A model generated the notes under the pieces. The model had not been told where the DNA came from and did no database searches. It was given only the letters and a program-made list of their open reading frames with translations. Below are positions 1-64,000 of a DNA stretch of 64,000 nt, piece after piece. Made by a program: the position numbers and the translations under genes. The stretch lies in NCBI GenBank assembly GCA_012729635.1, contig JAAYCT010000039.1, positions 1-64,000 on the forward strand, written 5' to 3'. Numbering within the stretch: the stretch's first letter is position 1; the number at the start of each line of letters is the position of its first letter. The DNA comes from Clostridiaceae bacterium. GTDB lineage: Bacteria > Bacillota > Clostridia > Saccharofermentanales > Saccharofermentanaceae.

Positions 1-4
1 AACC

Positions 5-123
5 GTTCCGGTGGCTATAACGGAGAGGCCACACCTGTTCCCATCCCGAACACAGAAGTTAAGCTCTCCCGTGTCGACAATACTTGGCCGGTAACAGCCC
101 GGGAAGATAGATCGCTGCCGGAT
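5..123 (+). rRNA. rrf: 5S ribosomal RNA
   Basis: The sequence carries the conserved 5S core (cccatcccgaacacagaag, then gttaagctctcc) and the 3' gctgccgg segment. The 5' tccgg at 7-11 pairs with ccgga at 118-122 to form helix I, which sets the approximate ends. It lies just upstream of a tRNA, so it is most likely the distal part of an rRNA operon whose 16S and 23S genes are outside the window. Confidence 0.95.
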
Positions 124-128
124 TATAT

Positions 129-204
129 TCCTCAATAGCTCAGTTGGTAGAGCATGCGGCTGTTAACCGCAGGGCCGTAGGTTCGAGTCCTACTTGAGGA
201 GCCA
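129..204 (+). tRNA. tRNA-Asn (anticodon GTT)
   Basis: A complete cloverleaf can be folded. The acceptor TCCTCAA pairs with TTGAGGA, the D-loop contains AGTTGGTAGA, the anticodon loop reads CTGTTAA with anticodon GTT, and the T arm is GTAGG-TTCGAGT-CCTAC. The discriminator G and an encoded CCA end at 204. It follows the 5S rRNA by a few bases and was probably co-transcribed with it. Confidence 0.97.
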
Positions 205-210
205 AAGAAG

Positions 211-246
211 CAAGCCTGCCCTTTAGGGCGGGCTTGTTTCTTTATT
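211..246 (+). terminator. Intrinsic terminator of the rRNA/tRNA unit
   Basis: An 11-bp stem (caagcctgccc pairing with gggcgggcttg, one G-U pair) with loop ttt/tta is followed by a T-rich tail (tttctttattt). It lies 6 bases after the tRNA-Asn CCA, where the operon would be expected to end. Confidence 0.85.
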
Positions 247-259
247 TATTCGGCAAACG

Positions 260-312
260 AACCTACGGACCTGCGGTGCGGGGGCCCGTTTCCGACCGCG
301 TCCGGGGGACGA
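260..312. repeat. 53-bp direct repeat, copy 1, with tRNA-like segment
   Basis: The block starting aacctacggacctgcggtgc and ending tccgggggacga recurs exactly at 467-519. Read on the minus strand, its end reads accgcaggtccgtaggttcg, which differs by one base from the anticodon-arm to T-arm part of the neighbouring tRNA-Asn. It therefore looks like a tRNA-derived repeat unit. No protein-coding function is credible here. Confidence 0.85.
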
Positions 313-385
313 GGCAGGGAGGAAAAAGGGCGCGAGACAGTGGGAGAATCGCGAAGCGACAGCGAGGGATTCGACGATACTGTGA

Positions 386-415
386 GCCGTAGGTTCGAGT
401 CCTACCTGAGGTGCC
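386..415 (+). repeat. Duplicated 3' end of tRNA-Asn
   Basis: Thirty bases (gccgtaggttcgagtcctac and onward) match tRNA-Asn bases 174-203 at 28 of 30 positions. The T arm is intact, but no matching 5' acceptor half exists upstream, so this is not a working tRNA. Such partial copies of a tRNA 3' end are typical of recombination or attachment-site scars, though a decayed tandem tRNA is equally possible. Confidence 0.8.
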
Positions 416-466
416 CCGAGCGCAAATCGAACCAAAGGTGAGATTTCGCTCCATTACTTCCGAAAA

Positions 467-519
467 AACCTACGGACCTGCGGTGCGGGGGCCCGTTTCC
501 GACCGCGTCCGGGGGACGA
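467..519. repeat. 53-bp direct repeat, copy 2
   Basis: This is an exact second copy of the block at 260-312, again carrying the tRNA-like segment on the minus strand. Together with the tRNA 3' fragment at 386-415 it fills most of the gene-free interval between the tRNA terminator and the ABC permease. Nothing else recognisable was seen in 520-657. Confidence 0.85.
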
Positions 520-657
520 AGAATATCAAATGGCTTCAAAATGGAGATCGGTTGGAAGGTGATATCATCAATTAAGTTCACGGGGTTTGCGTGGATTGAT
601 CCGGATAAGCCGACAGAATAAGAGTTTTGTCCCGTGGATGTTGATTTTATAAGGCGT

Positions 658-1851
658 CTACTCGTATCGTAATGCGTCGATCGGACGTAGCTTTGCGGCC
701 TTATTTGCGGGATAAATCCCGAAAACCATTCCGATGGTGATGGAAAAGATGATTGCGAGAGCTGCGACAGACAGCGATAAACTCAGTTTGAGCTGTATGA
801 TATCCCCGATTATGCCGAGCAGAAGAGAAGCGAGCAACATGCCGATCAGTCCTCCGGTCAGAGATATGCTCATCGCTTCCACCAGAAACTGAACCATGAT
901 ATCCGTATGTTGGGCTCCGATCGCCTTTCGTATGCCGATTTCGCGGGTCCGCTCAGTGACCGAGACCAGCATGATATTCATAATTCCGATGCCGCCGACC
1001 AAAAGCGAAATGCTTGCAATTCCTCCAAGTACCATCGACATAATGGATTCTATTTGATTAAACGCGGATAAAATATCACCCATATTAAAGATAAAGAAGC
1101 CCGCATCGGTTTCACCGTCGGGATAAGTAAACGGTTTGACCCGAGCGCTCAGGAAACGGTTGATTGCAGCCATCGCTTCCTCTGCACTGTGCATCGAATC
1201 GGATTTTACACCGAACTCGTTAACGGAATTTTGTCCGTTCAACCGCATCCCGACAGAAAGAGGAATGTAAATCGTGTTGTCCTTGGAGTCCATTGAAAAC
1301 TCGCCCTTTTCGAGTAAGACCCCGATGATTTCAAAGGATCTCCCATACATGTCAAAAGAGTATCCGACAACATTTGAGTGCCCGAAAAGTCCCTCAGCAA
1401 CCTTGCTTCCGATGACCGCCACATAAAGACGGGACGTATTATCATTCTCGGAAATGAATCTGCCGGAGAGGATTTCCAGATTGCTGACCTTCATACTGTT
1501 ATTCGTAACGGATATAACGTCCGCATCAAATGCGTTCCCCTGAGCGGTCGCTTTTTTTTGCCCGATGGTATACTCGGGAGCGACCAGCGCGATGCTTTCC
1601 TCATTTTCGAGCGATTTCAGATCATTTGCGGATATATACACATCGGAGGAACGGTAAATGCTAACGATGATTTTGTTTCCGCCGATATTCTCGATTTCTT
1701 CGGTCATGGCTCCGGTTGCCCCTTGGACGATACTGATCAGGAGTGTGACGGAAAGCACACCGATGATGATTCCAAGCATAGTCAGGAAGGTGCGTAACTT
1801 ATTTCCGGCGATTGCCGCAAAAGCCATTTTTATCGCTTGCGTTAATTTCAT
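658..1851 (-). CDS. MacB-like ABC transporter permease
   Basis: This 397-residue protein has the MacB/FtsX permease layout. One N-terminal membrane helix (about residues 20-42, FLTMLGIIIGVLSVTLL) is followed by a large extracellular MacB_PCD-type domain, and three C-terminal helices follow from about residue 265. The motif RTREIGIRKAIGA after the first C-terminal helix is diagnostic of the family. Its start overlaps the ATPase stop by 4 bases (ATGA), so the two are translationally coupled. With the adaptor upstream it forms a tripartite MacAB-like exporter. Gram-positive members of this family are linked to antimicrobial-peptide or macrolide export and resistance; the substrate here is unknown. 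Confidence 0.92.
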   Translation of the reverse strand: MKLTQAIKMAFAAIAGNKLRTFLTMLGIIIGVLSVTLLISIVQGATGAMTEEIENIGGNKIIVSIYRSSDVYISANDLKSLENEESIALVAPEYTIGQKKATAQGNAFDADVISVTNNSMKVSNLEILSGRFISENDNTSRLYVAVIGSKVAEGLFGHSNVVGYSFDMYGRSFEIIGVLLEKGEFSMDSKDNTIYIPLSVGMRLNGQNSVNEFGVKSDSMHSAEEAMAAINRFLSARVKPFTYPDGETDAGFFIFNMGDILSAFNQIESIMSMVLGGIASISLLVGGIGIMNIMLVSVTERTREIGIRKAIGAQHTDIMVQFLVEAMSISLTGGLIGMLLASLLLGIIGDIIQLKLSLSLSVAALAIIFSITIGMVFGIYPANKAAKLRPIDALRYE

Positions 1852-2561
1852 TTTTCGCCCTCCCGGGTCACCGAAGAACCGATTTTTTCGGAAGCGGTAT
1901 CGGACACGATTCTTCCGTCGACCAGAAGCACGCTTCTGGATGTTGTCGTTGCGATTTCGGTGTTGTGCGTGATGAGAAGTATTGTATTCCCGGAGTGATG
2001 AAGCTCGTCAAAAAGCCGCATGATCTCTTCGCTTGTCCTCGAATCAAGGTTTCCGGTCGGCTCATCCGCGAGAATCAGGGAGGGCTTGCCCGAAAGGGCA
2101 CGGGCGATTGCGACACGTTGTTGCTGACCGCCAGATAATTGATTGGGGCGGTGGTGCATGCGGTCCGTCAGACCGACGCGCTCCAATGCCGCCATCGTCA
2201 TTTCGCGACGTTTGGAGAACCCGATTCCCTGGTAGATTAACGGGAGCTCGACGTTTTCGTACGCTGTCAGTTTGGAGATCAGATTGAACTGCTGAAAAAC
2301 AAATCCGATTTCCCGATTACGAAGCGTTGCCATTTGGCGATCGGTATAATCGGATACTTCTTTTCCCCGGAGAAAATAGGAGCCCTCATCCGCGGTGTCC
2401 AGACACCCGATGATATTCATCAGGGTGGACTTGCCGCTTCCGGACGCCCCAACCACGGCGATATACTCATGTTCTTCGATGAGAAGTGAAACATGATCAA
2501 CCGCGCGGACAACTTCTCCGCCCAAACGATAGGTTTTGCATACATTTTCAAGTCGGATCAT
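1848..2561 (-). CDS. MacB/LolD-type ABC transporter ATP-binding protein
   Basis: A 237-residue nucleotide-binding subunit with Walker [10 protein letters not shown] (about residues 36-44), the signature [15 protein letters not shown], Walker [13 protein letters not shown] and the H-loop LLITHN. The sequence is typical of the LolD/MacB/FtsE group. It sits between the adaptor (40 bases upstream) and the permease, whose ATG overlaps its stop. It energises export by the permease dimer. The length is normal for a stand-alone ATPase. Confidence 0.95.
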
Positions 2562-2601
2562 AGATATCCTCGTTTATCAGATAGTTGGTAATTAACGGTT
2601 C

Positions 2602-4119
2602 TTATTCGAAGAAGAAACGGCCGAAACTCTCTTCCTCCGAAGGGATAATGATGATGTCACCTTCCTTAAGACCGGACAGTACCTCGGTCATCAAGCCGTT
2701 GCTCAGCCCTACGGTAATCTCTACTTCTCTTCCCGGATCCGGGGTTTTTCCTTTTTCATCCGCCGATTCCGTGACGAGAACATATCTTTTCCCGTCAATA
2801 ATCTGTATCGCTTCCGAAGGGATCAGCAGGGTTCCCGATCGCTCGGCGGTCAGTATCTCCACACGTGCACTCATACCTGCCTTGATTTCATCGGTTTCGT
2901 TTAGCTTGACGTTGACCGGATATCTCGAAAACCCGTCCGCTCCCGAAACGGATTGCGAAATCCGAACGACCGTTCCGGAATATGTTTTTCCTTCCAGAGC
3001 CATATAGTAAATTTTGCACGCAAGTCCGATTGAAATATCAGGGATGTTGAGCTCGTCCACATGAATTATCAGTTCCAGATCGGAAGCGATAGACATCGTG
3101 GCGACAATCTGGTCTTCCAAGGTTTCCGAACCGGATACGGCGAGGATTTCCGTGATGATACCGTCTTCCGGAGCGGATAATACCCAAAGTTCGGGCTCCG
3201 CTCTTTTGCGGGAGAGTTTATCAACCAGGTCCTGACGGGTGTTCAGTAAATCCAGATAACGCTGAGAATGAACGGCCTCCTTAAGGCGGAGCAATGTTGT
3301 TCCCATGGAAACTTTCTGATCGATCGATACCGGCACGGAAGAAACGATCCCTGTTTTCGAGATGACGTAGTAGGGGGTATGCACCTCGACGGGGCCTTTC
3401 CCGAGCTCGTTTCCGCCGGAAACATAGACCGTTGCGGTTTCTCCGATTGCATATGAGTGGTCATCAAAGGTGATCTCGATTTCTTCCGAACCGATTGTGA
3501 CGACCGTTCCTTCCGCGGTTTTGTTACCGATATGCACGGTGACTTTGTCGTTAACGGAAACGGAAGTGACAACGGGGATATGGACAACCATGCGGTCATC
3601 GACAGAAATCAGCAGGATACCGTCGAGTGTTGATGAAACGGCGGACAGATCATCCCCTTTTTGAACGAATATTCCCTTGATCTTTCCGGAAACCGGCGAG
3701 TAAACCGAGGATGTTTTCCTGGAGGATTCACTTATGATACTCATATCCAGAGATTGAATCTCGTTTTCAAGAGCGAGAATTTCATCGTCGATCCGATCGT
3801 TTCGGATGCTTAGGATATCATCGCCCTTTTTCAAAAAATCGCCGCTTTCGATGAATATTTCCTCAACCGTTCCGTTTGCCGGGGCATCAAGTAGAATGGA
3901 GTCCGCATACGTAATGGTTCCGCCGGCTTGTACGGTCGTGGAGATATCGCCGGTAATGACGGTCGTTGTGTCTTTGAGAAGTAATTGCTCGGCCTTCAGT
4001 TTGCGGGAGAAATTCCATGAGAGATAGCCTGCCACAAAAATGATAAGAAGAATCGAAATAACGATGATTCTTTTTATCCATTTTCGTTTAAGAGGGGACA
4101 GAGTCTTTTTATCGGACAT
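2602..4119 (-). CDS. HlyD/MacA-like efflux adaptor protein
   Basis: A 505-residue membrane-fusion/adaptor protein. An N-terminal anchor (about residues 13-34, WIKRIIVISILLIIFVAG) is followed by paired biotinyl-lipoyl-like segments (ILLDAPANGTVEEIFIESGD and WVLSAPEDGIITEI), an interrupted coiled-coil segment and beta-barrel domains ending in GLKEGDIIIIPSEE. The reading frame extends upstream to 4185, but ATG 4119 is preferred: it has an AGAAAGGCG ribosome site, and an extended -10 at 4192-4200 would place transcription start near 4185. It is the first gene of the adaptor-ATPase-permease operon and should sit on the outer face of the membrane. Confidence 0.88.
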   Translation of the reverse strand: MSDKKTLSPLKRKWIKRIIVISILLIIFVAGYLSWNFSRKLKAEQLLLKDTTTVITGDISTTVQAGGTITYADSILLDAPANGTVEEIFIESGDFLKKGDDILSIRNDRIDDEILALENEIQSLDMSIISESSRKTSSVYSPVSGKIKGIFVQKGDDLSAVSSTLDGILLISVDDRMVVHIPVVTSVSVNDKVTVHIGNKTAEGTVVTIGSEEIEITFDDHSYAIGETATVYVSGGNELGKGPVEVHTPYYVISKTGIVSSVPVSIDQKVSMGTTLLRLKEAVHSQRYLDLLNTRQDLVDKLSRKRAEPELWVLSAPEDGIITEILAVSGSETLEDQIVATMSIASDLELIIHVDELNIPDISIGLACKIYYMALEGKTYSGTVVRISQSVSGADGFSRYPVNVKLNETDEIKAGMSARVEILTAERSGTLLIPSEAIQIIDGKRYVLVTESADEKGKTPDPGREVEITVGLSNGLMTEVLSGLKEGDIIIIPSEEESFGRFFFE

Positions 4120-4191
4120 AATTAATCGCCTTTCTCGCAATTTATTGAATGAGTAGCGGCGTAAAATGATCTGTGGGAAAACCACCTTTCG

Positions 4192-4200
4192 ATTATATCA
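4192..4200 (-). promoter_or_regulatory. Extended -10 promoter of the MacAB-like operon
   Basis: The minus strand reads TGATATAAT, an extended -10 (TGnTATAAT). No good -35 lies 17 bases upstream, which is normal for extended -10 promoters. Transcription would start near 4185, leaving a 66-base leader before ATG 4119. Confidence 0.6.
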
Positions 4201-4387
4201 TGTTCTCGGAACCTATTGACGTGGAATCAATCCGTATATCCGTATTCTTCCTTATGTTGCAAAATCAGTTTCATATTCGGGAGGAACTGGTATAGAATGT
4301 GAGAGAAGTAAAATGCTTTTCGAGTCCGTCAACAATCGAAACGGTCCGAATCGGATTGAATATGTAAATAAAAAAGGAGCCTTTATC

Positions 4388-4948
4388 ATGCCCGGTCATC
4401 ATGAAAAGCGATACAGAAAAACACTTTATATTGTAACTTCCGCCGCGATCGCCGCGATCTATGTCATTCTGACATTGCCGTTCGCGCAAATTGCCTTCGG
4501 ACCGGTCCAGTTCCGCTTGGCCGAGTGTATGACCGTTCTTCCGATATTGATGCCCGCGGCAATTCCGGGACTGACCATCGGGTGTTTTTTGTCGAATTTA
4601 CTGAACCCCAATAATCTGGGTCCGATCGATATTATTTTCGGATCGCTTGCGACGCTCCTTGCGGCTGTTTCCACGAGATGGATTTTTGTATCGATGAAAA
4701 GGGTGACCGGAATCGCGAAGGACTGGATTGCTCTTTTACCGCCGGTAATTCTGAATGCCCTGATTGTCGGAACATATCTTACCTTCCTTCTGACCACAGG
4801 ACCGGTTCTCGGAACAGTGATTCTTATGAACATCGGGTACATTGCACTCAGTCAGGCTGTGGTGATCTATCTGATCGGATTCCCGCTTCTACTGTTGTTA
4901 CGTAAATCGGGAGTCGGGAAGTACCGGGAAGGCACAGGAAAAAAATGA
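4388..4948 (+). CDS. queT: QueT-family ECF transporter substrate-binding subunit
   Basis: A 186-residue protein with five to six predicted membrane helices and the QueT/COG4708 signature VQFRLAECMTVLPILMPAAI, followed by PGLTIGCFLSNLL. QueT S-components bind queuosine precursors (preQ0/preQ1) and work with a shared ECF energy module, which is not in this window. ATG 4388 follows an AAAAAAGGAGCC ribosome site. The frame reaches back to 4313 but without a comparable site. A preQ1 riboswitch was looked for in 4200-4387 and no class could be convincingly matched. The downstream methyltransferase starts inside its stop (ATGA). Confidence 0.87.
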   Translation: MPGHHEKRYRKTLYIVTSAAIAAIYVILTLPFAQIAFGPVQFRLAECMTVLPILMPAAIPGLTIGCFLSNLLNPNNLGPIDIIFGSLATLLAAVSTRWIFVSMKRVTGIAKDWIALLPPVILNALIVGTYLTFLLTTGPVLGTVILMNIGYIALSQAVVIYLIGFPLLLLLRKSGVGKYREGTGKK

Positions 4949-5637
4949 CGCACTATTTTTCGGCGAAGCCGGAGACACCATCGGAAAAAAGTCGAATCGA
5001 AACGCGAATTCGCGGGATCGATTTTCGCTTCATGACCGATACACAGGTTTTTTCAAAACGACATGTCGATTTCGGGACCAGGCTGATGCTGGAATCCGCA
5101 ATCACGGAATTGCTTGCCCGGGGAATCGGACGCGGTCGGCTCCTGGATCTCGGATGTGGCTACGGGGTCGTCGGCATTGCGATGAAGCGGGTATTTCCAG
5201 CGATGGAGGTCGTGATGACGGATATCAACGAGCGTGCCGTCGCGCTCAGTCGAGAGAATATGAAGCTCAACCGTTGCGAGTTCGTCTCGGTCATCGTGTC
5301 GGACGGGTTTTCTTCGATTGAAGGTGATTTTGATGTGATTCTTACGAACCCGCCTGTGCGAGCCGGGAAAAAAACGGTTTTTTCCTTTTTCGACGACTCA
5401 TATTCTCATCTGAAAGAGGGTGGGCGATTGTATACGGTTCTGCAAAAAAAACAGGGGGCCCCATCCGCGTATAAAAAACTTCAAGAGCTTTTCGGTTCGT
5501 GTGAGGTGATTTATAAAGACAGCGGATATCACATCATGAGAGCAATACGTTCGTCCGGTCAAAGCGATGCCTCGGGGGCGAGCCGCTCCTTTGAAAAAAA
5601 CAAGAGGATGAACCGGGAAGAGGAATGGAGCGAATGA
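4945..5637 (+). CDS. RsmC/YbxB-like class I SAM methyltransferase
   Basis: A 230-residue methyltransferase. Motif I is LLDLGCGYGVVGIAM (about residues 68-82), the acidic motif II is VVMTDINERAV, and the catalytic-type motif is LTNPPVRAGK. NPPxRAGK is characteristic of the Gram-positive YbxB branch of the RsmC family, which methylates N2 of a guanine in 16S rRNA; the exact substrate here is inferred. The charged C-terminus (SRSFEKNKRMNREEEW) extends past the usual fold. Start and stop overlap both neighbours, so the three genes form one translationally coupled unit. Confidence 0.85.
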   Translation: MTHYFSAKPETPSEKSRIETRIRGIDFRFMTDTQVFSKRHVDFGTRLMLESAITELLARGIGRGRLLDLGCGYGVVGIAMKRVFPAMEVVMTDINERAVALSRENMKLNRCEFVSVIVSDGFSSIEGDFDVILTNPPVRAGKKTVFSFFDDSYSHLKEGGRLYTVLQKKQGAPSAYKKLQELFGSCEVIYKDSGYHIMRAIRSSGQSDASGASRSFEKNKRMNREEEWSE

Positions 5638-6161
5638 TCGGCCGGAAACAAAGAGATCATAAACGATTTGCCTTTCTTGTGATCCTGATTGTATCGGGAC
5701 TGCTTCTTGCTTCTTCCTGCTCCGAAAAAAAACCCGACCCCGATGATTACCGTTCGTATCTTGGTGATTACTCATACGATTCTTCAATCAGTGCGATGGT
5801 GTATGAAGATTTTGACGGTGAGGGTTACGGCATTCTTTACCGTGAGGTTTTGGATTTCACGGGATATGTGACGCATGCGCCATTGCCCGTTCTGGTTTTC
5901 TTTTTTTCGCCCCGACTCGGAGACAACGCGGGAACGACGGCACAGGTCGAACAAATTGCTGAGGATTATCATGACGAGTTGATCGTGATTTCGGTCAACG
6001 TTACAAAGGAAGCGAATATTGTACGCCACTATTCCGTAGAAGGGGTTCCGGAGTTCGTGATTTTGAAAAGCGGATCGTTGCACGACCGTTTCGGAAGCAT
6101 GAGCAGAGGGAGCTGGTCACCGGAAGAGTTAAGCCGCTGGATCGAGGATGGGATGAGGTAA
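5625..6161 (+). CDS. Thioredoxin-fold lipoprotein lacking the CxxC motif
   Basis: A 178-residue predicted lipoprotein. The signal peptide RFAFLVILIVSGLLLASSC ends in the lipobox LASSC, so it should be anchored outside the membrane. Residues from about 85 follow the thioredoxin pattern: strand LPVLVFFFSP, helix, strand ELIVISVNV, then the cis-proline segment GVPEFVILKSG. The position normally occupied by WCxxC reads SPRLGDN, so a thiol redox role is unlikely. An alternative ATG at 5634 overlaps the preceding stop as ATGA and is equally plausible. Function unknown; binding or chaperone-like roles are possible. Confidence 0.75.
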   Translation: MERMIGRKQRDHKRFAFLVILIVSGLLLASSCSEKKPDPDDYRSYLGDYSYDSSISAMVYEDFDGEGYGILYREVLDFTGYVTHAPLPVLVFFFSPRLGDNAGTTAQVEQIAEDYHDELIVISVNVTKEANIVRHYSVEGVPEFVILKSGSLHDRFGSMSRGSWSPEELSRWIEDGMR

Positions 6162-6220
6162 TGTTCGGAGTCGGTATACGAGTGTTTTTTGGAAAGAAAA
6201 GCCGGAAGGGGATTTGAAAT

Positions 6221-6745
6221 ATGGGTTACGAATATATAAACGCAATCGGTCAGGACAGCCATCGATTCATACATTCATCGAAACGGGAAGATGGATCGAC
6301 GGATATCATTCGCGGACAAAAACTCGGAGGAGTATGGATCCCGGATTCTCCCCGGATTGACGCGAACAGCGACGGAGACGTGATACTCCATGCTTTGACC
6401 AACGCGGTATCCGGGATTACGGGCGTGAATATTCTCGGGAAAAGGGCGGATCAAATGTGCCTTTCCGAAGGGACAAAGGACAGTGCGGAATACCTGAAGG
6501 CGGCAATAACAAATCTCGGAGAGCGACAAATCATCCATGCTTCCATATCTGTGGAATGTAAAACACCGAGGCTCGAATCGCACATTGACGATATTCGGCT
6601 CGGTGTTTCCAAGTTGCTTTGTGTGCCCGTTACCTCTGTCGGATTAACCGCAACTTCGGGAGAAGAACTGACGGCGTTCGGCAGAGGCGAAGGGATTATG
6701 GTGACCTGTTCGATTACGGTTCGACAGGCTCAAAGGGAGAGTTGA
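6221..6745 (+). CDS. ispF: Divergent IspF-like 2-C-methyl-D-erythritol 2,4-cyclodiphosphate synthase
   Basis: A 174-residue protein with the IspF framework. The metal ligands are kept: GQDSHRF supplies the Asp and His, and SDGDVILHALTNA supplies the second His. C-terminal SGEELTAFGRGEGI matches the TTTEKLGFTGRGEGI region. Several usually invariant positions differ: the Asp after the metal His is Asn (HALTNA), the GDIG segment reads VNILG, and the FPDTD loop is replaced by ADQMCLSEG. This is a divergent branch, and MEP-cyclase activity is probable rather than certain. Its 3' end overlaps ispD on the opposite strand by 32 bases. The ribosome site GGAAGGGG precedes ATG. Confidence 0.75.
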   Translation: MGYEYINAIGQDSHRFIHSSKREDGSTDIIRGQKLGGVWIPDSPRIDANSDGDVILHALTNAVSGITGVNILGKRADQMCLSEGTKDSAEYLKAAITNLGERQIIHASISVECKTPRLESHIDDIRLGVSKLLCVPVTSVGLTATSGEELTAFGRGEGIMVTCSITVRQAQRES

Positions 6746-7547
6746 CGGATTGATTATCGGGCGGGCTCGAGCTTTCTTCGGAGGACTTCAGGAAGGATTC
6801 CGCGATTGCGAAATCTTCCGGTGTCGTAATCTTGATGTTGGAATAGGATCCTTCCACCAGACGAACGTTCGCACCGATGGCCTCTGCCAATGACGTGTCG
6901 TCCGTCGCAATTCTTCCCCTTCGCATCGCCGAGGAATACGCTTCCACCAAAATGCTGTAACGGAAAACCTGCGGGGTTTGGATTTCCTGTAAGGTTTCGC
7001 GGTCCGGAGTAGAAAGCACGGAACCGGAATCCGATTTGTCCGTCTGCTTGATTGTACTCTTTACCGGTACGGACGCGGCGCAGACTTCATACATGGTCGA
7101 AGCCTTAAAGCAACGATCAAGAGTTCCCTGATCAATGAGGCACCGTGCTCCGTCATGGATAAAAACAACATCTTCCTCGCCGGGCGGAAAAGGCAGAGAG
7201 GATAAGGCGACAATGCCGTTCCACACCGAATCCTGTCGCGATTCGCCGCCCGGAACGATATCCTTAACAAAAGAGAAATTGTTTTTCTCGCAAATACGTC
7301 GGATTTTAAAGATATTCTCTTCCGAAGTAACAACGACGGTTTGCATCGAAAAATTTGTCTTTTTATTCATTCGATTAAGAAATGTATGAAAGGCTCCTAA
7401 GGTCCTTTCAATTACGGGTGAACCTACGAGGTCCATAAACAGTTTGTTTTCCGAGTTGCTCATACGGGTCCCGTTCCCGGCGGCGGGAATAATCACAAAA
7501 AGACGATTGATTTCGTCTTTTCCCGATCGAAAAGCTGAAATTCTCAT
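6714..7547 (-). CDS. ispD: 2-C-methyl-D-erythritol 4-phosphate cytidylyltransferase
   Basis: A 277-residue nucleotidyltransferase of the MEP isoprenoid pathway, joining CTP and MEP. The nucleotide-binding motif is VIIPAAGNGTRMSNSENK (near residues 18-35). Further family features are HDGARCLI (metal/CTP site), TVKST-like PVKSTIKQ, TPDRETLQEIQTPQVF and ATDDTSLAEAIG. ATG 7547 has an AGAGAGG site 7 bases upstream, so the longer frame back to 7640 is not used here. It is convergent with ispF, with overlapping 3' ends, and 19 bases downstream of radA. Confidence 0.93.
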   Translation of the reverse strand: MRISAFRSGKDEINRLFVIIPAAGNGTRMSNSENKLFMDLVGSPVIERTLGAFHTFLNRMNKKTNFSMQTVVVTSEENIFKIRRICEKNNFSFVKDIVPGGESRQDSVWNGIVALSSLPFPPGEEDVVFIHDGARCLIDQGTLDRCFKASTMYEVCAASVPVKSTIKQTDKSDSGSVLSTPDRETLQEIQTPQVFRYSILVEAYSSAMRRGRIATDDTSLAEAIGANVRLVEGSYSNIKITTPEDFAIAESFLKSSEESSSPPDNQSVNSPFEPVEP

Positions 7548-7566
7548 AGGGTACCTCTCTTTGCCT

Positions 7567-9003
7567 TTATCGATCCGAAGAAAATAGAACGTCGATCGCT
7601 TCGGATAAAGAATCCACGAAAATAAACTCCGGTAAGGCAATTATAGCATTTTCCGCGGATTTATCACGAGTATTTGATGAGATTTTTTTTGATATCTTCT
7701 CAATTATCTGTTTATTTGCGCTCGGAAGAACGCAGTATTGAAAGCCGAGTGATCTTGATTCGATAATCCTTTTTTCTAAAAAATTGACCGGACGTATTTC
7801 TCCGGTCAGTCCGACCTCCCCGAAAACGAGTGTATCCGAGCGGATCGGTATGTCCCGGAATGCAGAGTAAACGGCGGTCAAAACGGCAAGATCGGAAGAG
7901 CGTTCATCGATTCTGAGCCCGCCGACGACATTGACATATGCATCCGTATTCATTAGCCCCAGGGAAAATTTCTTCTCCAAGATTGCCAACAGCATCCCGA
8001 GTCGAACGCGATCCAAGCCCTGAGCCATTCGCTGAGGTACGGAGAACGATGTCGGAGACAGAAGCGCCTGAATTTCCACGAAGACCGAGCGGCTTCCTTC
8101 AATCGTTGCGGTAATGACCGAGCCGGGTGCGTTTATCGGGCGACCGGATAAAAGCAGTGAAGAAGCGTCGTCAATCTCTGTCAGTCCCTTATCGGTCATT
8201 TCAAAAAATGCGAGCTCGCCGGTCGCTCCGAAGCGATTCTTTACGGCTCGAATCATTCGATACGCACCGGATTCTTCCCCCTCAAAGTAGATGACCGTAT
8301 CCACCATGTGTTCCAATACCTTGGGTCCCGCCAATGCTCCGTCCTTGGTCACATGGCCGACGATCACAATGGGTATCATCATGCTTTTCGCGATCCGGAG
8401 GAGTCCTGCCGTGACCTCTCTGGCCTGGCTTACACTTCCGGGAGCGGAGCTCAGTTCCTCGGAATACAAGGTCTGAATGGAGTCAATTACACATAGGGAG
8501 GGCTCATGTTCCCGGATAATCAAGGAAATATCCTCGAATGAAGTGAGCGAACTTAACAATATGGAAGGGGTACGGATGTCGAGACGCTCGGCCCGCATGC
8601 GAATTTGCGTTTGAGACTCTTCTCCGGACACATAAAGTATTTTGCCGTCGCGGTGAACGCGATCGCATATCTGAAGCAGAAGCGTCGATTTTCCGATTCC
8701 GGGTTCTCCGCCGACCAGAACCAGCGCGCCGCTGACAAAGCCTCCGCCGAGAACACGATCGAATTCGCCGATTCCGGAGGAAAAACGAATCTGATGATCA
8801 GAAGAAACCTCCGAAAGTGATCGGACACCCGAATCTCCCGACCAGTTCAAGTGAGCGGACGGTTTTCCGGCCTTATCTCCCGTCGGATGGATCTTTTCCT
8901 CTACCAGAGTATTCCACTCTTTGCAGGAAGGGCAGCGTCCCATCCAGCCTTGCGCCTCATAGCCGCAGGAACCGCAGACAAATAAGGTTTTACTTTTGGC
9001 CAA
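7567..9003 (-). CDS. radA: DNA repair protein RadA (Sms)
   Basis: A 478-residue RadA with all family blocks: an N-terminal zinc finger (CGSCGYEAQGWMGRCPSC), Walker A GGEPGIGKSTLLLQI, the KNRFG motif (AVKNRFGATGELAFF) and a C-terminal Lon-protease-like domain with GLTGEIRPV. RadA is a branch-migration helicase in recombinational repair. The start chosen is TTG 9003, placed 6 bases after GGAGG. The longer frame to TTG 9027 lacks a ribosome site and adds residues absent from relatives. The order radA-ispD is common in Bacillota. Confidence 0.95.
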   Translation of the reverse strand: MAKSKTLFVCGSCGYEAQGWMGRCPSCKEWNTLVEEKIHPTGDKAGKPSAHLNWSGDSGVRSLSEVSSDHQIRFSSGIGEFDRVLGGGFVSGALVLVGGEPGIGKSTLLLQICDRVHRDGKILYVSGEESQTQIRMRAERLDIRTPSILLSSLTSFEDISLIIREHEPSLCVIDSIQTLYSEELSSAPGSVSQAREVTAGLLRIAKSMMIPIVIVGHVTKDGALAGPKVLEHMVDTVIYFEGEESGAYRMIRAVKNRFGATGELAFFEMTDKGLTEIDDASSLLLSGRPINAPGSVITATIEGSRSVFVEIQALLSPTSFSVPQRMAQGLDRVRLGMLLAILEKKFSLGLMNTDAYVNVVGGLRIDERSSDLAVLTAVYSAFRDIPIRSDTLVFGEVGLTGEIRPVNFLEKRIIESRSLGFQYCVLPSANKQIIEKISKKISSNTRDKSAENAIIALPEFIFVDSLSEAIDVLFSSDR

Positions 9004-9203
9004 CTTCTGCCTCCGATCGAAAAACAAATATTCATCGGCTCCAAAGGAATCCGGACATTCATCAGTATATCACGACCACACGAATCGGAATAAACGGATA
9101 TCGACAAAAGAACGAGAATGATTTTGACGTTTCCTTTTCTGTCATCTTGAAATACAATAAAGATAATTGACCGCTTTCACCCGGCACGAAAGAGGATAAA
9201 ACC

Positions 9204-10961
9204 ATGCGTAAACCTTGGCTGAAACATTATGATCCCTTAATGAAAGAGACGATTCAGTGTCCCGAGCGAACAATGATTGAGATGCTGGTTCGAACCGCAA
9301 AGGTTTTTCCGAACCGCACCGCACTCGTTTTCGAAGGAACGGTCATCTCGTTTACGCAACTGATGGACCGGGTCCGAACGGTTGCGGATCGACTGCTTCA
9401 TCTGGGGATGAGAAAAGGTGATGTTTTAACCATATGTCTTCCGAATATTCCTCACGCCGTCATCGCCTTTTATGCGGCGAATCAGCTCGGGATTGTCGTC
9501 AATATGGTTCACCCCAAAACCCCGCCGGATGAATTGGCCGAATTCATGACGTCCACACGGAGTCGATATATATTCATTCTGAACGCTTTTATGTTTCGCT
9601 CTCTGGATGTGATGGACAAGATCGGCGTGGAGAAAATCATCGTATGTCAAATCGGCGACTACTTATCTCCGATAAAGAAGGCTGGTTTTTGGATATCGAA
9701 GGGTCACAAAATCCCCCCGACCCCGCAGGGAGAACGTTATGTTTCGTGGTTGTCGTTTTTTGATGCCCCGAAAGAAACCGAAACAAAGAATGAGGATGCC
9801 GTGAATCCGGCGGGAATGGGCCCGCATGATCCGGCTGTTTATCTTCACAGCGGAGGAACGACGGGGAATCCGAAGACCATCGTACTTTCTTCGCACAATA
9901 TGAATTATCTTGCGGTGACCGGCCCGCAAATCGTGAATATCGAGGATCCGTTTGTTACCGGAAAACTGCCGGACGGGCTGTCCATGGCGGCGATCCTTCC
10001 GCTTTTTCACGGTTTCGGGCTCTGTATGTGTATGCATACAATGATTTGCAACGGGATAGCGACGATATTAATTCCGATGTTTACGCCCGACTCGCTCGCG
10101 AAGGTAATTCTGCGCGAAAAACCCTCGTTCATCGCGGCGGTCCCGACGCTTTTTGAGGGTATGATGAAAAGTAAAATCCTGAAAAAATCTCGTCTTCCGT
10201 TTCTTAAAGCATGCTTTTGCGGGGGTGACAATCTATCTGCGGACCTGAAGAAACGCTTTGAATCCTTTATTCGGGAGCGCGGCGCACAGATTTCGCTTCG
10301 GGAAGGGTACGGACTTACGGAAACCGTAACGGTCTGTTGCGTTAATCCCGAATTTCAGAGCCGGGAGGGATCCATCGGTCTTCCGCTTCCCGGGTTGGGA
10401 ATGAAGGTGGTTCACGTCGGAACGCATCAGGAGCTTTCTCCCGGAGGACAGGGTGAGATTTGCGTGAGCGGACCGACGGTTATGTTGGGTTATCTGGATG
10501 ATGAAGCCGAAACGAATGAGGCAATTCATGTTCACGAGGATGATATTCCCTGGGTGCATACCGGAGATTTCGGGTATATGGACAAAGAAGGATACTTCTA
10601 TTTTACGCAACGATTGAAGCGAATTATTAAGGTTTCCGGGGTTCCCGTGTTTCCGTCGCAAATCGAATCGGTGATCGAAAGTATTCCGGGCGTGGCATCG
10701 GCATGTGCAATCGCGATCCCGGATGACTACAGAATTCATGCCGTGAAAGCGTTTGTCGTCCCGGACCCGGAAGCGCTGAGCTCGGGATTGGATGGACTGA
10801 GGGATCGGATTATGGATACGTGCGGTAACAAGCTGATCGCGTACGCGTGTCCGGTCGAAATCGAATTCAGAAAGGATCTTCCCAAAACATTGGTCGGAAA
10901 AATCGACTATGTCGTTTTAGAAAAGCAAGAACTCGAAAAAAGAGCGGCAGACAACGCCTGA
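9204..10961 (+). CDS. AMP-forming acyl-CoA synthetase/ligase
   Basis: A 585-residue member of the ANL superfamily. Visible core motifs are the phosphate loop LHSGGTTGNPKTI (about 213-225), the adenine-binding GYGLTETVTVCC, the ribose-binding HTGDFGYMDKEGYFYF, the hinge RLKRIIKVSG and the C-terminal lysine region LPKTLVGKIDY. Relatives activate medium- or long-chain fatty acids as acyl-CoA; the chain length cannot be read from sequence. It stands alone on its strand. A TACAAT hexamer at 9153-9158 could be its -10, but the -35 is poor. Its stop is 7 bases from that of the convergent ABC-CPBP gene. Confidence 0.85.
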   Translation: MRKPWLKHYDPLMKETIQCPERTMIEMLVRTAKVFPNRTALVFEGTVISFTQLMDRVRTVADRLLHLGMRKGDVLTICLPNIPHAVIAFYAANQLGIVVNMVHPKTPPDELAEFMTSTRSRYIFILNAFMFRSLDVMDKIGVEKIIVCQIGDYLSPIKKAGFWISKGHKIPPTPQGERYVSWLSFFDAPKETETKNEDAVNPAGMGPHDPAVYLHSGGTTGNPKTIVLSSHNMNYLAVTGPQIVNIEDPFVTGKLPDGLSMAAILPLFHGFGLCMCMHTMICNGIATILIPMFTPDSLAKVILREKPSFIAAVPTLFEGMMKSKILKKSRLPFLKACFCGGDNLSADLKKRFESFIRERGAQISLREGYGLTETVTVCCVNPEFQSREGSIGLPLPGLGMKVVHVGTHQELSPGGQGEICVSGPTVMLGYLDDEAETNEAIHVHEDDIPWVHTGDFGYMDKEGYFYFTQRLKRIIKVSGVPVFPSQIESVIESIPGVASACAIAIPDDYRIHAVKAFVVPDPEALSSGLDGLRDRIMDTCGNKLIAYACPVEIEFRKDLPKTLVGKIDYVVLEKQELEKRAADNA

Positions 10962-10968
10962 TTTAATC

Positions 10969-13254
10969 CTACGTTTTCCGGGGCTTTCCGGAGTGCTTTC
11001 CAAGGAGCAAAATCCAAATGATTGCCGCCACGGCAATCACTGTGACGGCCAGTCCTCCCTCGGGTCCGAAATTCCCCCCCGTAATCAAAGAGATTGCATC
11101 GTCGGAATATCGGGAAGAAAGAATTGCCGCCGGCGCCGCTCCTCCGCTGACACTCAGTCCGAATACATTCCCTTGCGCGAAATTCCAAGCGCTGTGCGCG
11201 GCACAGACGGTGAAAATCTCCCCCGTGTGCCAGCTGAGCAATGCGAAGAATGCTGCGATTAAGATCAGATTGATCAATGCAAGTGGTGTGAAACCGATAT
11301 TTCCCGCATGAAGAAGCCCGAAAAGAAGGGATGTCAGACCGATTCCGCCCGCTTTGCCGAAACGAACCGCAAGTCGGGGCATCATGTATCCGCGCATCAT
11401 GATTTCTTCGGATGCTCCCTGCGGGATCCACATCAGAATATAAGAGAAAAACAGCGGCAACGAGGACGATGAAAGCGCAAAGCCCTCCATTTTGATTTGA
11501 CCGGCAAAGAGCAAAATGGCGTAAACTCCGGAGATCATGACCATACCGATCAGAAATCCGCGCAAATACGACAACACGGCCTTTCGGAGTCCACCGGCAC
11601 CCCGGAGCGGGAGTCCGATTGTCGAAAGCGAATTCTTTTCGATTCCCTTTACCACGAAAATATAGATCAGAACAATAAGAAAATATCCGGCGGTCATTCC
11701 GAGAATGAAGGCTTTTTCCTGCATTAACAGTCCGAACAAATCGAAGGAGGTCTGAACGACGGAAGCGATTTCCAATCGCTTTGTCATCGCGGCTACCTTT
11801 TCTATGAATACGACGGATTCCTCGCTGCGCAGGAAAAGGCCGGCCGGTATCAGAAGAGCCAGTGGCTGGATGATGGCGAGAAGTAAAAAAGGGAATGAAA
11901 AATGATAGGAGATCAATCGCATCGAGCTCTTCAAACGCGTCGCGTGATACCCGAAAATAAGTGCTTTCGGATAGGCAATATAGTTTTTATCCGGATCCGA
12001 GAGGCGAGCGCGCTCCCGGAGCTCTTTATAGTCGGTGGTCGCGTCCAAAGTGGTTGTGAAGCGCTCCGTGTGCAAAAGACGAACCGATACAAAGAATAAA
12101 ACCGCAGTCATAATCAGGCATTCCGTCGAAATAATCAAAAGGTACGCTGCGGAGTATTCACCCATAAAAGCCGCACCCAAACCGAGAAAGTGTCCGAGAA
12201 ACGGAAGCATGAAGTTCATTGATTCGGTTCCGGATATTTCATTCATGGAGATGACGCAGACGACAAGCATAATCAGGAAAACGGGAAGAAATGTCGTCTG
12301 TGCCGCCAGTACCGTTTTATTTAAAATCGATACGACGACAATCAGGGCGGACAGAAAAAGGATCAAAGACGAAATCAGAAGCGTCGAGGAGAGAAGGACG
12401 AAAGGATGTCCGATTTGCCCCAATCCGATGACGGAAAGGAGCACAATGCCGAGACAGGGCATTGCTGTTTTGATGAAAATACCGAGTATGTTCCCCATCA
12501 CGATTTGAGTCTTTGAAACCGGGGTTAGAAGCAGGGCGGAGAATGTCCCGTTTTCTTTTTCGCCCGCGATTGCCGCGACCCCGGATTCCATGGAAATGAA
12601 GAGTGCGGCCACAAACAAGATGAGCGGAAGGATCATCTTCGCGACATATGCTTTCGCACCGCCTGCCATGGAAGACAGACTGGAGAGCATACTCCCGTTT
12701 TGCCCAAAATGGAATGGGAGTCCGGAAGAAGAGATATAACCGTAACGCTCCGTAAGATAGGCTTCGTAATCGTCAAGAATTTGCTCCGACATCGGATCGT
12801 GCGCCTCTTTGAAATCAAAGGTCTCGGTCCTGTAATAGGAAAGAATTTGAGGCCGCATTTCGGGATCGCTTAAAAAGAGGCGATCATCAAATTCGTCCGG
12901 GAAAACCAGAGCCATGTATGCCGAGTGTTCTCGAAGCAGGCGGTTTATTCCGACAAAGTCATAATAGGAGTCGGTTTGAACGAACGAAAATGATGGTGTG
13001 TCCTCACCATGGGAATCGGAAAGAAAATCGCGAAAAGACTCGGGAGCGTTGGCAACTACGCATCCCGAAACGGAAGAAATAAAAGGCGGAGCGGTTGGAT
13101 CCGGTTGAAAATCGCCCATGAAGCTCGAAAGGAAAAGGATCGCCGACAGGACGAAAAAAAAGCCGGCAAAGACCGTAAGCATCGACACCTTTGACTTCAG
13201 GTGCGAGCTTTTCGAAAGGTTTTTCTTTGCGATGGTCCAAACGATTCCGTTCAT
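10969..13254 (-). CDS. ABC-2 permease fused to CPBP intramembrane protease
   Basis: A 761-residue two-part membrane protein. The N-terminal half is an ABC-2 permease: an early helix, an extracellular domain of about 190 residues, then six helices with the MESGVAAIAGEKENGT signature. The C-terminal part from about residue 520 is a CPBP (Abi/Rce1-like) glutamic protease with all three motifs: EEIMMRGYMMPR, FGLLHAG and HSAWNF. Such fusions occur in Clostridia next to NatA-like ATPases. The gene is last in an operon with the ATPase 3 bases upstream. A role in exporting and cleaving a peptide, or in ion or solvent resistance, is inference. Confidence 0.85.
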   Translation of the reverse strand: MNGIVWTIAKKNLSKSSHLKSKVSMLTVFAGFFFVLSAILFLSSFMGDFQPDPTAPPFISSVSGCVVANAPESFRDFLSDSHGEDTPSFSFVQTDSYYDFVGINRLLREHSAYMALVFPDEFDDRLFLSDPEMRPQILSYYRTETFDFKEAHDPMSEQILDDYEAYLTERYGYISSSGLPFHFGQNGSMLSSLSSMAGGAKAYVAKMILPLILFVAALFISMESGVAAIAGEKENGTFSALLLTPVSKTQIVMGNILGIFIKTAMPCLGIVLLSVIGLGQIGHPFVLLSSTLLISSLILFLSALIVVVSILNKTVLAAQTTFLPVFLIMLVVCVISMNEISGTESMNFMLPFLGHFLGLGAAFMGEYSAAYLLIISTECLIMTAVLFFVSVRLLHTERFTTTLDATTDYKELRERARLSDPDKNYIAYPKALIFGYHATRLKSSMRLISYHFSFPFLLLAIIQPLALLIPAGLFLRSEESVVFIEKVAAMTKRLEIASVVQTSFDLFGLLMQEKAFILGMTAGYFLIVLIYIFVVKGIEKNSLSTIGLPLRGAGGLRKAVLSYLRGFLIGMVMISGVYAILLFAGQIKMEGFALSSSSLPLFFSYILMWIPQGASEEIMMRGYMMPRLAVRFGKAGGIGLTSLLFGLLHAGNIGFTPLALINLILIAAFFALLSWHTGEIFTVCAAHSAWNFAQGNVFGLSVSGGAAPAAILSSRYSDDAISLITGGNFGPEGGLAVTVIAVAAIIWILLLGKHSGKPRKT

Positions 13255-13257
13255 GTC

Positions 13258-13989
13258 TTACTCCCGGTGGTGCTTCTTATAGAGGCTGAGAAATGACTTT
13301 TCGAAGCTGCGCTCTCCGGTTCCCGAGATGATTCCGGCGATGTCTCCTTCGGCAACGATTTTTCCGTCGATCATCACCGCGATCTCATCGCACAATGCCT
13401 CGGCTACCGAAAAAATATGGGTGGACAAGAGGACTGCATGACCGTTTTTTCCCAATTCGGTCAGGTATTCGGTTACTTGGAAAGCGGTGAGGATATCCAG
13501 CCCGTTGGTGGGTTCATCAAAGATGATGACCGGAGGATCATGAATCAGGCTGATGGCAATGGAAATTTTTTGCTTCATCCCGGTTGAAAGCTCCGCGATT
13601 TTCTTGTCTGCAAACGGACCGATACCGAAGCGGTCAAAGCTTTCCTCCTTACGCATGGACACCCGCGACGGTTCGAGCTGATAGAGCTTACCGAAAAAAT
13701 CAAAGAGCTTGTCCGGAGTCGAAAACGGATCCAGGCGAACCTCCGAGGTCAGAAAACCGATTTTACCGTGGATCGCGCGCGCATCGCGCACGGAGTCCAT
13801 TCCGCAAACGGAAATGCTTCCCGCCGACGGTCGAAGCAAGGTGGAAATCATTTGCATCAGAGTGGTTTTTCCGGCTCCGTTCGGACCGAGGAGTCCGAAG
13901 ATTCGGTTTTTCTCGACGGTAAAGGACACATCGTCGACGACATTAATGTCTCTTCGGTATTGTTTGCTTACGTGATTCACCTCAATCAT
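13258..13989 (-). CDS. NatA-like ABC transporter ATP-binding protein
   Basis: A 243-residue ATPase with Walker A GLLGPNGAGKTTLMQ, the signature LSTGMKQKISIA, Walker B VIIFDEPTNGLD and the H-loop LLSTHI. It resembles the NatA/CcmA branch that pairs with ABC-2 permeases. Its ATG overlaps the stop of the upstream permease (ATGA), and the ABC-CPBP gene starts 3 bases after its stop, so the three proteins should be made together and form one transporter. Confidence 0.93.
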   Translation of the reverse strand: MIEVNHVSKQYRRDINVVDDVSFTVEKNRIFGLLGPNGAGKTTLMQMISTLLRPSAGSISVCGMDSVRDARAIHGKIGFLTSEVRLDPFSTPDKLFDFFGKLYQLEPSRVSMRKEESFDRFGIGPFADKKIAELSTGMKQKISIAISLIHDPPVIIFDEPTNGLDILTAFQVTEYLTELGKNGHAVLLSTHIFSVAEALCDEIAVMIDGKIVAEGDIAGIISGTGERSFEKSFLSLYKKHHRE

Positions 13990-15293
13990 TGGATCCTCCT
14001 GATTTCCGAAATAGCAGCTTCCGTAGGCGAGAAACGCATTACGGAATACGAGAACATGGCGATGGCCAGCGAAAGATTAATCAGAATGACAACAAGAAAT
14101 TTCGTGTAGTCCAAAGTTCCGTATAACACATCCCGAATGAGAACCAAGCTTCCGTGAGCGGGGATCAGATATTCTCCCCAAAGTGCTTCCGTGCCCCGAA
14201 ACAGATGCGCGAAGAATTCTCCGAGAAATAAAACCAGGGGCAACTGGAGGTTCAGCATGACGTCCTGATTTTCAGAAAGGGTCATGGAGACGGAAAAACA
14301 AAACGCGGTCATCATCATCGCCGCCGTGACAATGGCTGTAAGCATGACCAAAAGCTCCCCCGGAAAAATCATCAATCCGAACGGTAAAAGAGAATTGGGA
14401 GCATCCGAGAAATTCACCCACGAAGACAATATGAACACAATCAACGTAATGATGGATGAAACGGAAGCGACCACAATGACCGCACCGGCTTTTCCCAATA
14501 CAAGAGAGTGCGATCCTACGGGAGTCAAGGCCAGTTTGGCCAAAAAACCTCTCTGTCGATCCGCAGCGAGCGTGTCTGCCGACAGCGAGTAAACGCAGTA
14601 GTAGGTGAGCAGGATCAATACGCCCGGGAGGACACGACCGGCTGCGGGATTTGCGTTACTCCGATGGTCCATCAGCGTTTTATACGGGTTGAGTCGATTC
14701 CTGTCAAAAGCACTGCCGCCCCCGAGCGATGAGTACCCCCTGCCGAATTCGGAAAGCAGAAGCCCGGCGAAACGACCGGTAACCTCTTCTTCGATGATCA
14801 TCGAATTGGTCTGTGAAAGCGTATTGCCTTCATCGTAATAAACAAAGATAAAGGCTGTGCTTCCCGGGGGTCGATCTCCTTCGGACAGACGAAAGTAATA
14901 CTTACGGACGGCTTCCGAAAAGCTCGGTTGCCCGTTGTCTCCTTCAAAAGGGAACGCCGAAAAGACGGCGAAAACAGATCCGCTCGAGGTTTCTTGCGCG
15001 GCAGTTCCGACGCGAACCATTTCCAGGAATTCGGCTCCGTCGATTGACTCGTAACGAACACCGGACATTACGGCTCGGCTGCGGACATGCTCGACAAACG
15101 TCTCATCCGGATCCACCAAATAGATGGACCCGCGACCGACGGTTCCGGAAGACAGATAATTGAGAATAAAGGGGAAAGCATAGACGGCGATGAGCAGGAC
15201 AAGCGACGGAACAAGAAATACGGACATCGCCTGTCTCCAGTTGGTGACAACTCTTCGCAATTCCCAACGAAACAACAAGAGGGTCGCTTTCAT
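13986..15293 (-). CDS. ABC-2 type transporter permease
   Basis: A 435-residue NatB-type permease. A first helix near residues 22-45 (MSVFLVPSLVLLIAVYAFPF) is followed by an extracellular domain to about residue 230 and then five or six helices. The segment LAADRQRGFLAKLALTPV is the conserved ABC-2 motif that precedes the second helix. It opens the operon with the ATPase and the ABC-CPBP fusion, so the transporter probably has a heterodimeric membrane part with only one subunit carrying a protease. The substrate is unknown. Confidence 0.88.
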   Translation of the reverse strand: MKATLLLFRWELRRVVTNWRQAMSVFLVPSLVLLIAVYAFPFILNYLSSGTVGRGSIYLVDPDETFVEHVRSRAVMSGVRYESIDGAEFLEMVRVGTAAQETSSGSVFAVFSAFPFEGDNGQPSFSEAVRKYYFRLSEGDRPPGSTAFIFVYYDEGNTLSQTNSMIIEEEVTGRFAGLLLSEFGRGYSSLGGGSAFDRNRLNPYKTLMDHRSNANPAAGRVLPGVLILLTYYCVYSLSADTLAADRQRGFLAKLALTPVGSHSLVLGKAGAVIVVASVSSIITLIVFILSSWVNFSDAPNSLLPFGLMIFPGELLVMLTAIVTAAMMMTAFCFSVSMTLSENQDVMLNLQLPLVLFLGEFFAHLFRGTEALWGEYLIPAHGSLVLIRDVLYGTLDYTKFLVVILINLSLAIAMFSYSVMRFSPTEAAISEIRRIQ

Positions 15294-15446
15294 CGAATCT
15301 CCATTCTTCTTTGATTCACCGACATTATAATTATAGCAGGTGTTGACCCCGAAAAAAGCAGATGATGAACGCGTGGTAAAGAAGCGGAAAGAATCTTGAA
15401 TCGAATTGCTTTTGTTGTTCGGAATCCTTGAGCGAGAAACGGACCT

Positions 15447-15469
15447 AAATGTAAATAATGTTTACATTT
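15447..15469. promoter_or_regulatory. Interrupted palindrome, putative operator
   Basis: AAATGTAAA and TTTACATTT are perfect 9-base arms around the 5-base spacer TAATG. There is no T-run, so this is not a terminator. It lies about 45 bases upstream of the extended -10 of the LysM gene and 154 bases upstream of the ABC permease start. It has the size and symmetry of a repressor site; no cognate regulator is evident nearby. Confidence 0.55.
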
Positions 15470-15512
15470 CATCAGTTTTTTTACGCATGGACGATTCGCG
15501 CAAATGACGATA

Positions 15513-15521
15513 TGATATAAT
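15513..15521 (+). promoter_or_regulatory. Extended -10 promoter of the PP2C-LysM gene
   Basis: TGATATAAT is a perfect extended -10 element. Transcription would start near 15528, giving a leader of about 70 bases before ATG 15601, which has GGAGG 9 bases upstream. Confidence 0.65.
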
Positions 15522-15600
15522 ATACTCGGTTCAAAAATTGATGCTGTCATTTCTTTTGTACATATTTTGAGAGAGTGAATCGTATCTGGAGGCTTTTATC

Positions 15601-18132
15601 ATGGCAAAAATGACTCGTCTGGCCACGACGGTAACCGCACGATATTTCCCATCCAATGAATTAACGGACGCTTTTTATATGGACGGTCGACTCACGAGCA
15701 AACGGGAGACCCGTTCGGCGGATATTACTACGGATAAAGAGGATCGCGGTTTTTTCTTCTCCGTTTTCTCCCATGCAACGATTCCGGGTACAGATTCCAA
15801 TGCCTTACCTCCGTACGAGCCGGCGCTCCGCAAATTGCTCAATGATGTCAAGGGCGGGCGCAAGACATTGGATGACCAGATCGGAGAAATGGTAAATACG
15901 GCCGTATCCGTTACCGGCAGACTCAAGATTCAGGCGGAGAACGCACGTTCTCCGTTTTTCGCGGGCTTTATCGTCAAGGACTCCGAGGCTTTCGCAATCA
16001 CTCTCGGTAAAGGCCTGACGTTTTTGTATCGGGACGATACTCTTTTTCCGATGACCGCCGCGGATATCAAAATCGACCCGGTCAATACCTCATGTCAGAA
16101 GGTTGATCATTTCTATAATTATTGCGCGACCAAGACCGCCACCGCATTGTGTTCCAATATCGCACAGCTTCGGGTGGACGACTGTATTATCGCTTGTAAC
16201 CGCGAATTATATGATGCTCTCGGTCAGCACGAACTTCTCCGCATTCTGTATGATGCCGAGGATCAGTGTGAGGCTGCCGGAAATGTGATTACCGAGGCAT
16301 CTGCGAAGATGCCGAATGTCCCGATGCAATTTCTGATTGCATTTGTGGAAAATGTTACCGCTCCCGAAAAGGGTGGGTTCTTCGGCTTCGGCCGCAAGAA
16401 GAATCCAAAGGCTCAAGAGCAGGAAGCATATATTCCCGACGATGAGGTACCGGTTACACCCGAACCCGATGCGGTTCTCGTTTCCGCAACGGATACGGAG
16501 CCCGATGTCCCGGAGCCGTTGTTTTTCGGGAATGAACCTTCGAATCCTCTGGCTGAACCTCTGGCCGAAAAGCCGGTGGCTCCTGCCGGCCCCGAGGACT
16601 CCATTCACATCAACGATGAGGAGATGAAGCCGTTCGGGGAAGCGCCGAAAAAGACCGAGCCGGAAAAGGATGAAGACGGATTGGTTAAACCGGCAGATAA
16701 GACCGAAGCCCCGGGAGAACAGAGCGAAAAGTCCGTGGACGAAAAGCCGGCCGCTGAAGATGCCGCGGAGATGAAGACGGAAGAGAAAGTAAAGACGGCA
16801 CAGAAGGAAGAAATCGCTTCTTCGGAAACCTCGGCCGAGACCGTTTGGGTATCGGATCCGAAGGACGAGAAAGATGTCGGTGATCAGGTTGAGATAAAAG
16901 AAGTCACGGATAAAACCGAATCGAAAAAGCAAACAGCAGAGGAAGAGTCGTGGGATTTCATCTCCGCCGTCGCGGGTGAGGATGAATCGCCTGCAACGGA
17001 AAGCAAATCGACCGTTGATGATACGGGCGAAGAAACGGAGAACGAAATGGGGAATTTTGATTTCGACGGCAAAGACACTCCTCAGTACATTCCGGATGAT
17101 GATAACGACGAGGGGACCCCTTTGATGTTTGGAGACGATGAAGCAGTCGAAGGTCCCCAAGAAGAAGAGGAATACACGGAGGAAGATTACGTCTATACCG
17201 ATTTTTCCGAAGACCAGATTCCTTCGGCGGACGACGGTTACGGGACGGACGGCGTTGCCGCACGAAATGACGGATATTATATTCCGTTTGATTCCGAACA
17301 GCCGGTGCAACCGATCGGGACGACAGGGGGAGACATTCCCGAAATGCCGATATACGACGCTCCGAGCTATCAACCTCCGACGTATTTCGATGAGGATTTC
17401 TCCGGAACAGGTTACGAGCCGAAAAACTCGTATTCCATGGGTTCTTTTGATATGCCCGAAGAGGACAGTGATGTTCGTCGCGACTATCCTCCGAAGTCAT
17501 CGAGCGGAGACGGCATGGATTTCTCTTACGGGATGCCGCCTGCCGCCCCTCATTCGGGATCCGGTTATTCATCTCCGAGAGGGAGCGGACCGAGACCGGG
17601 AGGACCGCCGAAGCCGCCGCCGAGACCGGGACAGCCAAGGCCTCGTTCCGGTGATCCGTTTGATCAGGATCGCGGATTTGATTACGGGGATACGGACCGT
17701 GTTTTCAAGAGAAATTCGCTGTGGATGGTGATTCTCGGAATCGTTTGCGTGATTCTGATTATCGTATTAATTGCTGTAGCGATAAACCAATGCTCCGGAG
17801 GAGATCCGCAGGAAACGGATCCGGTTCAGTCATCTCAGCCATCTTCGAGCCAACAACCCGAAACGACAACCACTTCCACGTCGGAAACAGACCCAACACA
17901 GCCGACAATCCCGGGGAAGGAACCGATCGGATACTTTGAATTCTCGGCGACGACCGGATACAGGACTTGGTGGGACCTGTTCTATACGGTTTATGATATC
18001 GACATTAAGAAGGAAACCGACCCGCGGATTCAGACCATTATTTCGTATAACGAATTAGAATCGGATTATACGCCGCAACCGGGGGACCGGATTATGTTGC
18101 CGCCCTCCTCCATGCTGACATCCTCCGACTGA
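15601..18132 (+). CDS. Degenerate PP2C-like domain, acidic linker, membrane segment and LysM
   Basis: An 843-residue protein with four parts. Residues 1-270 follow the PP2C phosphatase order of strands and helices (for example VDDCIIACNRELYDAL, close to the usual GDxLLLCSDGLxD block), but the metal-binding Asp-Gly and GDSR-type sites are absent (FSHATIPG, LGKGLTFLY). Residues 275-640 are a very acidic linker rich in Glu, Asp and Pro; 645-690 are Gly/Pro/Arg-rich. A single helix (706-730, MVILGIVCVILIIVLIAVAI) follows, then a Ser/Thr stalk and a C-terminal LysM-like domain (about 775-838, ending QPGDRIMLPPSS). The predicted topology is pseudophosphatase inside, LysM in the wall. Function unknown; sensing or tethering the envelope is an inference. 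Confidence 0.75.
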   Translation: MAKMTRLATTVTARYFPSNELTDAFYMDGRLTSKRETRSADITTDKEDRGFFFSVFSHATIPGTDSNALPPYEPALRKLLNDVKGGRKTLDDQIGEMVNTAVSVTGRLKIQAENARSPFFAGFIVKDSEAFAITLGKGLTFLYRDDTLFPMTAADIKIDPVNTSCQKVDHFYNYCATKTATALCSNIAQLRVDDCIIACNRELYDALGQHELLRILYDAEDQCEAAGNVITEASAKMPNVPMQFLIAFVENVTAPEKGGFFGFGRKKNPKAQEQEAYIPDDEVPVTPEPDAVLVSATDTEPDVPEPLFFGNEPSNPLAEPLAEKPVAPAGPEDSIHINDEEMKPFGEAPKKTEPEKDEDGLVKPADKTEAPGEQSEKSVDEKPAAEDAAEMKTEEKVKTAQKEEIASSETSAETVWVSDPKDEKDVGDQVEIKEVTDKTESKKQTAEEESWDFISAVAGEDESPATESKSTVDDTGEETENEMGNFDFDGKDTPQYIPDDDNDEGTPLMFGDDEAVEGPQEEEEYTEEDYVYTDFSEDQIPSADDGYGTDGVAARNDGYYIPFDSEQPVQPIGTTGGDIPEMPIYDAPSYQPPTYFDEDFSGTGYEPKNSYSMGSFDMPEEDSDVRRDYPPKSSSGDGMDFSYGMPPAAPHSGSGYSSPRGSGPRPGGPPKPPPRPGQPRPRSGDPFDQDRGFDYGDTDRVFKRNSLWMVILGIVCVILIIVLIAVAINQCSGGDPQETDPVQSSQPSSSQQPETTTTSTSETDPTQPTIPGKEPIGYFEFSATTGYRTWWDLFYTVYDIDIKKETDPRIQTIISYNELESDYTPQPGDRIMLPPSSMLTSSD

Positions 18133-18150
18133 TTGAAACGATCATCTGGG

Positions 18151-18216
18151 GGGTCTCCGTTGTGCCTTCGGGCAACCGAACCTCGCGTTCGGAACAATAC
18201 GGGGACCCTTTTTTTT
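18151..18216 (+). terminator. Three-way-junction intrinsic terminator
   Basis: A closing stem (gggtctccgt 18151-18160 with acggggaccc 18199-18208, one G-U pair) encloses two further hairpins: tgcc-ttcg-ggca (18163-18174, a UUCG tetraloop) and ccgaac-ctcgc-gttcgg (18176-18192). Eight Ts follow. It begins 18 bases after the PP2C-LysM stop, so termination of that gene is the simplest role; the branched shape is unusual. Confidence 0.75.
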
Positions 18217-18236
18217 ATCGATCTAATCGCGAAGAC

Positions 18237-18265
18237 TGGAAAAATGACCGCTTTCCGTATACAAT
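18237..18265 (+). promoter_or_regulatory. Promoter of the aminotransferase-serA operon
   Basis: TGGAAA (18237-18242) and TACAAT (18260-18265) are separated by 17 bases. It lies between the branched terminator and ATG 18303, the expected position for the serine operon promoter. The -35 is only a partial match. Confidence 0.45.
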
Positions 18266-18302
18266 CATATGGATAATTCCGGAAAACCCTGGAGGTGAAC
18301 AA

Positions 18303-19388
18303 ATGCACAAAAGACTCTTCATACCCGGCCCCGTGGATGTCTTGCCGGAAGTTCTTGATAAAATGACGACTCCGATGATCGGACATCGAACCAAAGATAT
18401 TTCCGCACTGCAGGAAAGAATCTCCGAAAAACTGAAGCGGGTCATGCGGACGAATAACACGATTCTTCTTTCCTCTTCATCCGGAAGCGGTCTGATGGAG
18501 GGAGCCGTGCGATGTTTCACACAGGAAAGAGCTGCCGTTTTTTCCGTCGGAGCCTTCGGTGACCGTTGGTACAAAATGTGTACGGCGAATTCGGTGCCGG
18601 CCGATCTCTTTCGTTCGGATCCGGGCGAGCCGACGACACCGGAAATGGTTCGGCAAGCACTCGCAACCGGGAAATACGACATGATCACGATAACGCAAAA
18701 CGAAACATCTACCGGAATAAGAAATCCGATGCGTGAAATTCACGAGGTTTTATCGGATTATCCGGACGTAATCCTTTGTGTGGATGCGGTCAGTTCAATG
18801 GGCGGGGACGACATACCCGTCGACGAACTGGGCATTGATGTTTGTATAACGTCCACCCAGAAATGTCTGGGGCTTCCTCCGGGAATGTCTGTTGCATCCG
18901 TGTCGGACCGCGCGATAAAAAAAGCGGAGCGGATACCGAACCGGGGTCTGTATTTTGACTATGTCGAGCTGTACAAATTCGTGAAGGAGAAGCCGTATCA
19001 ATACCCTTCGACTCCTTCCATTCCGCATATGTTTGCTCTGGACTATCAGCTGGATCGCATATTGAAGGAGGGCCTTGCGGCGAGATACGAAAGACATCTC
19101 GCCCTATCATCCCTTGTTTGGGAGTGGGGAAAGAAGAACTGCGCGTTGTTTTCAAATCCTACGTATCTTTCCGTTACGGTAACGTGTTTGAAAAATACTT
19201 TCGGCATGGATTTTTCTAAAATCAATGCGGCCATGGGACAAAGAGGCTTCCAACTTTCAAACGGATACGGCGCATTAAAGGACATAACATTCCGGATTGC
19301 GCACATGGCGGACATGACCGTAGAAGAAATGAAGAACATGCTCAAGAACTTAGACGAGGTAATCACCGAGCTCAAGAACGGTGACTGA
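18303..19388 (+). CDS. Class V aminotransferase (serine-pyruvate/alanine-glyoxylate type)
   Basis: A 361-residue PLP enzyme. The N-terminal KRLFIPGPVDVLPEV and IGHRTKDISAL are typical of the serine-glyoxylate/alanine-glyoxylate group. CVDAVSSMGGDDIPVDELGID contains the Asp that contacts PLP, and CITSTQKCLGLPPG holds the PLP lysine. It precedes serA by 27 bases. In Clostridia lacking a standard SerC, such enzymes paired with SerA are thought to transaminate the serine-pathway intermediate, so a role in serine synthesis is likely; the exact substrate is inferred. ATG 18303 follows CTGGAGGTGA; the open frame upstream to 18162 covers the terminator and is not used. Confidence 0.88.
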   Translation: MHKRLFIPGPVDVLPEVLDKMTTPMIGHRTKDISALQERISEKLKRVMRTNNTILLSSSSGSGLMEGAVRCFTQERAAVFSVGAFGDRWYKMCTANSVPADLFRSDPGEPTTPEMVRQALATGKYDMITITQNETSTGIRNPMREIHEVLSDYPDVILCVDAVSSMGGDDIPVDELGIDVCITSTQKCLGLPPGMSVASVSDRAIKKAERIPNRGLYFDYVELYKFVKEKPYQYPSTPSIPHMFALDYQLDRILKEGLAARYERHLALSSLVWEWGKKNCALFSNPTYLSVTVTCLKNTFGMDFSKINAAMGQRGFQLSNGYGALKDITFRIAHMADMTVEEMKNMLKNLDEVITELKNGD

Positions 19389-19415
19389 ACCGGGAGAAGA
19401 AAACAGGAGGAAAAA

Positions 19416-21023
19416 ATGAAAATATTAATTACGGAAAAAATCGCAGCGGATTCAGTTCAATACCTGTTGGACAGGGGATTGCAGGTTGATGAGCGCCTGG
19501 GGCTGTCTCAGGCGGAGATTGAGGATATTGTCGAGCCCTATGATGCTCTGATCGTGCGAAGCGTCACGAAGGTCAACAAAGACTTGCTATCCAGAGCAAA
19601 AAACATGAAGGTGGTGGGTCGTGCCGGTAACGGAATCGACAATATTGATGTCGCCACTTGCACCGAAAAGGGGATTATTGCGGTTAATACGCCTGAAGCA
19701 AACATTATGGCGGCCGGGGAATTGGCGGTCGGTCTTGCGTTTGCGATTTTCAGGAACATCTGCTACGCAAACGAGGCATCGAGAAGAGATGATTTTCGTC
19801 GCGGGCGTATGATCGGAAACGAACTGGAAGGAAAGACGGTCGGGATTATCGGACTGGGTCGTATCGGATCGATCGTAGCCAGAAAACTCAAGGGAATCGG
19901 CATGGAGGTCATTGCGTATGACCCTTATATTTCGACGGAGAAATTCGAACGGGTCGGCGCAAAAAAATGCCCGACGCTGGAAGAATTACTCGTCGCTTCC
20001 GATTTGATTTCATTTCATACACCCAAGACCAAGGAAACATATAACATGATTGACGCGCCCGAATTGGCAAAGTGCAAGAAGGGCGTCCGCATAGTAAACG
20101 CCGCCCGTGGAGGATTGGTCAACGAAACGGCATTGTACGAGGCACTGAAGTCGGGACAGGTCGCTTCTGCTGCGATCGATGTTTTTGACAAGGAACCTTC
20201 TTATGACAAGGAGCCGGGGGTACAGAAGTATTCGCATCCGCTTCTTGAATTACCGAACTTTGTTTACACGCCCCATCTGGGCGCATCTTCGCACGAGGCC
20301 AATCATAATGTCGGAACCGCTGTCACGGAGTTGGTCGCGAAAGCATTGGAGGGGGAGTTGGTCGCCGCAATCAATATGCCGAGCTGCTCCGGAAACATGT
20401 CGATACTCAAGCCGTACGCATCCCTTTGCGAGAAGCTCGGGCGTATCTATTTTCAGGCGGAAAAAACACCGGTCAAGAGAATCGAGATCTGTTATCGCGG
20501 CGAACTGGCCGATCAGGAGACCGGGGTACTCACTCTTTCGGTTCTGAAAGGTTTTCTTTCCTCGCTATCGTCCGAACGAGTCAGCTTTGTCAATGTCCGG
20601 AAGGCGGTCGAGGATCGCGGTATCGAAGTGGTTGAGAGCAAAACGACGCACATTAAAAGATACAATAATTTAGTCAATTTGAAATTTCTGACGGAGGACG
20701 ATCGTGAATTGAGCCTCAACGGTACGGTGTTCGGAGTCGGGACGGAGGTCCTGGTGACTTTCTTCGGGTACCAGATGAACTTCGAGCTGGCTCCGATGGT
20801 TATCGCGATGCAAAACGAGGATGTCCCCGGAATCATCGGAAAGGTCGCAACTCTGCTCGGAGAGCATGACATCAACATTGCGAGCATGCACTGGGGAAGA
20901 AAACCGGGCTCCGGAAAAGCACAGTCGTTTATCGCGATTGATCAACCCGTGCCGGAAGAAATGGTCGACTCCTTCACGAGCATTCCCGGAGTACTGCGTT
21001 TCACTCAATTGGATTTTACCTGA
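19416..21023 (+). CDS. serA: D-3-phosphoglycerate dehydrogenase
   Basis: A 535-residue type I SerA, the full-length form. It has the catalytic and NAD-binding domains (Rossmann loop GIIGLGRIGSIVARKL; VNAARGGLVNETAL; the catalytic His in THLGASSHEA), an intervening substrate-binding (ASB) domain from about 315, and a C-terminal ACT domain (NEDVPGIIGKVATLLGEHDI, then IASMHWGRKP). It oxidises 3-phosphoglycerate in the first step of serine synthesis; the ACT domain suggests serine control. It is co-transcribed with the upstream aminotransferase and ends at a strong terminator. Confidence 0.96.
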   Translation: MKILITEKIAADSVQYLLDRGLQVDERLGLSQAEIEDIVEPYDALIVRSVTKVNKDLLSRAKNMKVVGRAGNGIDNIDVATCTEKGIIAVNTPEANIMAAGELAVGLAFAIFRNICYANEASRRDDFRRGRMIGNELEGKTVGIIGLGRIGSIVARKLKGIGMEVIAYDPYISTEKFERVGAKKCPTLEELLVASDLISFHTPKTKETYNMIDAPELAKCKKGVRIVNAARGGLVNETALYEALKSGQVASAAIDVFDKEPSYDKEPGVQKYSHPLLELPNFVYTPHLGASSHEANHNVGTAVTELVAKALEGELVAAINMPSCSGNMSILKPYASLCEKLGRIYFQAEKTPVKRIEICYRGELADQETGVLTLSVLKGFLSSLSSERVSFVNVRKAVEDRGIEVVESKTTHIKRYNNLVNLKFLTEDDRELSLNGTVFGVGTEVLVTFFGYQMNFELAPMVIAMQNEDVPGIIGKVATLLGEHDINIASMHWGRKPGSGKAQSFIAIDQPVPEEMVDSFTSIPGVLRFTQLDFT

Positions 21024-21046
21024 TGATCAGCATAAGGAAGAGAACG

Positions 21047-21075
21047 AATGCCGGCGCAAAACGCCGGCATTTTTT
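21047..21075 (+). terminator. Intrinsic terminator after serA
   Basis: A perfect 10-bp GC-rich stem (aatgccggcg with cgccggcatt) with a 5-base loop is followed by a run of Ts. It lies 24 bases after the serA stop and before the convergent DUF2298 gene. Confidence 0.92.
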
Positions 21076-21100
21076 CGTGTGACCGATACTGCGTTGGAGA

Positions 21101-23782
21101 TTAATTCTGCGACCCGGAGGAAACCCGGACGATGTACAGGTCGTCGGTCGAAAAAACGATATCGCCCATTTTAAGAATCATCGGATCATTTATTGATTCG
21201 TATCGGCCTCGCTCCTGATTTCCCACAATGATGAACCGGACCTGATATTGATTGATATAGGAACGAACCAGGTGTTCATCTTCGGAGGTATAGATCGTAT
21301 CAACCGCCAAATGGCGCGGCCAGATGATATCCTCCCAAAGACTGCGCTTTTGGGGGTTCTGAACGAGTTCTTCGGCTTCCTCGTCCCAAATTCCTTGAAA
21401 ACGCCAGAGCCATTCGTGCGTATACCAGCCGAAAATCGTCGGAAGTCCCGTGTAGGCGGACACGACGCAGGAGTCCGTATAACTCCATCCGTACGCCTCA
21501 CAGATGACATGTGAGCCGACGACATTCTCATTCAGATAATCTATGGCTCGTGCATAGGAGAGCATACTGTTCTGCCCGTCGGGGAGATGAGGACTCATTC
21601 GGAATCGAAGAGCGTGTGTTCCGTTGAGTCCTTGATAACGATCCATGCTGATCTCGCCGGTTCTTTGCCGAACGGAGACGCTCGGGTAGTGACCGGGAAC
21701 AAAAAGAAGAAGAGCAAGGATCAACGAAAGAAAGATAAAAGCACCGGAACGACTCCCGTTCTTTTTCGTGTGCATCATGATTCGGAAAAGGGCGTAACCG
21801 AGAACCAGAGAAAGCAGAATAAACGCGGCGAAGGTAAATTTGAACATCGTGTTGGTGCGATCGTAATCCCCGTGATAGATATCCCGAACAAAGATAATTT
21901 CAGGGGCAAGAAGCATCAGAATACCGACGACGGCGACACCGCACATAAAGATATCGGAGCGGTTGCGCGTCCCCAGAAATCGGGAAACCGGATCTCGGAA
22001 AAGAGCGGAATCCCGTAAAGAAATGTATTCCGGTTTTCGTTTGGCTCGCTTGGGAGCAAGAGGCGATCCGTCACAGATGACCGCGATAATCAGTAATAGG
22101 GCAAACAGAAGATGTACGAACCAGACAATAAAAAACTGATACGGAGCGGTTCGGATTTTAACCAGACCGATTGCGTTGGAAATCATTTCGAATTGTGACT
22201 GGAAGGGAAGAGAGAGAATGTGCGCCGAGGTAAAAAGAAACGACATGCCCATGCCCGTCCGGGTCAATGTCGAAGGCAGAAGGATGGCACCGAGCGCACA
22301 TACAATAAAAACCGGAACCTGAACGGCGGCGTGTACTGTCGCTTGGGATGAAAAACGAAGGTAAAAACCCAAAATCAGGCTGATCTGCATCATGAATGCG
22401 ATGCTTCCCGCAAATGAGAATTTTGAGGAGAGCGAGTGGTAGATGAACAGCGCCATCGATGAAAAAACAAAATAGATCAGAAAATCCCAGTAATTGCACA
22501 TCGTACAAAGGCAAAGAAGAACGGAGGTCAGAATGATTTCCGGGACCAAAAGGCGTTTAAACTCATACGTGATTGCATCTTTCCAAGCATCCTTCCGCGA
22601 GCCGTCACCGGAAAACAGTAACCGGGATCCGCCCCGATCCGCGGCCCGGTTGCGATGGACCAAGACGAACAAAACCGCGATGATCAAAAGAACGATCATC
22701 ATCGAAACGACATGGGCATGCAGGTCTCCGATCAGATAGGAATAAAAAGGGAACTCGTGAATCGTATAGTCTCCGTGTCGAATTACCTCACCGGCATCGC
22801 TGATTATTTTAACGTCGGGATTGTGTCCGATATAGCGGGTTGAGTTCGGATAGAAGAAATGATCGGTCGAACCGATTTTTGCACCCAGTTTCTCGAAAAA
22901 CGGGAGGATTCGATTCCCGATGCTTTTCTCATCATAAAAGAAGGAATGGGCGTTTCCCATAACGACAACGGCGAGTCCGGACAGCAGGCCGACGGGATAG
23001 CGAAGAAACGAAGGGGATTTCAGTCCGTTTTTGATCGCACCCTCATAACTCATGGTGCCGATGGAAAAGGCCATTGAGAAGGGAAGAGCGATACTCGTAC
23101 ACATCGAAAGAACATACGCGGTGCCCGGAACGATCCGGTTCAGTTTGGTAAGAAACGCATAGATGTATTGCCCGTAATAATAATAATTGATGCTTTCGCC
23201 CGCAAGCCAGGGGTCCGGTGCGGGTAAAGTCTCTGTCCTCAAAAGAGAGTTCAGAAAAGCGAAATCCATGAATTTTTCTTCACCGTTGATTTCGGGAAAT
23301 ATTCCTTTGACAAAGCACAGAATCAGCAGAAAAGATGCAAATAAAACTTCACTTCCGATCATTTCATATACATTATCCGGTTTTGAAAGATTATCCAGGG
23401 CCTCTTTTCGGAGGCGAGGAATCGACCATGATATCGCCGCCGTAAAAAACAAGCTCAGAATTACAAATAACCGGGAAAACGGAATGATGCGAAGATAGCA
23501 AAAGGTCCACAGAAAGAAAGAGGCAAGAAGGATTCCGAGTGCCTTCGAAAAGCCGTATCCCTTGGAGCGAAAGCCGGAAAAAAGCCACGAAGCGATCGGG
23601 AAAGCCGCCAGCCCAAAGATAAAAAGCGTCAGCCACCAAAGAAAAAATGAGAGGGCATCATCGGCCCCGTTTTTTGAAAGGAATAGAAAGGAAAACAGGA
23701 AAACATAAATGGGCAAAAGCATTGCGAGAACAATCGGCATTGTTTCGACGCGAACCCTCGCCTTGGTTTTTTTGGCGGCCAT
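21101..23782 (-). CDS. DUF2298 (YYY-domain) polytopic membrane protein
   Basis: An 893-residue protein with about 15-20 predicted membrane helices. Near residue 199 the run of four tyrosines in ESINYYYYGQYIYAFL is the hallmark of the DUF2298/Chlor_Arch_YYY family, seen in Chloroflexi, archaea and some Clostridia. Conserved acidic residues (FPEINGEEKFMDF) and PDPWLAGE precede it, resembling GT-C glycosyltransferases that use lipid-linked sugars. The last 180 residues form a soluble domain (RLSP-like MSPHLPDGQ, HEWLWRFQG). It follows the FAD oxidoreductase by 78 bases. A glycosyltransferase role is likely by fold; substrate unknown. Confidence 0.82.
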   Translation of the reverse strand: MAAKKTKARVRVETMPIVLAMLLPIYVFLFSFLFLSKNGADDALSFFLWWLTLFIFGLAAFPIASWLFSGFRSKGYGFSKALGILLASFFLWTFCYLRIIPFSRLFVILSLFFTAAISWSIPRLRKEALDNLSKPDNVYEMIGSEVLFASFLLILCFVKGIFPEINGEEKFMDFAFLNSLLRTETLPAPDPWLAGESINYYYYGQYIYAFLTKLNRIVPGTAYVLSMCTSIALPFSMAFSIGTMSYEGAIKNGLKSPSFLRYPVGLLSGLAVVVMGNAHSFFYDEKSIGNRILPFFEKLGAKIGSTDHFFYPNSTRYIGHNPDVKIISDAGEVIRHGDYTIHEFPFYSYLIGDLHAHVVSMMIVLLIIAVLFVLVHRNRAADRGGSRLLFSGDGSRKDAWKDAITYEFKRLLVPEIILTSVLLCLCTMCNYWDFLIYFVFSSMALFIYHSLSSKFSFAGSIAFMMQISLILGFYLRFSSQATVHAAVQVPVFIVCALGAILLPSTLTRTGMGMSFLFTSAHILSLPFQSQFEMISNAIGLVKIRTAPYQFFIVWFVHLLFALLLIIAVICDGSPLAPKRAKRKPEYISLRDSALFRDPVSRFLGTRNRSDIFMCGVAVVGILMLLAPEIIFVRDIYHGDYDRTNTMFKFTFAAFILLSLVLGYALFRIMMHTKKNGSRSGAFIFLSLILALLLFVPGHYPSVSVRQRTGEISMDRYQGLNGTHALRFRMSPHLPDGQNSMLSYARAIDYLNENVVGSHVICEAYGWSYTDSCVVSAYTGLPTIFGWYTHEWLWRFQGIWDEEAEELVQNPQKRSLWEDIIWPRHLAVDTIYTSEDEHLVRSYINQYQVRFIIVGNQERGRYESINDPMILKMGDIVFSTDDLYIVRVSSGSQN

Positions 23783-23860
23783 ATTTCCTCCTTGTGATGC
23801 GCATGTTGTGTTTACAGAGCAATATCGCCGCGGCGTTAAATCCCGTTTGTTTCACAGCGA

Positions 23861-24940
23861 TCAGTAGATCCGTTCAATCACCGTTCCGGTGCCCGGAAGA
23901 GACCTTCCGGAAATGGATTCTTCAATCATCTTGACGGTTTCGCCGGCCAGTGCGATGGTCGGATCCATTCGGTATTCCGAAGATACGACGTTGTCTCCGA
24001 CCATCGCAAGACTGCTCAAAAACAGACCCGGAAGCGGAGAAGTAAGCGGAAGTTCCGGAACGGATGTGGGTAAAGCATACCGGGTACGCGTCAATCGCCA
24101 TGTTTTGATATCGCTTCGAACCAGCGAGGGGCTCAGCTTCTGTAAAGACTTGAAAAAAGCTTTGAAAACATCGGCATCGGATTGCGTCCACATCGGATGC
24201 GAAGTATGGAATGAACCGGATAGATAAAGGATATGCCCCCCGTATCTTCGCTCACCCACCAAATTGGTGTGCTGGATAATACGCTGAAACGGATAATCGT
24301 CTCCGAACGGCCGGGAAAAGCACCCGGTGAACGGGCTTTTCATCACCAGAAGGAGACTCATATTCGCTTTGTACGTGATATCCATCAGCGGGTCGCGAAA
24401 ATCGGTCGGCAGATCCAGATTGTGGGTGATATGCGCAAGATTACGACAGGATCCGGTAAAAAGGACGACATCGGAGTCCAGCACGATCGTCGTACAGTCC
24501 GAAAGAACGCAGGAGACACGATACTGTCGTTTCTCATCCTCGGACACATCAATGTCCATAACGGTATATCCGTAGTAAATGATTCCGCCCTGGTCGGTAA
24601 TCTCCTGAGAAAGAGCGCTGATCAACGAATGAAAACCTTTTTCGGGATACCCGAGTTTTTTTCTTCCGGCTCTTCCGTACCAGTAGGAATCATGCCAGGA
24701 GATATCCTCGTGAAGACCGAGTTCCTTCAGAAGAGCGAGGACATTGCGGTCGTTTTTTCGGATATGATGCGGCAGTAATTCAATATACTCGTGACCGATA
24801 CGGACCGAGGAAAGCATTCCGCCCGGTGTTGAATGCTGCTCGACCACCTGAACGCGAAATCCGCGCTGTGCGAGCTTTCTGGCGCATACCAGACCGGTCA
24901 GGCCGGCTCCGACAATACATATGGACGGGCGGTTGGGCAT
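23861..24940 (-). CDS. NAD(P)/FAD-dependent oxidoreductase, amine-oxidase-like
   Basis: A 359-residue flavoprotein. The N-terminal dinucleotide fold is IVGAGLTGLVCARKLAQRG followed by the acidic VVEQHSTPGGM; the C-terminal FAD segment is FLSSLAMVGDNVVSSEYRMD. Between them, sequences such as GYPEKGFHSLISALSQEI resemble UDP-galactopyranose-mutase and protoporphyrinogen-oxidase relatives. At about 360 residues it is shorter than most amine oxidases. Its ATG overlaps the DUF1015 stop (TAATG), so the two are coupled. Its placement before a YYY-domain protein suggests lipid- or glycan-related chemistry; the substrate is unknown. Confidence 0.78.
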   Translation of the reverse strand: MPNRPSICIVGAGLTGLVCARKLAQRGFRVQVVEQHSTPGGMLSSVRIGHEYIELLPHHIRKNDRNVLALLKELGLHEDISWHDSYWYGRAGRKKLGYPEKGFHSLISALSQEITDQGGIIYYGYTVMDIDVSEDEKRQYRVSCVLSDCTTIVLDSDVVLFTGSCRNLAHITHNLDLPTDFRDPLMDITYKANMSLLLVMKSPFTGCFSRPFGDDYPFQRIIQHTNLVGERRYGGHILYLSGSFHTSHPMWTQSDADVFKAFFKSLQKLSPSLVRSDIKTWRLTRTRYALPTSVPELPLTSPLPGLFLSSLAMVGDNVVSSEYRMDPTIALAGETVKMIEESISGRSLPGTGTVIERIY

Positions 24941-26268
24941 TATCGGTCCTCCTTTACGCGATTACGAATCATCTTGGCTTCCATATAGTATCTTTTTTCC
25001 TGAGCATGACCCATCGAAAAGGTTTTTCGCGGGAAAACGATTGATTTTGATAAAGAAGCGAAAAATGATTTTTTGGAAACGGCCGGCAGGATAAATCCGG
25101 TTGCCTCCGATCCGGAAAGCTTATACACGGAGGACTCTCCATGGATATAATCGACTCGTACACCGGAGATTTCTTCGGTAATCTTGTCCAGGAAAGCCTG
25201 CAGGGATCCGGCCGCGAGGGGATGCGGAGGATCTGTGAGGGTCGCAACGTAGGAATCCTCGCCGTTGGTTACAAGGAATGTCCGGGATGTGTCGGAGAGG
25301 TCCGGTTGTTGTCCTCGCGGTACGGGACCGAGCGTCAACCCGCTGTCCCGATAGTAATCACGAGCGTACGCGACGAACGCATCTATGGAAAGGCCGAAAG
25401 CGACCCGGTGAATCGGTTCGAAATCGAGGCCTTTGTCGTGGATGTTAACCACCTCAACGAGCGCAAAGCGTGCCGGATGACAGGATCTTTCATTCCCGGG
25501 GATATCCGAGCGGATCATTTCCCAATGTGTTTTTGCCGTTGCTAAAGAATGGTTTCCGTCACCGACGGCAAAAAGAAAACCGTCCTCGGAACGCTCCAGC
25601 AGATTGCGAAGCGCCGTGATGATTGAAACGGCAACTTTTGATGTTTCCGGACAGAAAAAACCCGTAACGTGACCCCCGTCCTGCATCAGAGGAGTATCAT
25701 AAACCGGAACATTTTCCGATAATGCATCCAAGGCGGGTTCTATCACTGTTCGCCCGGGGTCATCAATCAATACCATGACGTGCGGGATTTCAATGCTCGC
25801 ATCTCTGCGGATTCGAAGGCGCGGCGGGATTCTGGAAAGAACGGTTCCCTCGGTTGCCCGAATCGGCTCCCGGGTACCGGGTGTAAAATCATAGCGCTCC
25901 AGGTCAAGTGCGAGCATCAGACCTTTTCGGGAGGGCGCGTACGCGGTCTTACGGTCGACGAGGATAAATCCCGGAGGCAAGGGTTGCAGACGTTTCTCGG
26001 ACAGGTAATGATCGATTGAAGCGTTAACTCCGGCAATTTTCTCATCGAGCCTGCTGTCGGACAGGGTTTCGAGAAAAACCTCCGGAAGGACCATCCGAAG
26101 CGTCGAAGGTGCGTCGCCGACGATTCTTTCCGTATCATTCCAATATTCCGGCTCCGAAGTATACTGATCACACGCAATGACCGACCAACGAAAAAGATCG
26201 GTTCCGGGTGCGGGAAGAAGGATTTCCGGGACAGCGACGGGAAGGATCGGATCCGGATAAAAAGCCAT
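24940..26268 (-). CDS. DUF1015 (COG4198) family protein
   Basis: A 442-residue protein recognised by its N-terminal VIACDQYTSEPEYWNDTERIV-type segment, the central DRKTAYAPSRKGLMLALDLE, VYDTPLMQDGGHVTG and the core FAVGDGNHSLATAKTHWE. These are the conserved blocks of DUF1015. The family is often found near serA and related aminotransferases in anaerobes, as here, with that pair about 4 kb away on the other strand; a role linked to serine or phosphate-ester metabolism is therefore suspected but not shown. It is first in the three-gene minus-strand operon. Confidence 0.82.
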   Translation of the reverse strand: MAFYPDPILPVAVPEILLPAPGTDLFRWSVIACDQYTSEPEYWNDTERIVGDAPSTLRMVLPEVFLETLSDSRLDEKIAGVNASIDHYLSEKRLQPLPPGFILVDRKTAYAPSRKGLMLALDLERYDFTPGTREPIRATEGTVLSRIPPRLRIRRDASIEIPHVMVLIDDPGRTVIEPALDALSENVPVYDTPLMQDGGHVTGFFCPETSKVAVSIITALRNLLERSEDGFLFAVGDGNHSLATAKTHWEMIRSDIPGNERSCHPARFALVEVVNIHDKGLDFEPIHRVAFGLSIDAFVAYARDYYRDSGLTLGPVPRGQQPDLSDTSRTFLVTNGEDSYVATLTDPPHPLAAGSLQAFLDKITEEISGVRVDYIHGESSVYKLSGSEATGFILPAVSKKSFFASLSKSIVFPRKTFSMGHAQEKRYYMEAKMIRNRVKEDR

Positions 26269-26385
26269 GAAAAAACCTCATAATATCAATAGAATTCAAC
26301 GGTTATTGTACCACAGAAATCATGGCTTCTGCATGTCCGAAAGGTCAGAATTTTTCGATGTAAGAGAAATGATTCAAAAAATTAA

Positions 26386-27681
26386 TCAGTCCCGCGAAGC
26401 GATGCGCACTCTGTCAATCAAAAGAAAAAAGACGATGAAACCGACCAGATATAACAACGCGCCCAGCGGAATCAGGGACAGAGAAATTCGCTCGGAAACT
26501 GCGGCGACCAGCAGGGGTAGTACGGTATACCCGATATTGGCCATGCCGAGCTGATATCCGATCGCGGTTGCGGACAAAGAACCGAATCGCAAGGGAGTAT
26601 CCTGCATGACGCACGGAAACATCGGAGCGAAGCCCAACCCGATCAACGCCAATCCGATCGGGCACAGAACGGTCGTCGAAATCGGAAAGACCAGCAGAAC
26701 CAAACCCAGAAGGCTAATGACGATACCCGACTTAATTGCAAAGCTGGTTCCGATTTTCTCGACAAAGGATCCGAACAAGATCCGGCCGGCGGTGATAGAA
26801 CCGTAAAAAATTGCGACCCACAGGCCTGCACTTTCTGTGGAAACGCCCCGGAAATCGCGAAGATAAGTCGCGCTCCAAAAGCCGACTGTCGCCTCGGCTC
26901 CGACGTAAAAGAAAAAGGTTAGCATAGACGCAAAAAGACCGTGTTGTCTGAATATCAAAAGAAAACCGGTAATAAATCGCGCGAAAAACGAAGGCTTTGG
27001 TTTTTTTTCTTCGGGTTCTATAGAATCATTTATTTCGGAGGTCATCGGAGTCTGCGGTTCAATCGATTGTTCATCGGTCTTCGACCGCTTGCCTTCGACT
27101 TTGTTCCACTCCGGGAGCGTAAAATAAAACAGGACGGCCAGACCCAGTTGAATGACGGCTACAATCAGAAAGCCGTTGCTCCATCGGTTCGTCCATAAAA
27201 TCGAATAGGTCATGATGATCGGTCCGATCGAAGCTCCGATTCCCCAGAAAGCGTGAAGCCAGTTCATGTGTCGGGAGGTCAGATGCTTGGACACAAAATG
27301 ATTGAGTGCGGAATCGACGCCGCCGGCACCGATGCCGTGCGGGATACTAAATAGGATCATGACCGGAAAAACCCAGGCGACGGAAAACCCGAAAATGGCG
27401 ATACCGGTGAGCATACAGCTGAACAAGACCATTTTACCGGTGCCGATTCGTTTGAGAATATGACCGCTCGAAAAGGAAGAGACGGTCGCGCCGGCTGTTC
27501 CGAGAATGCTCAGAAAACCGGCAGCAGTCATGGGAAGCATGAATTGAGTCCGTATATCCGGCCACGCAACACCCATCAGACCGTCGGGAAGCCCTAAGCT
27601 GATATATGCGAGGTAAATGATAAGCAAAAGTAAAGAAGACACCATAATCCTTCGAGCCCTCGGTAGATCATTGCGGATCAT
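26386..27681 (-). CDS. MFS transporter
   Basis: A 431-residue protein with 12 predicted membrane helices in two halves, separated by a charged cytoplasmic loop rich in Glu, Lys and Pro (about residues 196-235). The first half contains GTAGATVSSFSSGHILKRIGTGKMV, matching the loop 2-3 MFS motif in a relaxed form, and FSIPHGIGAGGVDSALNHF. It resembles sugar or drug exporters of the FucP/YfkF-like group, without enough to name a substrate. It is divergent from the WYL regulator, which may control it through the palindrome at 27722-27757. Confidence 0.85.
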   Translation of the reverse strand: MIRNDLPRARRIMVSSLLLLIIYLAYISLGLPDGLMGVAWPDIRTQFMLPMTAAGFLSILGTAGATVSSFSSGHILKRIGTGKMVLFSCMLTGIAIFGFSVAWVFPVMILFSIPHGIGAGGVDSALNHFVSKHLTSRHMNWLHAFWGIGASIGPIIMTYSILWTNRWSNGFLIVAVIQLGLAVLFYFTLPEWNKVEGKRSKTDEQSIEPQTPMTSEINDSIEPEEKKPKPSFFARFITGFLLIFRQHGLFASMLTFFFYVGAEATVGFWSATYLRDFRGVSTESAGLWVAIFYGSITAGRILFGSFVEKIGTSFAIKSGIVISLLGLVLLVFPISTTVLCPIGLALIGLGFAPMFPCVMQDTPLRFGSLSATAIGYQLGMANIGYTVLPLLVAAVSERISLSLIPLGALLYLVGFIVFFLLIDRVRIASRD

Positions 27682-27721
27682 CGGACGAAACGATTTTCCA
27701 TTGAATTATGGATGGATAAAT

Positions 27722-27757
27722 CCAACTCGTCAAGGACAAATGTCCTTGACGAGTTGG
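27722..27757. promoter_or_regulatory. Perfect 36-nt palindrome, probable operator
   Basis: Two 17-base arms (ccaactcgtcaaggaca and tgtccttgacgagttgg) match perfectly around a 2-base centre. There is no T-run on either side. It sits between the divergent MFS transporter and WYL regulator, 41 bases from the MFS start, where a regulator's binding site would be expected. A bidirectional structural element cannot be excluded. Confidence 0.6.
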
Positions 27758-27790
27758 AGGGAGACGGAGTATTTTTCCGAAAGGACTTTG

Positions 27791-27812
27791 TCTGTACTAC
27801 ATAAGGTACAGA
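27791..27812. promoter_or_regulatory. Second inverted repeat before the WYL regulator
   Basis: Arms tctgtac and gtacaga (7 bases, perfect) flank the 8-base spacer tacataag. It lies just upstream of a TATGAT hexamer at 27822-27827 that could be the -10 of the regulator gene, so binding here would plausibly affect its transcription. Confidence 0.5.
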
Positions 27813-27868
27813 TACTTGTGTTATGATAAATATAAGTGAAAAAACACGCGAGGTTACGGGAGGCCGTT

Positions 27869-28861
27869 ATGGCGGGAAACGAGCGTTCAAGAACCAAAAC
27901 AATGCATATCCTTAAGCTTTTATATAAACGTGCCGACGATGAGCGCGGGGTGACGATGGCGGAAATCCTTTCTTATTTGGAGGCGAACGGAGTCACCGCA
28001 GAACGAAAATCGATTTATCGTGACATTGCGATGCTGCGTGAGTGCGGGATCGAGATTGAAAAAAACGCACGAAAACCGGTGGAGTATTGCCTGATGAACC
28101 GCACCTTTGATATCGCCGAATTGAGGCTTCTGGCCGATGCGGTTCAGTCGGCCAATTTTATCTCCGAGTCTATGACCGAGAACTTGCTTCGGAAAATCGA
28201 GACGCTGGCCAGCACGCGAAGCGCGAATATCATTAAAAGGCAGGTCCATTTTTCCGGCAGAGTAAAGACACAGAACGAGCATGTTCGGTATACGACGGCA
28301 ACGATACAGGAAGCTGTTCACGAAGGGCGCAGAATCCGCTTCAAATACATCGATTTTGATCTAAGCAAGGGAACCCGCCCGCGCCGGGGCGGTTCGGAGT
28401 ATGAAGTCAGTCCGTACGCACTTGTGTGGAACGATGATAATTATTATTTGGTCGGTTATTATGAACGTCGCGAGCAAATCAGTATTTTTCGGGTGGATCG
28501 AATCAAGTCGGTCGAAATGACCTGTATCCCGGTTGCTCCCCAGCCCAAGGGATTCCGTTTGGCGGACTTTATCGAGACGAAATTCGGTATGTACGACGGT
28601 GAGCGTGTCGGACTGGATCTGCGGTTCGCGAACGAACTGATTAACCCGGTACTGGACCGTTTCGGCATGAAGACACCGATTGCAAGAGACGGGGAGGAGC
28701 ACTTTATCGCACACGTCGAGGCATCGATCAGTCCGGTGTTCTTTTCATGGATCTTCCAGTTCGGAGATCGCGCTCAAATCATCATGCCCGAACGGATTGC
28801 ACAGGAATACGTTACATTTCTCCGATCGGCGCTTGCAGCTATGCGGCAAACGGAGCAGTAG
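27869..28861 (+). CDS. WYL-domain (YafY/DeoR-like) transcriptional regulator
   Basis: A 330-residue regulator. The N-terminal winged helix (TMHILKLLYKRADDERGVTMAEIL, then the recognition segment VTAERKSIYRDIAMLRECG) is followed by a WYL domain (SPYALVWNDDNYYLVGYY and ISIFRVDRIKSVEM) and a WCX-like C-terminal region. WYL domains sense ligands, often nucleic-acid-related or sugar-derived. ATG 27869 has GGGAGG at the right spacing; the frame extends to GTG 27836, which would lie almost at the predicted transcription start. It is divergent from the MFS gene with two palindromes between them. Confidence 0.88.
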   Translation: MAGNERSRTKTMHILKLLYKRADDERGVTMAEILSYLEANGVTAERKSIYRDIAMLRECGIEIEKNARKPVEYCLMNRTFDIAELRLLADAVQSANFISESMTENLLRKIETLASTRSANIIKRQVHFSGRVKTQNEHVRYTTATIQEAVHEGRRIRFKYIDFDLSKGTRPRRGGSEYEVSPYALVWNDDNYYLVGYYERREQISIFRVDRIKSVEMTCIPVAPQPKGFRLADFIETKFGMYDGERVGLDLRFANELINPVLDRFGMKTPIARDGEEHFIAHVEASISPVFFSWIFQFGDRAQIIMPERIAQEYVTFLRSALAAMRQTEQ

Positions 28862-28880
28862 GCGTATGGACCGACTTTTG

Positions 28881-28909
28881 TTGCTCAACGACGACGATTC
28901 ATGTACAAT
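28881..28909 (+). promoter_or_regulatory. Promoter of alaS
   Basis: TTGCTC and TACAAT are spaced by exactly 17 bases, 77 bases before the alaS ATG. The leader contains a short hairpin (gcggg-cgat-cccgc) but no T-box features. Confidence 0.65.
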
Positions 28910-28985
28910 CTACTATTAGCTAAAAGCATTAATGCGGGCGATCCCGCAAGCTTTTCGCGAATCGTACAAAGGATCGGAGCAGGAT

Positions 28986-31664
28986 ATGAAACCGTTGGGT
29001 CTAAATGAAATCCGCGAGAAGTATTTATCGTTTTTTGAGGAGAAGGGACATCTTCGTCTTCCCTCGTTTCCGCTTGTACCGCTCAATGATCCGTCCGTTC
29101 TTTTGATTAATGCCGGAATGACTCCGATGAAACCTTATTTTACGGGGACACAGACGCCGCCGTCTCTCCGGGTTACCACCTGTCAAAAATGTATTCGCAC
29201 ACCGGATATTGATCATGTCGGGAAGACATCCCGGCACGGGACATATTTTGAGATGCTCGGGAACTTTTCGTTCGGCGATTATTTCAAGAAGGAAGCGATT
29301 CCGTGGGCATGGGAACTCCTGACCGGGGTGATGGAAATGCCTCCGGAGAAGCTTTATCCGTCGGTATTTGAGGAGGACGAAGAGGCCTTTACCATCTGGC
29401 GCGACGACGTCGGGATACCGGAAGACCGGATCACCCGCCTCGGCAAGGAGGATAATTTCTGGGAGCACGGCATAGGACCGTGCGGTCCCTGTTCGGAAAT
29501 TTATTTCGATCGCGGTGCGGAGAAGGGTTGCGGATCTCCGGACTGCAAGCCCGGATGCTCCTGCGACCGATTTGTTGAGCTTTGGAATCTCGTATTTACC
29601 CAGTTCAATAAAGAGGAAGACGGGACCTATACTCCGCTTGCCAAGAAAAACATTGACACCGGGGGCGGCCTTGAGCGCTGGGCCTGCGTCATGCAGGGCG
29701 TCGATAACCTTTTTGAGGTGGACACGGTTCGAAGCATACTCGATACCGTCTGTGCGAAGGCCGGGCTCCGGTACGGCACCGACTATAAATCGGACATCGC
29801 GATCCGCGTGATCACCGATCATGCGCGCTCATCAACGATGATGATCTCGGACGGAGTCCTCCCTTCCAATGAAGGCCGGGGCTATGTTTTGCGTCGTCTG
29901 ATGCGCAGAGCGTCGAGGTTCGGGCGCATGCTCGGGATTAAGGATCTCTTCCTTTGCGATATCGCCGAAGCGGTGATCGGGCAGAATAAGGAGGCATACC
30001 CGGCGCTTCTCGAGAAGCGGACCTACATTCTTGCGGTGATCCGTAATGAAGAAGAGGCGTTCGGAAGAACGATCGAACAAGGGTCGACGATCCTGAAGGA
30101 AATGATCGACGAGGCAAAAGCGAACGGAGCTTCCGCACTGAGCGGGGAGCAGGTATTCCGTCTTCACGATACCTACGGGTTCCCTCTGGACCTGACACGG
30201 GAGATCGCGACCGACGCGGATCTCGCTGTCGACGAGAACGGATTTCAGGAGTGCATGAAGCGGCAAAAAGAGACCGCGCGGGCGGCGACGAAGGCAAAGA
30301 CCGACACCGCTTGGGGCGGAAAAGTACTGCCGGAAGAATACATCAAAGATACCCGGGCAACCGAATTTACCGGCTACGAACACATGATCTCCGACGGAGA
30401 TCTTCGCTATCTTCTCAAGGAAGACGAAGAGGGAGCGCTTCGGATCGTACCGGAGGCGTTTGAGGGAGACCGCGTTCTTGCCGTGTTTGATTCCACGCCG
30501 TTTTACGCTACGTCGGGCGGTCAGATGACCGATACGGGAGAAGCGGAGTCCGGAAGCGGAAGAATGGAGATTCTGTCTGTCGACAAGGATGATCTCGGAA
30601 AGTTCATGCATACGGCTCGGGTGGTGTCCGGAACCGTATCCGTCGGACAGAAACTGGAACTTCGGGTCGACCGGGAGCGAAGGCTCTCGACCGCGAGAAA
30701 TCATACGTCGACGCACCTTTTACAGAAGGCCTTGCGCACGGTTCTCGGTGATCATGTCGAACAATCCGGTTCGATGGTATCCGCCGATCGTCTGCGCTTT
30801 GACTTCACTCATTTTAAGGCGATGACCGGGGAAGAGATTGACCGGGTCGAGAAGATGATTAATGAGGCGATTTTGGAGGCGATGCCGGTCACCACCCGCG
30901 TCATGAGCCAGACCGAGGCCCGATCGCTCGGCGCGATGGCGCTTTTCGGAGAAAAATACACGGACAAGGTCCGCGTCATTACCGTCGGAGACGAGAAGGC
31001 GGCCTACTCTATGGAATTGTGCGGAGGTACGCACCTTACCAATACCGCGCAGGCCGCTCAACTTCGGATCCTTTCCGAGGCGGGCATCGCTTCGGGCGTC
31101 CGCAGAATCGAAGCGGTCACGGGAAAAGCGGCGTATCTTCTCGCGATTGAAGACGCACGCGTTCTTCGCGAGTGTTGTGACATCTATAAGGTCGGTAAGG
31201 ATCAGGTGGTCCGAAAAATTAAAGGATCAATCGACGAAGTCAAGTCGCTCGAAAAGCAAATGGAACAAATCCGGGCACAGAACGCGTGCGACGCGGCCGG
31301 GGAGCTCGCGGAGAAAGCCGAGATCCTGAACGGCGTTTCAGTTGTCATTGCGGAGGTATCCGCGGAGAGTCCCGATGAATTAAGAGAAACCTCGGATCGC
31401 ATTCGGGATCGCTTGCCTTGCGGAGTCGTCGTTCTGGCCGCCAGAACCGGCGATAAACTGTTCTTTTCCGCCATGGCCTCCGAAAGTGCCGTCAAGATGG
31501 GCGTTCATGCCGGTGAAATCATCCGCGCGACCGCCAAGGCGGCGGGCGGAGGGGGCGGAGGACGCCCGGATATGGCTCAGGCCGGCGGACGAAATGTAGA
31601 ATTACTGCCGGACGCGCTCAAGGCGGCGCGGGATACGGTTGTGATTCAACTTAATGAGAAATAG
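28986..31664 (+). CDS. alaS: Alanyl-tRNA synthetase
   Basis: An 892-residue AlaRS. Class II motif blocks are visible at the N-terminus (FFEEKGHLRLPSFPLVP; TCQKCIRTPDIDHVGKTSRH, then GTYFEMLGNFSFGDYFK). The tRNA-recognition part follows, then the editing domain with HTSTHLLQKALR and CGGTHLTNTAQ (zinc ligands HxxxH and CxxxH), and the C-Ala domain ending in the glycine-rich AAGGGGGGRPDMAQAGG. ATG 28986 has GGAGCAGG upstream; the frame to 28932 is longer than relatives. It is probably co-transcribed with the HIT gene 20 bases downstream. Confidence 0.97.
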   Translation: MKPLGLNEIREKYLSFFEEKGHLRLPSFPLVPLNDPSVLLINAGMTPMKPYFTGTQTPPSLRVTTCQKCIRTPDIDHVGKTSRHGTYFEMLGNFSFGDYFKKEAIPWAWELLTGVMEMPPEKLYPSVFEEDEEAFTIWRDDVGIPEDRITRLGKEDNFWEHGIGPCGPCSEIYFDRGAEKGCGSPDCKPGCSCDRFVELWNLVFTQFNKEEDGTYTPLAKKNIDTGGGLERWACVMQGVDNLFEVDTVRSILDTVCAKAGLRYGTDYKSDIAIRVITDHARSSTMMISDGVLPSNEGRGYVLRRLMRRASRFGRMLGIKDLFLCDIAEAVIGQNKEAYPALLEKRTYILAVIRNEEEAFGRTIEQGSTILKEMIDEAKANGASALSGEQVFRLHDTYGFPLDLTREIATDADLAVDENGFQECMKRQKETARAATKAKTDTAWGGKVLPEEYIKDTRATEFTGYEHMISDGDLRYLLKEDEEGALRIVPEAFEGDRVLAVFDSTPFYATSGGQMTDTGEAESGSGRMEILSVDKDDLGKFMHTARVVSGTVSVGQKLELRVDRERRLSTARNHTSTHLLQKALRTVLGDHVEQSGSMVSADRLRFDFTHFKAMTGEEIDRVEKMINEAILEAMPVTTRVMSQTEARSLGAMALFGEKYTDKVRVITVGDEKAAYSMELCGGTHLTNTAQAAQLRILSEAGIASGVRRIEAVTGKAAYLLAIEDARVLRECCDIYKVGKDQVVRKIKGSIDEVKSLEKQMEQIRAQNACDAAGELAEKAEILNGVSVVIAEVSAESPDELRETSDRIRDRLPCGVVVLAARTGDKLFFSAMASESAVKMGVHAGEIIRATAKAAGGGGGGRPDMAQAGGRNVELLPDALKAARDTVVIQLNEK

Positions 31665-31684
31665 TTTGTCGAAAGGAGTCGAAA

Positions 31685-32026
31685 ATGTGCATTTTTTGTA
31701 AGATCGCTCAAAAAGAAATCCCTGCGACGATCGTTTTCGAGAACGATGACGTGATTTGTTTTAACGACATCCACCCGGCGGCGCCGGTTCATGTCCTGAT
31801 CGTTCCGAAGAAACACTATGAAGACGCATTGGATCTGACGGCTTCCGGGGATGCCGAGAAGGTCTTGGGATCCGTTTTTCGAGCGGCGGCGAAAGTCGCC
31901 GAATTGACCGGTACACAGGACGGGTTCCGGCTGATCAACAACTGTCGCGAAAAGGGAGGCCAGACCGTCATGCACGTTCATTTTCACCTGATCGGCGGCG
32001 CAACATTGAGCGAGAAAATCATCTGA
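31685..32026 (+). CDS. HIT family protein (HinT-like)
   Basis: A 113-residue histidine-triad protein, the usual length of HinT. The N-terminal CIFCKIAQKEIPATIV is followed by the histidine triad in QTVMHVHFHLIGG. Family members hydrolyse nucleoside phosphoramidates, including adenylates released by aminoacyl-tRNA synthetases, which fits its position 20 bases after alaS. The ribosome site AAAGGAGTCG precedes ATG. Confidence 0.94.
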   Translation: MCIFCKIAQKEIPATIVFENDDVICFNDIHPAAPVHVLIVPKKHYEDALDLTASGDAEKVLGSVFRAAAKVAELTGTQDGFRLINNCREKGGQTVMHVHFHLIGGATLSEKII

Positions 32027-32102
32027 GGAGAACCGCGTAAGCATGTCGATTTCTTATAAATGCCCCCCCCGGTTACTTTTTCTGATTTATCAGGCAAAGT
32101 GA

Positions 32103-32513
32103 TTGCCGCTATTGAAGACATTGGCCGGAGTACTGATCGCCTATGCGGCGGGTCCTTTGCTCGTGATCTATCTTGTCCGAAAGGCCGTTCTTGAGCACAA
32201 GGGCATTACCGAAGTGAATTGGCGTACGTATCTGAATGACCCTCTTAATAACGATTTTTGTTCGCAACCGTCCGATATCGAACCGGACGATCAGGATTAC
32301 TGGAAAACGCAGGAGATTATCGCACGTAAAAGAGCGGAACAGGGCGGCGGCTTGGAATATGCCGTTAACAGAAAAGCGCTCGATCCCGATACCGTTGTTT
32401 CCATATTGAACGGGACGGCGGATCACGAAGTTAAAGACACACACATTCCGGAGGGAGATCCGCTCGAAGGCCTCCCCGAATACGATCCGAACGGACCGAA
32501 TCCGTTCGGATGA
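32103..32513 (+). CDS. Small membrane protein of unknown function
   Basis: A 136-residue protein not recognised. One N-terminal helix (residues 4-26, LKTLAGVLIAYAAGPLLVIY) is followed by a soluble acidic and Pro/Asp-rich part ending GLPEYDPNGPNPFG. The start is a TTG with a weak ribosome site. Codon use matches its neighbours and a terminator follows, supporting a real gene, probably the last of the alaS-HIT unit. Confidence 0.6.
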   Translation: MPLLKTLAGVLIAYAAGPLLVIYLVRKAVLEHKGITEVNWRTYLNDPLNNDFCSQPSDIEPDDQDYWKTQEIIARKRAEQGGGLEYAVNRKALDPDTVVSILNGTADHEVKDTHIPEGDPLEGLPEYDPNGPNPFG

Positions 32514-32565
32514 GGTTGATCGCCGGTTCGAGGCGACATGAATCGATTTATGGTAATCACAGATC

Positions 32566-32592
32566 AAAAACCGCCGCTCCGGCGATTTTTTT
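32566..32592 (+). terminator. Intrinsic terminator of the alaS unit
   Basis: cgccg (32572-32576) pairs with cggcg (32580-32584) around a 3-base loop, flanked by an A-run upstream and eight Ts downstream. Confidence 0.8.
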
Positions 32593-32620
32593 TGATATTG
32601 TTAAGGTTTGTAAAAAAGTC

Positions 32621-32648
32621 TTGCGCCTCGATTATTATGAACTATAAT
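32621..32648 (+). promoter_or_regulatory. Promoter of the tandem lipoprotein cluster
   Basis: TTGCGC (32621-32626) and TATAAT (32643-32648) are spaced by 16 bases, just after the terminator of the preceding unit and 36 bases before ATG 32685. Confidence 0.6.
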
Positions 32649-32684
32649 AATAGTATGTCAACCTGAACTCCCGGAGGAAATAGA

Positions 32685-34028
32685 ATGCGGAGAATTATCG
32701 AGCGGATTGTTATCGTTTTTATACTCGCGCTATTGCTGGTTGCATCCGCCTGTACTGTGGAATTTGTTCAAAAGCCGTCCGGAACAGAGACGGAGGTTAC
32801 AGATATAACGACAACGGAAACGAGTGTAAATCCGACCGTAACGCCGACACGCAAGCCCACTCCGACGCCAAAGCCCACCGCGACACCCAAGCCGACGGCG
32901 ACTCCGACTCCGGAACCGGAGCCGGATCCCTTGGAGGGTTACTCTTTGCAGGAAGGATATCTTTTAAGGGATGTGTCTGCCGAAGATGCCGAAGGGAAGA
33001 TTAAACTTCTGAAGGCCGGAAGCCTGATTTGCATTTTCAGCAAAGAAGAGGGAATCATTGATGAGAGCAGTCGATTCTTTTTGACCGATTATTACTCTGC
33101 AAGTAGTACGGACAGCCCCGACGATGAAGTCTTTTTCGAAATCTCCCGGAATCGAATCGGCGCGATTTGTTTTTCGGGCATACCGGAGCACGAGCTATTC
33201 GGAACCCGGGAGACGGTCGAACTGGATAAGCGAAAAGTGGTCGAGATTGAGCCCGGAACGCAAGTCAAGCGGATTTCGGAGACGGAGCGCTATGTGATGC
33301 GGGTCGACTGGGATCGGGACGGATACGAAGACGAGGTAGCTTTTGAAATAATAGATGAGAGATATTCTGCGGAAGTGATTTGTTATTATAAAAGCGGTAA
33401 GGACGGAAGTTCGATCCGTGTCCGAATTATGCCGGATCTCGAACAGGAATTTGATGATTATGCTGTTTCTGCCGAGACTTTGCTACTGACGCAAAAACCA
33501 AACGGTGCTTATGTGGTGATTATTTGTGCAGATTTACACTCATTTATGCCCTGGGCGATGTCCATGCAATCTTGGGCGGTGTCGTATGGTACAGAACAGG
33601 TTTTCGCGAAGAAGGACATTAGCGGACTTTTCGAGTATCAGGACGGAGTACTGTATCAAGGCGATGATGGACGTTTTTTTGCGTGGCACACGAAAACGAA
33701 AACCGCGGTTCAACTCAACAATGATCTTTCCTTGGAATATCTTTCGGGTACGCATTACTTTCTAAACTACTGGGATCCGATAACCTATTTGCTAATGGAC
33801 ACGGAAGTTCAAATGAAGAAGGATACCCGGTATGTTCCGGAAAGCTTACCGGCGGGGACGTTCATCATCCCGGATCGAATGGAAGTGAATTCATCCGGTG
33901 AAGGGTTCTTCTATTTTAGTCTCATGGACGGGCGCCGTGCCAGGTTACATATGGAAACCTCTGAAGGAACCGAATATTTTGGCGAAAAATCTTATGATGA
34001 AGTGTTTTACTTCATGGTTTGCGGATGA
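32685..34028 (+). CDS. Stalked lipoprotein with calcium-loop-like motif, paralog 1
   Basis: A 447-residue predicted lipoprotein: signal peptide with lipobox VASAC (Cys 23), a Thr/Pro/Lys stalk (about 38-82, units such as KPTPTPKPTATPKPTATP), then a folded domain. Residues 208-217 read DWDRDGYEDE, a DxDxDGxxDE calcium-loop-like motif similar to EF-hand/FG-GAP loops. The C-terminus carries EGFFYFSLMDGRRARLHM, shared in position and pattern with three downstream paralogs. The domain is not recognised from any named family. It is first of a four-gene tandem array and should be displayed on the cell surface. Confidence 0.8.
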   Translation: MRRIIERIVIVFILALLLVASACTVEFVQKPSGTETEVTDITTTETSVNPTVTPTRKPTPTPKPTATPKPTATPTPEPEPDPLEGYSLQEGYLLRDVSAEDAEGKIKLLKAGSLICIFSKEEGIIDESSRFFLTDYYSASSTDSPDDEVFFEISRNRIGAICFSGIPEHELFGTRETVELDKRKVVEIEPGTQVKRISETERYVMRVDWDRDGYEDEVAFEIIDERYSAEVICYYKSGKDGSSIRVRIMPDLEQEFDDYAVSAETLLLTQKPNGAYVVIICADLHSFMPWAMSMQSWAVSYGTEQVFAKKDISGLFEYQDGVLYQGDDGRFFAWHTKTKTAVQLNNDLSLEYLSGTHYFLNYWDPITYLLMDTEVQMKKDTRYVPESLPAGTFIIPDRMEVNSSGEGFFYFSLMDGRRARLHMETSEGTEYFGEKSYDEVFYFMVCG

Positions 34029-34097
34029 GTGATTACACCCGGTAAACAATTAAAACGGATTATCGGATTCGAAAAAAAAGCAGGGAGGAATCGACAA

Positions 34098-35507
34098 ATG
34101 AACAGAAAAAATATGATCGCGACGGCGGCGCTTCTTCTGTTTCTGTCGATGATTTTCTCCGCGTGTGCCCTGAACGTAAAGTCGATTCGAAAACCCTCTG
34201 AAACGACGGAGGAAATTGAAAATGTGCCGACTTCGGTACCGACTTTAGCACCGACTTTGACACCGACGACGAAACCGACTGCGACGCCGACGCGCAAACC
34301 CACTGCGACACCCAAGCCGACTCTAACGCCGACCCCGACGATTGATCCGGCTGAGGCGGAGATTTCCTTCGCAGATCAGAATGCCGAAAAAGCCTTTCTT
34401 TTGGCGGATGTTAACGCGAAGGACTTCTACGGACAGCCGGTCGAACTCAAAGTCGGTCAAGTGATATGGATCTACACCCCCGAGAATGAAACGACCGACG
34501 AAACGAGCCGCTTTTTTCTGCCGATCGCAGAAGAAATAACAGATGAATATCCGAGTGAGAATGTAAAGGCTTCCCGGGAATTGTTTTTCGATATGTCCGA
34601 AAATCGTTATGGAATGACCTGCTTTTCCGGGTTTCCGGAATATGATCTGTTCGGAACAGAAGCAAACTTGCGCACTAATCTAAAGCGTGTTGTCGAAGTG
34701 AAGCCGTGGGAGCAAATAGATCTCATGAGTCAACAGCGATATCTGATGCGTATTGACTGGGATCGGGACGGTTCGAGCGACGAGTTATTTTTGGAGTACG
34801 ACGGGGTCCGGTACAACGACCCTTTCACTTTAACGATCCGAAGCGGCACGGACGGAAGTTCTTATAGAGAAGCGGATTGTCTCTATGCGGAGATGTTTTG
34901 GGATAACTCACCTTACATCGGTTATATTATCCCGGAAAAACTGATTCTGGCTCAGAAACCAAACGGGGACTATGTGCTTCTTATTTGCGAAAACATCTCC
35001 ACAGTGTATGATGACTCAGAACCGGAGGGTGCTGCAGCGATATACTACAATCCGGATTCGATGTTTTCGGTTCGGGGGATGTACGATGCCTTCGGCTGTG
35101 AAGACGAAGTTTTGTATGTCTCCGGAAGAAGCGGTTTTTTCTATGGGATCTGGACGACGAAAAGAGCGGTCCGACTCAATGATGACTGGACTTTGGATAC
35201 CCTCTCAGATACGGTGTATTACCTGAACAGCTGGGGCTCTTACACCTACTCGCGTGAAGATGTGAACATAGAGATCGAAGGGCCTTCCGGATACACCCCC
35301 TCCGTCTTGCCTGAGGGAATGGTCATTATCCCCGAAAAAGAAGTCCTGGATTCCGATGGTAAGGGCTATCTTTACGTTCGCCTCGCGGACGGAAGGAAGG
35401 CGCGGATCAAGGCAGAGTGCAATTATAAGTATGAATATGGAGAGCGAATCGCGCTTCTCGACGGAAGAGACGACCGCGATCTTTTTCACTATATCGTCGG
35501 CGGTTGA
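34098..35507 (+). CDS. Stalked lipoprotein with calcium-loop-like motif, paralog 2
   Basis: A 469-residue relative of the preceding gene. Lipobox FSAC (Cys 23) is followed by a TP-rich stalk (about 44-82), then the shared domain: RELFFDMSENRYGMTCFSGFP, the loop DWDRDGSSDE at 220-229, IWTTKRAVRLNDDWTLDTL and GKGYLYVRLADGRKARIK. ATG 34098 has GGGAGGA at good spacing; the open frame to 34029 lies in the intergenic gap. Function unknown; surface binding of a ligand with calcium is an inference from the motif and anchoring. Confidence 0.8.
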   Translation: MNRKNMIATAALLLFLSMIFSACALNVKSIRKPSETTEEIENVPTSVPTLAPTLTPTTKPTATPTRKPTATPKPTLTPTPTIDPAEAEISFADQNAEKAFLLADVNAKDFYGQPVELKVGQVIWIYTPENETTDETSRFFLPIAEEITDEYPSENVKASRELFFDMSENRYGMTCFSGFPEYDLFGTEANLRTNLKRVVEVKPWEQIDLMSQQRYLMRIDWDRDGSSDELFLEYDGVRYNDPFTLTIRSGTDGSSYREADCLYAEMFWDNSPYIGYIIPEKLILAQKPNGDYVLLICENISTVYDDSEPEGAAAIYYNPDSMFSVRGMYDAFGCEDEVLYVSGRSGFFYGIWTTKRAVRLNDDWTLDTLSDTVYYLNSWGSYTYSREDVNIEIEGPSGYTPSVLPEGMVIIPEKEVLDSDGKGYLYVRLADGRKARIKAECNYKYEYGERIALLDGRDDRDLFHYIVGG

Positions 35508-35525
35508 CGGCGATGTAGGGATAAA

Positions 35526-35541
35526 CCGGCCTTTCGGCCGG
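35526..35541 (+). other. GC-rich hairpin between paralogs 2 and 3
   Basis: ccggcc and ggccgg form a 6-bp stem with loop tttc. No T-run follows, so it is not a clear terminator; it may pause transcription or stabilise mRNA ends within the tandem array. Confidence 0.45.
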
Positions 35542-35600
35542 GATGTTGGTACCCGGCGAAAAGCGGACACAGAGGATTGATTTGAATCGGAGGACGGGAT

Positions 35601-36935
35601 ATGCGTTTTTCAAGATCTCTTCGCAAAATACTTCGGATCTCTTTGACCGCACTGATTGTCCTTTGTATATCATTTTTCCTGAGGTCGGTGAGCGATGAGA
35701 CGAAGCATCTACCGGAAGATTCGGTTCTGGATCTGGCACGGTTTGATGTTGCGGCCGCAGAAACTGATGAGGGTGAAGACCCGCTTACACAATGGAGTAC
35801 ATGGAATAAATATGAACGTATGCTGAGTCAGGACATCGCGGTGAAAGATGTCGACGGCGGGATGGTGCCGCTTCGGGCCGGGCAGGTGGTCTTTGTGTAC
35901 ACGCGGGAAGAGTATTGCATCGACGCATCGACTCGCTTCTTTTCGTATAATGAAGAAGAACTGTTTTTTGATCGTGCGTTTAATGAGCCCGGTACATTGC
36001 TCCTGTCCGGTATCCCGGCCGATCTGCTTCTGGTCGAACCCGATGCGTACCTTTTCGGGGGTAAGACGGAGATTAACGGTGAGGCGTGGGTTATGCTAAG
36101 GGAAGTATCCGAAGATGATCGCGTCATTTACCGGGTGGATTGGGACGGAGATGGGGTGAAGGACGAGGTATTTGTCGAGCCGATTGACGGAATTGCCGTG
36201 CGGGTTTTTTTTCGGAACGGAACGAATGGGGATGTTGCCTCGATTGTTTTTGATCACGACTGGGATCACGATCATGAAATCAAAGACTACTACGGTAGCA
36301 ATCAAGAAACAGAGTATACGGAATATCTGACGGTTTGTTGGAAAGAATTTTATATGCCCCATGATTATTCCGTGCTTTTGTATCAAGACGAATCAAATCG
36401 TTATGTCATCATGTTGGGAAAAGATTATTACCGTTTGTCTCCGGGTCAGCTTGCCCCGTATATGGTATTTGTTCACTTTGATCCTGTGTTTGGTCTTTCG
36501 GATCACAAAGTGAAAGCCCTTTATGATTATGACGGAAAAGATTTCTATCAATATCGAATCAGTCGATTTCTCGGTGATATCTGGATGACCAGAGAAAAGG
36601 TGGCATTAAACGACGACTTCTCAACGGGCAGAATATCGGACTCCATTGATTATTTGAGCGGATGTGTAGGAAATGTTCATACGCTTCGGCCCATCAAAGC
36701 GCAAATTCAAGGATCCGGCGGGTTCTATTCTTCGACGATCGACGCAGGAACTGCTATTAAACCCATTCGACTGGAATTGGACGCCAACGGTGAGGGATTC
36801 CTTTATGTGCGGCTCTATGACGGAAAAATTGCCAGAATCCGGGCTTCGTTTGATGAAGAAACCAATATCGGAATCATTGACGGAGGTCCTCAGACGGAGG
36901 CCATATTGTGTTATCGGGCAGAGTATATTCCTTAG
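35601..36935 (+). CDS. Membrane-anchored paralog 3, without stalk
   Basis: A 444-residue paralog of the two preceding genes. It differs at the N-terminus: a hydrophobic segment (about 12-29, ISLTALIVLCISFFL) works as a signal anchor or signal peptide, with no clear lipobox, and the TP-rich stalk is missing. The shared domain is intact: EELFFDRAFNEPGTLLLSGIP, DWDGDGVKDE at 180-189, RFLGDIWMTREKVALNDDFS and GEGFLYVRLYDGKIARIR. The ribosome site GGAGGACGGG precedes ATG. It may have lost its stalk after duplication or sit closer to the membrane. Confidence 0.78.
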   Translation: MRFSRSLRKILRISLTALIVLCISFFLRSVSDETKHLPEDSVLDLARFDVAAAETDEGEDPLTQWSTWNKYERMLSQDIAVKDVDGGMVPLRAGQVVFVYTREEYCIDASTRFFSYNEEELFFDRAFNEPGTLLLSGIPADLLLVEPDAYLFGGKTEINGEAWVMLREVSEDDRVIYRVDWDGDGVKDEVFVEPIDGIAVRVFFRNGTNGDVASIVFDHDWDHDHEIKDYYGSNQETEYTEYLTVCWKEFYMPHDYSVLLYQDESNRYVIMLGKDYYRLSPGQLAPYMVFVHFDPVFGLSDHKVKALYDYDGKDFYQYRISRFLGDIWMTREKVALNDDFSTGRISDSIDYLSGCVGNVHTLRPIKAQIQGSGGFYSSTIDAGTAIKPIRLELDANGEGFLYVRLYDGKIARIRASFDEETNIGIIDGGPQTEAILCYRAEYIP

Positions 36936-37037
36936 TCCGTTGGACCAAAGGCTAAGAGAAAACGGAAAATGAAGCATTCGGTAACGGGAAGAAGTGTTCA
37001 TTCGGCAACTATGATAAATGATTTTAGGAGATAGGAA

Positions 37038-38408
37038 ATGAGGAGAAAAGCGCGATATCTATTTATACTGAATTTGTTAATCGTTATGATCGTTTTTTCC
37101 TCATGTGCGTTGAAATCAGTAAGACGCCCGATCGAATCGACTCTACCAGTTATTGCCGGTGAAACGTCCGGAACGGAGAAGACCGCGACTGCGGACACAA
37201 CTTCTGTGCCGTCGCCGACGCCGAAGGCTTCACCGACTCCGAGAGCGTCGGTGACTCCTTCTCCGACTCCAAAGCCGTCGCCCACACCTTCCCCGACTCC
37301 GACACCGAGGCCGATTGAGAGTTTGTATGAAGGGGAGCCGGTTGTTTTGCAACGGAGTATCAATGCCCGCACCGCCGATGGAGAGACGATTCGCCTGGCT
37401 GCGGGTCAAGTGATGATTTCTTTTGATGATTACGATGGTTCTACCAGTCGGACTCGATACGCTACCTATGACCTGAAGGAGATCTTTCTCGATATAACGC
37501 ACAACAGATATGGAACAGCTATGATCGACGGGACTCCGATGTTTGAGTATTTTGCCCAAACGAAAAAAAACGCGCGGGAACTCTCGCCGTGGGAACTGGC
37601 TCCGGGGCCTTCTTCCGATGATCGTATTGTCATACGTGTCGATTGGGACGGGGACAGCAAAAGAGACGAAATATCTATGAACACGTCTTATCAGGCGGTT
37701 TTCCGAAGCGGCTCGGACGGCGCTACGGCGATATGTGAAATTAATGCCTATAATTACTCTCTTTGGGAAGAAGATCCGTACCGAATGGAAGGGCATGAGG
37801 AGGTTTATCCTCCATATCCGTTGGAGATCTTGGCCTATTCAACGATTATGCTCTTTGAAGATTCTTCGGGAGATCCGGTCATCATGCGCAGTATAGATTT
37901 GAGCAAAGACGGAAATTGGGGCTCTTGCACCGTCACTTCATTTATTAAGTATGATCCGGTATCCGGGTTTTCGATTACGGAGATTCCCGGGAGCTTTACC
38001 TTTGAGGACGGTCATTTCTACCGATATGGTATCGGACGGTTTATCGGAGACATTTGGATGACCCAAAGGCAGGTTACCATTAACGATGATTTTTCATACT
38101 CATATGCGTCAGATACCGAGTATTATCTTGTGGGCTGGAAAGACTATACGTACACCCTCGGCCCGGTTCAGGCAGAGATTGAGGGAAAATACGGATTTGT
38201 GCCTTCCGTCATTCCATCCGGAATGGTCGCATATCCGAAAAAAACCGTTCTCGATTCTGAGGGAAAGGGTTTTCTGTACCTGACGCTTGCGGACGGAAGA
38301 ATCGCACGCGTACGGGCATCGTACAATTCAGTGACCAATGCCACATTACTGGATGATCGGCCCCAGGACGAGGTTTTTGCCTGTTACAGTGTGATGTTTG
38401 GCGGGTAG
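37038..38408 (+). CDS. Stalked lipoprotein with calcium-loop-like motif, paralog 4
   Basis: A 456-residue paralog. Lipobox FSSC (Cys 23) is followed by a Ser/Thr/Pro stalk (about 55-93, PSPTPKASPTPRASVTPSPT). Shared domain elements are KEIFLDITHNRYGTAMIDGTP, the loop DWDGDSKRDE at 202-211 (Ser replaces the usual Gly), RFIGDIWMTQRQVTINDDFS and GKGFLYLTLADGRIARVR. It is closest to paralog 3 in the IGDIWMT block. It is last in the array; no obvious terminator was seen in 38409-38535. Confidence 0.8.
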   Translation: MRRKARYLFILNLLIVMIVFSSCALKSVRRPIESTLPVIAGETSGTEKTATADTTSVPSPTPKASPTPRASVTPSPTPKPSPTPSPTPTPRPIESLYEGEPVVLQRSINARTADGETIRLAAGQVMISFDDYDGSTSRTRYATYDLKEIFLDITHNRYGTAMIDGTPMFEYFAQTKKNARELSPWELAPGPSSDDRIVIRVDWDGDSKRDEISMNTSYQAVFRSGSDGATAICEINAYNYSLWEEDPYRMEGHEEVYPPYPLEILAYSTIMLFEDSSGDPVIMRSIDLSKDGNWGSCTVTSFIKYDPVSGFSITEIPGSFTFEDGHFYRYGIGRFIGDIWMTQRQVTINDDFSYSYASDTEYYLVGWKDYTYTLGPVQAEIEGKYGFVPSVIPSGMVAYPKKTVLDSEGKGFLYLTLADGRIARVRASYNSVTNATLLDDRPQDEVFACYSVMFGG

Positions 38409-38535
38409 ACGAATGGCTCGAGTGCTGAGTTAATACTTATCGGATTTTTCGATGGATTTAATTTATAAAACGGACGAATACAGAATGCCCCATATATCCT
38501 TCGGAGTCGAGATTTCTCAGGAGGGCATTGTGGTC

Positions 38536-39327
38536 TTATTTCACTCTTAACTCCGCGATCGCTCCGTAATGAAGGATATCGAAGCGCTCCGGCGCGATGC
38601 GCTCAAGGAGCGCCCGATGCTCCGCGTCCCAGAGCGCGAGATCTTTTTCGCGAAGGGAAGCACCGACGCCGCGGGAAGCACGTAAACGACCGTGCCATGT
38701 TTCCCGCGTAAACGGAATCATGATATCGTACTCCTCGTGGGAGATCATATCAAAGTGCTCGAAAACGGCATCCGGGATCCAAATCGGATGGCGGGTTTCC
38801 CGCGCTCCGCTCCAGTCCGGATTAAATCGAAGAGTCAGCTCCTCGCTCGCGTTCGCGATCGCGTCTTCGAACGGAAGCCATGCCATGAATAGTATGAGAA
38901 GACGACCGTTGTTTTTAAGCATCCCGGCAAATCGGGGCGACGTAATCTTGTGATTGAAGTACCAGAAACACTGGCATGCGGTAATAACGTCAAAACTTCC
39001 CGCCGGGAAATCAATCGATTCGGCCGGTGAAACCAGGAACTTGATGTTCATGCCTGCTTTTTCGGCGAGACGGCGTGCTTCCGCGATTTGGGTCTTCTCC
39101 CGATCCGTTCCGGTCCATTCGGCTCCGTATTGATACATGTTTCTCGGAAGAACCCCCGTACCGGTCCCGACATCGAGAACCTTCTGGCCGCTCGTGCACA
39201 GCCCGCGTTCTGTGATCTTTTCGTAGAATAAGGGAGGATAAACATCCCGGAAGCGCGCGTAATCACCGGAGGTTAATCCCCAGTCGAATGCGTTGCCCCG
39301 ATCGATACCGTCATGTTGCATTTTCAT
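38536..39327 (-). CDS. Class I SAM-dependent methyltransferase
   Basis: A 263-residue methyltransferase of the UbiE/BioC-like group. Motif I is VLDVGTGTGVLPRNM (about residues 51-65); motif II is TGTDREKTQIAEA; FDVITACQCFWYFNHK follows the usual motif IV/post-I layout; ILFMAWLPFED replaces the common LL(I/V) motif. The substrate cannot be assigned. ATG 39327 has GGAAAG upstream, while the frame reaches 39357. It lies 73 bases downstream of dtd on the same strand. Confidence 0.82.
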   Translation of the reverse strand: MKMQHDGIDRGNAFDWGLTSGDYARFRDVYPPLFYEKITERGLCTSGQKVLDVGTGTGVLPRNMYQYGAEWTGTDREKTQIAEARRLAEKAGMNIKFLVSPAESIDFPAGSFDVITACQCFWYFNHKITSPRFAGMLKNNGRLLILFMAWLPFEDAIANASEELTLRFNPDWSGARETRHPIWIPDAVFEHFDMISHEEYDIMIPFTRETWHGRLRASRGVGASLREKDLALWDAEHRALLERIAPERFDILHYGAIAELRVK

Positions 39328-39400
39328 GTGTGAATTCTTTCCGGATGCCAAAAACACTTCTTCAGGTTTGCGTTTTTGATTTACGATGCGGTCGATACAT

Positions 39401-39841
39401 TCAATTCTGCTCCAAGATAATCGTGAACGGCCCGTCGTTACAAAGCTCTACGTCCATATGGGCGCCGAAGACGCCGTTTTCGACGCGCATGCCGGCCTCG
39501 CGGCACTTTTTCGAAAAATACCCGTAAAGCGCGTTTGCGGTTTCCGGGTCCGCCGCGTTCGAAAAGCCCGGGCGGTTGCCGTGCGACGTGTCCGCGCAGA
39601 GTGTAAATTGGGAGACGATGAGAAGAGATCCGCCGACGTCCGTGATCGATCGGTTGATCTTGCCGCACTCGTCCTCGAAGATTCGCAGGCCGACGAGTTT
39701 TCGAACCATCTTGTCCGCCATCTCGCGTGTGTCTTCGGCCGCGACGCCGAGGAGCACGAGATACCCCCGGTCGACCGATCCGACCGTTTGACCGTCGATG
39801 CGGACGGAGGCTTGTGTTACGCGCTGAATGACTGCTTTCAT
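39401..39841 (-). CDS. dtd: D-aminoacyl-tRNA deacylase
   Basis: A 146-residue Dtd, the usual family length. Its motifs SQFTLCADTSHGNRPGF (SQxTL block) and ELCNDGPFTIILE (the GP dipeptide that enforces D-chirality, with Phe where Val is usual) are present. It removes D-amino acids, and glycine from tRNA-Ala, protecting translation. ATG 39841 follows GGAGGAACCC; the frame to 39901 is not needed. Confidence 0.95.
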   Translation of the reverse strand: MKAVIQRVTQASVRIDGQTVGSVDRGYLVLLGVAAEDTREMADKMVRKLVGLRIFEDECGKINRSITDVGGSLLIVSQFTLCADTSHGNRPGFSNAADPETANALYGYFSKKCREAGMRVENGVFGAHMDVELCNDGPFTIILEQN

Positions 39842-40099
39842 GGGTTCCTCCGTAATAGTTCGGTATCTGCGACGTGGCCGCGGGATCCGATTGCTTTTCA
39901 AGCGTTATTATAGCCGATTTTATGGGGTCTTGGCGATTATTCCGCCCGAAAAGTCTCGCGAAAGAAGTTCGATATCTGTGGTGAAATACAATGTACCAAT
40001 ACCAAAAAATGTAAGATATTCCGAGAAACGATCTCACATGCAATGTTATATGACCAAGGAAAAACGTAGGAAACATCACGTAGGGCACAAAAAAGTAAG

Positions 40100-40753
40100 A
40101 TGAGTTCCATGCGGTATTTCTCCTGGTATCCGAATGGAAGCATTATTATATATGGTACGCAATACGCAGTAGGCGGAGTAATTCGAGGTATTCCCTATAC
40201 GCAAAATGCGGATACAACAAAAGCTGATTTTATATCAAGTCCAACCATGCAATATGTTTATGGAGGAAATTTCTACTCCTTTCGTCAGCCTTCCGGTGAT
40301 GTAGGCAATGATTGTACCTCAGCAGTGGCGATATCGTGGGCTGCAGGCGGGTCATCGATTAATGTATCTACCGTGTATACAGTACAGATGCTTGCAGCGG
40401 TAAAATCAACTCAAAACCGTATGGCAAAGAGAGGGACGTACAGTACCGGTTATACATATACAACCGGAATGGTAGATCAGTTTGCCTCTGATCCAAATGC
40501 ATACGATTTGTACTGTACGCTCGTTCCGGAAGATGCATGTTTCTATCGTTATTACGATAAAGCGCAAGGAAGAATGCGTGGGCATGCGATTTTAATCACC
40601 GGAGTAAATCTTTCAACAAAATCAGTAACCTATATCGAACAAATTGACGGAGATTTGGTAGTAAAAAATAACTCTTCTTGGACAAGCGGGACAAAAACAT
40701 TTCAACAGCTTACAAATAGTAATTATGTGCCGATCCGACCTACAGATATTTAG
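40100..40753 (+). CDS. Papain-like Cys/His hydrolase domain protein, possibly 5'-truncated
   Basis: A 217-residue protein with a likely catalytic Cys in GNDCTSAVAISW (about residue 74) and His in GHAILITGV (about 164), an arrangement seen in NlpC/P60 and CHAP-like wall peptidases; the family is not certain. The YGTQYAVGGVIRGIPYTQ segment resembles wall-hydrolase entries of Clostridia. There is no signal peptide and no convincing ribosome site before ATG 40100, and the same frame is open further upstream until a TAG at 40067, with more open codons before it. An intact ancestor probably had an N-terminal export signal, so this may be a remnant. AT content is higher than in flanking core genes. 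Confidence 0.5.
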   Translation: MSSMRYFSWYPNGSIIIYGTQYAVGGVIRGIPYTQNADTTKADFISSPTMQYVYGGNFYSFRQPSGDVGNDCTSAVAISWAAGGSSINVSTVYTVQMLAAVKSTQNRMAKRGTYSTGYTYTTGMVDQFASDPNAYDLYCTLVPEDACFYRYYDKAQGRMRGHAILITGVNLSTKSVTYIEQIDGDLVVKNNSSWTSGTKTFQQLTNSNYVPIRPTDI

Positions 40754-40786
40754 ACATCTCTACTCTAAGAACTATACGAACAGTAT

Positions 40787-40827
40787 CAACCGTGCTATCT
40801 TACATTTGATCGCACGGTTGGGTTTTT
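40787..40827 (+). terminator. Intrinsic terminator after the Cys/His hydrolase gene
   Basis: caaccgtgc and gcacggttg form a perfect 9-bp stem with a 16-base loop, followed by ggttttt. It lies 33 bases after the stop at 40753. Confidence 0.75.
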
Positions 40828-40857
40828 CATAAAAATGAAATTTCGGGAGGCCCTTAA

Positions 40858-43248
40858 ATGTTGCTTGTATCAGAGAAAAAAAGACACAAATCTATTTTGA
40901 GCAGATGCGTCTGTCTTTTGTTGTGCATAACGATATTTCCGCTTTCGGCGTGTAACACAAAGAAATCTTCCGATGAAAAAGAAATCCTAATGGCAGAAGA
41001 CTTTTCATCAGAGACATATCCTGAAGAGAAAACATATTTTGAACCTGCGGAACTCAGTTATTTATCTTTTTCCGAAGAGCAAGAGCCGAATGCCATTTCG
41101 ATGACCGCATGCGGGGATTTGCTTGCCGTTCTGGTCCGGAGCATAGCAAAAGATGGCATCCATTATCAGACACATATGTGTTTTTTTGATCGGACGGGCG
41201 TAGAAATCGGAAGTTTTTGTTTTGAATCAGTACTTGAAACGGACAATGTGTTTGTGTCATATGTTTCCGGTAAAAAGGATGGGATAACCGCTTATATCAC
41301 CGTTTTTGACAACAAAAGTAATAGCTTGACCAATGGATTCTACTCCTTCGACACATCCGGAAACATGCTTCGGGATGCGGTTGACTTGACCTTTTCGGAT
41401 ACAAGTTTTTCTCCTACAGGATTGTTCGTTCTTCAAAGCGGTGAGACAGTTCTCAGCGGAATCTGTTCCGAAGGGAATGTATTTTACATGTATAGTACAG
41501 ATATGAAATATCTCTATACGATATCCGGGGATCAACTAACGGGAAAAATACTGGAATCCGGTGGTGATGTGTATGTCGAAAGCCGGATGTTTACAGACGG
41601 AACTCAAGAGGATATTCTGTATAATGTTGACATGAATACGGGGAATCTGACTTCATCCATAGACGTGTCCCAAATTACAGGCGCATGCTTCACCGCAAGC
41701 AACTCCGGGAAGTTATACGCAGTAGATGCACAGAGTTTATATCTCATTGATCTGGATGGGAAGAAAAAAATCGCGCTTGTAAATTGGTCGGATCTCAATA
41801 TTGACCGATCGATATATTCATCCGTATCGCCGATATGCATTCTGTCAGACGATGTTGTATGTATTCGGGGAACAGCCGGGGACGCAGGATATGACACGGG
41901 CAAGGTCGTCATGCTGACAAGGCAGGACAACAATCCGAACATAGGGAAACAAACAATCTTTCTGGGTGGTTTTTATCTTTCTGACAATACTGCGTTGTTA
42001 TCAACCATTACCAAGTTTAATCAGTCGAATGAACAGTATCGAATTGAAATAAAGGATTATTTCCAGAGCATAGATTGGTCGCAACCACTGGAGCAGATTC
42101 ATTTGAGCCAAGAGGCATGCAGGCAACAGATGTATCTGGACGCGTTCAGCGGGAAAGGCCCGGACATAATTTATGATGTCGGGACACGTTCACTGGCCGC
42201 ATACGAGGCAAACAATCTTCTAATGGACATGTGTCCCTTGATGGAAATGGATCCGGAGTTTGACATAAATGACTTCCTGCCCAATGTTATTGATGCATGT
42301 ACGGTTGACGGAAAATTGTGCAAAATTCCCGCTCATTTTTGGGTATATGGAATAGAAGGAGAGCCTTCCGTGACAAAGGGTATCTCGAGTTGGTCGACAG
42401 TAGAGTTTGATCAAATCGCATCTGCGCTCCCTTCCGGGATGTATATGATCGTAAACACTACGCAACTTGAACTGCTGAGACATGTGCTCGCAGGATCAAT
42501 GAATTTATTTATTGACGACAACACGAAAGAAGTCAATTTCAATACAGATGAATTCTTCAAGATCCTGAAGTGGGCGAAAACGTACGGAGAAAAAGAGCCG
42601 GTGTCAGAAGAACTGAGAGTATATGTCAATACAGAAGAACTGTTAGAAAAAAACCTGCTTGTATGCAATACACATGGCTTTATATCGGACGCATCGAAAT
42701 TTGCTTCCATTTTCCCCAGGTATTATGGGACTGCTCCCGACATTATCGGGTATCCTTCTCCGGCAAAGAATGGTCCATACATATATCCTATAGAACAAGT
42801 TGCGATTTCTTCATCATGTGATAGTCCGGGTGGTGCATGGTCCTTTGTCAAATATCTATTGTCGGAAGATTACCAAACGATGAATTCTTCCGGTTCTGAG
42901 TACGCAGAAAAGCTGGGTACGGGATATGGATTTCCTGTTCGCACAGAATCCTTGCAGGCGCTTATGGAAATCGCTTTGAATCCGCCCGAAATTGTTGAAG
43001 AGTTTCCTTCAGGAGACTCGGAATTATATCCCGACCCCTATGAGGAACTATATGGAATGACGCAGGAACGTGCCGATGCATGTTTAGCTGCCGTCAACAG
43101 TGCAGATACACTTTATTACCTTGATGAGGAAATATATAAAATCATACAAGAAGAGGTAACGGCTTACTTCGAAGACCTGAAATCTGTGGAAGATGTAACT
43201 GCATTGATTCAGAACAGAGTGCAGACACTGGTTTCTGAACGGGAATAG
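40858..43248 (+). CDS. Lipoprotein with propeller-like half and solute-binding half
   Basis: A 796-residue lipoprotein. The signal peptide ends in lipobox LSAC (about residue 32). Residues 60-350 are repeated short strand units (SYLSFSEEQEPNAISM; LTGKILESGGDVYVE; KLYAVDAQSLYLIDLDGKK) typical of a beta-propeller. Residues 360-790 look like a family 1 solute-binding protein (TKFNQSNEQYRIEIKDY, FSGKGPDIIYDVGT, PSPAKNGPYIYPIEQVAISS, PGGAWSFVKYLLS). No ABC permease or ATPase gene is adjacent, so transport with a distant system or a sensing role are both possible. GGGAGG precedes ATG. Confidence 0.75.
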   Translation: MLLVSEKKRHKSILSRCVCLLLCITIFPLSACNTKKSSDEKEILMAEDFSSETYPEEKTYFEPAELSYLSFSEEQEPNAISMTACGDLLAVLVRSIAKDGIHYQTHMCFFDRTGVEIGSFCFESVLETDNVFVSYVSGKKDGITAYITVFDNKSNSLTNGFYSFDTSGNMLRDAVDLTFSDTSFSPTGLFVLQSGETVLSGICSEGNVFYMYSTDMKYLYTISGDQLTGKILESGGDVYVESRMFTDGTQEDILYNVDMNTGNLTSSIDVSQITGACFTASNSGKLYAVDAQSLYLIDLDGKKKIALVNWSDLNIDRSIYSSVSPICILSDDVVCIRGTAGDAGYDTGKVVMLTRQDNNPNIGKQTIFLGGFYLSDNTALLSTITKFNQSNEQYRIEIKDYFQSIDWSQPLEQIHLSQEACRQQMYLDAFSGKGPDIIYDVGTRSLAAYEANNLLMDMCPLMEMDPEFDINDFLPNVIDACTVDGKLCKIPAHFWVYGIEGEPSVTKGISSWSTVEFDQIASALPSGMYMIVNTTQLELLRHVLAGSMNLFIDDNTKEVNFNTDEFFKILKWAKTYGEKEPVSEELRVYVNTEELLEKNLLVCNTHGFISDASKFASIFPRYYGTAPDIIGYPSPAKNGPYIYPIEQVAISSSCDSPGGAWSFVKYLLSEDYQTMNSSGSEYAEKLGTGYGFPVRTESLQALMEIALNPPEIVEEFPSGDSELYPDPYEELYGMTQERADACLAAVNSADTLYYLDEEIYKIIQEEVTAYFEDLKSVEDVTALIQNRVQTLVSERE

Positions 43249-43357
43249 ATCATATGTCTCGAAAATCATGGATGTAAAAGAGGAAACCCCCGGGTTGCTT
43301 AATAAGTGCGACACTTCATGTGCAATCTGCAAAAGTGCATCTTGCGTTGATTTTCAG

Positions 43358-43386
43358 TTGACGCACCGGGAGGATAAAGGTATAAT
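43358..43386 (+). promoter_or_regulatory. Promoter of rpsU
   Basis: TTGACG and TATAAT with a 17-base spacer form a near-consensus sigma-A promoter. Transcription would start near 43393, 66 bases before the rpsU GTG. Confidence 0.85.
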
Positions 43387-43458
43387 ACCAACGTTACCCT
43401 ACCGGGCAGGTGTCCGGAAAGGGTCGACGATTAATCGCACGAGGGGAGGGATGATAAA

Positions 43459-43632
43459 GTGTCCGAAATCAGAATCAAGGAAAACGAGTCCCTTGACAGT
43501 GCGTTGCGTCGTTTTAAGCGTTCATGCGCGAGGTCCGGGGTTCTTGCGGAGGTTCGTAAAAGAGAACACTACGAGAAGCCGTCCGTGAAGAGGAAGAAGA
43601 AATCCGAAGCGGCAAGGAAGCGCAAGCGCTAA
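43459..43632 (+). CDS. rpsU: 30S ribosomal protein S21
   Basis: Translation from GTG 43459 gives 57 residues: [20 protein letters not shown], then [20 protein letters not shown] and a basic tail [14 protein letters not shown]. This is a complete S21, matching the family's length, the LRRFKR core and the Lys/Arg-rich C-terminus. GGGGAGGG lies 8-9 bases before the start. It has its own promoter and its own terminator. The small size and GTG start make it easy to miss. Confidence 0.95.
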
Positions 43633-43656
43633 GTAAAGAGAATCGTTTCCAAGGGA

Positions 43657-43687
43657 GACCCGATGCGTTTGTGTCGGGTCTTTTTTT
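43657..43687 (+). terminator. Intrinsic terminator after rpsU
   Basis: gacccga and tcgggtc form a 7-bp stem with a 10-base loop, followed by seven Ts. It overlaps ATG 43663, which would otherwise be taken as the recJ start, and so argues for the downstream TTG. Confidence 0.85.
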
Positions 43688-43713
43688 CAAACAAACGAAA
43701 AGAGGAAGACGAA

Positions 43714-45861
43714 TTGCGCCTGATCGAAAATCAATGGATCGGACCGCCGGAAGTACGGATACCCGAGGAGTGTCGGTCGATTGCCGAGCGGATTTTATAC
43801 GCACGCGGCGCGACAGAAAAGGAGAAACGGAATGCCTTTCTTTCGAATCGTCCCGACGGATTTTGCGACCCTTTTCTTTTGCCGGATATGCAGATTGCTT
43901 GTTTCGAAATCATTCGGGCTGTTCTCGAAAAAAAGAAAATACTCATCTATGGCGATTATGATGCCGACGGGATTACCGCGACGGCTATTCTTATTTTATT
44001 TCTAAAAAGTATCGGCGCTCGGGTTGATTACATCATCCCCGATCGTGTATCCGAAGGATACGGTATTTCCGAATCGCTTTTTAACGATATTTTCAATCGA
44101 TCTCCGAATCTGATTGTCACGGTCGACTGCGGAATCTCAAACGTAGAAGAGATTGAACGGCTTTCCGAGAACGGAATCGCCGCAATCGTTACGGATCACC
44201 ATGAAGTCAAGGACGTGATTCCGGATGCGAAGGCGGTTGTCAGCGCAAAAAGGACGGACAGCGAGTATCCGTTCCTCGATCTTTGCGGTGCGGGCATCGC
44301 ATTGAAGCTGGTACAAGCTTTGTGCCGATCTATAGAAGAAGAGAAAAAGAGTTTAAAATGGACGATTGATCTTTCTCCGGATGAATGGATGCGATACCTT
44401 GATTTGGCGGCAATCGGAACCATTGCCGATGTAGTCCCGTTGTCGGACGAGAACCGGTCGATCGTTAAAATCGGATTAGCGATGCTTTCCGAAAATCCGA
44501 GGCCGGGGATACATGCTCTGACAGAGATCGCAAACGGAAAGGAAGAGGTGCTTACCTCGGTCGCGCTGAGTTATCAGATCGTTCCGAAAATCAACGCCGC
44601 AGGTAGGATGGGCGACGCTTCGCGCGCCGTGGAACTTCTCATCGAAACGGATCTTGAAGCGGCTCGGGCGATTGCGCGCGATCTGAATGAAGACAATATA
44701 CGAAGACAGGAAATGGAAGCTTCGATGCTTGTCGAGGCGATCGCTAAAGTTGATGAAATGATCCGCAACGACGAATGGACGTATGATAGCCCGTTGGTCG
44801 TCTTCGGACCCGGATGGCACCCCGGTATTGTCGGCATTCTTGCTTCCCGATTGGTTCAAAGATATCGGCGTTCGGCGATCGTCTTTACCGATCAGTCGGG
44901 ACAGGAGGGAATCCTTAAGGCCTCCGCGAGAGCATCGGCGGATTATAATATTTTGGAGGCGATTCGTTATGCAAGTGATTTTTTGATGCAATACGGAGGA
45001 CATCCGAAGGCCGCCGGAATTACGGCAAAAGAGTCGGAATATGAGGGGTTTCGAGATAAAATTCGTGAATTTGCGAGAAAGAAGCGGCCGGAAAACGGCG
45101 ATTCGGCGATTCGGATGGATGCCGAGCTTTCTTTTCGCGAGGCGACGCTTTCGGCATGCCGTGAAATTCAGTCGCTTCAACCGTTCGGGGAGGGGAATCG
45201 CGAGCCGCTGTTTGTTGTGCGCGGTGCCCGAATCGTGAAAACGACGCTTTGCGGCCAAGATCGACACTTGCGTATTTCGTTTGAGCGCGATTCGGATACA
45301 CCCGTTGACGGAATTGCTTTCGGATTTGGCGAAAAAGCCGCTTTGTTTCCGTGCGGAAGGATCGTCGACGTTGCTTTTTATCTTCGGATATCCAATTGGG
45401 CGGATCGGGAGACGGTTTCCGTACAGGTAGTCGATATGAGGTTTTCAAGAGTCGGAAGTCTGGCGGAGGACGAACCGGACGTTCTCGAGAAGCTTTTTTC
45501 AAACAAGCTTCCGCTCGATAAAATAGCAATGGTCGCCGGACTTCCCGCGGACGATCTATATCCGAAAAAAGAGGTGATCGGGGATGTGTACCGGTTCCTC
45601 AAAAAGCGATTCGAAAGTAATGTTTGCGAATGTGACACCCATCTTCTGGCCGCCTGGATCAACGCGGAATCGGGAACCGGTCTGAACGCTTTTTCCCTGA
45701 TGCGGATACTGGATATTTTCGAGCAGGCCGGTCTTCTTCGCGTCTTCTACCGGAAAAATATTCGTATATCCTTCACCTTGTTATTTGTCGAAGGGAAAGT
45801 TAAACTTGAAAACACAGAAATATATCAACGGATGTTTGGCCCGGAGGATCGGACGAAATGA
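43714..45861 (+). CDS. recJ: Single-stranded-DNA-specific exonuclease RecJ
   Basis: A 715-residue RecJ. DHH-domain motifs are ILIYGDYDADGITATAI, TVDCGIS and VTDHHEV; the DHHA1 domain holds MQYGGHPKAAGI, and an OB-fold segment follows (SLQPFGEGNREPLF). A C-terminal extension of about 150 residues is present, as in several Clostridia. TTG 43714 with AGAGGAAGACG upstream is preferred because the earlier ATG lies in the rpsU terminator. RecJ degrades 5' ends in recombination and mismatch repair. Its stop overlaps the rel start (ATGA). Confidence 0.93.
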   Translation: MRLIENQWIGPPEVRIPEECRSIAERILYARGATEKEKRNAFLSNRPDGFCDPFLLPDMQIACFEIIRAVLEKKKILIYGDYDADGITATAILILFLKSIGARVDYIIPDRVSEGYGISESLFNDIFNRSPNLIVTVDCGISNVEEIERLSENGIAAIVTDHHEVKDVIPDAKAVVSAKRTDSEYPFLDLCGAGIALKLVQALCRSIEEEKKSLKWTIDLSPDEWMRYLDLAAIGTIADVVPLSDENRSIVKIGLAMLSENPRPGIHALTEIANGKEEVLTSVALSYQIVPKINAAGRMGDASRAVELLIETDLEAARAIARDLNEDNIRRQEMEASMLVEAIAKVDEMIRNDEWTYDSPLVVFGPGWHPGIVGILASRLVQRYRRSAIVFTDQSGQEGILKASARASADYNILEAIRYASDFLMQYGGHPKAAGITAKESEYEGFRDKIREFARKKRPENGDSAIRMDAELSFREATLSACREIQSLQPFGEGNREPLFVVRGARIVKTTLCGQDRHLRISFERDSDTPVDGIAFGFGEKAALFPCGRIVDVAFYLRISNWADRETVSVQVVDMRFSRVGSLAEDEPDVLEKLFSNKLPLDKIAMVAGLPADDLYPKKEVIGDVYRFLKKRFESNVCECDTHLLAAWINAESGTGLNAFSLMRILDIFEQAGLLRVFYRKNIRISFTLLFVEGKVKLENTEIYQRMFGPEDRTK

Positions 45862-48269
45862 CTCCAGACAAGGACAAAAAAGGGAGCGCCGATAAGGGCG
45901 GGGATACTGCGGAGCGCGAATCGGAGGTTTTCGAAAAAAGTCTTCGTGACTTTGCTATGCCCGAATCCATCGAGCCGGCGATTCTGGACGCGCTGGAGGA
46001 AATCATTTCGCGTTACAAAAGCTATATCGAGAACGATGAATCGGAGCAAATCCGAAGAGCGTTTGTCTTTGCCTATAAGGCGCACGGATCCCAGTTGAGA
46101 CGAACGGGCGAGCCGTATATCATTCATCCGCTCGCGACGACCGAAATTCTTACGGAGCTCGAGGTGGATACCGAAACGCTGATTGCCTCCATGCTTCATG
46201 ACACCGTTGAAGACACGGCCGTCAGCCTTGCTCTGGTGGAGGAATTGTTCGGATCCGAGGTCGTGCAACTGGTCGACGGAGTCACGAAGCTGAGCAAGAT
46301 TTCCTACTCCTCCAAGGAGGAGGTTCAGGCCGAAAATATGCGGAAGATGTTTTTGGCAATGGCCAAGGATATCCGCGTGGTCCTGATCAAATTGGCCGAC
46401 CGACTCCACAACATGCGCACAATGAAACATCTTACCCCCGAGAAACAGTTGGAAAAGGCATTGGAGACCCGTGATATTTACGCACCGCTGGCGCACCGTC
46501 TCGGCATCTACAAAATAAAGTGGGAGCTCGAAGATTTGTGCCTGCGCTATATCGACCGGGATGCATATTACGAGCTGGTCGGAGCGATCTCTCAAAGACG
46601 ATCCGAGCGGGAACAGTTCCTTCAGGAGGTGGTTTCGGAGCTTCAGACGAAGATTGCCGAAATGGGAATCAAGGCGGAGGTCGAGGGCCGGCCGAAGCAT
46701 TTTTACAGCATCTACAACAAGATGAAGGTCCAGGGGAAGAATCTGGATCAGATTTATGATTTGTTTGCCTGTCGGATTATTGTCGGTTCGGTGTCGGATT
46801 GCTACGCGGTTTTAGGACTTGTGCACGAGATGTATTATCCGATGCCCGGTCGATTTAAAGATTATATCGCGATGCCCAAGCCCAATATGTACCAGTCCCT
46901 TCACACGACGCTCATCGGTCGCAAGGGGATCCCTTTCGAGGTCCAGATTCGTACCCTTTCGATGCATCGAACGGCGGAATACGGAATTGCCGCGCATTGG
47001 CGGTACAAGCAGGGTATCCCCACCGGTAAAAGCGGTCAGGAGGCGTTGGACACAAAGCTTGCTTGGTTGCGTCAACTTCTGGACTGGCAGGGTGATTCCA
47101 AGGATGCGGCCGAGTATCTGGATTCCCTGAAAACCGGACTGATTGCGGACGAGGTTTTTGTGTTTACGCCAAAGGGTGACGTGATCAACCTGCCCAAGCA
47201 ATCGACCCCGATCGATTTTGCGTATAACATTCACAGCGGAGTCGGCAACCGGATGTACGGAGCCAAGGTCAACGGAAGGATCGTTCCGCTTTCCTACGAG
47301 CTGCAGAACGGAGATATCGTTGAGATTCTTGCTTCCGAAAAGGTTCACGGCCCGTCAAGAGACTGGCTGAAGATGGTTAAGAGCGCTTCCGCGCGATCGA
47401 AAATCAATCAATGGTTTAAAAAAGAAATGCGCGAGGAAAACATCGCGCACGGAAAAGAAATAATAGAAAGAGACATCAAAAAGTCCGGATTTACCTCCGA
47501 TCAGTTGCTGCGACCGGAGTTTTTGGAAATTGCGCTCCGAAAGTTTTCTTTCAGCGTCGTTGAGGATATGTACGCCGCGGTCGGATACGGGGGTATCCCC
47601 GCCTCGAAAATCATCGGCAAGCTCAAAGATGAGCACATTAAAGCGCTTCCGGAAGAGGAGCGGTTTGCTCTGGGCTACCGGGTGACCTCGGGCGGCCAGG
47701 TCGTATACTCGCCGCTTCAAGCCAATATCGCGGAGGACGGAGAAATTTCCGCCGCCAAAAGCGCCTCGAAAAACAGAAAGCGTAAAAACGACGAAACGGG
47801 CGTTCGCGTGAAGGGCATCGACAATTGCCTGGTTCATCTCTCGCGGTGCTGCAGTCCCATGCCGGGCGATCCGATTATCGGCTTCGTGACGCGAGGAAAC
47901 GGTGTCGGGGTACACAGGACCGATTGCCCGAACATCAAAAACATTCTCAAAAACGCCGGAGAGAGCGGAAGAGACGCGGAGAAAGCATCCCGCTTAATCG
48001 ACGTGTATTGGGACGAGCGCGGTGAGACCGGCGGCTACCAGATTGAGATCTCCATACTTGCACATGACCGAAATCATTTGCTCGCGGATATATCGAACGC
48101 AATCGCCGAAGAGAAAGTCTCGATTATCTCTGCCACATTAAACGCAATGAAGGATGTAACCGCCAATATCCGGATGACCATCGAAGTTCGAAGCCAGAGC
48201 CAATACGACCGTGTGGTCGGAAGACTCAAGGCAATAAGCGATGTGATCGAAGTGCGGCGCGGGCATTAA
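45858..48269 (+). CDS. rel: Bifunctional (p)ppGpp synthetase/hydrolase Rel
   Basis: An 803-residue long RSH protein with all domains. The HD hydrolase domain has YIIHPLATTEIL and SMLHDTVEDT; the synthetase has GRFKDYIAMPKPNMYQSLHT; then come TGS (VFTPKGDVINLPKQSTPIDF), a helical region, a zinc-finger-like CCSPMPGDPIIGF and ACT/RRM at the C-terminus. The RFKD motif marks a bifunctional enzyme rather than a synthetase-only RelA. It controls the stringent response. It overlaps recJ by 4 bases. Confidence 0.96.
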   Translation: MTPDKDKKGSADKGGDTAERESEVFEKSLRDFAMPESIEPAILDALEEIISRYKSYIENDESEQIRRAFVFAYKAHGSQLRRTGEPYIIHPLATTEILTELEVDTETLIASMLHDTVEDTAVSLALVEELFGSEVVQLVDGVTKLSKISYSSKEEVQAENMRKMFLAMAKDIRVVLIKLADRLHNMRTMKHLTPEKQLEKALETRDIYAPLAHRLGIYKIKWELEDLCLRYIDRDAYYELVGAISQRRSEREQFLQEVVSELQTKIAEMGIKAEVEGRPKHFYSIYNKMKVQGKNLDQIYDLFACRIIVGSVSDCYAVLGLVHEMYYPMPGRFKDYIAMPKPNMYQSLHTTLIGRKGIPFEVQIRTLSMHRTAEYGIAAHWRYKQGIPTGKSGQEALDTKLAWLRQLLDWQGDSKDAAEYLDSLKTGLIADEVFVFTPKGDVINLPKQSTPIDFAYNIHSGVGNRMYGAKVNGRIVPLSYELQNGDIVEILASEKVHGPSRDWLKMVKSASARSKINQWFKKEMREENIAHGKEIIERDIKKSGFTSDQLLRPEFLEIALRKFSFSVVEDMYAAVGYGGIPASKIIGKLKDEHIKALPEEERFALGYRVTSGGQVVYSPLQANIAEDGEISAAKSASKNRKRKNDETGVRVKGIDNCLVHLSRCCSPMPGDPIIGFVTRGNGVGVHRTDCPNIKNILKNAGESGRDAEKASRLIDVYWDERGETGGYQIEISILAHDRNHLLADISNAIAEEKVSIISATLNAMKDVTANIRMTIEVRSQSQYDRVVGRLKAISDVIEVRRGH

Positions 48270-48279
48270 TCCGAATCCG

Positions 48280-48308
48280 AAAGAAAAGCCGCACCGAAAG
48301 GGCGGCTT
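48280..48308 (-). terminator. Terminator of the RNase J gene
   Basis: On the minus strand, aagccgccc and gtgcggctt form an imperfect stem with loop tttcg, followed by ttctttc. It lies between the convergent rel and RNase J genes; on the plus strand the tail is poor in T. Confidence 0.6.
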
Positions 48309-48340
48309 AATCATTATCATCGTGCGGGTAGATCGTACAA

Positions 48341-50164
48341 TCAAATTTTGGCCATAGAAATCATGATCATCGGGCGGCGTTTGGTGCGCTCATAAAGGAG
48401 ATTGCGGATGTATTCGCGCATTTGCCTCGAGTAAACGACCCCGGAAAGATCCTTCCCGGGCGTGCAGTTCTTTTCAATATATGCGATGATTTTTTTCGAG
48501 CACTCGCTGATTACGGCTTCGGTTTCGCTTTCATAAAGAAATCCCATTACCTGAATGATCGGCGGACTCACCAGTTTACACGAGGCTTTGTCTTCGACGA
48601 GGAAAAGGGTCATAACGCCGTCCTCGGCGAGCATCATCCGGTCGCGAAGCACCCGGTTATCAAGCTCTCCCACACCCGATCCGTCAATCAGGACCGGCGC
48701 GGCCGAAACGGTTTCGCGAATTCGGGCGGAATCTTCGCTGATTTCGAGAACATCCCCGTTGTTCATGATGAAGATGTTTTCCCAGGGTTGTCCGAGTGTT
48801 TTGGCGAGCTCCGCGTGACGATATTGCATCCGGTATTCGCCGTGAGCCGGGATGAAATATTTCGGTTTGATCAACTGATGCATCAGCATCAGCTCGTTTC
48901 GGTAGGCATGACCGGAAACGTGGACCTCAGCGAGTGACTCGTAAATAACATGCGCTCCGAGCCGGAAAAGCTCGTTGATTAACCGGTAGATCGGTTTTTC
49001 ATTTCCGGGAATTAAATTTGCGGATAAAATGACCGTATCACCGGGATGAATGTCGACCGAACGGTGCGAAGCAAAAGCCATTCGGGATAGCGCGGACATC
49101 GGCTCGGCCTGGCTTCCGGTCGTCAGGATAACGAGCTGGTTGTTCCGGTAGTTGTCGATGTCATTGATATCGATCAGCGTTTCGGGCTTCATTTGAATAT
49201 AACCGAGCGAGTTGGCCGCCGAGAAAACATTCAACATACTTCTTCCGATCAGCGCGACTTTTCGATTATTGGCTTCAGCGGCGGTGAATATCTGCTGCAT
49301 CCGGTGAACATGGCTGGAAAAGGTTGCGATGATGATCCGGCCGGGCGTGCTTCGGAACAACTTCTGGAAGGATTCGCCGACATGCATTTCGGAAGGCGAA
49401 ACACCGGGCTTTTCTACGTTGGTACTGTCCGCCAATAACAGGAGAACTTTTCGATGTCCGTATTCGGCGAGTCGTTGAAGATCAATCGGCTCGCCGTTGA
49501 TCGGCGTATAGTCAATTTTAAAATCTCCGGTGTGGATGACATTGCCGATCGGTGTCCGGATCGCAACGGCAAACGCATCGGCGATGCTGTGGTTGACCCG
49601 GATAAATTCGACGATAAAGGAGTGACCGGCGCGCACCTCGTCGCGGGCATTGCATTCATGAAGTTCAATGCCTTTCAGAGCGGAGTTTTCGGCGAGCTTC
49701 CGTCGTAAAAGCTCAATGGTCAGGCGACCTCCGTAAATCGGGCATTTCATTTCCTTCATCAGATAGGGGAGGGCACCGATATGATCTTCATGTCCGTGTG
49801 TCAGAAAGATGCCGCGAATCTTATCTTTTCGGGCGATAACATAGGTGAAGTCCTGGATGACCGCATCAATTCCGGGCATGGATTCCTCGGGAAAAGCGAT
49901 GCCGCAGTCGACGATGATGATATCGTTTCCGAATTCAAAAACCGTCATGTTTTTTCCGATTTCTCCGAGCCCGCCGAGCGGTATGACGCGAAGAGCCGGC
50001 TTCTTATTGGAAGACCGGGGTGACGGGTTCCGTTTTTTCTTTTTCTTTATGGTTTCCGTGGGAACCGTGGGTTTGAGGATCAGCTTGACGCGGTTATTCG
50101 GCTCCCCGGCGGCCGCGCGGCCTTTCTTCGGAGAGCGGTTTTGTGATGTGGAGTTTTCTGTCAT
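48341..50164 (-). CDS. rnj: Ribonuclease J
   Basis: A 607-residue metallo-beta-lactamase/beta-CASP ribonuclease. The active-site motif is FLTHGHEDHIGALPYL; other blocks are VNHSIADAFAV, HTGDFKID, LLLADSTNVEKPG, TTGSQAEPMSALSRMA and PVHGEYRM-like IPAHGEYRMQYRH. The first 55 residues form a Lys/Pro-rich basic tail (KKKKKRNPSPRSSNKKP), longer than in Bacillus RNase J and probably disordered; it may help RNA binding. RNase J matures rRNA and degrades mRNA from 5' ends. It is a single gene with GAAAGGATAAC as ribosome site. Confidence 0.94.
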   Translation of the reverse strand: MTENSTSQNRSPKKGRAAAGEPNNRVKLILKPTVPTETIKKKKKRNPSPRSSNKKPALRVIPLGGLGEIGKNMTVFEFGNDIIIVDCGIAFPEESMPGIDAVIQDFTYVIARKDKIRGIFLTHGHEDHIGALPYLMKEMKCPIYGGRLTIELLRRKLAENSALKGIELHECNARDEVRAGHSFIVEFIRVNHSIADAFAVAIRTPIGNVIHTGDFKIDYTPINGEPIDLQRLAEYGHRKVLLLLADSTNVEKPGVSPSEMHVGESFQKLFRSTPGRIIIATFSSHVHRMQQIFTAAEANNRKVALIGRSMLNVFSAANSLGYIQMKPETLIDINDIDNYRNNQLVILTTGSQAEPMSALSRMAFASHRSVDIHPGDTVILSANLIPGNEKPIYRLINELFRLGAHVIYESLAEVHVSGHAYRNELMLMHQLIKPKYFIPAHGEYRMQYRHAELAKTLGQPWENIFIMNNGDVLEISEDSARIRETVSAAPVLIDGSGVGELDNRVLRDRMMLAEDGVMTLFLVEDKASCKLVSPPIIQVMGFLYESETEAVISECSKKIIAYIEKNCTPGKDLSGVVYSRQMREYIRNLLYERTKRRPMIMISMAKI

Positions 50165-50270
50165 GTAGTTATCCTTTCAGGGCGGGTACATATTGTACCA
50201 TTGGGCTTTGTGAGCCGCGTGGATGTTCAGGAACCAAGAAATTTCAGTTTATATGATCAGCACGATCTCA

Positions 50271-51479
50271 TCAGACTCGAATATTTAAGAAGAATGAGTT
50301 TCCCCCGCAGTCGCCGTAATAAACCCAAATCTTCTTCCACCTTTCCGTATCCGGGCACCCGGCTTGATTAAAAAAGATCACGTTCGTTGGAATCGGTGGA
50401 TTCTGGAATGCCTCAACAACAGCCTCTCTGGAGGATTGTTGTGGTAGTAATTTAGAAGTATATTCACCGGTTTCGCTGTTATATACGTCCGTTGAAAACT
50501 GGTCTTTCTGTGTAATAACCTGAAAAACAGTGTTCGGCCAGCTTTTATTATTCACCCGGTTCCAAATTACTTGCGCGACCCAAATTTGGCCGGTTTTCAT
50601 ACCGGTGCCGCTGGGACGCTCGGATTCGACGATTCCGGCCATCAATTCGAAATCATCGACAGAAAGTCCAACCGCGGCGGCCATCTCCGGAACTCCGCTC
50701 GGGACGGGTATTTTTGTCGGTGCAGGTGTCGGAATTTTGGTCGGTATCCGTGTAGGCGTGGGCGTTGCCGGGCGATCGTCCGAGCACAAAGAAGCGAGAA
50801 CATATGTATCTTTAACGGTACGATACCAGTCGTTGGCGGTGATTGCGACCACCTCGATCGCACTTCCCTTAGAGAGTTCCCTGACGATCTCATAATCGGT
50901 TCCGGGACCGCTCCGGACGTTGAGTTCACCCTTCGCGTAATACTTGCCGGAGAAGGGTTTTTCCGGAATCTTTTTCGTGATGAACTCGGAGATGACATAA
51001 CGGTTGTTGCCGATTTTCTTCCAGCCGTTGTCGGTCGACGCGACAACGTTAATTTTGTTGCCCCATTCGAGCGTTTCGATGATTTCGTAATCCGTTCCCG
51101 GGCCGGACCGGACATTGATTTCTCCGGTCGCGTAATAAACGGCGGACTCCTCGGTCTCCGTAAACGACGGATCGGTTGCCGCCGTCGTATCGTCCGGCTC
51201 GGAAGCGGAGGGGTCGGAAAGATCGGAGTCTGTTTCGGTCGCAGACGCCGAAATCGGATCGGTGGATACGGGATCGGAAGGCTCGGACCCGGACGAATCC
51301 GGCGAAACAGTGGAGGATTCATAAGACGTTTCCGATCGGTCGTTTTTCGAATTCGAAAACATCGCGTCTGCCCCGAGAATCGAGACAAAGGCGAGTGCCA
51401 GAAGCAAACCGATGCCGATGACGGTTCGAATCCCTTCTCCGGGGCTTCTATATTCCTTTGGTAAGCCGATAAATTTCAT
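50271..51479 (-). CDS. SH3b-SH3b-SleB cell wall hydrolase
   Basis: A 402-residue envelope protein. A membrane anchor or signal (about 18-38, VIGIGLLLALAFVSILGA) is followed by a Ser/Thr/Asp/Pro-rich linker (45-112), then two bacterial SH3 domains with repeated INVRSGPGTDYEIIETL and LNVRSGPGTDYEIVREL, a PTPTRIPTKIPTPAPTKIP stalk, and a C-terminal SleB/CwlJ-type hydrolase domain (AGIVESERPSGTGMKTGQIW, VIWNRVNN, FFNQAGCP). The Glu in GIVESE is the likely catalytic acid. It should cleave peptidoglycan. A general wall role is as likely as a spore cortex role, since no spore gene is nearby. Confidence 0.85.
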   Translation of the reverse strand: MKFIGLPKEYRSPGEGIRTVIGIGLLLALAFVSILGADAMFSNSKNDRSETSYESSTVSPDSSGSEPSDPVSTDPISASATETDSDLSDPSASEPDDTTAATDPSFTETEESAVYYATGEINVRSGPGTDYEIIETLEWGNKINVVASTDNGWKKIGNNRYVISEFITKKIPEKPFSGKYYAKGELNVRSGPGTDYEIVRELSKGSAIEVVAITANDWYRTVKDTYVLASLCSDDRPATPTPTRIPTKIPTPAPTKIPVPSGVPEMAAAVGLSVDDFELMAGIVESERPSGTGMKTGQIWVAQVIWNRVNNKSWPNTVFQVITQKDQFSTDVYNSETGEYTSKLLPQQSSREAVVEAFQNPPIPTNVIFFNQAGCPDTERWKKIWVYYGDCGGNSFFLNIRV

Positions 51480-51970
51480 TCGTAATATCTCTCGCGCGTG
51501 TACACGGCGCCGTTTCTCCCGAGCGTTCTTCTATGAATCAACCTGAGGTCAAGCCTCTTTGTGTCCGCATAAAAAACCACAGTGATTATAACACAAAACG
51601 ATAATAAAGAGAATCGGAGCGCCGCCGCGCCTCTTCAATCATTTCCCGGGCAAGCGGGCAGGAAGGTGTTTCGATGAATCCCGTTTACAGTTATTTTTCA
51701 CAAGGTAGCCCATGATTGTCGAATCCTTCAGAAAATCGGCGAAAGCGCTTCGTTTGCCGGTATTTTCGGCTTTTCGGGCGGCGCGGAGGAAAGAAAGATC
51801 GGGGTTGTATGTATATTATGAACGAACTGCGTTCTAAAATAAGGGTAATATTTGTCATTCTATTTTTGGGAAAAAGGATGAATCGACGAAAATAATCAAG
51901 TATGCTATTTGTATAACAGCCAAAGTTGTATACAATACAAATAGAGAGAATACCGGAAAGGACGAGGCGA
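51480..51970. other. Long intergenic region before pflB
   Basis: Nearly 490 bases with no credible coding sequence separate the divergent SleB hydrolase and pflB genes. The last 70 bases hold nested palindromes (separate entry). No structured RNA family was recognised in the rest. Confidence 0.6.
51905..51944. promoter_or_regulatory. Nested palindromes upstream of pflB, putative operator
   Basis: ctatttgtat (51905-51914) and atacaaatag (51935-51944) are perfect 10-base arms; within them TTGTATACAA (51926-51935) is itself a perfect palindrome. It lies 27 bases before ATG 51971. The position suits a regulator of fermentation such as a redox or carbon sensor; the half-sites do not clearly match Rex or CcpA consensus. 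Confidence 0.5.
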
Positions 51971-54181
51971 ATGTTTGTACCGGGGAAATGGTGCGAAGAA
52001 ATTCATGTTCGGGACTTCATATCCCGGAATTATGTGCCGTATGACAACGACGCCTCATTTCTGGCGCCGCCTTCCGAGGCAACGCGAACGCTTTGGAATC
52101 GGGTGCTGACTCTTCTCGAGCAGGAGCGCAAGGCGGGAGGTGTTCTGGACGTAGACTCTCATACGGTTTCGACCATCACATCGCATGCGCCGGGTTATAT
52201 CGACCCGAAACTGGAAAGAATCGTCGGTCTTCAGACGGACCAGCCTCTGAAAAGAGCGATCATGCCGTTCGGTGGAATTCGTTTGGTGCGCACCTCGCTT
52301 GCCGCGTACGGACACGAGATGGATCCGATGATCGATCACATTTTCAAATATCGAAAAACGCATAATGACGGGGTCTTTGACGCATATACTCCGGAGATGC
52401 AACGAGTCCGTCACGCGGGACTGATCACGGGACTTCCGGACGCTTACGGCCGGGGGAGAATTATCGGAGATTATCGAAGAGTTCCGCTTTACGGAACCGC
52501 CTTTCTGATTGCGCAAAAGAGAAAAGCCAAGGACTCTTTTATTCCCGATGTAATGGACACCGATACGATCCAAAACCGGGAGGAAATGTCCGATCAGGTA
52601 CGGGGTCTTTATGAACTGACAAAAATGGCCCAGAGCTACGGATTTGATATCTCACGCGCCGCACGTAATTTTACCGAGGCGGTTCAGTGGTTGTATTTTG
52701 CCTATTTGGGCGCAGTGAAAGAGCAAAACGGTGCCGCGATGTCACTCGGTCGTGTTTCAACATTCCTGGACATCTATGCCCAGAAGGATCTGGATGAGGG
52801 GAAGTTGACAGAGGAGGAGGTCCAGGAAATCGTTGACCAATTCATCATGAAGCTTCGTTTGGTTCGATTTCTGCGTACACCCGCCTACGACGAGCTTTTT
52901 TCGGGCGATCCGACATGGGTTACCGAGTCGATCGCCGGAATCGGTCTGGACGGAAGACATATGGTCACGAAAATGTCGTACCGCTTCCTTCATACACTGA
53001 CCAATCTGGGACCGGCCCCGGAGCCGAATATGACCGTGTTGTGGAGCCCGAATCTTCCGGAGAATTTCAAGCGCTATTGTGCGGAAATATCAATACGAAC
53101 TTCATCGATCCAGTACGAGAATGATGATTTGATGCGCGAAAAATTCGGGGACGACTACGCGATCGCCTGCTGTGTCTCGGCGATGCGTGTCGGCAAGCAG
53201 ATGCAGTTTTTCGGAGCGCGGGCCAATCTCGCCAAACTTCTTCTGTATGCGATTAACGGCGGACGCGATGAAAACAGCGGCGAGCAGGTCGGCCCGGTTC
53301 GCGAACCGCTGAAGTCGAAGGTCCTGGATTATGACGAGGTTATGAGCCGCTTTGACGAAATGATGAAGTGGATGTGTAAGCTTTACATCAACACGCTCAA
53401 TGTAATTCATTACATGCACGACAAATATTGCTATGAAAAGCTGGAGATGGCTCTGCATGATGAAGAGGTCAAACGCACGATGGCATGCGGTCTTGCCGGA
53501 CTTTCCGTTGTTGCGGACAGCCTGAGCGCGATCAAATTCGCGGAGGTTCGCCCGATTCGTAACGCGAACGGACTGGCGGTCGACTTTGACATACACGGCG
53601 GTTATCCGGCATTCGGCAACGATGACCCTAGGGTCGATAAAATCGCAACGGATGTTCTGAAGAAATTCATGAACGAGCTTTCCAAACACAAGACCTACCG
53701 AAACGCAAAACCGACGCTCTCGATTCTGACGATTACATCCAACGTCGTATACGGCAAAAAGACCGGATCGACACCGGACGGACGGAAGGAAGGCGAAGCA
53801 TTTGCGCCGGGCGCAAATCCGATGCATGGGCGGGATGCCAAGGGAGCGGTCGCATCCATGCGCTCGGTCGCCCAGCTTCCTTACGATTACAGCGAGGATG
53901 GGATTTCTTACACATTTTCGATTTTGCCGAACACGCTCGGCAAGACGGAAGAAGAGCGAGAGGTGAACTTGTATGGGCTTCTGGACGGTTATTTTTCGGA
54001 CGGAGGACAACATATCAACGTTAATGTCATTCAGCGAAAAATTCTTTTAGACGCGATGGAAAATCCGGAAAAATACCCACAGTTGACGATTCGGGTGTCC
54101 GGTTACGCGGTCCGATTCGTTCGGTTGACTCATGAACAGCAGATGGAAGTCGTGAGGCGGACCGTTCATGCAAAATTCTGA
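51971..54181 (+). CDS. pflB: Formate C-acetyltransferase (pyruvate formate-lyase)
   Basis: A 736-residue glycyl-radical enzyme converting pyruvate and CoA to formate and acetyl-CoA. Both signatures are present: the catalytic Cys pair in [20 protein letters not shown] and the C-terminal glycine-radical loop [16 protein letters not shown]. Other PFL blocks include [11 protein letters not shown] and [20 protein letters not shown] 51971 has GGACGAGG upstream; the frame extends to TTG 51926, which lies inside the palindrome. It overlaps pflA by 14 bases. It indicates strict or facultative anaerobic fermentation. Confidence 0.96.
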
Positions 54182-55025
54182 TTTTTTTCCAAAGAATCCG
54201 AAAACTTCCGAATCTGTGCTTTCCGCGAAAAAAGAATTGTCGGCGGATGAGATCTTCGGAATGATTCACTCTGTTGAGACGCTCGGTGCGCTCGACGGAC
54301 CGGGCCTTCGTTATGTGTTGTTTTTGCAAGGCTGCCCCTTTTCGTGCGCATACTGTCATAATCCCGATACCCGCGAATTCGGGTCCGGTTACGAGATCAG
54401 CGTTGCAGAGCAGTTTTCCGACATTCTTCGTTATCGAAAATATCTTTCCGGCGGAGTGACGATTTCCGGCGGAGAACCTTTGGCCCAGCCGGAATTCGTG
54501 ACCGCTCTGCTCGAGAAATGCCGCGCAAACCATATCCACGGAGCGATCGACACATCCGGCGGAATGCCGTTGAAGGAATCGGAACGGGCCATTCGGGCCG
54601 CAGACCTGATGTTGGTCGATATCAAGGCCTTCGACAGGGAAACGGCACGCTCTATTTGTGGCGTTGACACAACACGGACGTGGGCACTCCTGGATTTTTG
54701 CGAAAAACTCGAAAAGCCGGTTTGGATTCGACATGTTCTTGTACCCGGCAAGACGATCCGGGTCCGGGATGAGAATAACCGGGAGATCTCGGGCCGGGAA
54801 GCTTTCTTGATGTTGAACCCGATTCTTGTTGCCGGGATACAACGCGTTAGGGAGTATTCCTGCGTTCAAAAAATCGAGCTTCTGCCTTTTCATAAACTCG
54901 GGACACATAAATGGAGTGACCTCGGAATTCCCTTCGAACTCGCCGATATTGACGAGCCTGCGGAGCATATGATAGCGTGGTGTGAGAGTCTGATCGAGTG
55001 GATATGGAGGGGGGAAAGCATTTGA
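54168..55025 (+). CDS. pflA: Pyruvate formate-lyase-activating enzyme
   Basis: A 285-residue radical-SAM activase. The cluster motif [13 protein letters not shown] has the CxxxCxxC spacing typical of PflA, and [16 protein letters not shown] and [11 protein letters not shown] follow in the expected order, with the C-terminal [12 protein letters not shown]. It installs the glycyl radical on PflB encoded just upstream. The first 30 residues ([20 protein letters not shown]) are a nonconserved extension. Its stop overlaps the next gene's TTG start. Confidence 0.95.
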
Positions 55026-55441
55026 AGAAAACGAGGAAACCACGCATCCGATTTTCCTTCGCGATGATGACCATCACCGTGTTTTCTGTTTTGCTTTTGG
55101 CTCTGATCGGATTAACGATTCTTTTTTACGTGAACAACGCAAAATATGGGACGGTTCACGCGACCGCCCGTATTCAAAATGAAGGGGGCAGGAACCGGGA
55201 GGTGACGGTCATCTATGTGGTCGAAGGGAAGGGGTACTCGGCTCCGTTTGAACGGGCTCCGAAAAAATGGAAGAATGATGATTTGGTCAAAATCGAGTAC
55301 CGGGAAGATGATCCCGAAACCATCCGCCTCAAGCCTTCAGGCGCTCCTTTTGTGATTGGGTATATTTTCGGATCAATCGGACTGGTCGGCGGAATCTGGC
55401 TGCATATACGGCCCAAGATTCGAAGTGCTTTTGACGAGTAG
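55022..55441 (+). CDS. Small membrane protein, DUF3592-like
   Basis: A 139-residue protein with two predicted helices (about 17-39, TITVFSVLLLALIGLTILF, and 109-127, VIGYIFGSIGLVGGIWL) around an extracellular beta-rich domain (TARIQNEGGRNREVTVIYVV). The layout matches DUF3592 proteins. TTG 55022 overlaps the pflA stop (TTGA) and has GGAGGGGGG at good spacing, better than ATG 54998. Function unknown; translational coupling suggests co-expression with pfl. Confidence 0.7.
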   Translation: MKKTRKPRIRFSFAMMTITVFSVLLLALIGLTILFYVNNAKYGTVHATARIQNEGGRNREVTVIYVVEGKGYSAPFERAPKKWKNDDLVKIEYREDDPETIRLKPSGAPFVIGYIFGSIGLVGGIWLHIRPKIRSAFDE

Positions 55442-56542
55442 TCAGTCCACCCCATACACATCGTTCAGATATACCCCGACCATCCGCGAGATCTCGGCGA
55501 TATCGGCTTTCGCGGTCTCGGCGTTTCCCGATTCGGTCATTACGCAAAGCACATAGTCCTCCGGTCCGAAAACGATGCCCACATCATTATGTGTCGCATA
55601 CGCGGTATTGAATCCGATCTTGTGCGCGACGCGCGTCCCGGAGGGAAGTCCCGCCGGTATCCCCCAATCGTATTCCGTGTTGCACAAATCCTCGATCAGT
55701 CCCTCGTATACATCCTTGTTTTCCGAATAGAGTCGATACAACTCGGCCGTGTATTTCGCAAGGTCCTGAGCGCTGGTCCGATGGCGGCCGTTTTGCTGAG
55801 CACCGGAATAGTCCGTGTAGGAAACCTGTTTGCGATAATTGACCACACTGCTGATCGGAGACATAAATTCGTCGTTGACCTTGTCGATGCCTCCAAGCTT
55901 GCGAAGCACCATGTTGGTGGCGCAGTTGTCGCTGATGCAAATCGAAAGACGGCTGACCTCCCGAATCGTATACAGGGTTCCGTTTGCCGAATTTTGAATG
56001 GTTCCGGTTCCCGCCTCGTAGTCGCCGGTTGGGTAAGCCGCCGAGTTATAAGCCATTTCTTCTTCCATCGAAAAAGCGTTCTCGGAAAATTTTTTGTATA
56101 GGCAGGTGTTATAGGCGATCTTGACGGAGCTGGCCGCGACCATCGGGGTTTCGGCCTCATAGGCGACGGTCTCTCCGTTATTCATGTTGATGTACATGAC
56201 GGAGTACCGGCCCGGCTTCCCGGATAAATAGTCCGAAATGTCTTTGGACAGATTGGAGAGAAGCTCCGCTCTCTCTTCTTCGGAAACGGTCGACGAAGAA
56301 GCGGCGGACTCGGAGGCGGACGAAGAGGATCCGGAATCGGACGGAACCGAACCGGAGGAAAGATCGGAGGAGATGGAAGTGTTGCTTGAAGACGGATCCG
56401 GATCGGACGATTGACCGAGCAGGAGAAAGGCCAATACGGTGATGATGACGCACAATGCCGTCGATAACAGGATGATAATCCATCGTTGTCTTTGAACGGC
56501 CTTTCTGCGTTGTATGTGACTTTGATATTCGTGAATTTTCAT
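55442..56542 (-). CDS. Class A beta-lactamase-like serine hydrolase
   Basis: A 366-residue predicted membrane-anchored or secreted protein: N-terminal helix (about 21-43, WIIILLSTALCVIITVLAFLL), a Ser/Asp-rich stalk, then the penicillin-binding fold. All three active-site motifs can be seen: AASSVKIAYN (SxxK), ISDNCATN (SDN) and AHKIGFN (KxG with Ile for Thr). It could be a beta-lactamase or a related wall or esterase enzyme. Upstream frame to 56620 is rejected because a TATAAT hexamer (56609-56614, minus) would place transcription start after it. The stop abuts the preceding plus-strand gene. Confidence 0.82.
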   Translation of the reverse strand: MKIHEYQSHIQRRKAVQRQRWIIILLSTALCVIITVLAFLLLGQSSDPDPSSSNTSISSDLSSGSVPSDSGSSSSASESAASSSTVSEEERAELLSNLSKDISDYLSGKPGRYSVMYINMNNGETVAYEAETPMVAASSVKIAYNTCLYKKFSENAFSMEEEMAYNSAAYPTGDYEAGTGTIQNSANGTLYTIREVSRLSICISDNCATNMVLRKLGGIDKVNDEFMSPISSVVNYRKQVSYTDYSGAQQNGRHRTSAQDLAKYTAELYRLYSENKDVYEGLIEDLCNTEYDWGIPAGLPSGTRVAHKIGFNTAYATHNDVGIVFGPEDYVLCVMTESGNAETAKADIAEISRMVGVYLNDVYGVD

Positions 56543-56652
56543 CGTGATATCCAAACCGCCCGGAGGCGTCTCCTTCGGAAGAAATGGTCCGTCAAAGCGA
56601 ACTTCGTTATTATACATCAAATCATAAGAAACGTCGTTTTTACGAAAAGAGA

Positions 56653-58572
56653 CTATGCTTCCTCCGCGATATCTCCGCGCTCCTTGAGATCCGTAATGAT
56701 TTTATCATAGAATTCCTTATCGATTTTGAAGTAAAGCTTATAGACGATAAACCCGATGACAATCAAAATAAGCGGGATAATGAGCATGGCCGATTTCATC
56801 ATAAAGAGTCCGGATTCCGTAACTTTATCCGGGTCGCCGTTGGCGGCGCTGATACCGGACAGGATGACGGTTGCGCCGACGATTGCGTTTCCGACCGCGC
56901 CGCCGATTTTATTGATAAACGGCTGGACGGAGAAGGTAATGCTCTCGTTGCGTTTGCCGAGCTTCCATTGTCCGTACTCGATTGTATCCGCGAGGAACAT
57001 CAGCATCAACAATTGGATGAAGGCCTGTCCGACAAATAGAGGAATTCCGGCCGCCCCGATAAAGAACATATTCATCGGCGCGAAGAAGAAAACGATATAG
57101 CCGATAATAACCAATATGGTGCCGAACAAATAGAGTTGTTTTCTCGAAAAACGCTTACTGAAAGCAGGGAAGACGGAAAGTGCGACCAGCTGCGAAACAC
57201 CGAGAATCGCGGCAAAAACGCTGTACATTCCCTCGTCGCGATACGCATAGATGAAAAAATAGGTACCGAAGCTGGTTGTCGTCGTGTATCCGATCATGAA
57301 CAGCGCCAGGGAGATCAGCGTAAACAGAAGCTGGTCGTTCTTAACGATGGCCCGCGCCAACTCGCGCAGTGATGTTTTCGTTTCCTGTTTGAATACCTCG
57401 CGTCGTTCTTTTACGCCGAAAACCGTGAAACTCTGCGTAACGATTGCAATAATGACGATGGCAACGGCGACGATAAAGAAACCGGTTTTTCGTCCGCCCA
57501 TCATGCTTTTTTGTTCGACACGATTTCCGTCGGCAATCGACTCGAAAACAGAAACGGTTTGAACTTTTCCGGATCGATCGCCGAGGTCGGCGGACGGGAG
57601 ATAGAGCTCATACTTCACTGAGACTCCCTTTGAAAAATCAATCGGCTCCGAAAGGGTCGTTCCGATTGTCTTTTCCTTCGTACCGCCCGGCAGAAAACGC
57701 AGATCGACCTTGAGTGCGTTTCCGTCCAGTCCCGGGGCGGATTCCGTGGGCAAAGCGGGTACATCACCGAAAATATCGCGATCCGCAAAGGAGGTATCCC
57801 CGGTATCCTCAAAGTTCCAAACGGCCAGCGTACGGTCCTCAACCGAAGAGGTGCCGCGGGTGTCGGAAACCATCAAACGAATATTGTCGATATAGATCGG
57901 ACCTTCGTATTGCGCCTCTTCACCGATGATCACCATCGAAAAAGAATCACGCATTGCATCTTCTTCGGGGAAGGTGTGGTCTACAAAAAAAACGGCATAC
58001 CCTTCCTCGTTCGGAACGGATTTGGAAAGATCCTCTCCGGTCATGTTCCCGATGATCGAGGTGACCGGCAAAATGGCAACGACGGTGATAAACAGGCCGA
58101 TATTGGCGCAAATCCGGGCCGTTGATCCGATTTTTTCGCGCGTCTTCTGTTCAATGGAAAGCGTCGGAAGCATGGACCAGTATCCGATATCATTACCGGA
58201 AAAGGAAACCTCCCAGAGCAGGTAAATCACCGTGAAGGAGATGATGTAAGCAGTGCCCCGAAGCCCGATGTCCGTGAAAAATAAAACGGTGAACAAGGCG
58301 GACAGCAATCCGCCGATTACGATCCAGGGCTTGAACTTTCCGAACCGTGATTTCGTATTGTCGACAAAAAGACCCATCAGAGGATCGTTAACCGCATCGT
58401 ACACTCGGACGGCGAGCGTGATCCCCGTCGTCCACCAGAGTGTTTCATCCGGAAGGTTGAGTACCTCCGTAAGATATACATTGAGGAACATCGCAACGAT
58501 CGTATACTGCATATCTCTTCCGATCGTGCCGACACTGTAAAAGAACCGGTTCCGCGTGGTCAGTTTGTCCAT
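56653..58572 (-). CDS. GPH-family sugar symporter with large extracellular insertion
   Basis: A 639-residue MelB-like (glycoside-pentoside-hexuronide:cation) symporter. Helices surround family motifs RVYDAVNDPLMGLFVDNTKS and the paired NEAITFSV-like RNESITFSVQPFINKI. Standard members have about 460-480 residues. The extra length is one block at residues 176-361, between the predicted helices 5 and 6, on the outside. It contains PIYIDNIRLMVSD and LAVWNFEDTGDTSFADRD, typical of beta-sandwich carbohydrate-binding modules. It follows the alpha-galactosidase by 32 bases and should import alpha-galactosides or related sugars. Confidence 0.85.
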   Translation of the reverse strand: MDKLTTRNRFFYSVGTIGRDMQYTIVAMFLNVYLTEVLNLPDETLWWTTGITLAVRVYDAVNDPLMGLFVDNTKSRFGKFKPWIVIGGLLSALFTVLFFTDIGLRGTAYIISFTVIYLLWEVSFSGNDIGYWSMLPTLSIEQKTREKIGSTARICANIGLFITVVAILPVTSIIGNMTGEDLSKSVPNEEGYAVFFVDHTFPEEDAMRDSFSMVIIGEEAQYEGPIYIDNIRLMVSDTRGTSSVEDRTLAVWNFEDTGDTSFADRDIFGDVPALPTESAPGLDGNALKVDLRFLPGGTKEKTIGTTLSEPIDFSKGVSVKYELYLPSADLGDRSGKVQTVSVFESIADGNRVEQKSMMGGRKTGFFIVAVAIVIIAIVTQSFTVFGVKERREVFKQETKTSLRELARAIVKNDQLLFTLISLALFMIGYTTTTSFGTYFFIYAYRDEGMYSVFAAILGVSQLVALSVFPAFSKRFSRKQLYLFGTILVIIGYIVFFFAPMNMFFIGAAGIPLFVGQAFIQLLMLMFLADTIEYGQWKLGKRNESITFSVQPFINKIGGAVGNAIVGATVILSGISAANGDPDKVTESGLFMMKSAMLIIPLILIVIGFIVYKLYFKIDKEFYDKIITDLKERGDIAEEA

Positions 58573-58604
58573 GGCATTGTTCTCCTTTGTTTTGCTAACA
58601 AAAA

Positions 58605-60938
58605 TCAGTTGCGAGAGCGGACAAGGTATAGGCTTGAGTCATAATCGCCCGTAAGACGGGTGTTCTCATTATAGTAGGTTCCGATAAAAGGTGGGTTCAG
58701 GCGGACACCCGCCATCAATGCTTTTCCCGTTCCCGAATAGGACTCAACGCAATCCGTAAGAGTGTAGAATCGCTCAATAAGGCGAAAAAGAATACCGTTC
58801 GGATTGATCCGGATCGGCAGGATATGGTTGATCAACCCGCCGAACCTTCGAACGGAAAGCTTCCTTGGGACCGTTTCTATCCCGTATTCCCGCTCGGGTG
58901 ATAGTCCGCCGAGCGGCAAAATATCCGGAATTTCGGAAGCGTGACTTGAGAGATTGAAAAGCCCCGCGATAGAATTGCTTTGATCGGAAGATACCACTTG
59001 CCAAAACACTTTGTTGTCCTTGTATGCATCGTGTCGGAGAAAGCGGCCGTACTGAAACATCCGGCGGTGCTCTTTATAGAAAAGAATCTGATTTCGGATT
59101 TCCTTTTGATCTGCCGTCGTCAGGTGCTTCGGATCGAGTTCGTAGCCGAGAGCCCCGAAGCAGGAGACGTTGAATCGTGTCGATAAAGGGGTATCCCGAA
59201 GTGTTTGCTGGTGCGGCGACGCGGAGACGTGTGCGCCGATGGTTGACAACGGGTAGAGGTAAGAAAGACCGGTCTGAATCGAAAGTCTCTCGATCGGATC
59301 GGTATTGTCCGACGCCCAGATCTGCGGCGAAAAACAGAGCATTCCCAGATCAAACCGATTTCCGCCGCTGCTGCAAGACTCCAGAAGGATTTGCGGTCTC
59401 GGCCCGAAAACGCGCCTCAGAATATCGTATAACCCGAGAATATAGGAATGAAAAAACATACCCTGCCCGGGAAGAAAGGAGCTGTACATATCCGTAATGT
59501 GTCGGTTCATATCCCACTTCACATAAGAAATATCCGCCGAATCGAGAAGCCCCGAGACCTTTTCGGAGATATAATCGCGGACAGCCGGATCGGTCAGGTT
59601 CAAAACCAGCTGGTTTCTGCCGTAGGATTCTTTGCGACCGGGGATACGCACCGCGAATTCGGGATGCTCGCGGAAAAGATTGCTGTCGGGATTGACCATT
59701 TCCGGCTCTACCCAGATTCCGAATTTCATGCCCATACGCCGCACACGTTCGGCCAACGTACGGAGCCCGCCGCGGAGTTTTCCGAGATCCGGGTCGTAAT
59801 CGCCCAGACCGGCGGTATCATCCTTCCGGCCGATGAACCATCCGTCGTCGAGGACAAAGAGCTCGGCTCCGAGTTTTTTAGCGCGTTTGGCTGCACCGAG
59901 CAGGGATCTTTTGTTAAAGTCGAAGAAAAATGATTCCCATGTATTATAAAGAATCGGCCGTTCCTTATCCTTCCACTCTCCGCGGATGATATGCCGGTTA
60001 ATAAAATCATGAAAATTTCCGCCGGCGCCGTTAAAGCCGTTTTCGCTATACGTCATCACCGCTTCCGGTGTCTCGAAAACACCTTCCCGCTCCAAAGGCC
60101 ACTCAAAGCAGTGCGGATTGATTCCGGTCATTACTCGGACCGAGCCCTGATGGGACCGATCGATCGACGAGTAATGATTTCCGCTGTAAATGAGGTTAAA
60201 TCCGTACACCCGGCCGAACGACTCCGAGGCGTTTTTTTCGGAAATGAGAAACCCCGGATTACTCCGATTGCCCGAGGCACCGGTTGTATTCTGGAGAACA
60301 TAGACACCGTTACCGATCGACTCGGTTTGCTTATGAGTTTCCTTAATCCATGCGCCGTGAAAGGTTGTTCGATACGAACAAAAGGCCGGCAAATCAAGCA
60401 TCATGCTCATCATTTTTCGAATAACGACCGGGCGGCCGTCACGGTTTTTTATGATCGCGCGGCGCGTGATTACATCCGCTTTTTCGAAGACGGTATAAAG
60501 AAGAGTCAGTTCAACGTCAAACAGCTTGTCCGTAAGATGGAGGGAAAGCGTTTTTGCTTCCCCGGTCTTTGCGATTGCGGTCGGCAGGATTTCGGACGGC
60601 GCGGGACCGTCGATTATTTCGTGGGATTTGTAAACAAAGTCGGTGACAAACGTCCCGTCCGGCATTTTTATTTCACAGGGACTTTGGCGAAAATCGCCCT
60701 TCCCGATTCCAGACCATTCAAGCGGCAGAATATCCGGACAGTACATCGGATCCGATGCGTCGTATACGACCGTTCCGCCGACCGCCGCAGTATTTTTAAA
60801 AGAAAGGCTTTCAAGGGACGGATTATCTAAGAACGGTCCGTAATAGACATGCTCCGTATGCCCGAAAGCGGTGATTCGAAAGATATACGATGTGTGGTCG
60901 GTGGAAAGATAGAAAACGTTTTCCCGGTTGTGAATCAT
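58605..60938 (-). CDS. Alpha-galactosidase, GH36
   Basis: A 777-residue GH36 enzyme, cytoplasmic (no signal peptide). Conserved blocks: WESFFFDFNKRSLLGAAKRA, LFVLDDGWFIGRKDD, the nucleophile Asp in YVKWDMNRHITD, SCSSGGNRFDLGMLCFSP, and the acid/base region WASDNTDPIERLSIQTG. It releases galactose from melibiose, raffinose and similar oligosaccharides imported by the symporter downstream. ATG 60938 overlaps the GH13 stop (ATGA), so the two hydrolases are coupled. Confidence 0.95.
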   Translation of the reverse strand: MIHNRENVFYLSTDHTSYIFRITAFGHTEHVYYGPFLDNPSLESLSFKNTAAVGGTVVYDASDPMYCPDILPLEWSGIGKGDFRQSPCEIKMPDGTFVTDFVYKSHEIIDGPAPSEILPTAIAKTGEAKTLSLHLTDKLFDVELTLLYTVFEKADVITRRAIIKNRDGRPVVIRKMMSMMLDLPAFCSYRTTFHGAWIKETHKQTESIGNGVYVLQNTTGASGNRSNPGFLISEKNASESFGRVYGFNLIYSGNHYSSIDRSHQGSVRVMTGINPHCFEWPLEREGVFETPEAVMTYSENGFNGAGGNFHDFINRHIIRGEWKDKERPILYNTWESFFFDFNKRSLLGAAKRAKKLGAELFVLDDGWFIGRKDDTAGLGDYDPDLGKLRGGLRTLAERVRRMGMKFGIWVEPEMVNPDSNLFREHPEFAVRIPGRKESYGRNQLVLNLTDPAVRDYISEKVSGLLDSADISYVKWDMNRHITDMYSSFLPGQGMFFHSYILGLYDILRRVFGPRPQILLESCSSGGNRFDLGMLCFSPQIWASDNTDPIERLSIQTGLSYLYPLSTIGAHVSASPHQQTLRDTPLSTRFNVSCFGALGYELDPKHLTTADQKEIRNQILFYKEHRRMFQYGRFLRHDAYKDNKVFWQVVSSDQSNSIAGLFNLSSHASEIPDILPLGGLSPEREYGIETVPRKLSVRRFGGLINHILPIRINPNGILFRLIERFYTLTDCVESYSGTGKALMAGVRLNPPFIGTYYNENTRLTGDYDSSLYLVRSRN

Positions 60939-62557
60939 CCCCCGACCCTCCCTTGCAGCAGAATTGCTTCGTACGGACGAAGAATCCCGTCGTATTCGGA
61001 ACGGTCACAGGTCGAAAGGATCGGTTTCCCCGACGCTCGAAAACGGACGGCTTTTTTCGAGAAGCTGATGATTACCGTAATCGATCCCGATTCGTTGAAT
61101 CGCTCAAAAACAAAAAGTTTTCGTCGGATTTTAACGCATCGGAACCCTCCGCTTTTTAACAGCTTGGTTTTATTTCGAAGGCGGATCATTTTTTGATAAA
61201 AGGCGAGAACGGAAGAAGGATTTTTTTCCTGCGTTTCGACGTTGATGTCCGTATAATTTCTATTGATCCCGATCCAGGGCGTACCGCTCGAAAATCCTGC
61301 GTTTCTTCCGGGCGACCATTGCATCGGGGTTCGTGCATTGTCCCGGCCGCTTTGTTGAATCATGTGCCAGCGGAATGCCTTCGGAAAGTGAAGGCGCGTC
61401 GCCAGACGATAGACATTAAAGGACTCGACATCCCGAATCTGTTCCATGGACGTGAAGTCGAAATTAGTCATCCCGATCTCCTGTCCCTGATAGATGAACG
61501 GAGTTCCGCGAAGAGAAAGAAGAAGAACGCAGAGCATCTTGGCGGACTCCGAGCGGTAATCCCGGTCGTCGCCGAATCGGGATACGCATCGCGGCTGGTC
61601 GTGGTTCTCGAAATAATTCGCATTCCAGTCGAGCGCGGTTTGCCATTTGCAAAGCACGTTGCAGAATTTTTTCGGCCGGAAACGTGTCCGGAACCATTTC
61701 ACAATCACGGCGTCGGTATCCATGTGTTCGAATGAGAAAAGCATATCGAGTTCCTTGCGGGAAGGGTCCGAAAGATCAAAGGCGGTTTTCGGCGTTACCA
61801 TGACGGTTTCGCCGACGGTAAAGCAATCGAAACGGGAAAGAACGTCACGACGTAATTCACGCAGGATTTCATGCGTTCCTTCCCGGGTGAGATAATGTTC
61901 CCGGCCTGTAAGAATCATTCGTTTCCGCCCGTCTTCGAGAGATTCCTTGAAAATAACATTGATGACGTCGCAGCGAAAGCCGGACACGCCTTTATGAAGC
62001 CAAAACCGCATAATGTCCTTGATTTCCTCCAGGACCTTCGGATTTCTGAAATTCAGATCCGGCTGTTTTTTCGAAAAAAGATGCAAATAATACTCGCCGC
62101 TATGCTCATCGTATTCCCAACAATCCTCGGCAAAAAAACTCGTCCAATTATTGGGTTTCCTGCCGTTTCTGCCCGGCCGCCAGATATAGTAATCCCGATA
62201 AGGACTCTCCGGGTCTCGGCTTTTTTTAAACCATTCGTGCTCGTCCGAAGTGTGGTTGATGACCAGATCCATCACGACCCGAATATCCAGTTTTTTAGCC
62301 AGATCGAGCAGTTTGTCCATCTCGGCCATTGTGCCGAAATCAGGATGAATATCTCTGTAATCGCTGATATCATAACCGTTATCATCGTTCGGTGAGCAAT
62401 ACACCGGCGAGAGCCACAGGATACCGATGCCGAGTTCCTTCAAATACGGAAGTTTATGGATGATTCCGCGAAGATCTCCGATGCCGTTTCCGTCGGAGTC
62501 CAGAAAACTTCTGGGATAGATCTGATAGGCAACCCGGTCTCTCCACCACTGGTTCAT
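60935..62557 (-). CDS. Alpha-glucosidase (oligo-1,6-glucosidase type), GH13
   Basis: A 540-residue GH13 enzyme of the oligo-1,6-glucosidase/alpha-glucosidase group. The four conserved regions are DLVINHTS, GFRCDVINVI (nucleophile Asp), TVGETVMVTP (acid/base Glu) and YFENHDQPR. The GDLRGIIHKLPYLKELGIGI start segment is typical. It has no signal peptide. It is first in the operon with GH36 and the GPH symporter, suggesting breakdown of sugars with both alpha-galactosyl and alpha-glucosyl links, such as raffinose family or isomalto-oligosaccharides. The DAGFSxxTPWI block reads NAGFSSGTPWIGINRNY. Confidence 0.94.
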   Translation of the reverse strand: MNQWWRDRVAYQIYPRSFLDSDGNGIGDLRGIIHKLPYLKELGIGILWLSPVYCSPNDDNGYDISDYRDIHPDFGTMAEMDKLLDLAKKLDIRVVMDLVINHTSDEHEWFKKSRDPESPYRDYYIWRPGRNGRKPNNWTSFFAEDCWEYDEHSGEYYLHLFSKKQPDLNFRNPKVLEEIKDIMRFWLHKGVSGFRCDVINVIFKESLEDGRKRMILTGREHYLTREGTHEILRELRRDVLSRFDCFTVGETVMVTPKTAFDLSDPSRKELDMLFSFEHMDTDAVIVKWFRTRFRPKKFCNVLCKWQTALDWNANYFENHDQPRCVSRFGDDRDYRSESAKMLCVLLLSLRGTPFIYQGQEIGMTNFDFTSMEQIRDVESFNVYRLATRLHFPKAFRWHMIQQSGRDNARTPMQWSPGRNAGFSSGTPWIGINRNYTDINVETQEKNPSSVLAFYQKMIRLRNKTKLLKSGGFRCVKIRRKLFVFERFNESGSITVIISFSKKAVRFRASGKPILSTCDRSEYDGILRPYEAILLQGRVGG

Positions 62558-62757
62558 GATCTCACCCCGATTCGATTGGATAGTATCTGTTTTTATTTTA
62601 CATGGAGCGCATCCGTGCGTAAAGAGAAGAGGCGAAAGGAGAGTGGCAAAGGGGTAATTTATCTCTGAGGTCAGGATACGGAAGCGATTCGTATCGTTTT
62701 CATAATAAATCGAGAGAAACGGTTACTGATTTTGTGTAAGATTGTTGTGTTCGACTA
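62558..62757. other. Intergenic region before the feo promoter
   Basis: Nothing recognisable is seen in these 200 bases between the divergent GH13 and feo units; the GH13 promoter should lie at its left end, but no convincing -35/-10 pair was found on the minus strand. Confidence 0.5.
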
Positions 62758-62786
62758 TTGATTTTATCAGGAGAGGAGGCTATGAT
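62758..62786 (+). promoter_or_regulatory. Promoter of feoAB
   Basis: TTGATT (62758-62763) and TATGAT (62781-62786) are separated by exactly 17 bases. Transcription would start near 62793, at the edge of the palindrome 62797-62812. Confidence 0.75.
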
Positions 62787-62796
62787 TAATGTGAAG

Positions 62797-62812
62797 GTTA
62801 GACGAGTCTAAC
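62797..62812. promoter_or_regulatory. Iron-regulator-like operator before feoAB
   Basis: GTTAGAC-GA-GTCTAAC is a perfect palindrome with TTAG/CTAA outer bases, resembling DtxR/IdeR/MntR half-sites, and lies directly after the predicted transcription start. It is suitable for metal-dependent repression of iron uptake. The regulator gene is not in the window. Confidence 0.6.
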
Positions 62813-62860
62813 ATTTGATCAGGTTAATGCCTTTCCACGGAAAAGAAAGAGGGTTGTGAA

Positions 62861-63169
62861 ATGACTCTGAAGGATTTAGAAGTCGGCGGTTCAGGAATAA
62901 TCGTAGCGGTACACGGTCAAGGCGCATTGCGGGATCGTCTGTTGGACATGGGTTTGACGCCCAGAACCCGCGTTATGATTCGAAAGACCGCTCCGATGGG
63001 CGACCCGATTGAAATATCATTACGGTGTTATGAGCTTACCCTGCGCAAGGAGGACGCGGCAAACATAGAAATCATGCGTGACGGGCTTCCTCCGGAAAGG
63101 TGTCGTACAAGAAAAAGAAACGGAAGAGCGATGCGCGGATTCGGACGGAAAGGACGGTCCGAGTCATGA
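62861..63169 (+). CDS. feoA: FeoA-type ferrous iron transport protein
   Basis: A 102-residue protein. The FeoA SH3-like core is clear: MTLKDLEVGGSGIIVAVHGQ, then LRDRLLDMGLTPRTRVMI and the last strand EISLRCYELTLRKEDAANIEI. It ends with a basic tail of about 30 residues (RTRKRNGRAMRGFGRKGRS) not usual in FeoA. It regulates or assists FeoB. Its stop overlaps the feoB start (ATGA). Confidence 0.93.
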   Translation: MTLKDLEVGGSGIIVAVHGQGALRDRLLDMGLTPRTRVMIRKTAPMGDPIEISLRCYELTLRKEDAANIEIMRDGLPPERCRTRKRNGRAMRGFGRKGRSES

Positions 63170-64000
63170 ATATTGCACTGGTAGGAAATCAAAACTCCGG
63201 TAAAACGACACTTTTCAATCAACTGACCGGATCCAATCAACATGTCGGAAACTTCCCGGGCGTTACGGTCGAGAGAAAAGAGGGATCCGTACGATACAGC
63301 AAGGGCATGAACGTGGTGGATCTTCCGGGGATTTATTCTCTTGCACCCTATTCCGGAGAGGAAAAGGTGGCGAGAGATTTTATCATTCACGAGAAACCGG
63401 ACGGAATAATCAATATCGTTGATGCGAGTAATATCGAACGGAATCTATATTTGAGCATGCAGTTAATCGAACTGAATGTGCCGATGGTTATCGCTTTAAA
63501 TATGATGGATGAGGTTCGATCGAGCGGCGGAACGATCAAAATCGAGGATCTTGAGTGTTGCCTCGGAGTGCCGGTCGTCCCGATTTCCGCAAGTAAGAAC
63601 GAGGGCGTTGCGGAGCTCATTGATGTTGCCCATAGAACCTTTCATGACCGTATATTTCCTCAAAAAACCGACTACTGCTCGGGCGGGGTGCACCGAACCA
63701 TCCACTCCATTGCGCATCTGATCGAAGATCATGCCGAAAGAATCGGGGTTCCCTCCAAATTTCTGGCGACCAAGCTCGTTGAGGGAGATTTATCATTGCG
63801 TGACGAGCTGATGCTCAACGCAAACGAACGGGATATGATTGATCATGCGGTGAAGGAAATGGAGGATGAGCTCGGGACGGATCGAAAGGCAGCCGTTGCG
63901 GATATGCGATATACGTACATCGAGAATGTCGTCAATCGGTCCGTCATTCGTCCCATGGTGGATCGAAGTCGCGAAAGAACGCTGAAAATGGATCGAATTC
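63166..64000 (+). CDS. feoB: Ferrous iron transport protein B, N-terminal part (cut by window end)
   Basis: About 278 codons are visible of a gene that runs off the window. The G-protein motifs are GNQNSGKTTLFNQLTG (G1), the switch I segment HVGNFPGVTVERKEG, DLPGIYSLAP (G3), ALNMMDEV (G4) and ISASKNEG (G5), followed by the helical GDI domain. This is the GTPase part of the Fe(II) transporter FeoB; the membrane part lies beyond 64000. It starts inside the feoA stop. Confidence 0.95.
   Translation, partial: MNIALVGNQNSGKTTLFNQLTGSNQHVGNFPGVTVERKEGSVRYSKGMNVVDLPGIYSLAPYSGEEKVARDFIIHEKPDGIINIVDASNIERNLYLSMQLIELNVPMVIALNMMDEVRSSGGTIKIEDLECCLGVPVVPISASKNEGVAELIDVAHRTFHDRIFPQKTDYCSGGVHRTIHSIAHLIEDHAERIGVPSKFLATKLVEGDLSLRDELMLNANERDMIDHAVKEMEDELGTDRKAAVADMRYTYIENVVNRSVIRPMVDRSRERTLKMDRI

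Follow-up and report, generated by a model that had tools for sequence, protein, structure and literature searches.

Four adjacent genes (W1 to W4) in the 64,000-nucleotide stretch of Clostridiaceae bacterium DNA analyzed here (the window) encode paralogous proteins with a common head of about 360 residues. We give about even credence to the reading that they are lineage-restricted, diversifying, membrane-anchored surface-binding proteins with a calcium-stabilized head, and that their copies recombine. On this reading, an unannotated surface-protein family gains an architecture that can be tested, with a calcium blade set between two SH3-like caps, and a poorly studied lineage gains a mode of evolution that can likewise be tested, in which segments are exchanged and a patch behind the calcium site is hypervariable.

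Organization of the W array

The four plus-strand open reading frames share heads that can be aligned end to end, with 27 to 37% pairwise identity and BLASTP E values of 3e-34 to 1e-74; the closest pair is W1 and W2 (37%). The four tandem paralogues of the preliminary description are thereby confirmed. W1 (32685 to 34028; 447 residues), W2 (34098 to 35507; 469 residues), and W4 (37038 to 38408; 456 residues) are predicted stalked lipoproteins, with the lipobox cysteine codon at 32751, 34164, and 37104 and the head at 32943 to 34025, 34374 to 35504, and 37326 to 38405, respectively. W3 (35601 to 36935; 444 residues) is a paralogue without lipobox or TP-rich stalk, and its hydrophobic N terminus resembles a signal or anchor that lacks the cysteine. 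The W2 frame is open from a GTG at 34029 (34029 to 35507), and the ATG at 34098 is the better and probable start. The conserved blocks described earlier hold in part: IGDIWMT...NDDFS is intact in W3 and W4 and degenerate in W2 (YGIWTT...NDDWT) and W1 (AWHTKT...NNDLS), and the ELFFD/NRYG/FSGxP block is only partly kept.

The gaps between the genes are short (about 70, 95, and 100 bp), and W1 to W4 may form a single operon. A putative promoter, read from the sequence (TTGCGC, 16 nt, TATAAT; 32621 to 32648, plus strand), has its TATAAT 36 bp before W1; its −35 element is poor, and a consensus scan missed it. A terminator-like hairpin (32572 to 32584) is also found upstream of W1. The array is flanked by an AlaRS/HIT block on one side and by a methyltransferase gene followed by dtd on the other.

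Lipoprotein anchors and TP-rich stalks

Signal peptides with a lipobox cysteine are found in W1 (ASAC), W2 (FSAC), and W4 (FSSC) and not in W3, and the same three proteins carry a TP-rich stalk of 30 to 40 residues between lipobox and head; the preliminary description had likewise given lipobox and stalk to these three proteins and denied them to W3. The stalks lie on the plus strand at 32823 to 32930 (W1, with repeats of an 18-nt period), 34239 to 34355 (W2), and 37214 to 37313 (W4). They had been described as different in sequence; those of W1 and W2 have repeat units in common. Lipoboxes, stalks, and head identity together support the proposal of surface-anchored paralogous proteins.

Within this order, the TP stalk seems to serve as an anchor in general and does not mark the family. 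A profile that included the stalk matched 107 of 148 genomes, mostly via the signal, lipobox, and TP-stalk part; because it was misleading in this way, a stalk-free family profile (A2) was made and used for the range searches. Other TP-stalk lipoproteins of the order are like the W proteins in signal peptide, lipobox, and TP-rich stalk but differ in their heads, and many such proteins, with matching signal and stalk and different heads, were seen in one genome (G000, contigs C2, C3, C10, C26, C29, and others).

A calcium-blade-like loop

In the six frames of the 64-kb window, the pattern D.[DN].D[GS]..[DE] is matched only at 33306, 34755, 36138, and 37641, precisely the first Asp codons named earlier; since it is confined to the four array sites, the motif is not a chance occurrence. 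The predicted calcium-blade loops, all on the plus strand, are DWDRDGYED in W1 (33306 to 33332), DWDRDGSSD in W2 (34755 to 34781), DWDGDGVKD in W3 (36138 to 36164), and DWDGDSKRD in W4 (37641 to 37667). The motif DxDxDGxxDE, ascribed to all four, is accurate for W1 to W3, whereas W4 reads DWDGDSKRDE, with Gly replaced by Ser. D1, D/N3, D5, and D9 are kept in 11/11 members that cover the loop, which comprises nine residues, with the last ligand position two residues after DG.

In calcium blades, the motif Dx[DN]xDG is separated by two residues from an extra acidic ligand, and the loop occupies the turn between the first and second strands of a four-stranded blade (Rigden 2011, PMC3123361); in integrin calcium blades, the same blade contributes a glycine from its 3,4-loop as well (PMC3192720). 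The spacing of the acidic ligand is the same in all 11 members (in W4 with the G-to-S change). In the AlphaFold2 model of the W4 head the loop is likewise placed in the first A-B turn (strands 99 to 105, 114 to 118, 123 to 127, and 134 to 138), and G129, at least 90% conserved in the alignment, is located in the C-D loop, in the position of the integrin-type glycine. Because the loop spacing and the partner glycine match the published descriptions, the loop probably works like a calcium blade, in keeping with the calcium-type loop first proposed from the sequence.

An EF-hand or dockerin type of calcium protein would share the DxDxDG core, but the nine-residue loop, with its last ligand two residues after DG, departs from EF-hand spacing, the model sets the loop between β-strands, and profile scans of the members returned no EF-hand or dockerin match; this reading is hardly credible. 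The W heads are instead closest to the propellers of the calcium-blade/VCBS (PF13517) and FG-GAP (PF01839) types, of which integrin alphaV, PVL lectin, rhamnogalacturonan lyase, and PilY1 are examples. Both have an A-B-turn Dx[DN]xDGxxD loop, a C-D-loop glycine, and a secreted surface setting, and the W middle aligns structurally to their blades. Unlike these propellers, the W heads have a single loop, are predicted to contain about three blades, and carry at either end an SH3-like cap that is a duplicate of the other, and no member reaches the curated FG-GAP/VCBS cut-offs (PF01839, PF13517; best FG-GAP_3 score, 15.1 bits versus a cut-off of 26.9). An FG-GAP_3 search of the whole genome gave only two weak matches, both in one family member (best E value, 0.08).

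Structure of the head

The AlphaFold2 model of the W4 head, built with seven sequences, is all β and of middling confidence (pLDDT 75, pTM 0.64). It consists of an N-terminal cap (head residues 1 to 90; 37326 to 37595), a middle of about three propeller-like blades (residues 97 to 265; 37614 to 38120), and a C-terminal SH3-like cap (38121 to 38405), the last corresponding to 33756 to 34025 in W1, 35217 to 35504 in W2, and 36648 to 36932 in W3 (all plus strand). Over residues 79 to 269, nearly all VIA matches of the middle are propeller parts, with Z values of at most 7.8, and below a Z value of 8 a common arrangement can suffice for such matches; the blades of integrin alphaV (4um9_A) align with a Z value of 6.7 and an rmsd of 4.6 over 137 residues. 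Closed propellers are reported to have 4 to 12 blades (PMC8023676), and the count of about three comes from a model with a pTM of 0.64. If the three-blade arrangement is true, the calcium blade would function outside a closed propeller.

The N- and C-terminal caps are internal duplicates by hhalign (probability of 94%, E value of 1e-7 for a single comparison), and neither resembles the middle of the head. Modeled alone, the C-terminal cap reached a pLDDT of 87, and its top VIA matches are mostly SH3b or SH3-domain proteins with Z values of 4 to 6 (2evr, 6.0; LytB, 5.4; Clostridium perfringens CPF_0587, 5.0; lysostaphin, 4.9), with the SH3b domains of ALE-1 and endolysin 2638A also among them. 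We consider a propeller-like middle and SH3-like caps the likely fold assignments on the basis of these models. As modeled, the caps resemble bacterial SH3b domains (SH3_3, SH3_4; lysostaphin, LytB, the N-terminal SH3b of NlpC/P60) as small β-barrel-like units but differ in having no sequence-profile match, in an extra terminal helix, and in being duplicated around another domain. The structure prediction and fold search called for earlier, which gave an all-β head with this middle and these caps, yielded no decisive fold match, and Foldseek found nothing with an E value below 0.001 in either PDB or BFVD. Nor did the proposed profile search identify a well-described family: scans of the members, the consensus, and the profile with Pfam, NCBIfam, PADLOC, and PDB sequences returned only stalk or chance matches, and no family claims the head. 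No published account of this architecture was found in the literature searched.

The chief rival to surface binding is an envelope-structural role, in which the caps would attach to peptidoglycan of the same cell, the calcium blade would serve purely for stiffness, and the protein would tie membrane to wall without binding anything outside. The structural matches of the C-terminal cap do include peptidoglycan-binding SH3b domains (lysostaphin, ALE-1, endolysin 2638A), the caps are duplicated, and neither an enzyme signature nor a conserved catalytic set beyond the loop was found in the family. The SH3_3 profile, however, is silent in every member, although it matches 12 places in the genome, 9 of them over the cut-off, and the extreme lineage restriction and hypervariable middle described below would be odd for a structural part; we regard such a role as unlikely, though to be taken seriously.

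Distribution and phylogeny of the family

Six A2 members are present in the window's genome, namely, W1 to W4, C36:2318-3496, and C9:31181-32008 (partial). Its congener, the draft MAG Clostridiaceae bacterium AS10tlH2TH_129, has several (C138, C15, C79) as well as degraded and contig-end pieces, and two further genomes contain two members (G008) and one member (G010, AS08sgBPME_309). The family is present in 4/188 genomes of the order, and no further members turned up among 391 sampled genomes of the class, among 398 of the phylum, or in viral contigs; it scarcely extends beyond a few related bacteria. An initial scan of the genome contigs with W4 alone as the query gave no match, and A2 is too diverged for pattern searching. 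A 23,419-residue frame with the family domain on C9 was discarded as an artifact of an N-masked stretch, its real part being an ordinary C-terminal part of a paralogue, and a phylum match (G671; E value, 0.008) proved to be an unrelated protein with a similar loop, read as an M23-like peptidase. In the congener, a degraded copy that retains only the C-terminal cap, with a stop read through (L050:1656-1862), adjoins a live copy.

W1 to W4 and the congener's copy form one clade (support, 100/100), apart from a clade of C36, C9, C15, and G008; the congener's copy is sister to W2 (99/99), and W3 is a long branch. The pairing of the congener's copy with W2 implies that W1 to W4 had already diverged from one another when the species parted. 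The AS08sgBPME label is used in a MAG study of biogas digesters (PMC7038595); judging from its relatives, the window's organism may live in digesters.

Mosaic divergence at the congener locus

Copy number, whose comparison among relatives had been suggested, does differ between the congeners: the AlaRS-dtd interval holds four copies in the window and one hybrid copy in the congener, which has no W3, W4, or methyltransferase gene there. The hybrid has a W1-like signal peptide (19/23) and a W2-like head (69/70 over residues 80 to 150), and the changeover falls within the stalk or close to it. A 272-bp segment of W2 (34311 to 34582, plus strand), which comprises the stalk end and N-terminal cap, has one mismatch to this copy; in the 4.2 kb alongside, the longest exact run versus the congener is 47. 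From the calcium loop onward, around and behind it (W2 residues 222 to 306; 34761 to 35015, plus strand), 45/80 residues are changed. Synonymous divergence (dS) is 0 at codons 75 to 154 (80 codons) and saturated at codons 235 to 274, versus 0.73 for AlaRS, and the identity and divergence clusters each have a permutation P value of ≤5e-5. Because dS is nonuniform, the mosaic, mainly one gene pair of draft MAGs, points to segment exchange and not to selection alone. Two regions near the array (43435 to 43681 and 39416 to 39521) also contain exact runs of 116, 67, and 106 bp within DNA that is otherwise 72 to 91% identical to the congener's, which suggests exchange around the array as well.

The congener's contig C138 stops at the gene end, and C182 begins with the same last 36 codons; because of this break, assembly error stays a live rival. 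Strain mixtures and collapse of the TP repeats might have produced a chimeric contig, the 36-codon overlap being a typical graph break and the genomes compared being draft MAGs. Yet the open frame is intact across both breakpoints, and the C9/C15 pair, which lies outside the array, has comparable exact runs; we consider an artifact a minority possibility.

The paralogous array itself stands, but the repeated duplication proposed for it is not fresh: the duplications are old, given that W1 and W2 are only 37% identical and W2 is far closer to the congener's head, and the copy-number pattern reflects an ancient array whose copies have since been lost and recombined.

The segment behind the loop might alternatively be exposed to phages or grazers as a variable surface antigen and be replaced by recombination between copies or strains. 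The 45/80 changed residues beside a nearly identical flanking cap, the juxtaposition of zero and saturated dS, the four copies versus one, and the C9/C15 runs would all fit. Against it, only two genomes are involved, the array heads are old (27 to 37% identical) and do not make up a cassette set, no strong inverted repeats were seen around the array, and no recombinase was recognized among the neighbors examined; we hold this to be quite improbable. The variable-antigen character first suggested is supported indirectly, by the mosaic divergence and the hypervariable segment behind the loop, both in draft MAGs; a role of the W proteins in animal immunity is unlikely, since the relatives come from biogas-digester MAG sets.

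Proposed mode of action

For the surface-binding reading, we infer that the lipid would hold the W protein in the membrane, the stalk would carry the head into or past the wall, and calcium would stiffen the first blade; the surface just behind the loop would bind an outside partner, glycan or protein, and the wall may serve as a docking site for one cap or both. Recombination, partly via the common stalk repeats, would delete and hybridize copies and swap segments between related strains, leaving the caps constant while the binding segment varies. A more specific version is tentative and rather improbable: an open module of about three blades of the calcium-blade type, with duplicated SH3-like caps in place of further blades, would form the head of a surface display whose binding segment is swapped between copies and strains by stalk-repeat or cap recombination, in a bacterium that probably does not live in association with a host.

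Genes near the array

No neighbor gene conserved across the family loci was found. Zinc-ribbon neighbors seemed to be shared between loci, but none adjoins the C9 member on its readable side, and they were dropped as partner candidates. Upstream of the array lies a relic (32043 to 32513), which begins as a gene for a zinc-ribbon protein (MSISYKCP) and then runs into C-terminal sequence of a membrane protein. The congener has this membrane protein complete (L048 5767-7414), and about 1.2 kb is absent in the window. Downstream, a putative 796-residue lipoprotein (40858 to 43248) has a weak match to solute-binding proteins in its C-terminal half (E value, 0.00045; below the cut-off), and the minus strand at 50271 to 51479 encodes a cell wall hydrolase (Hydrolase_2) that carries two SH3_3 domains.
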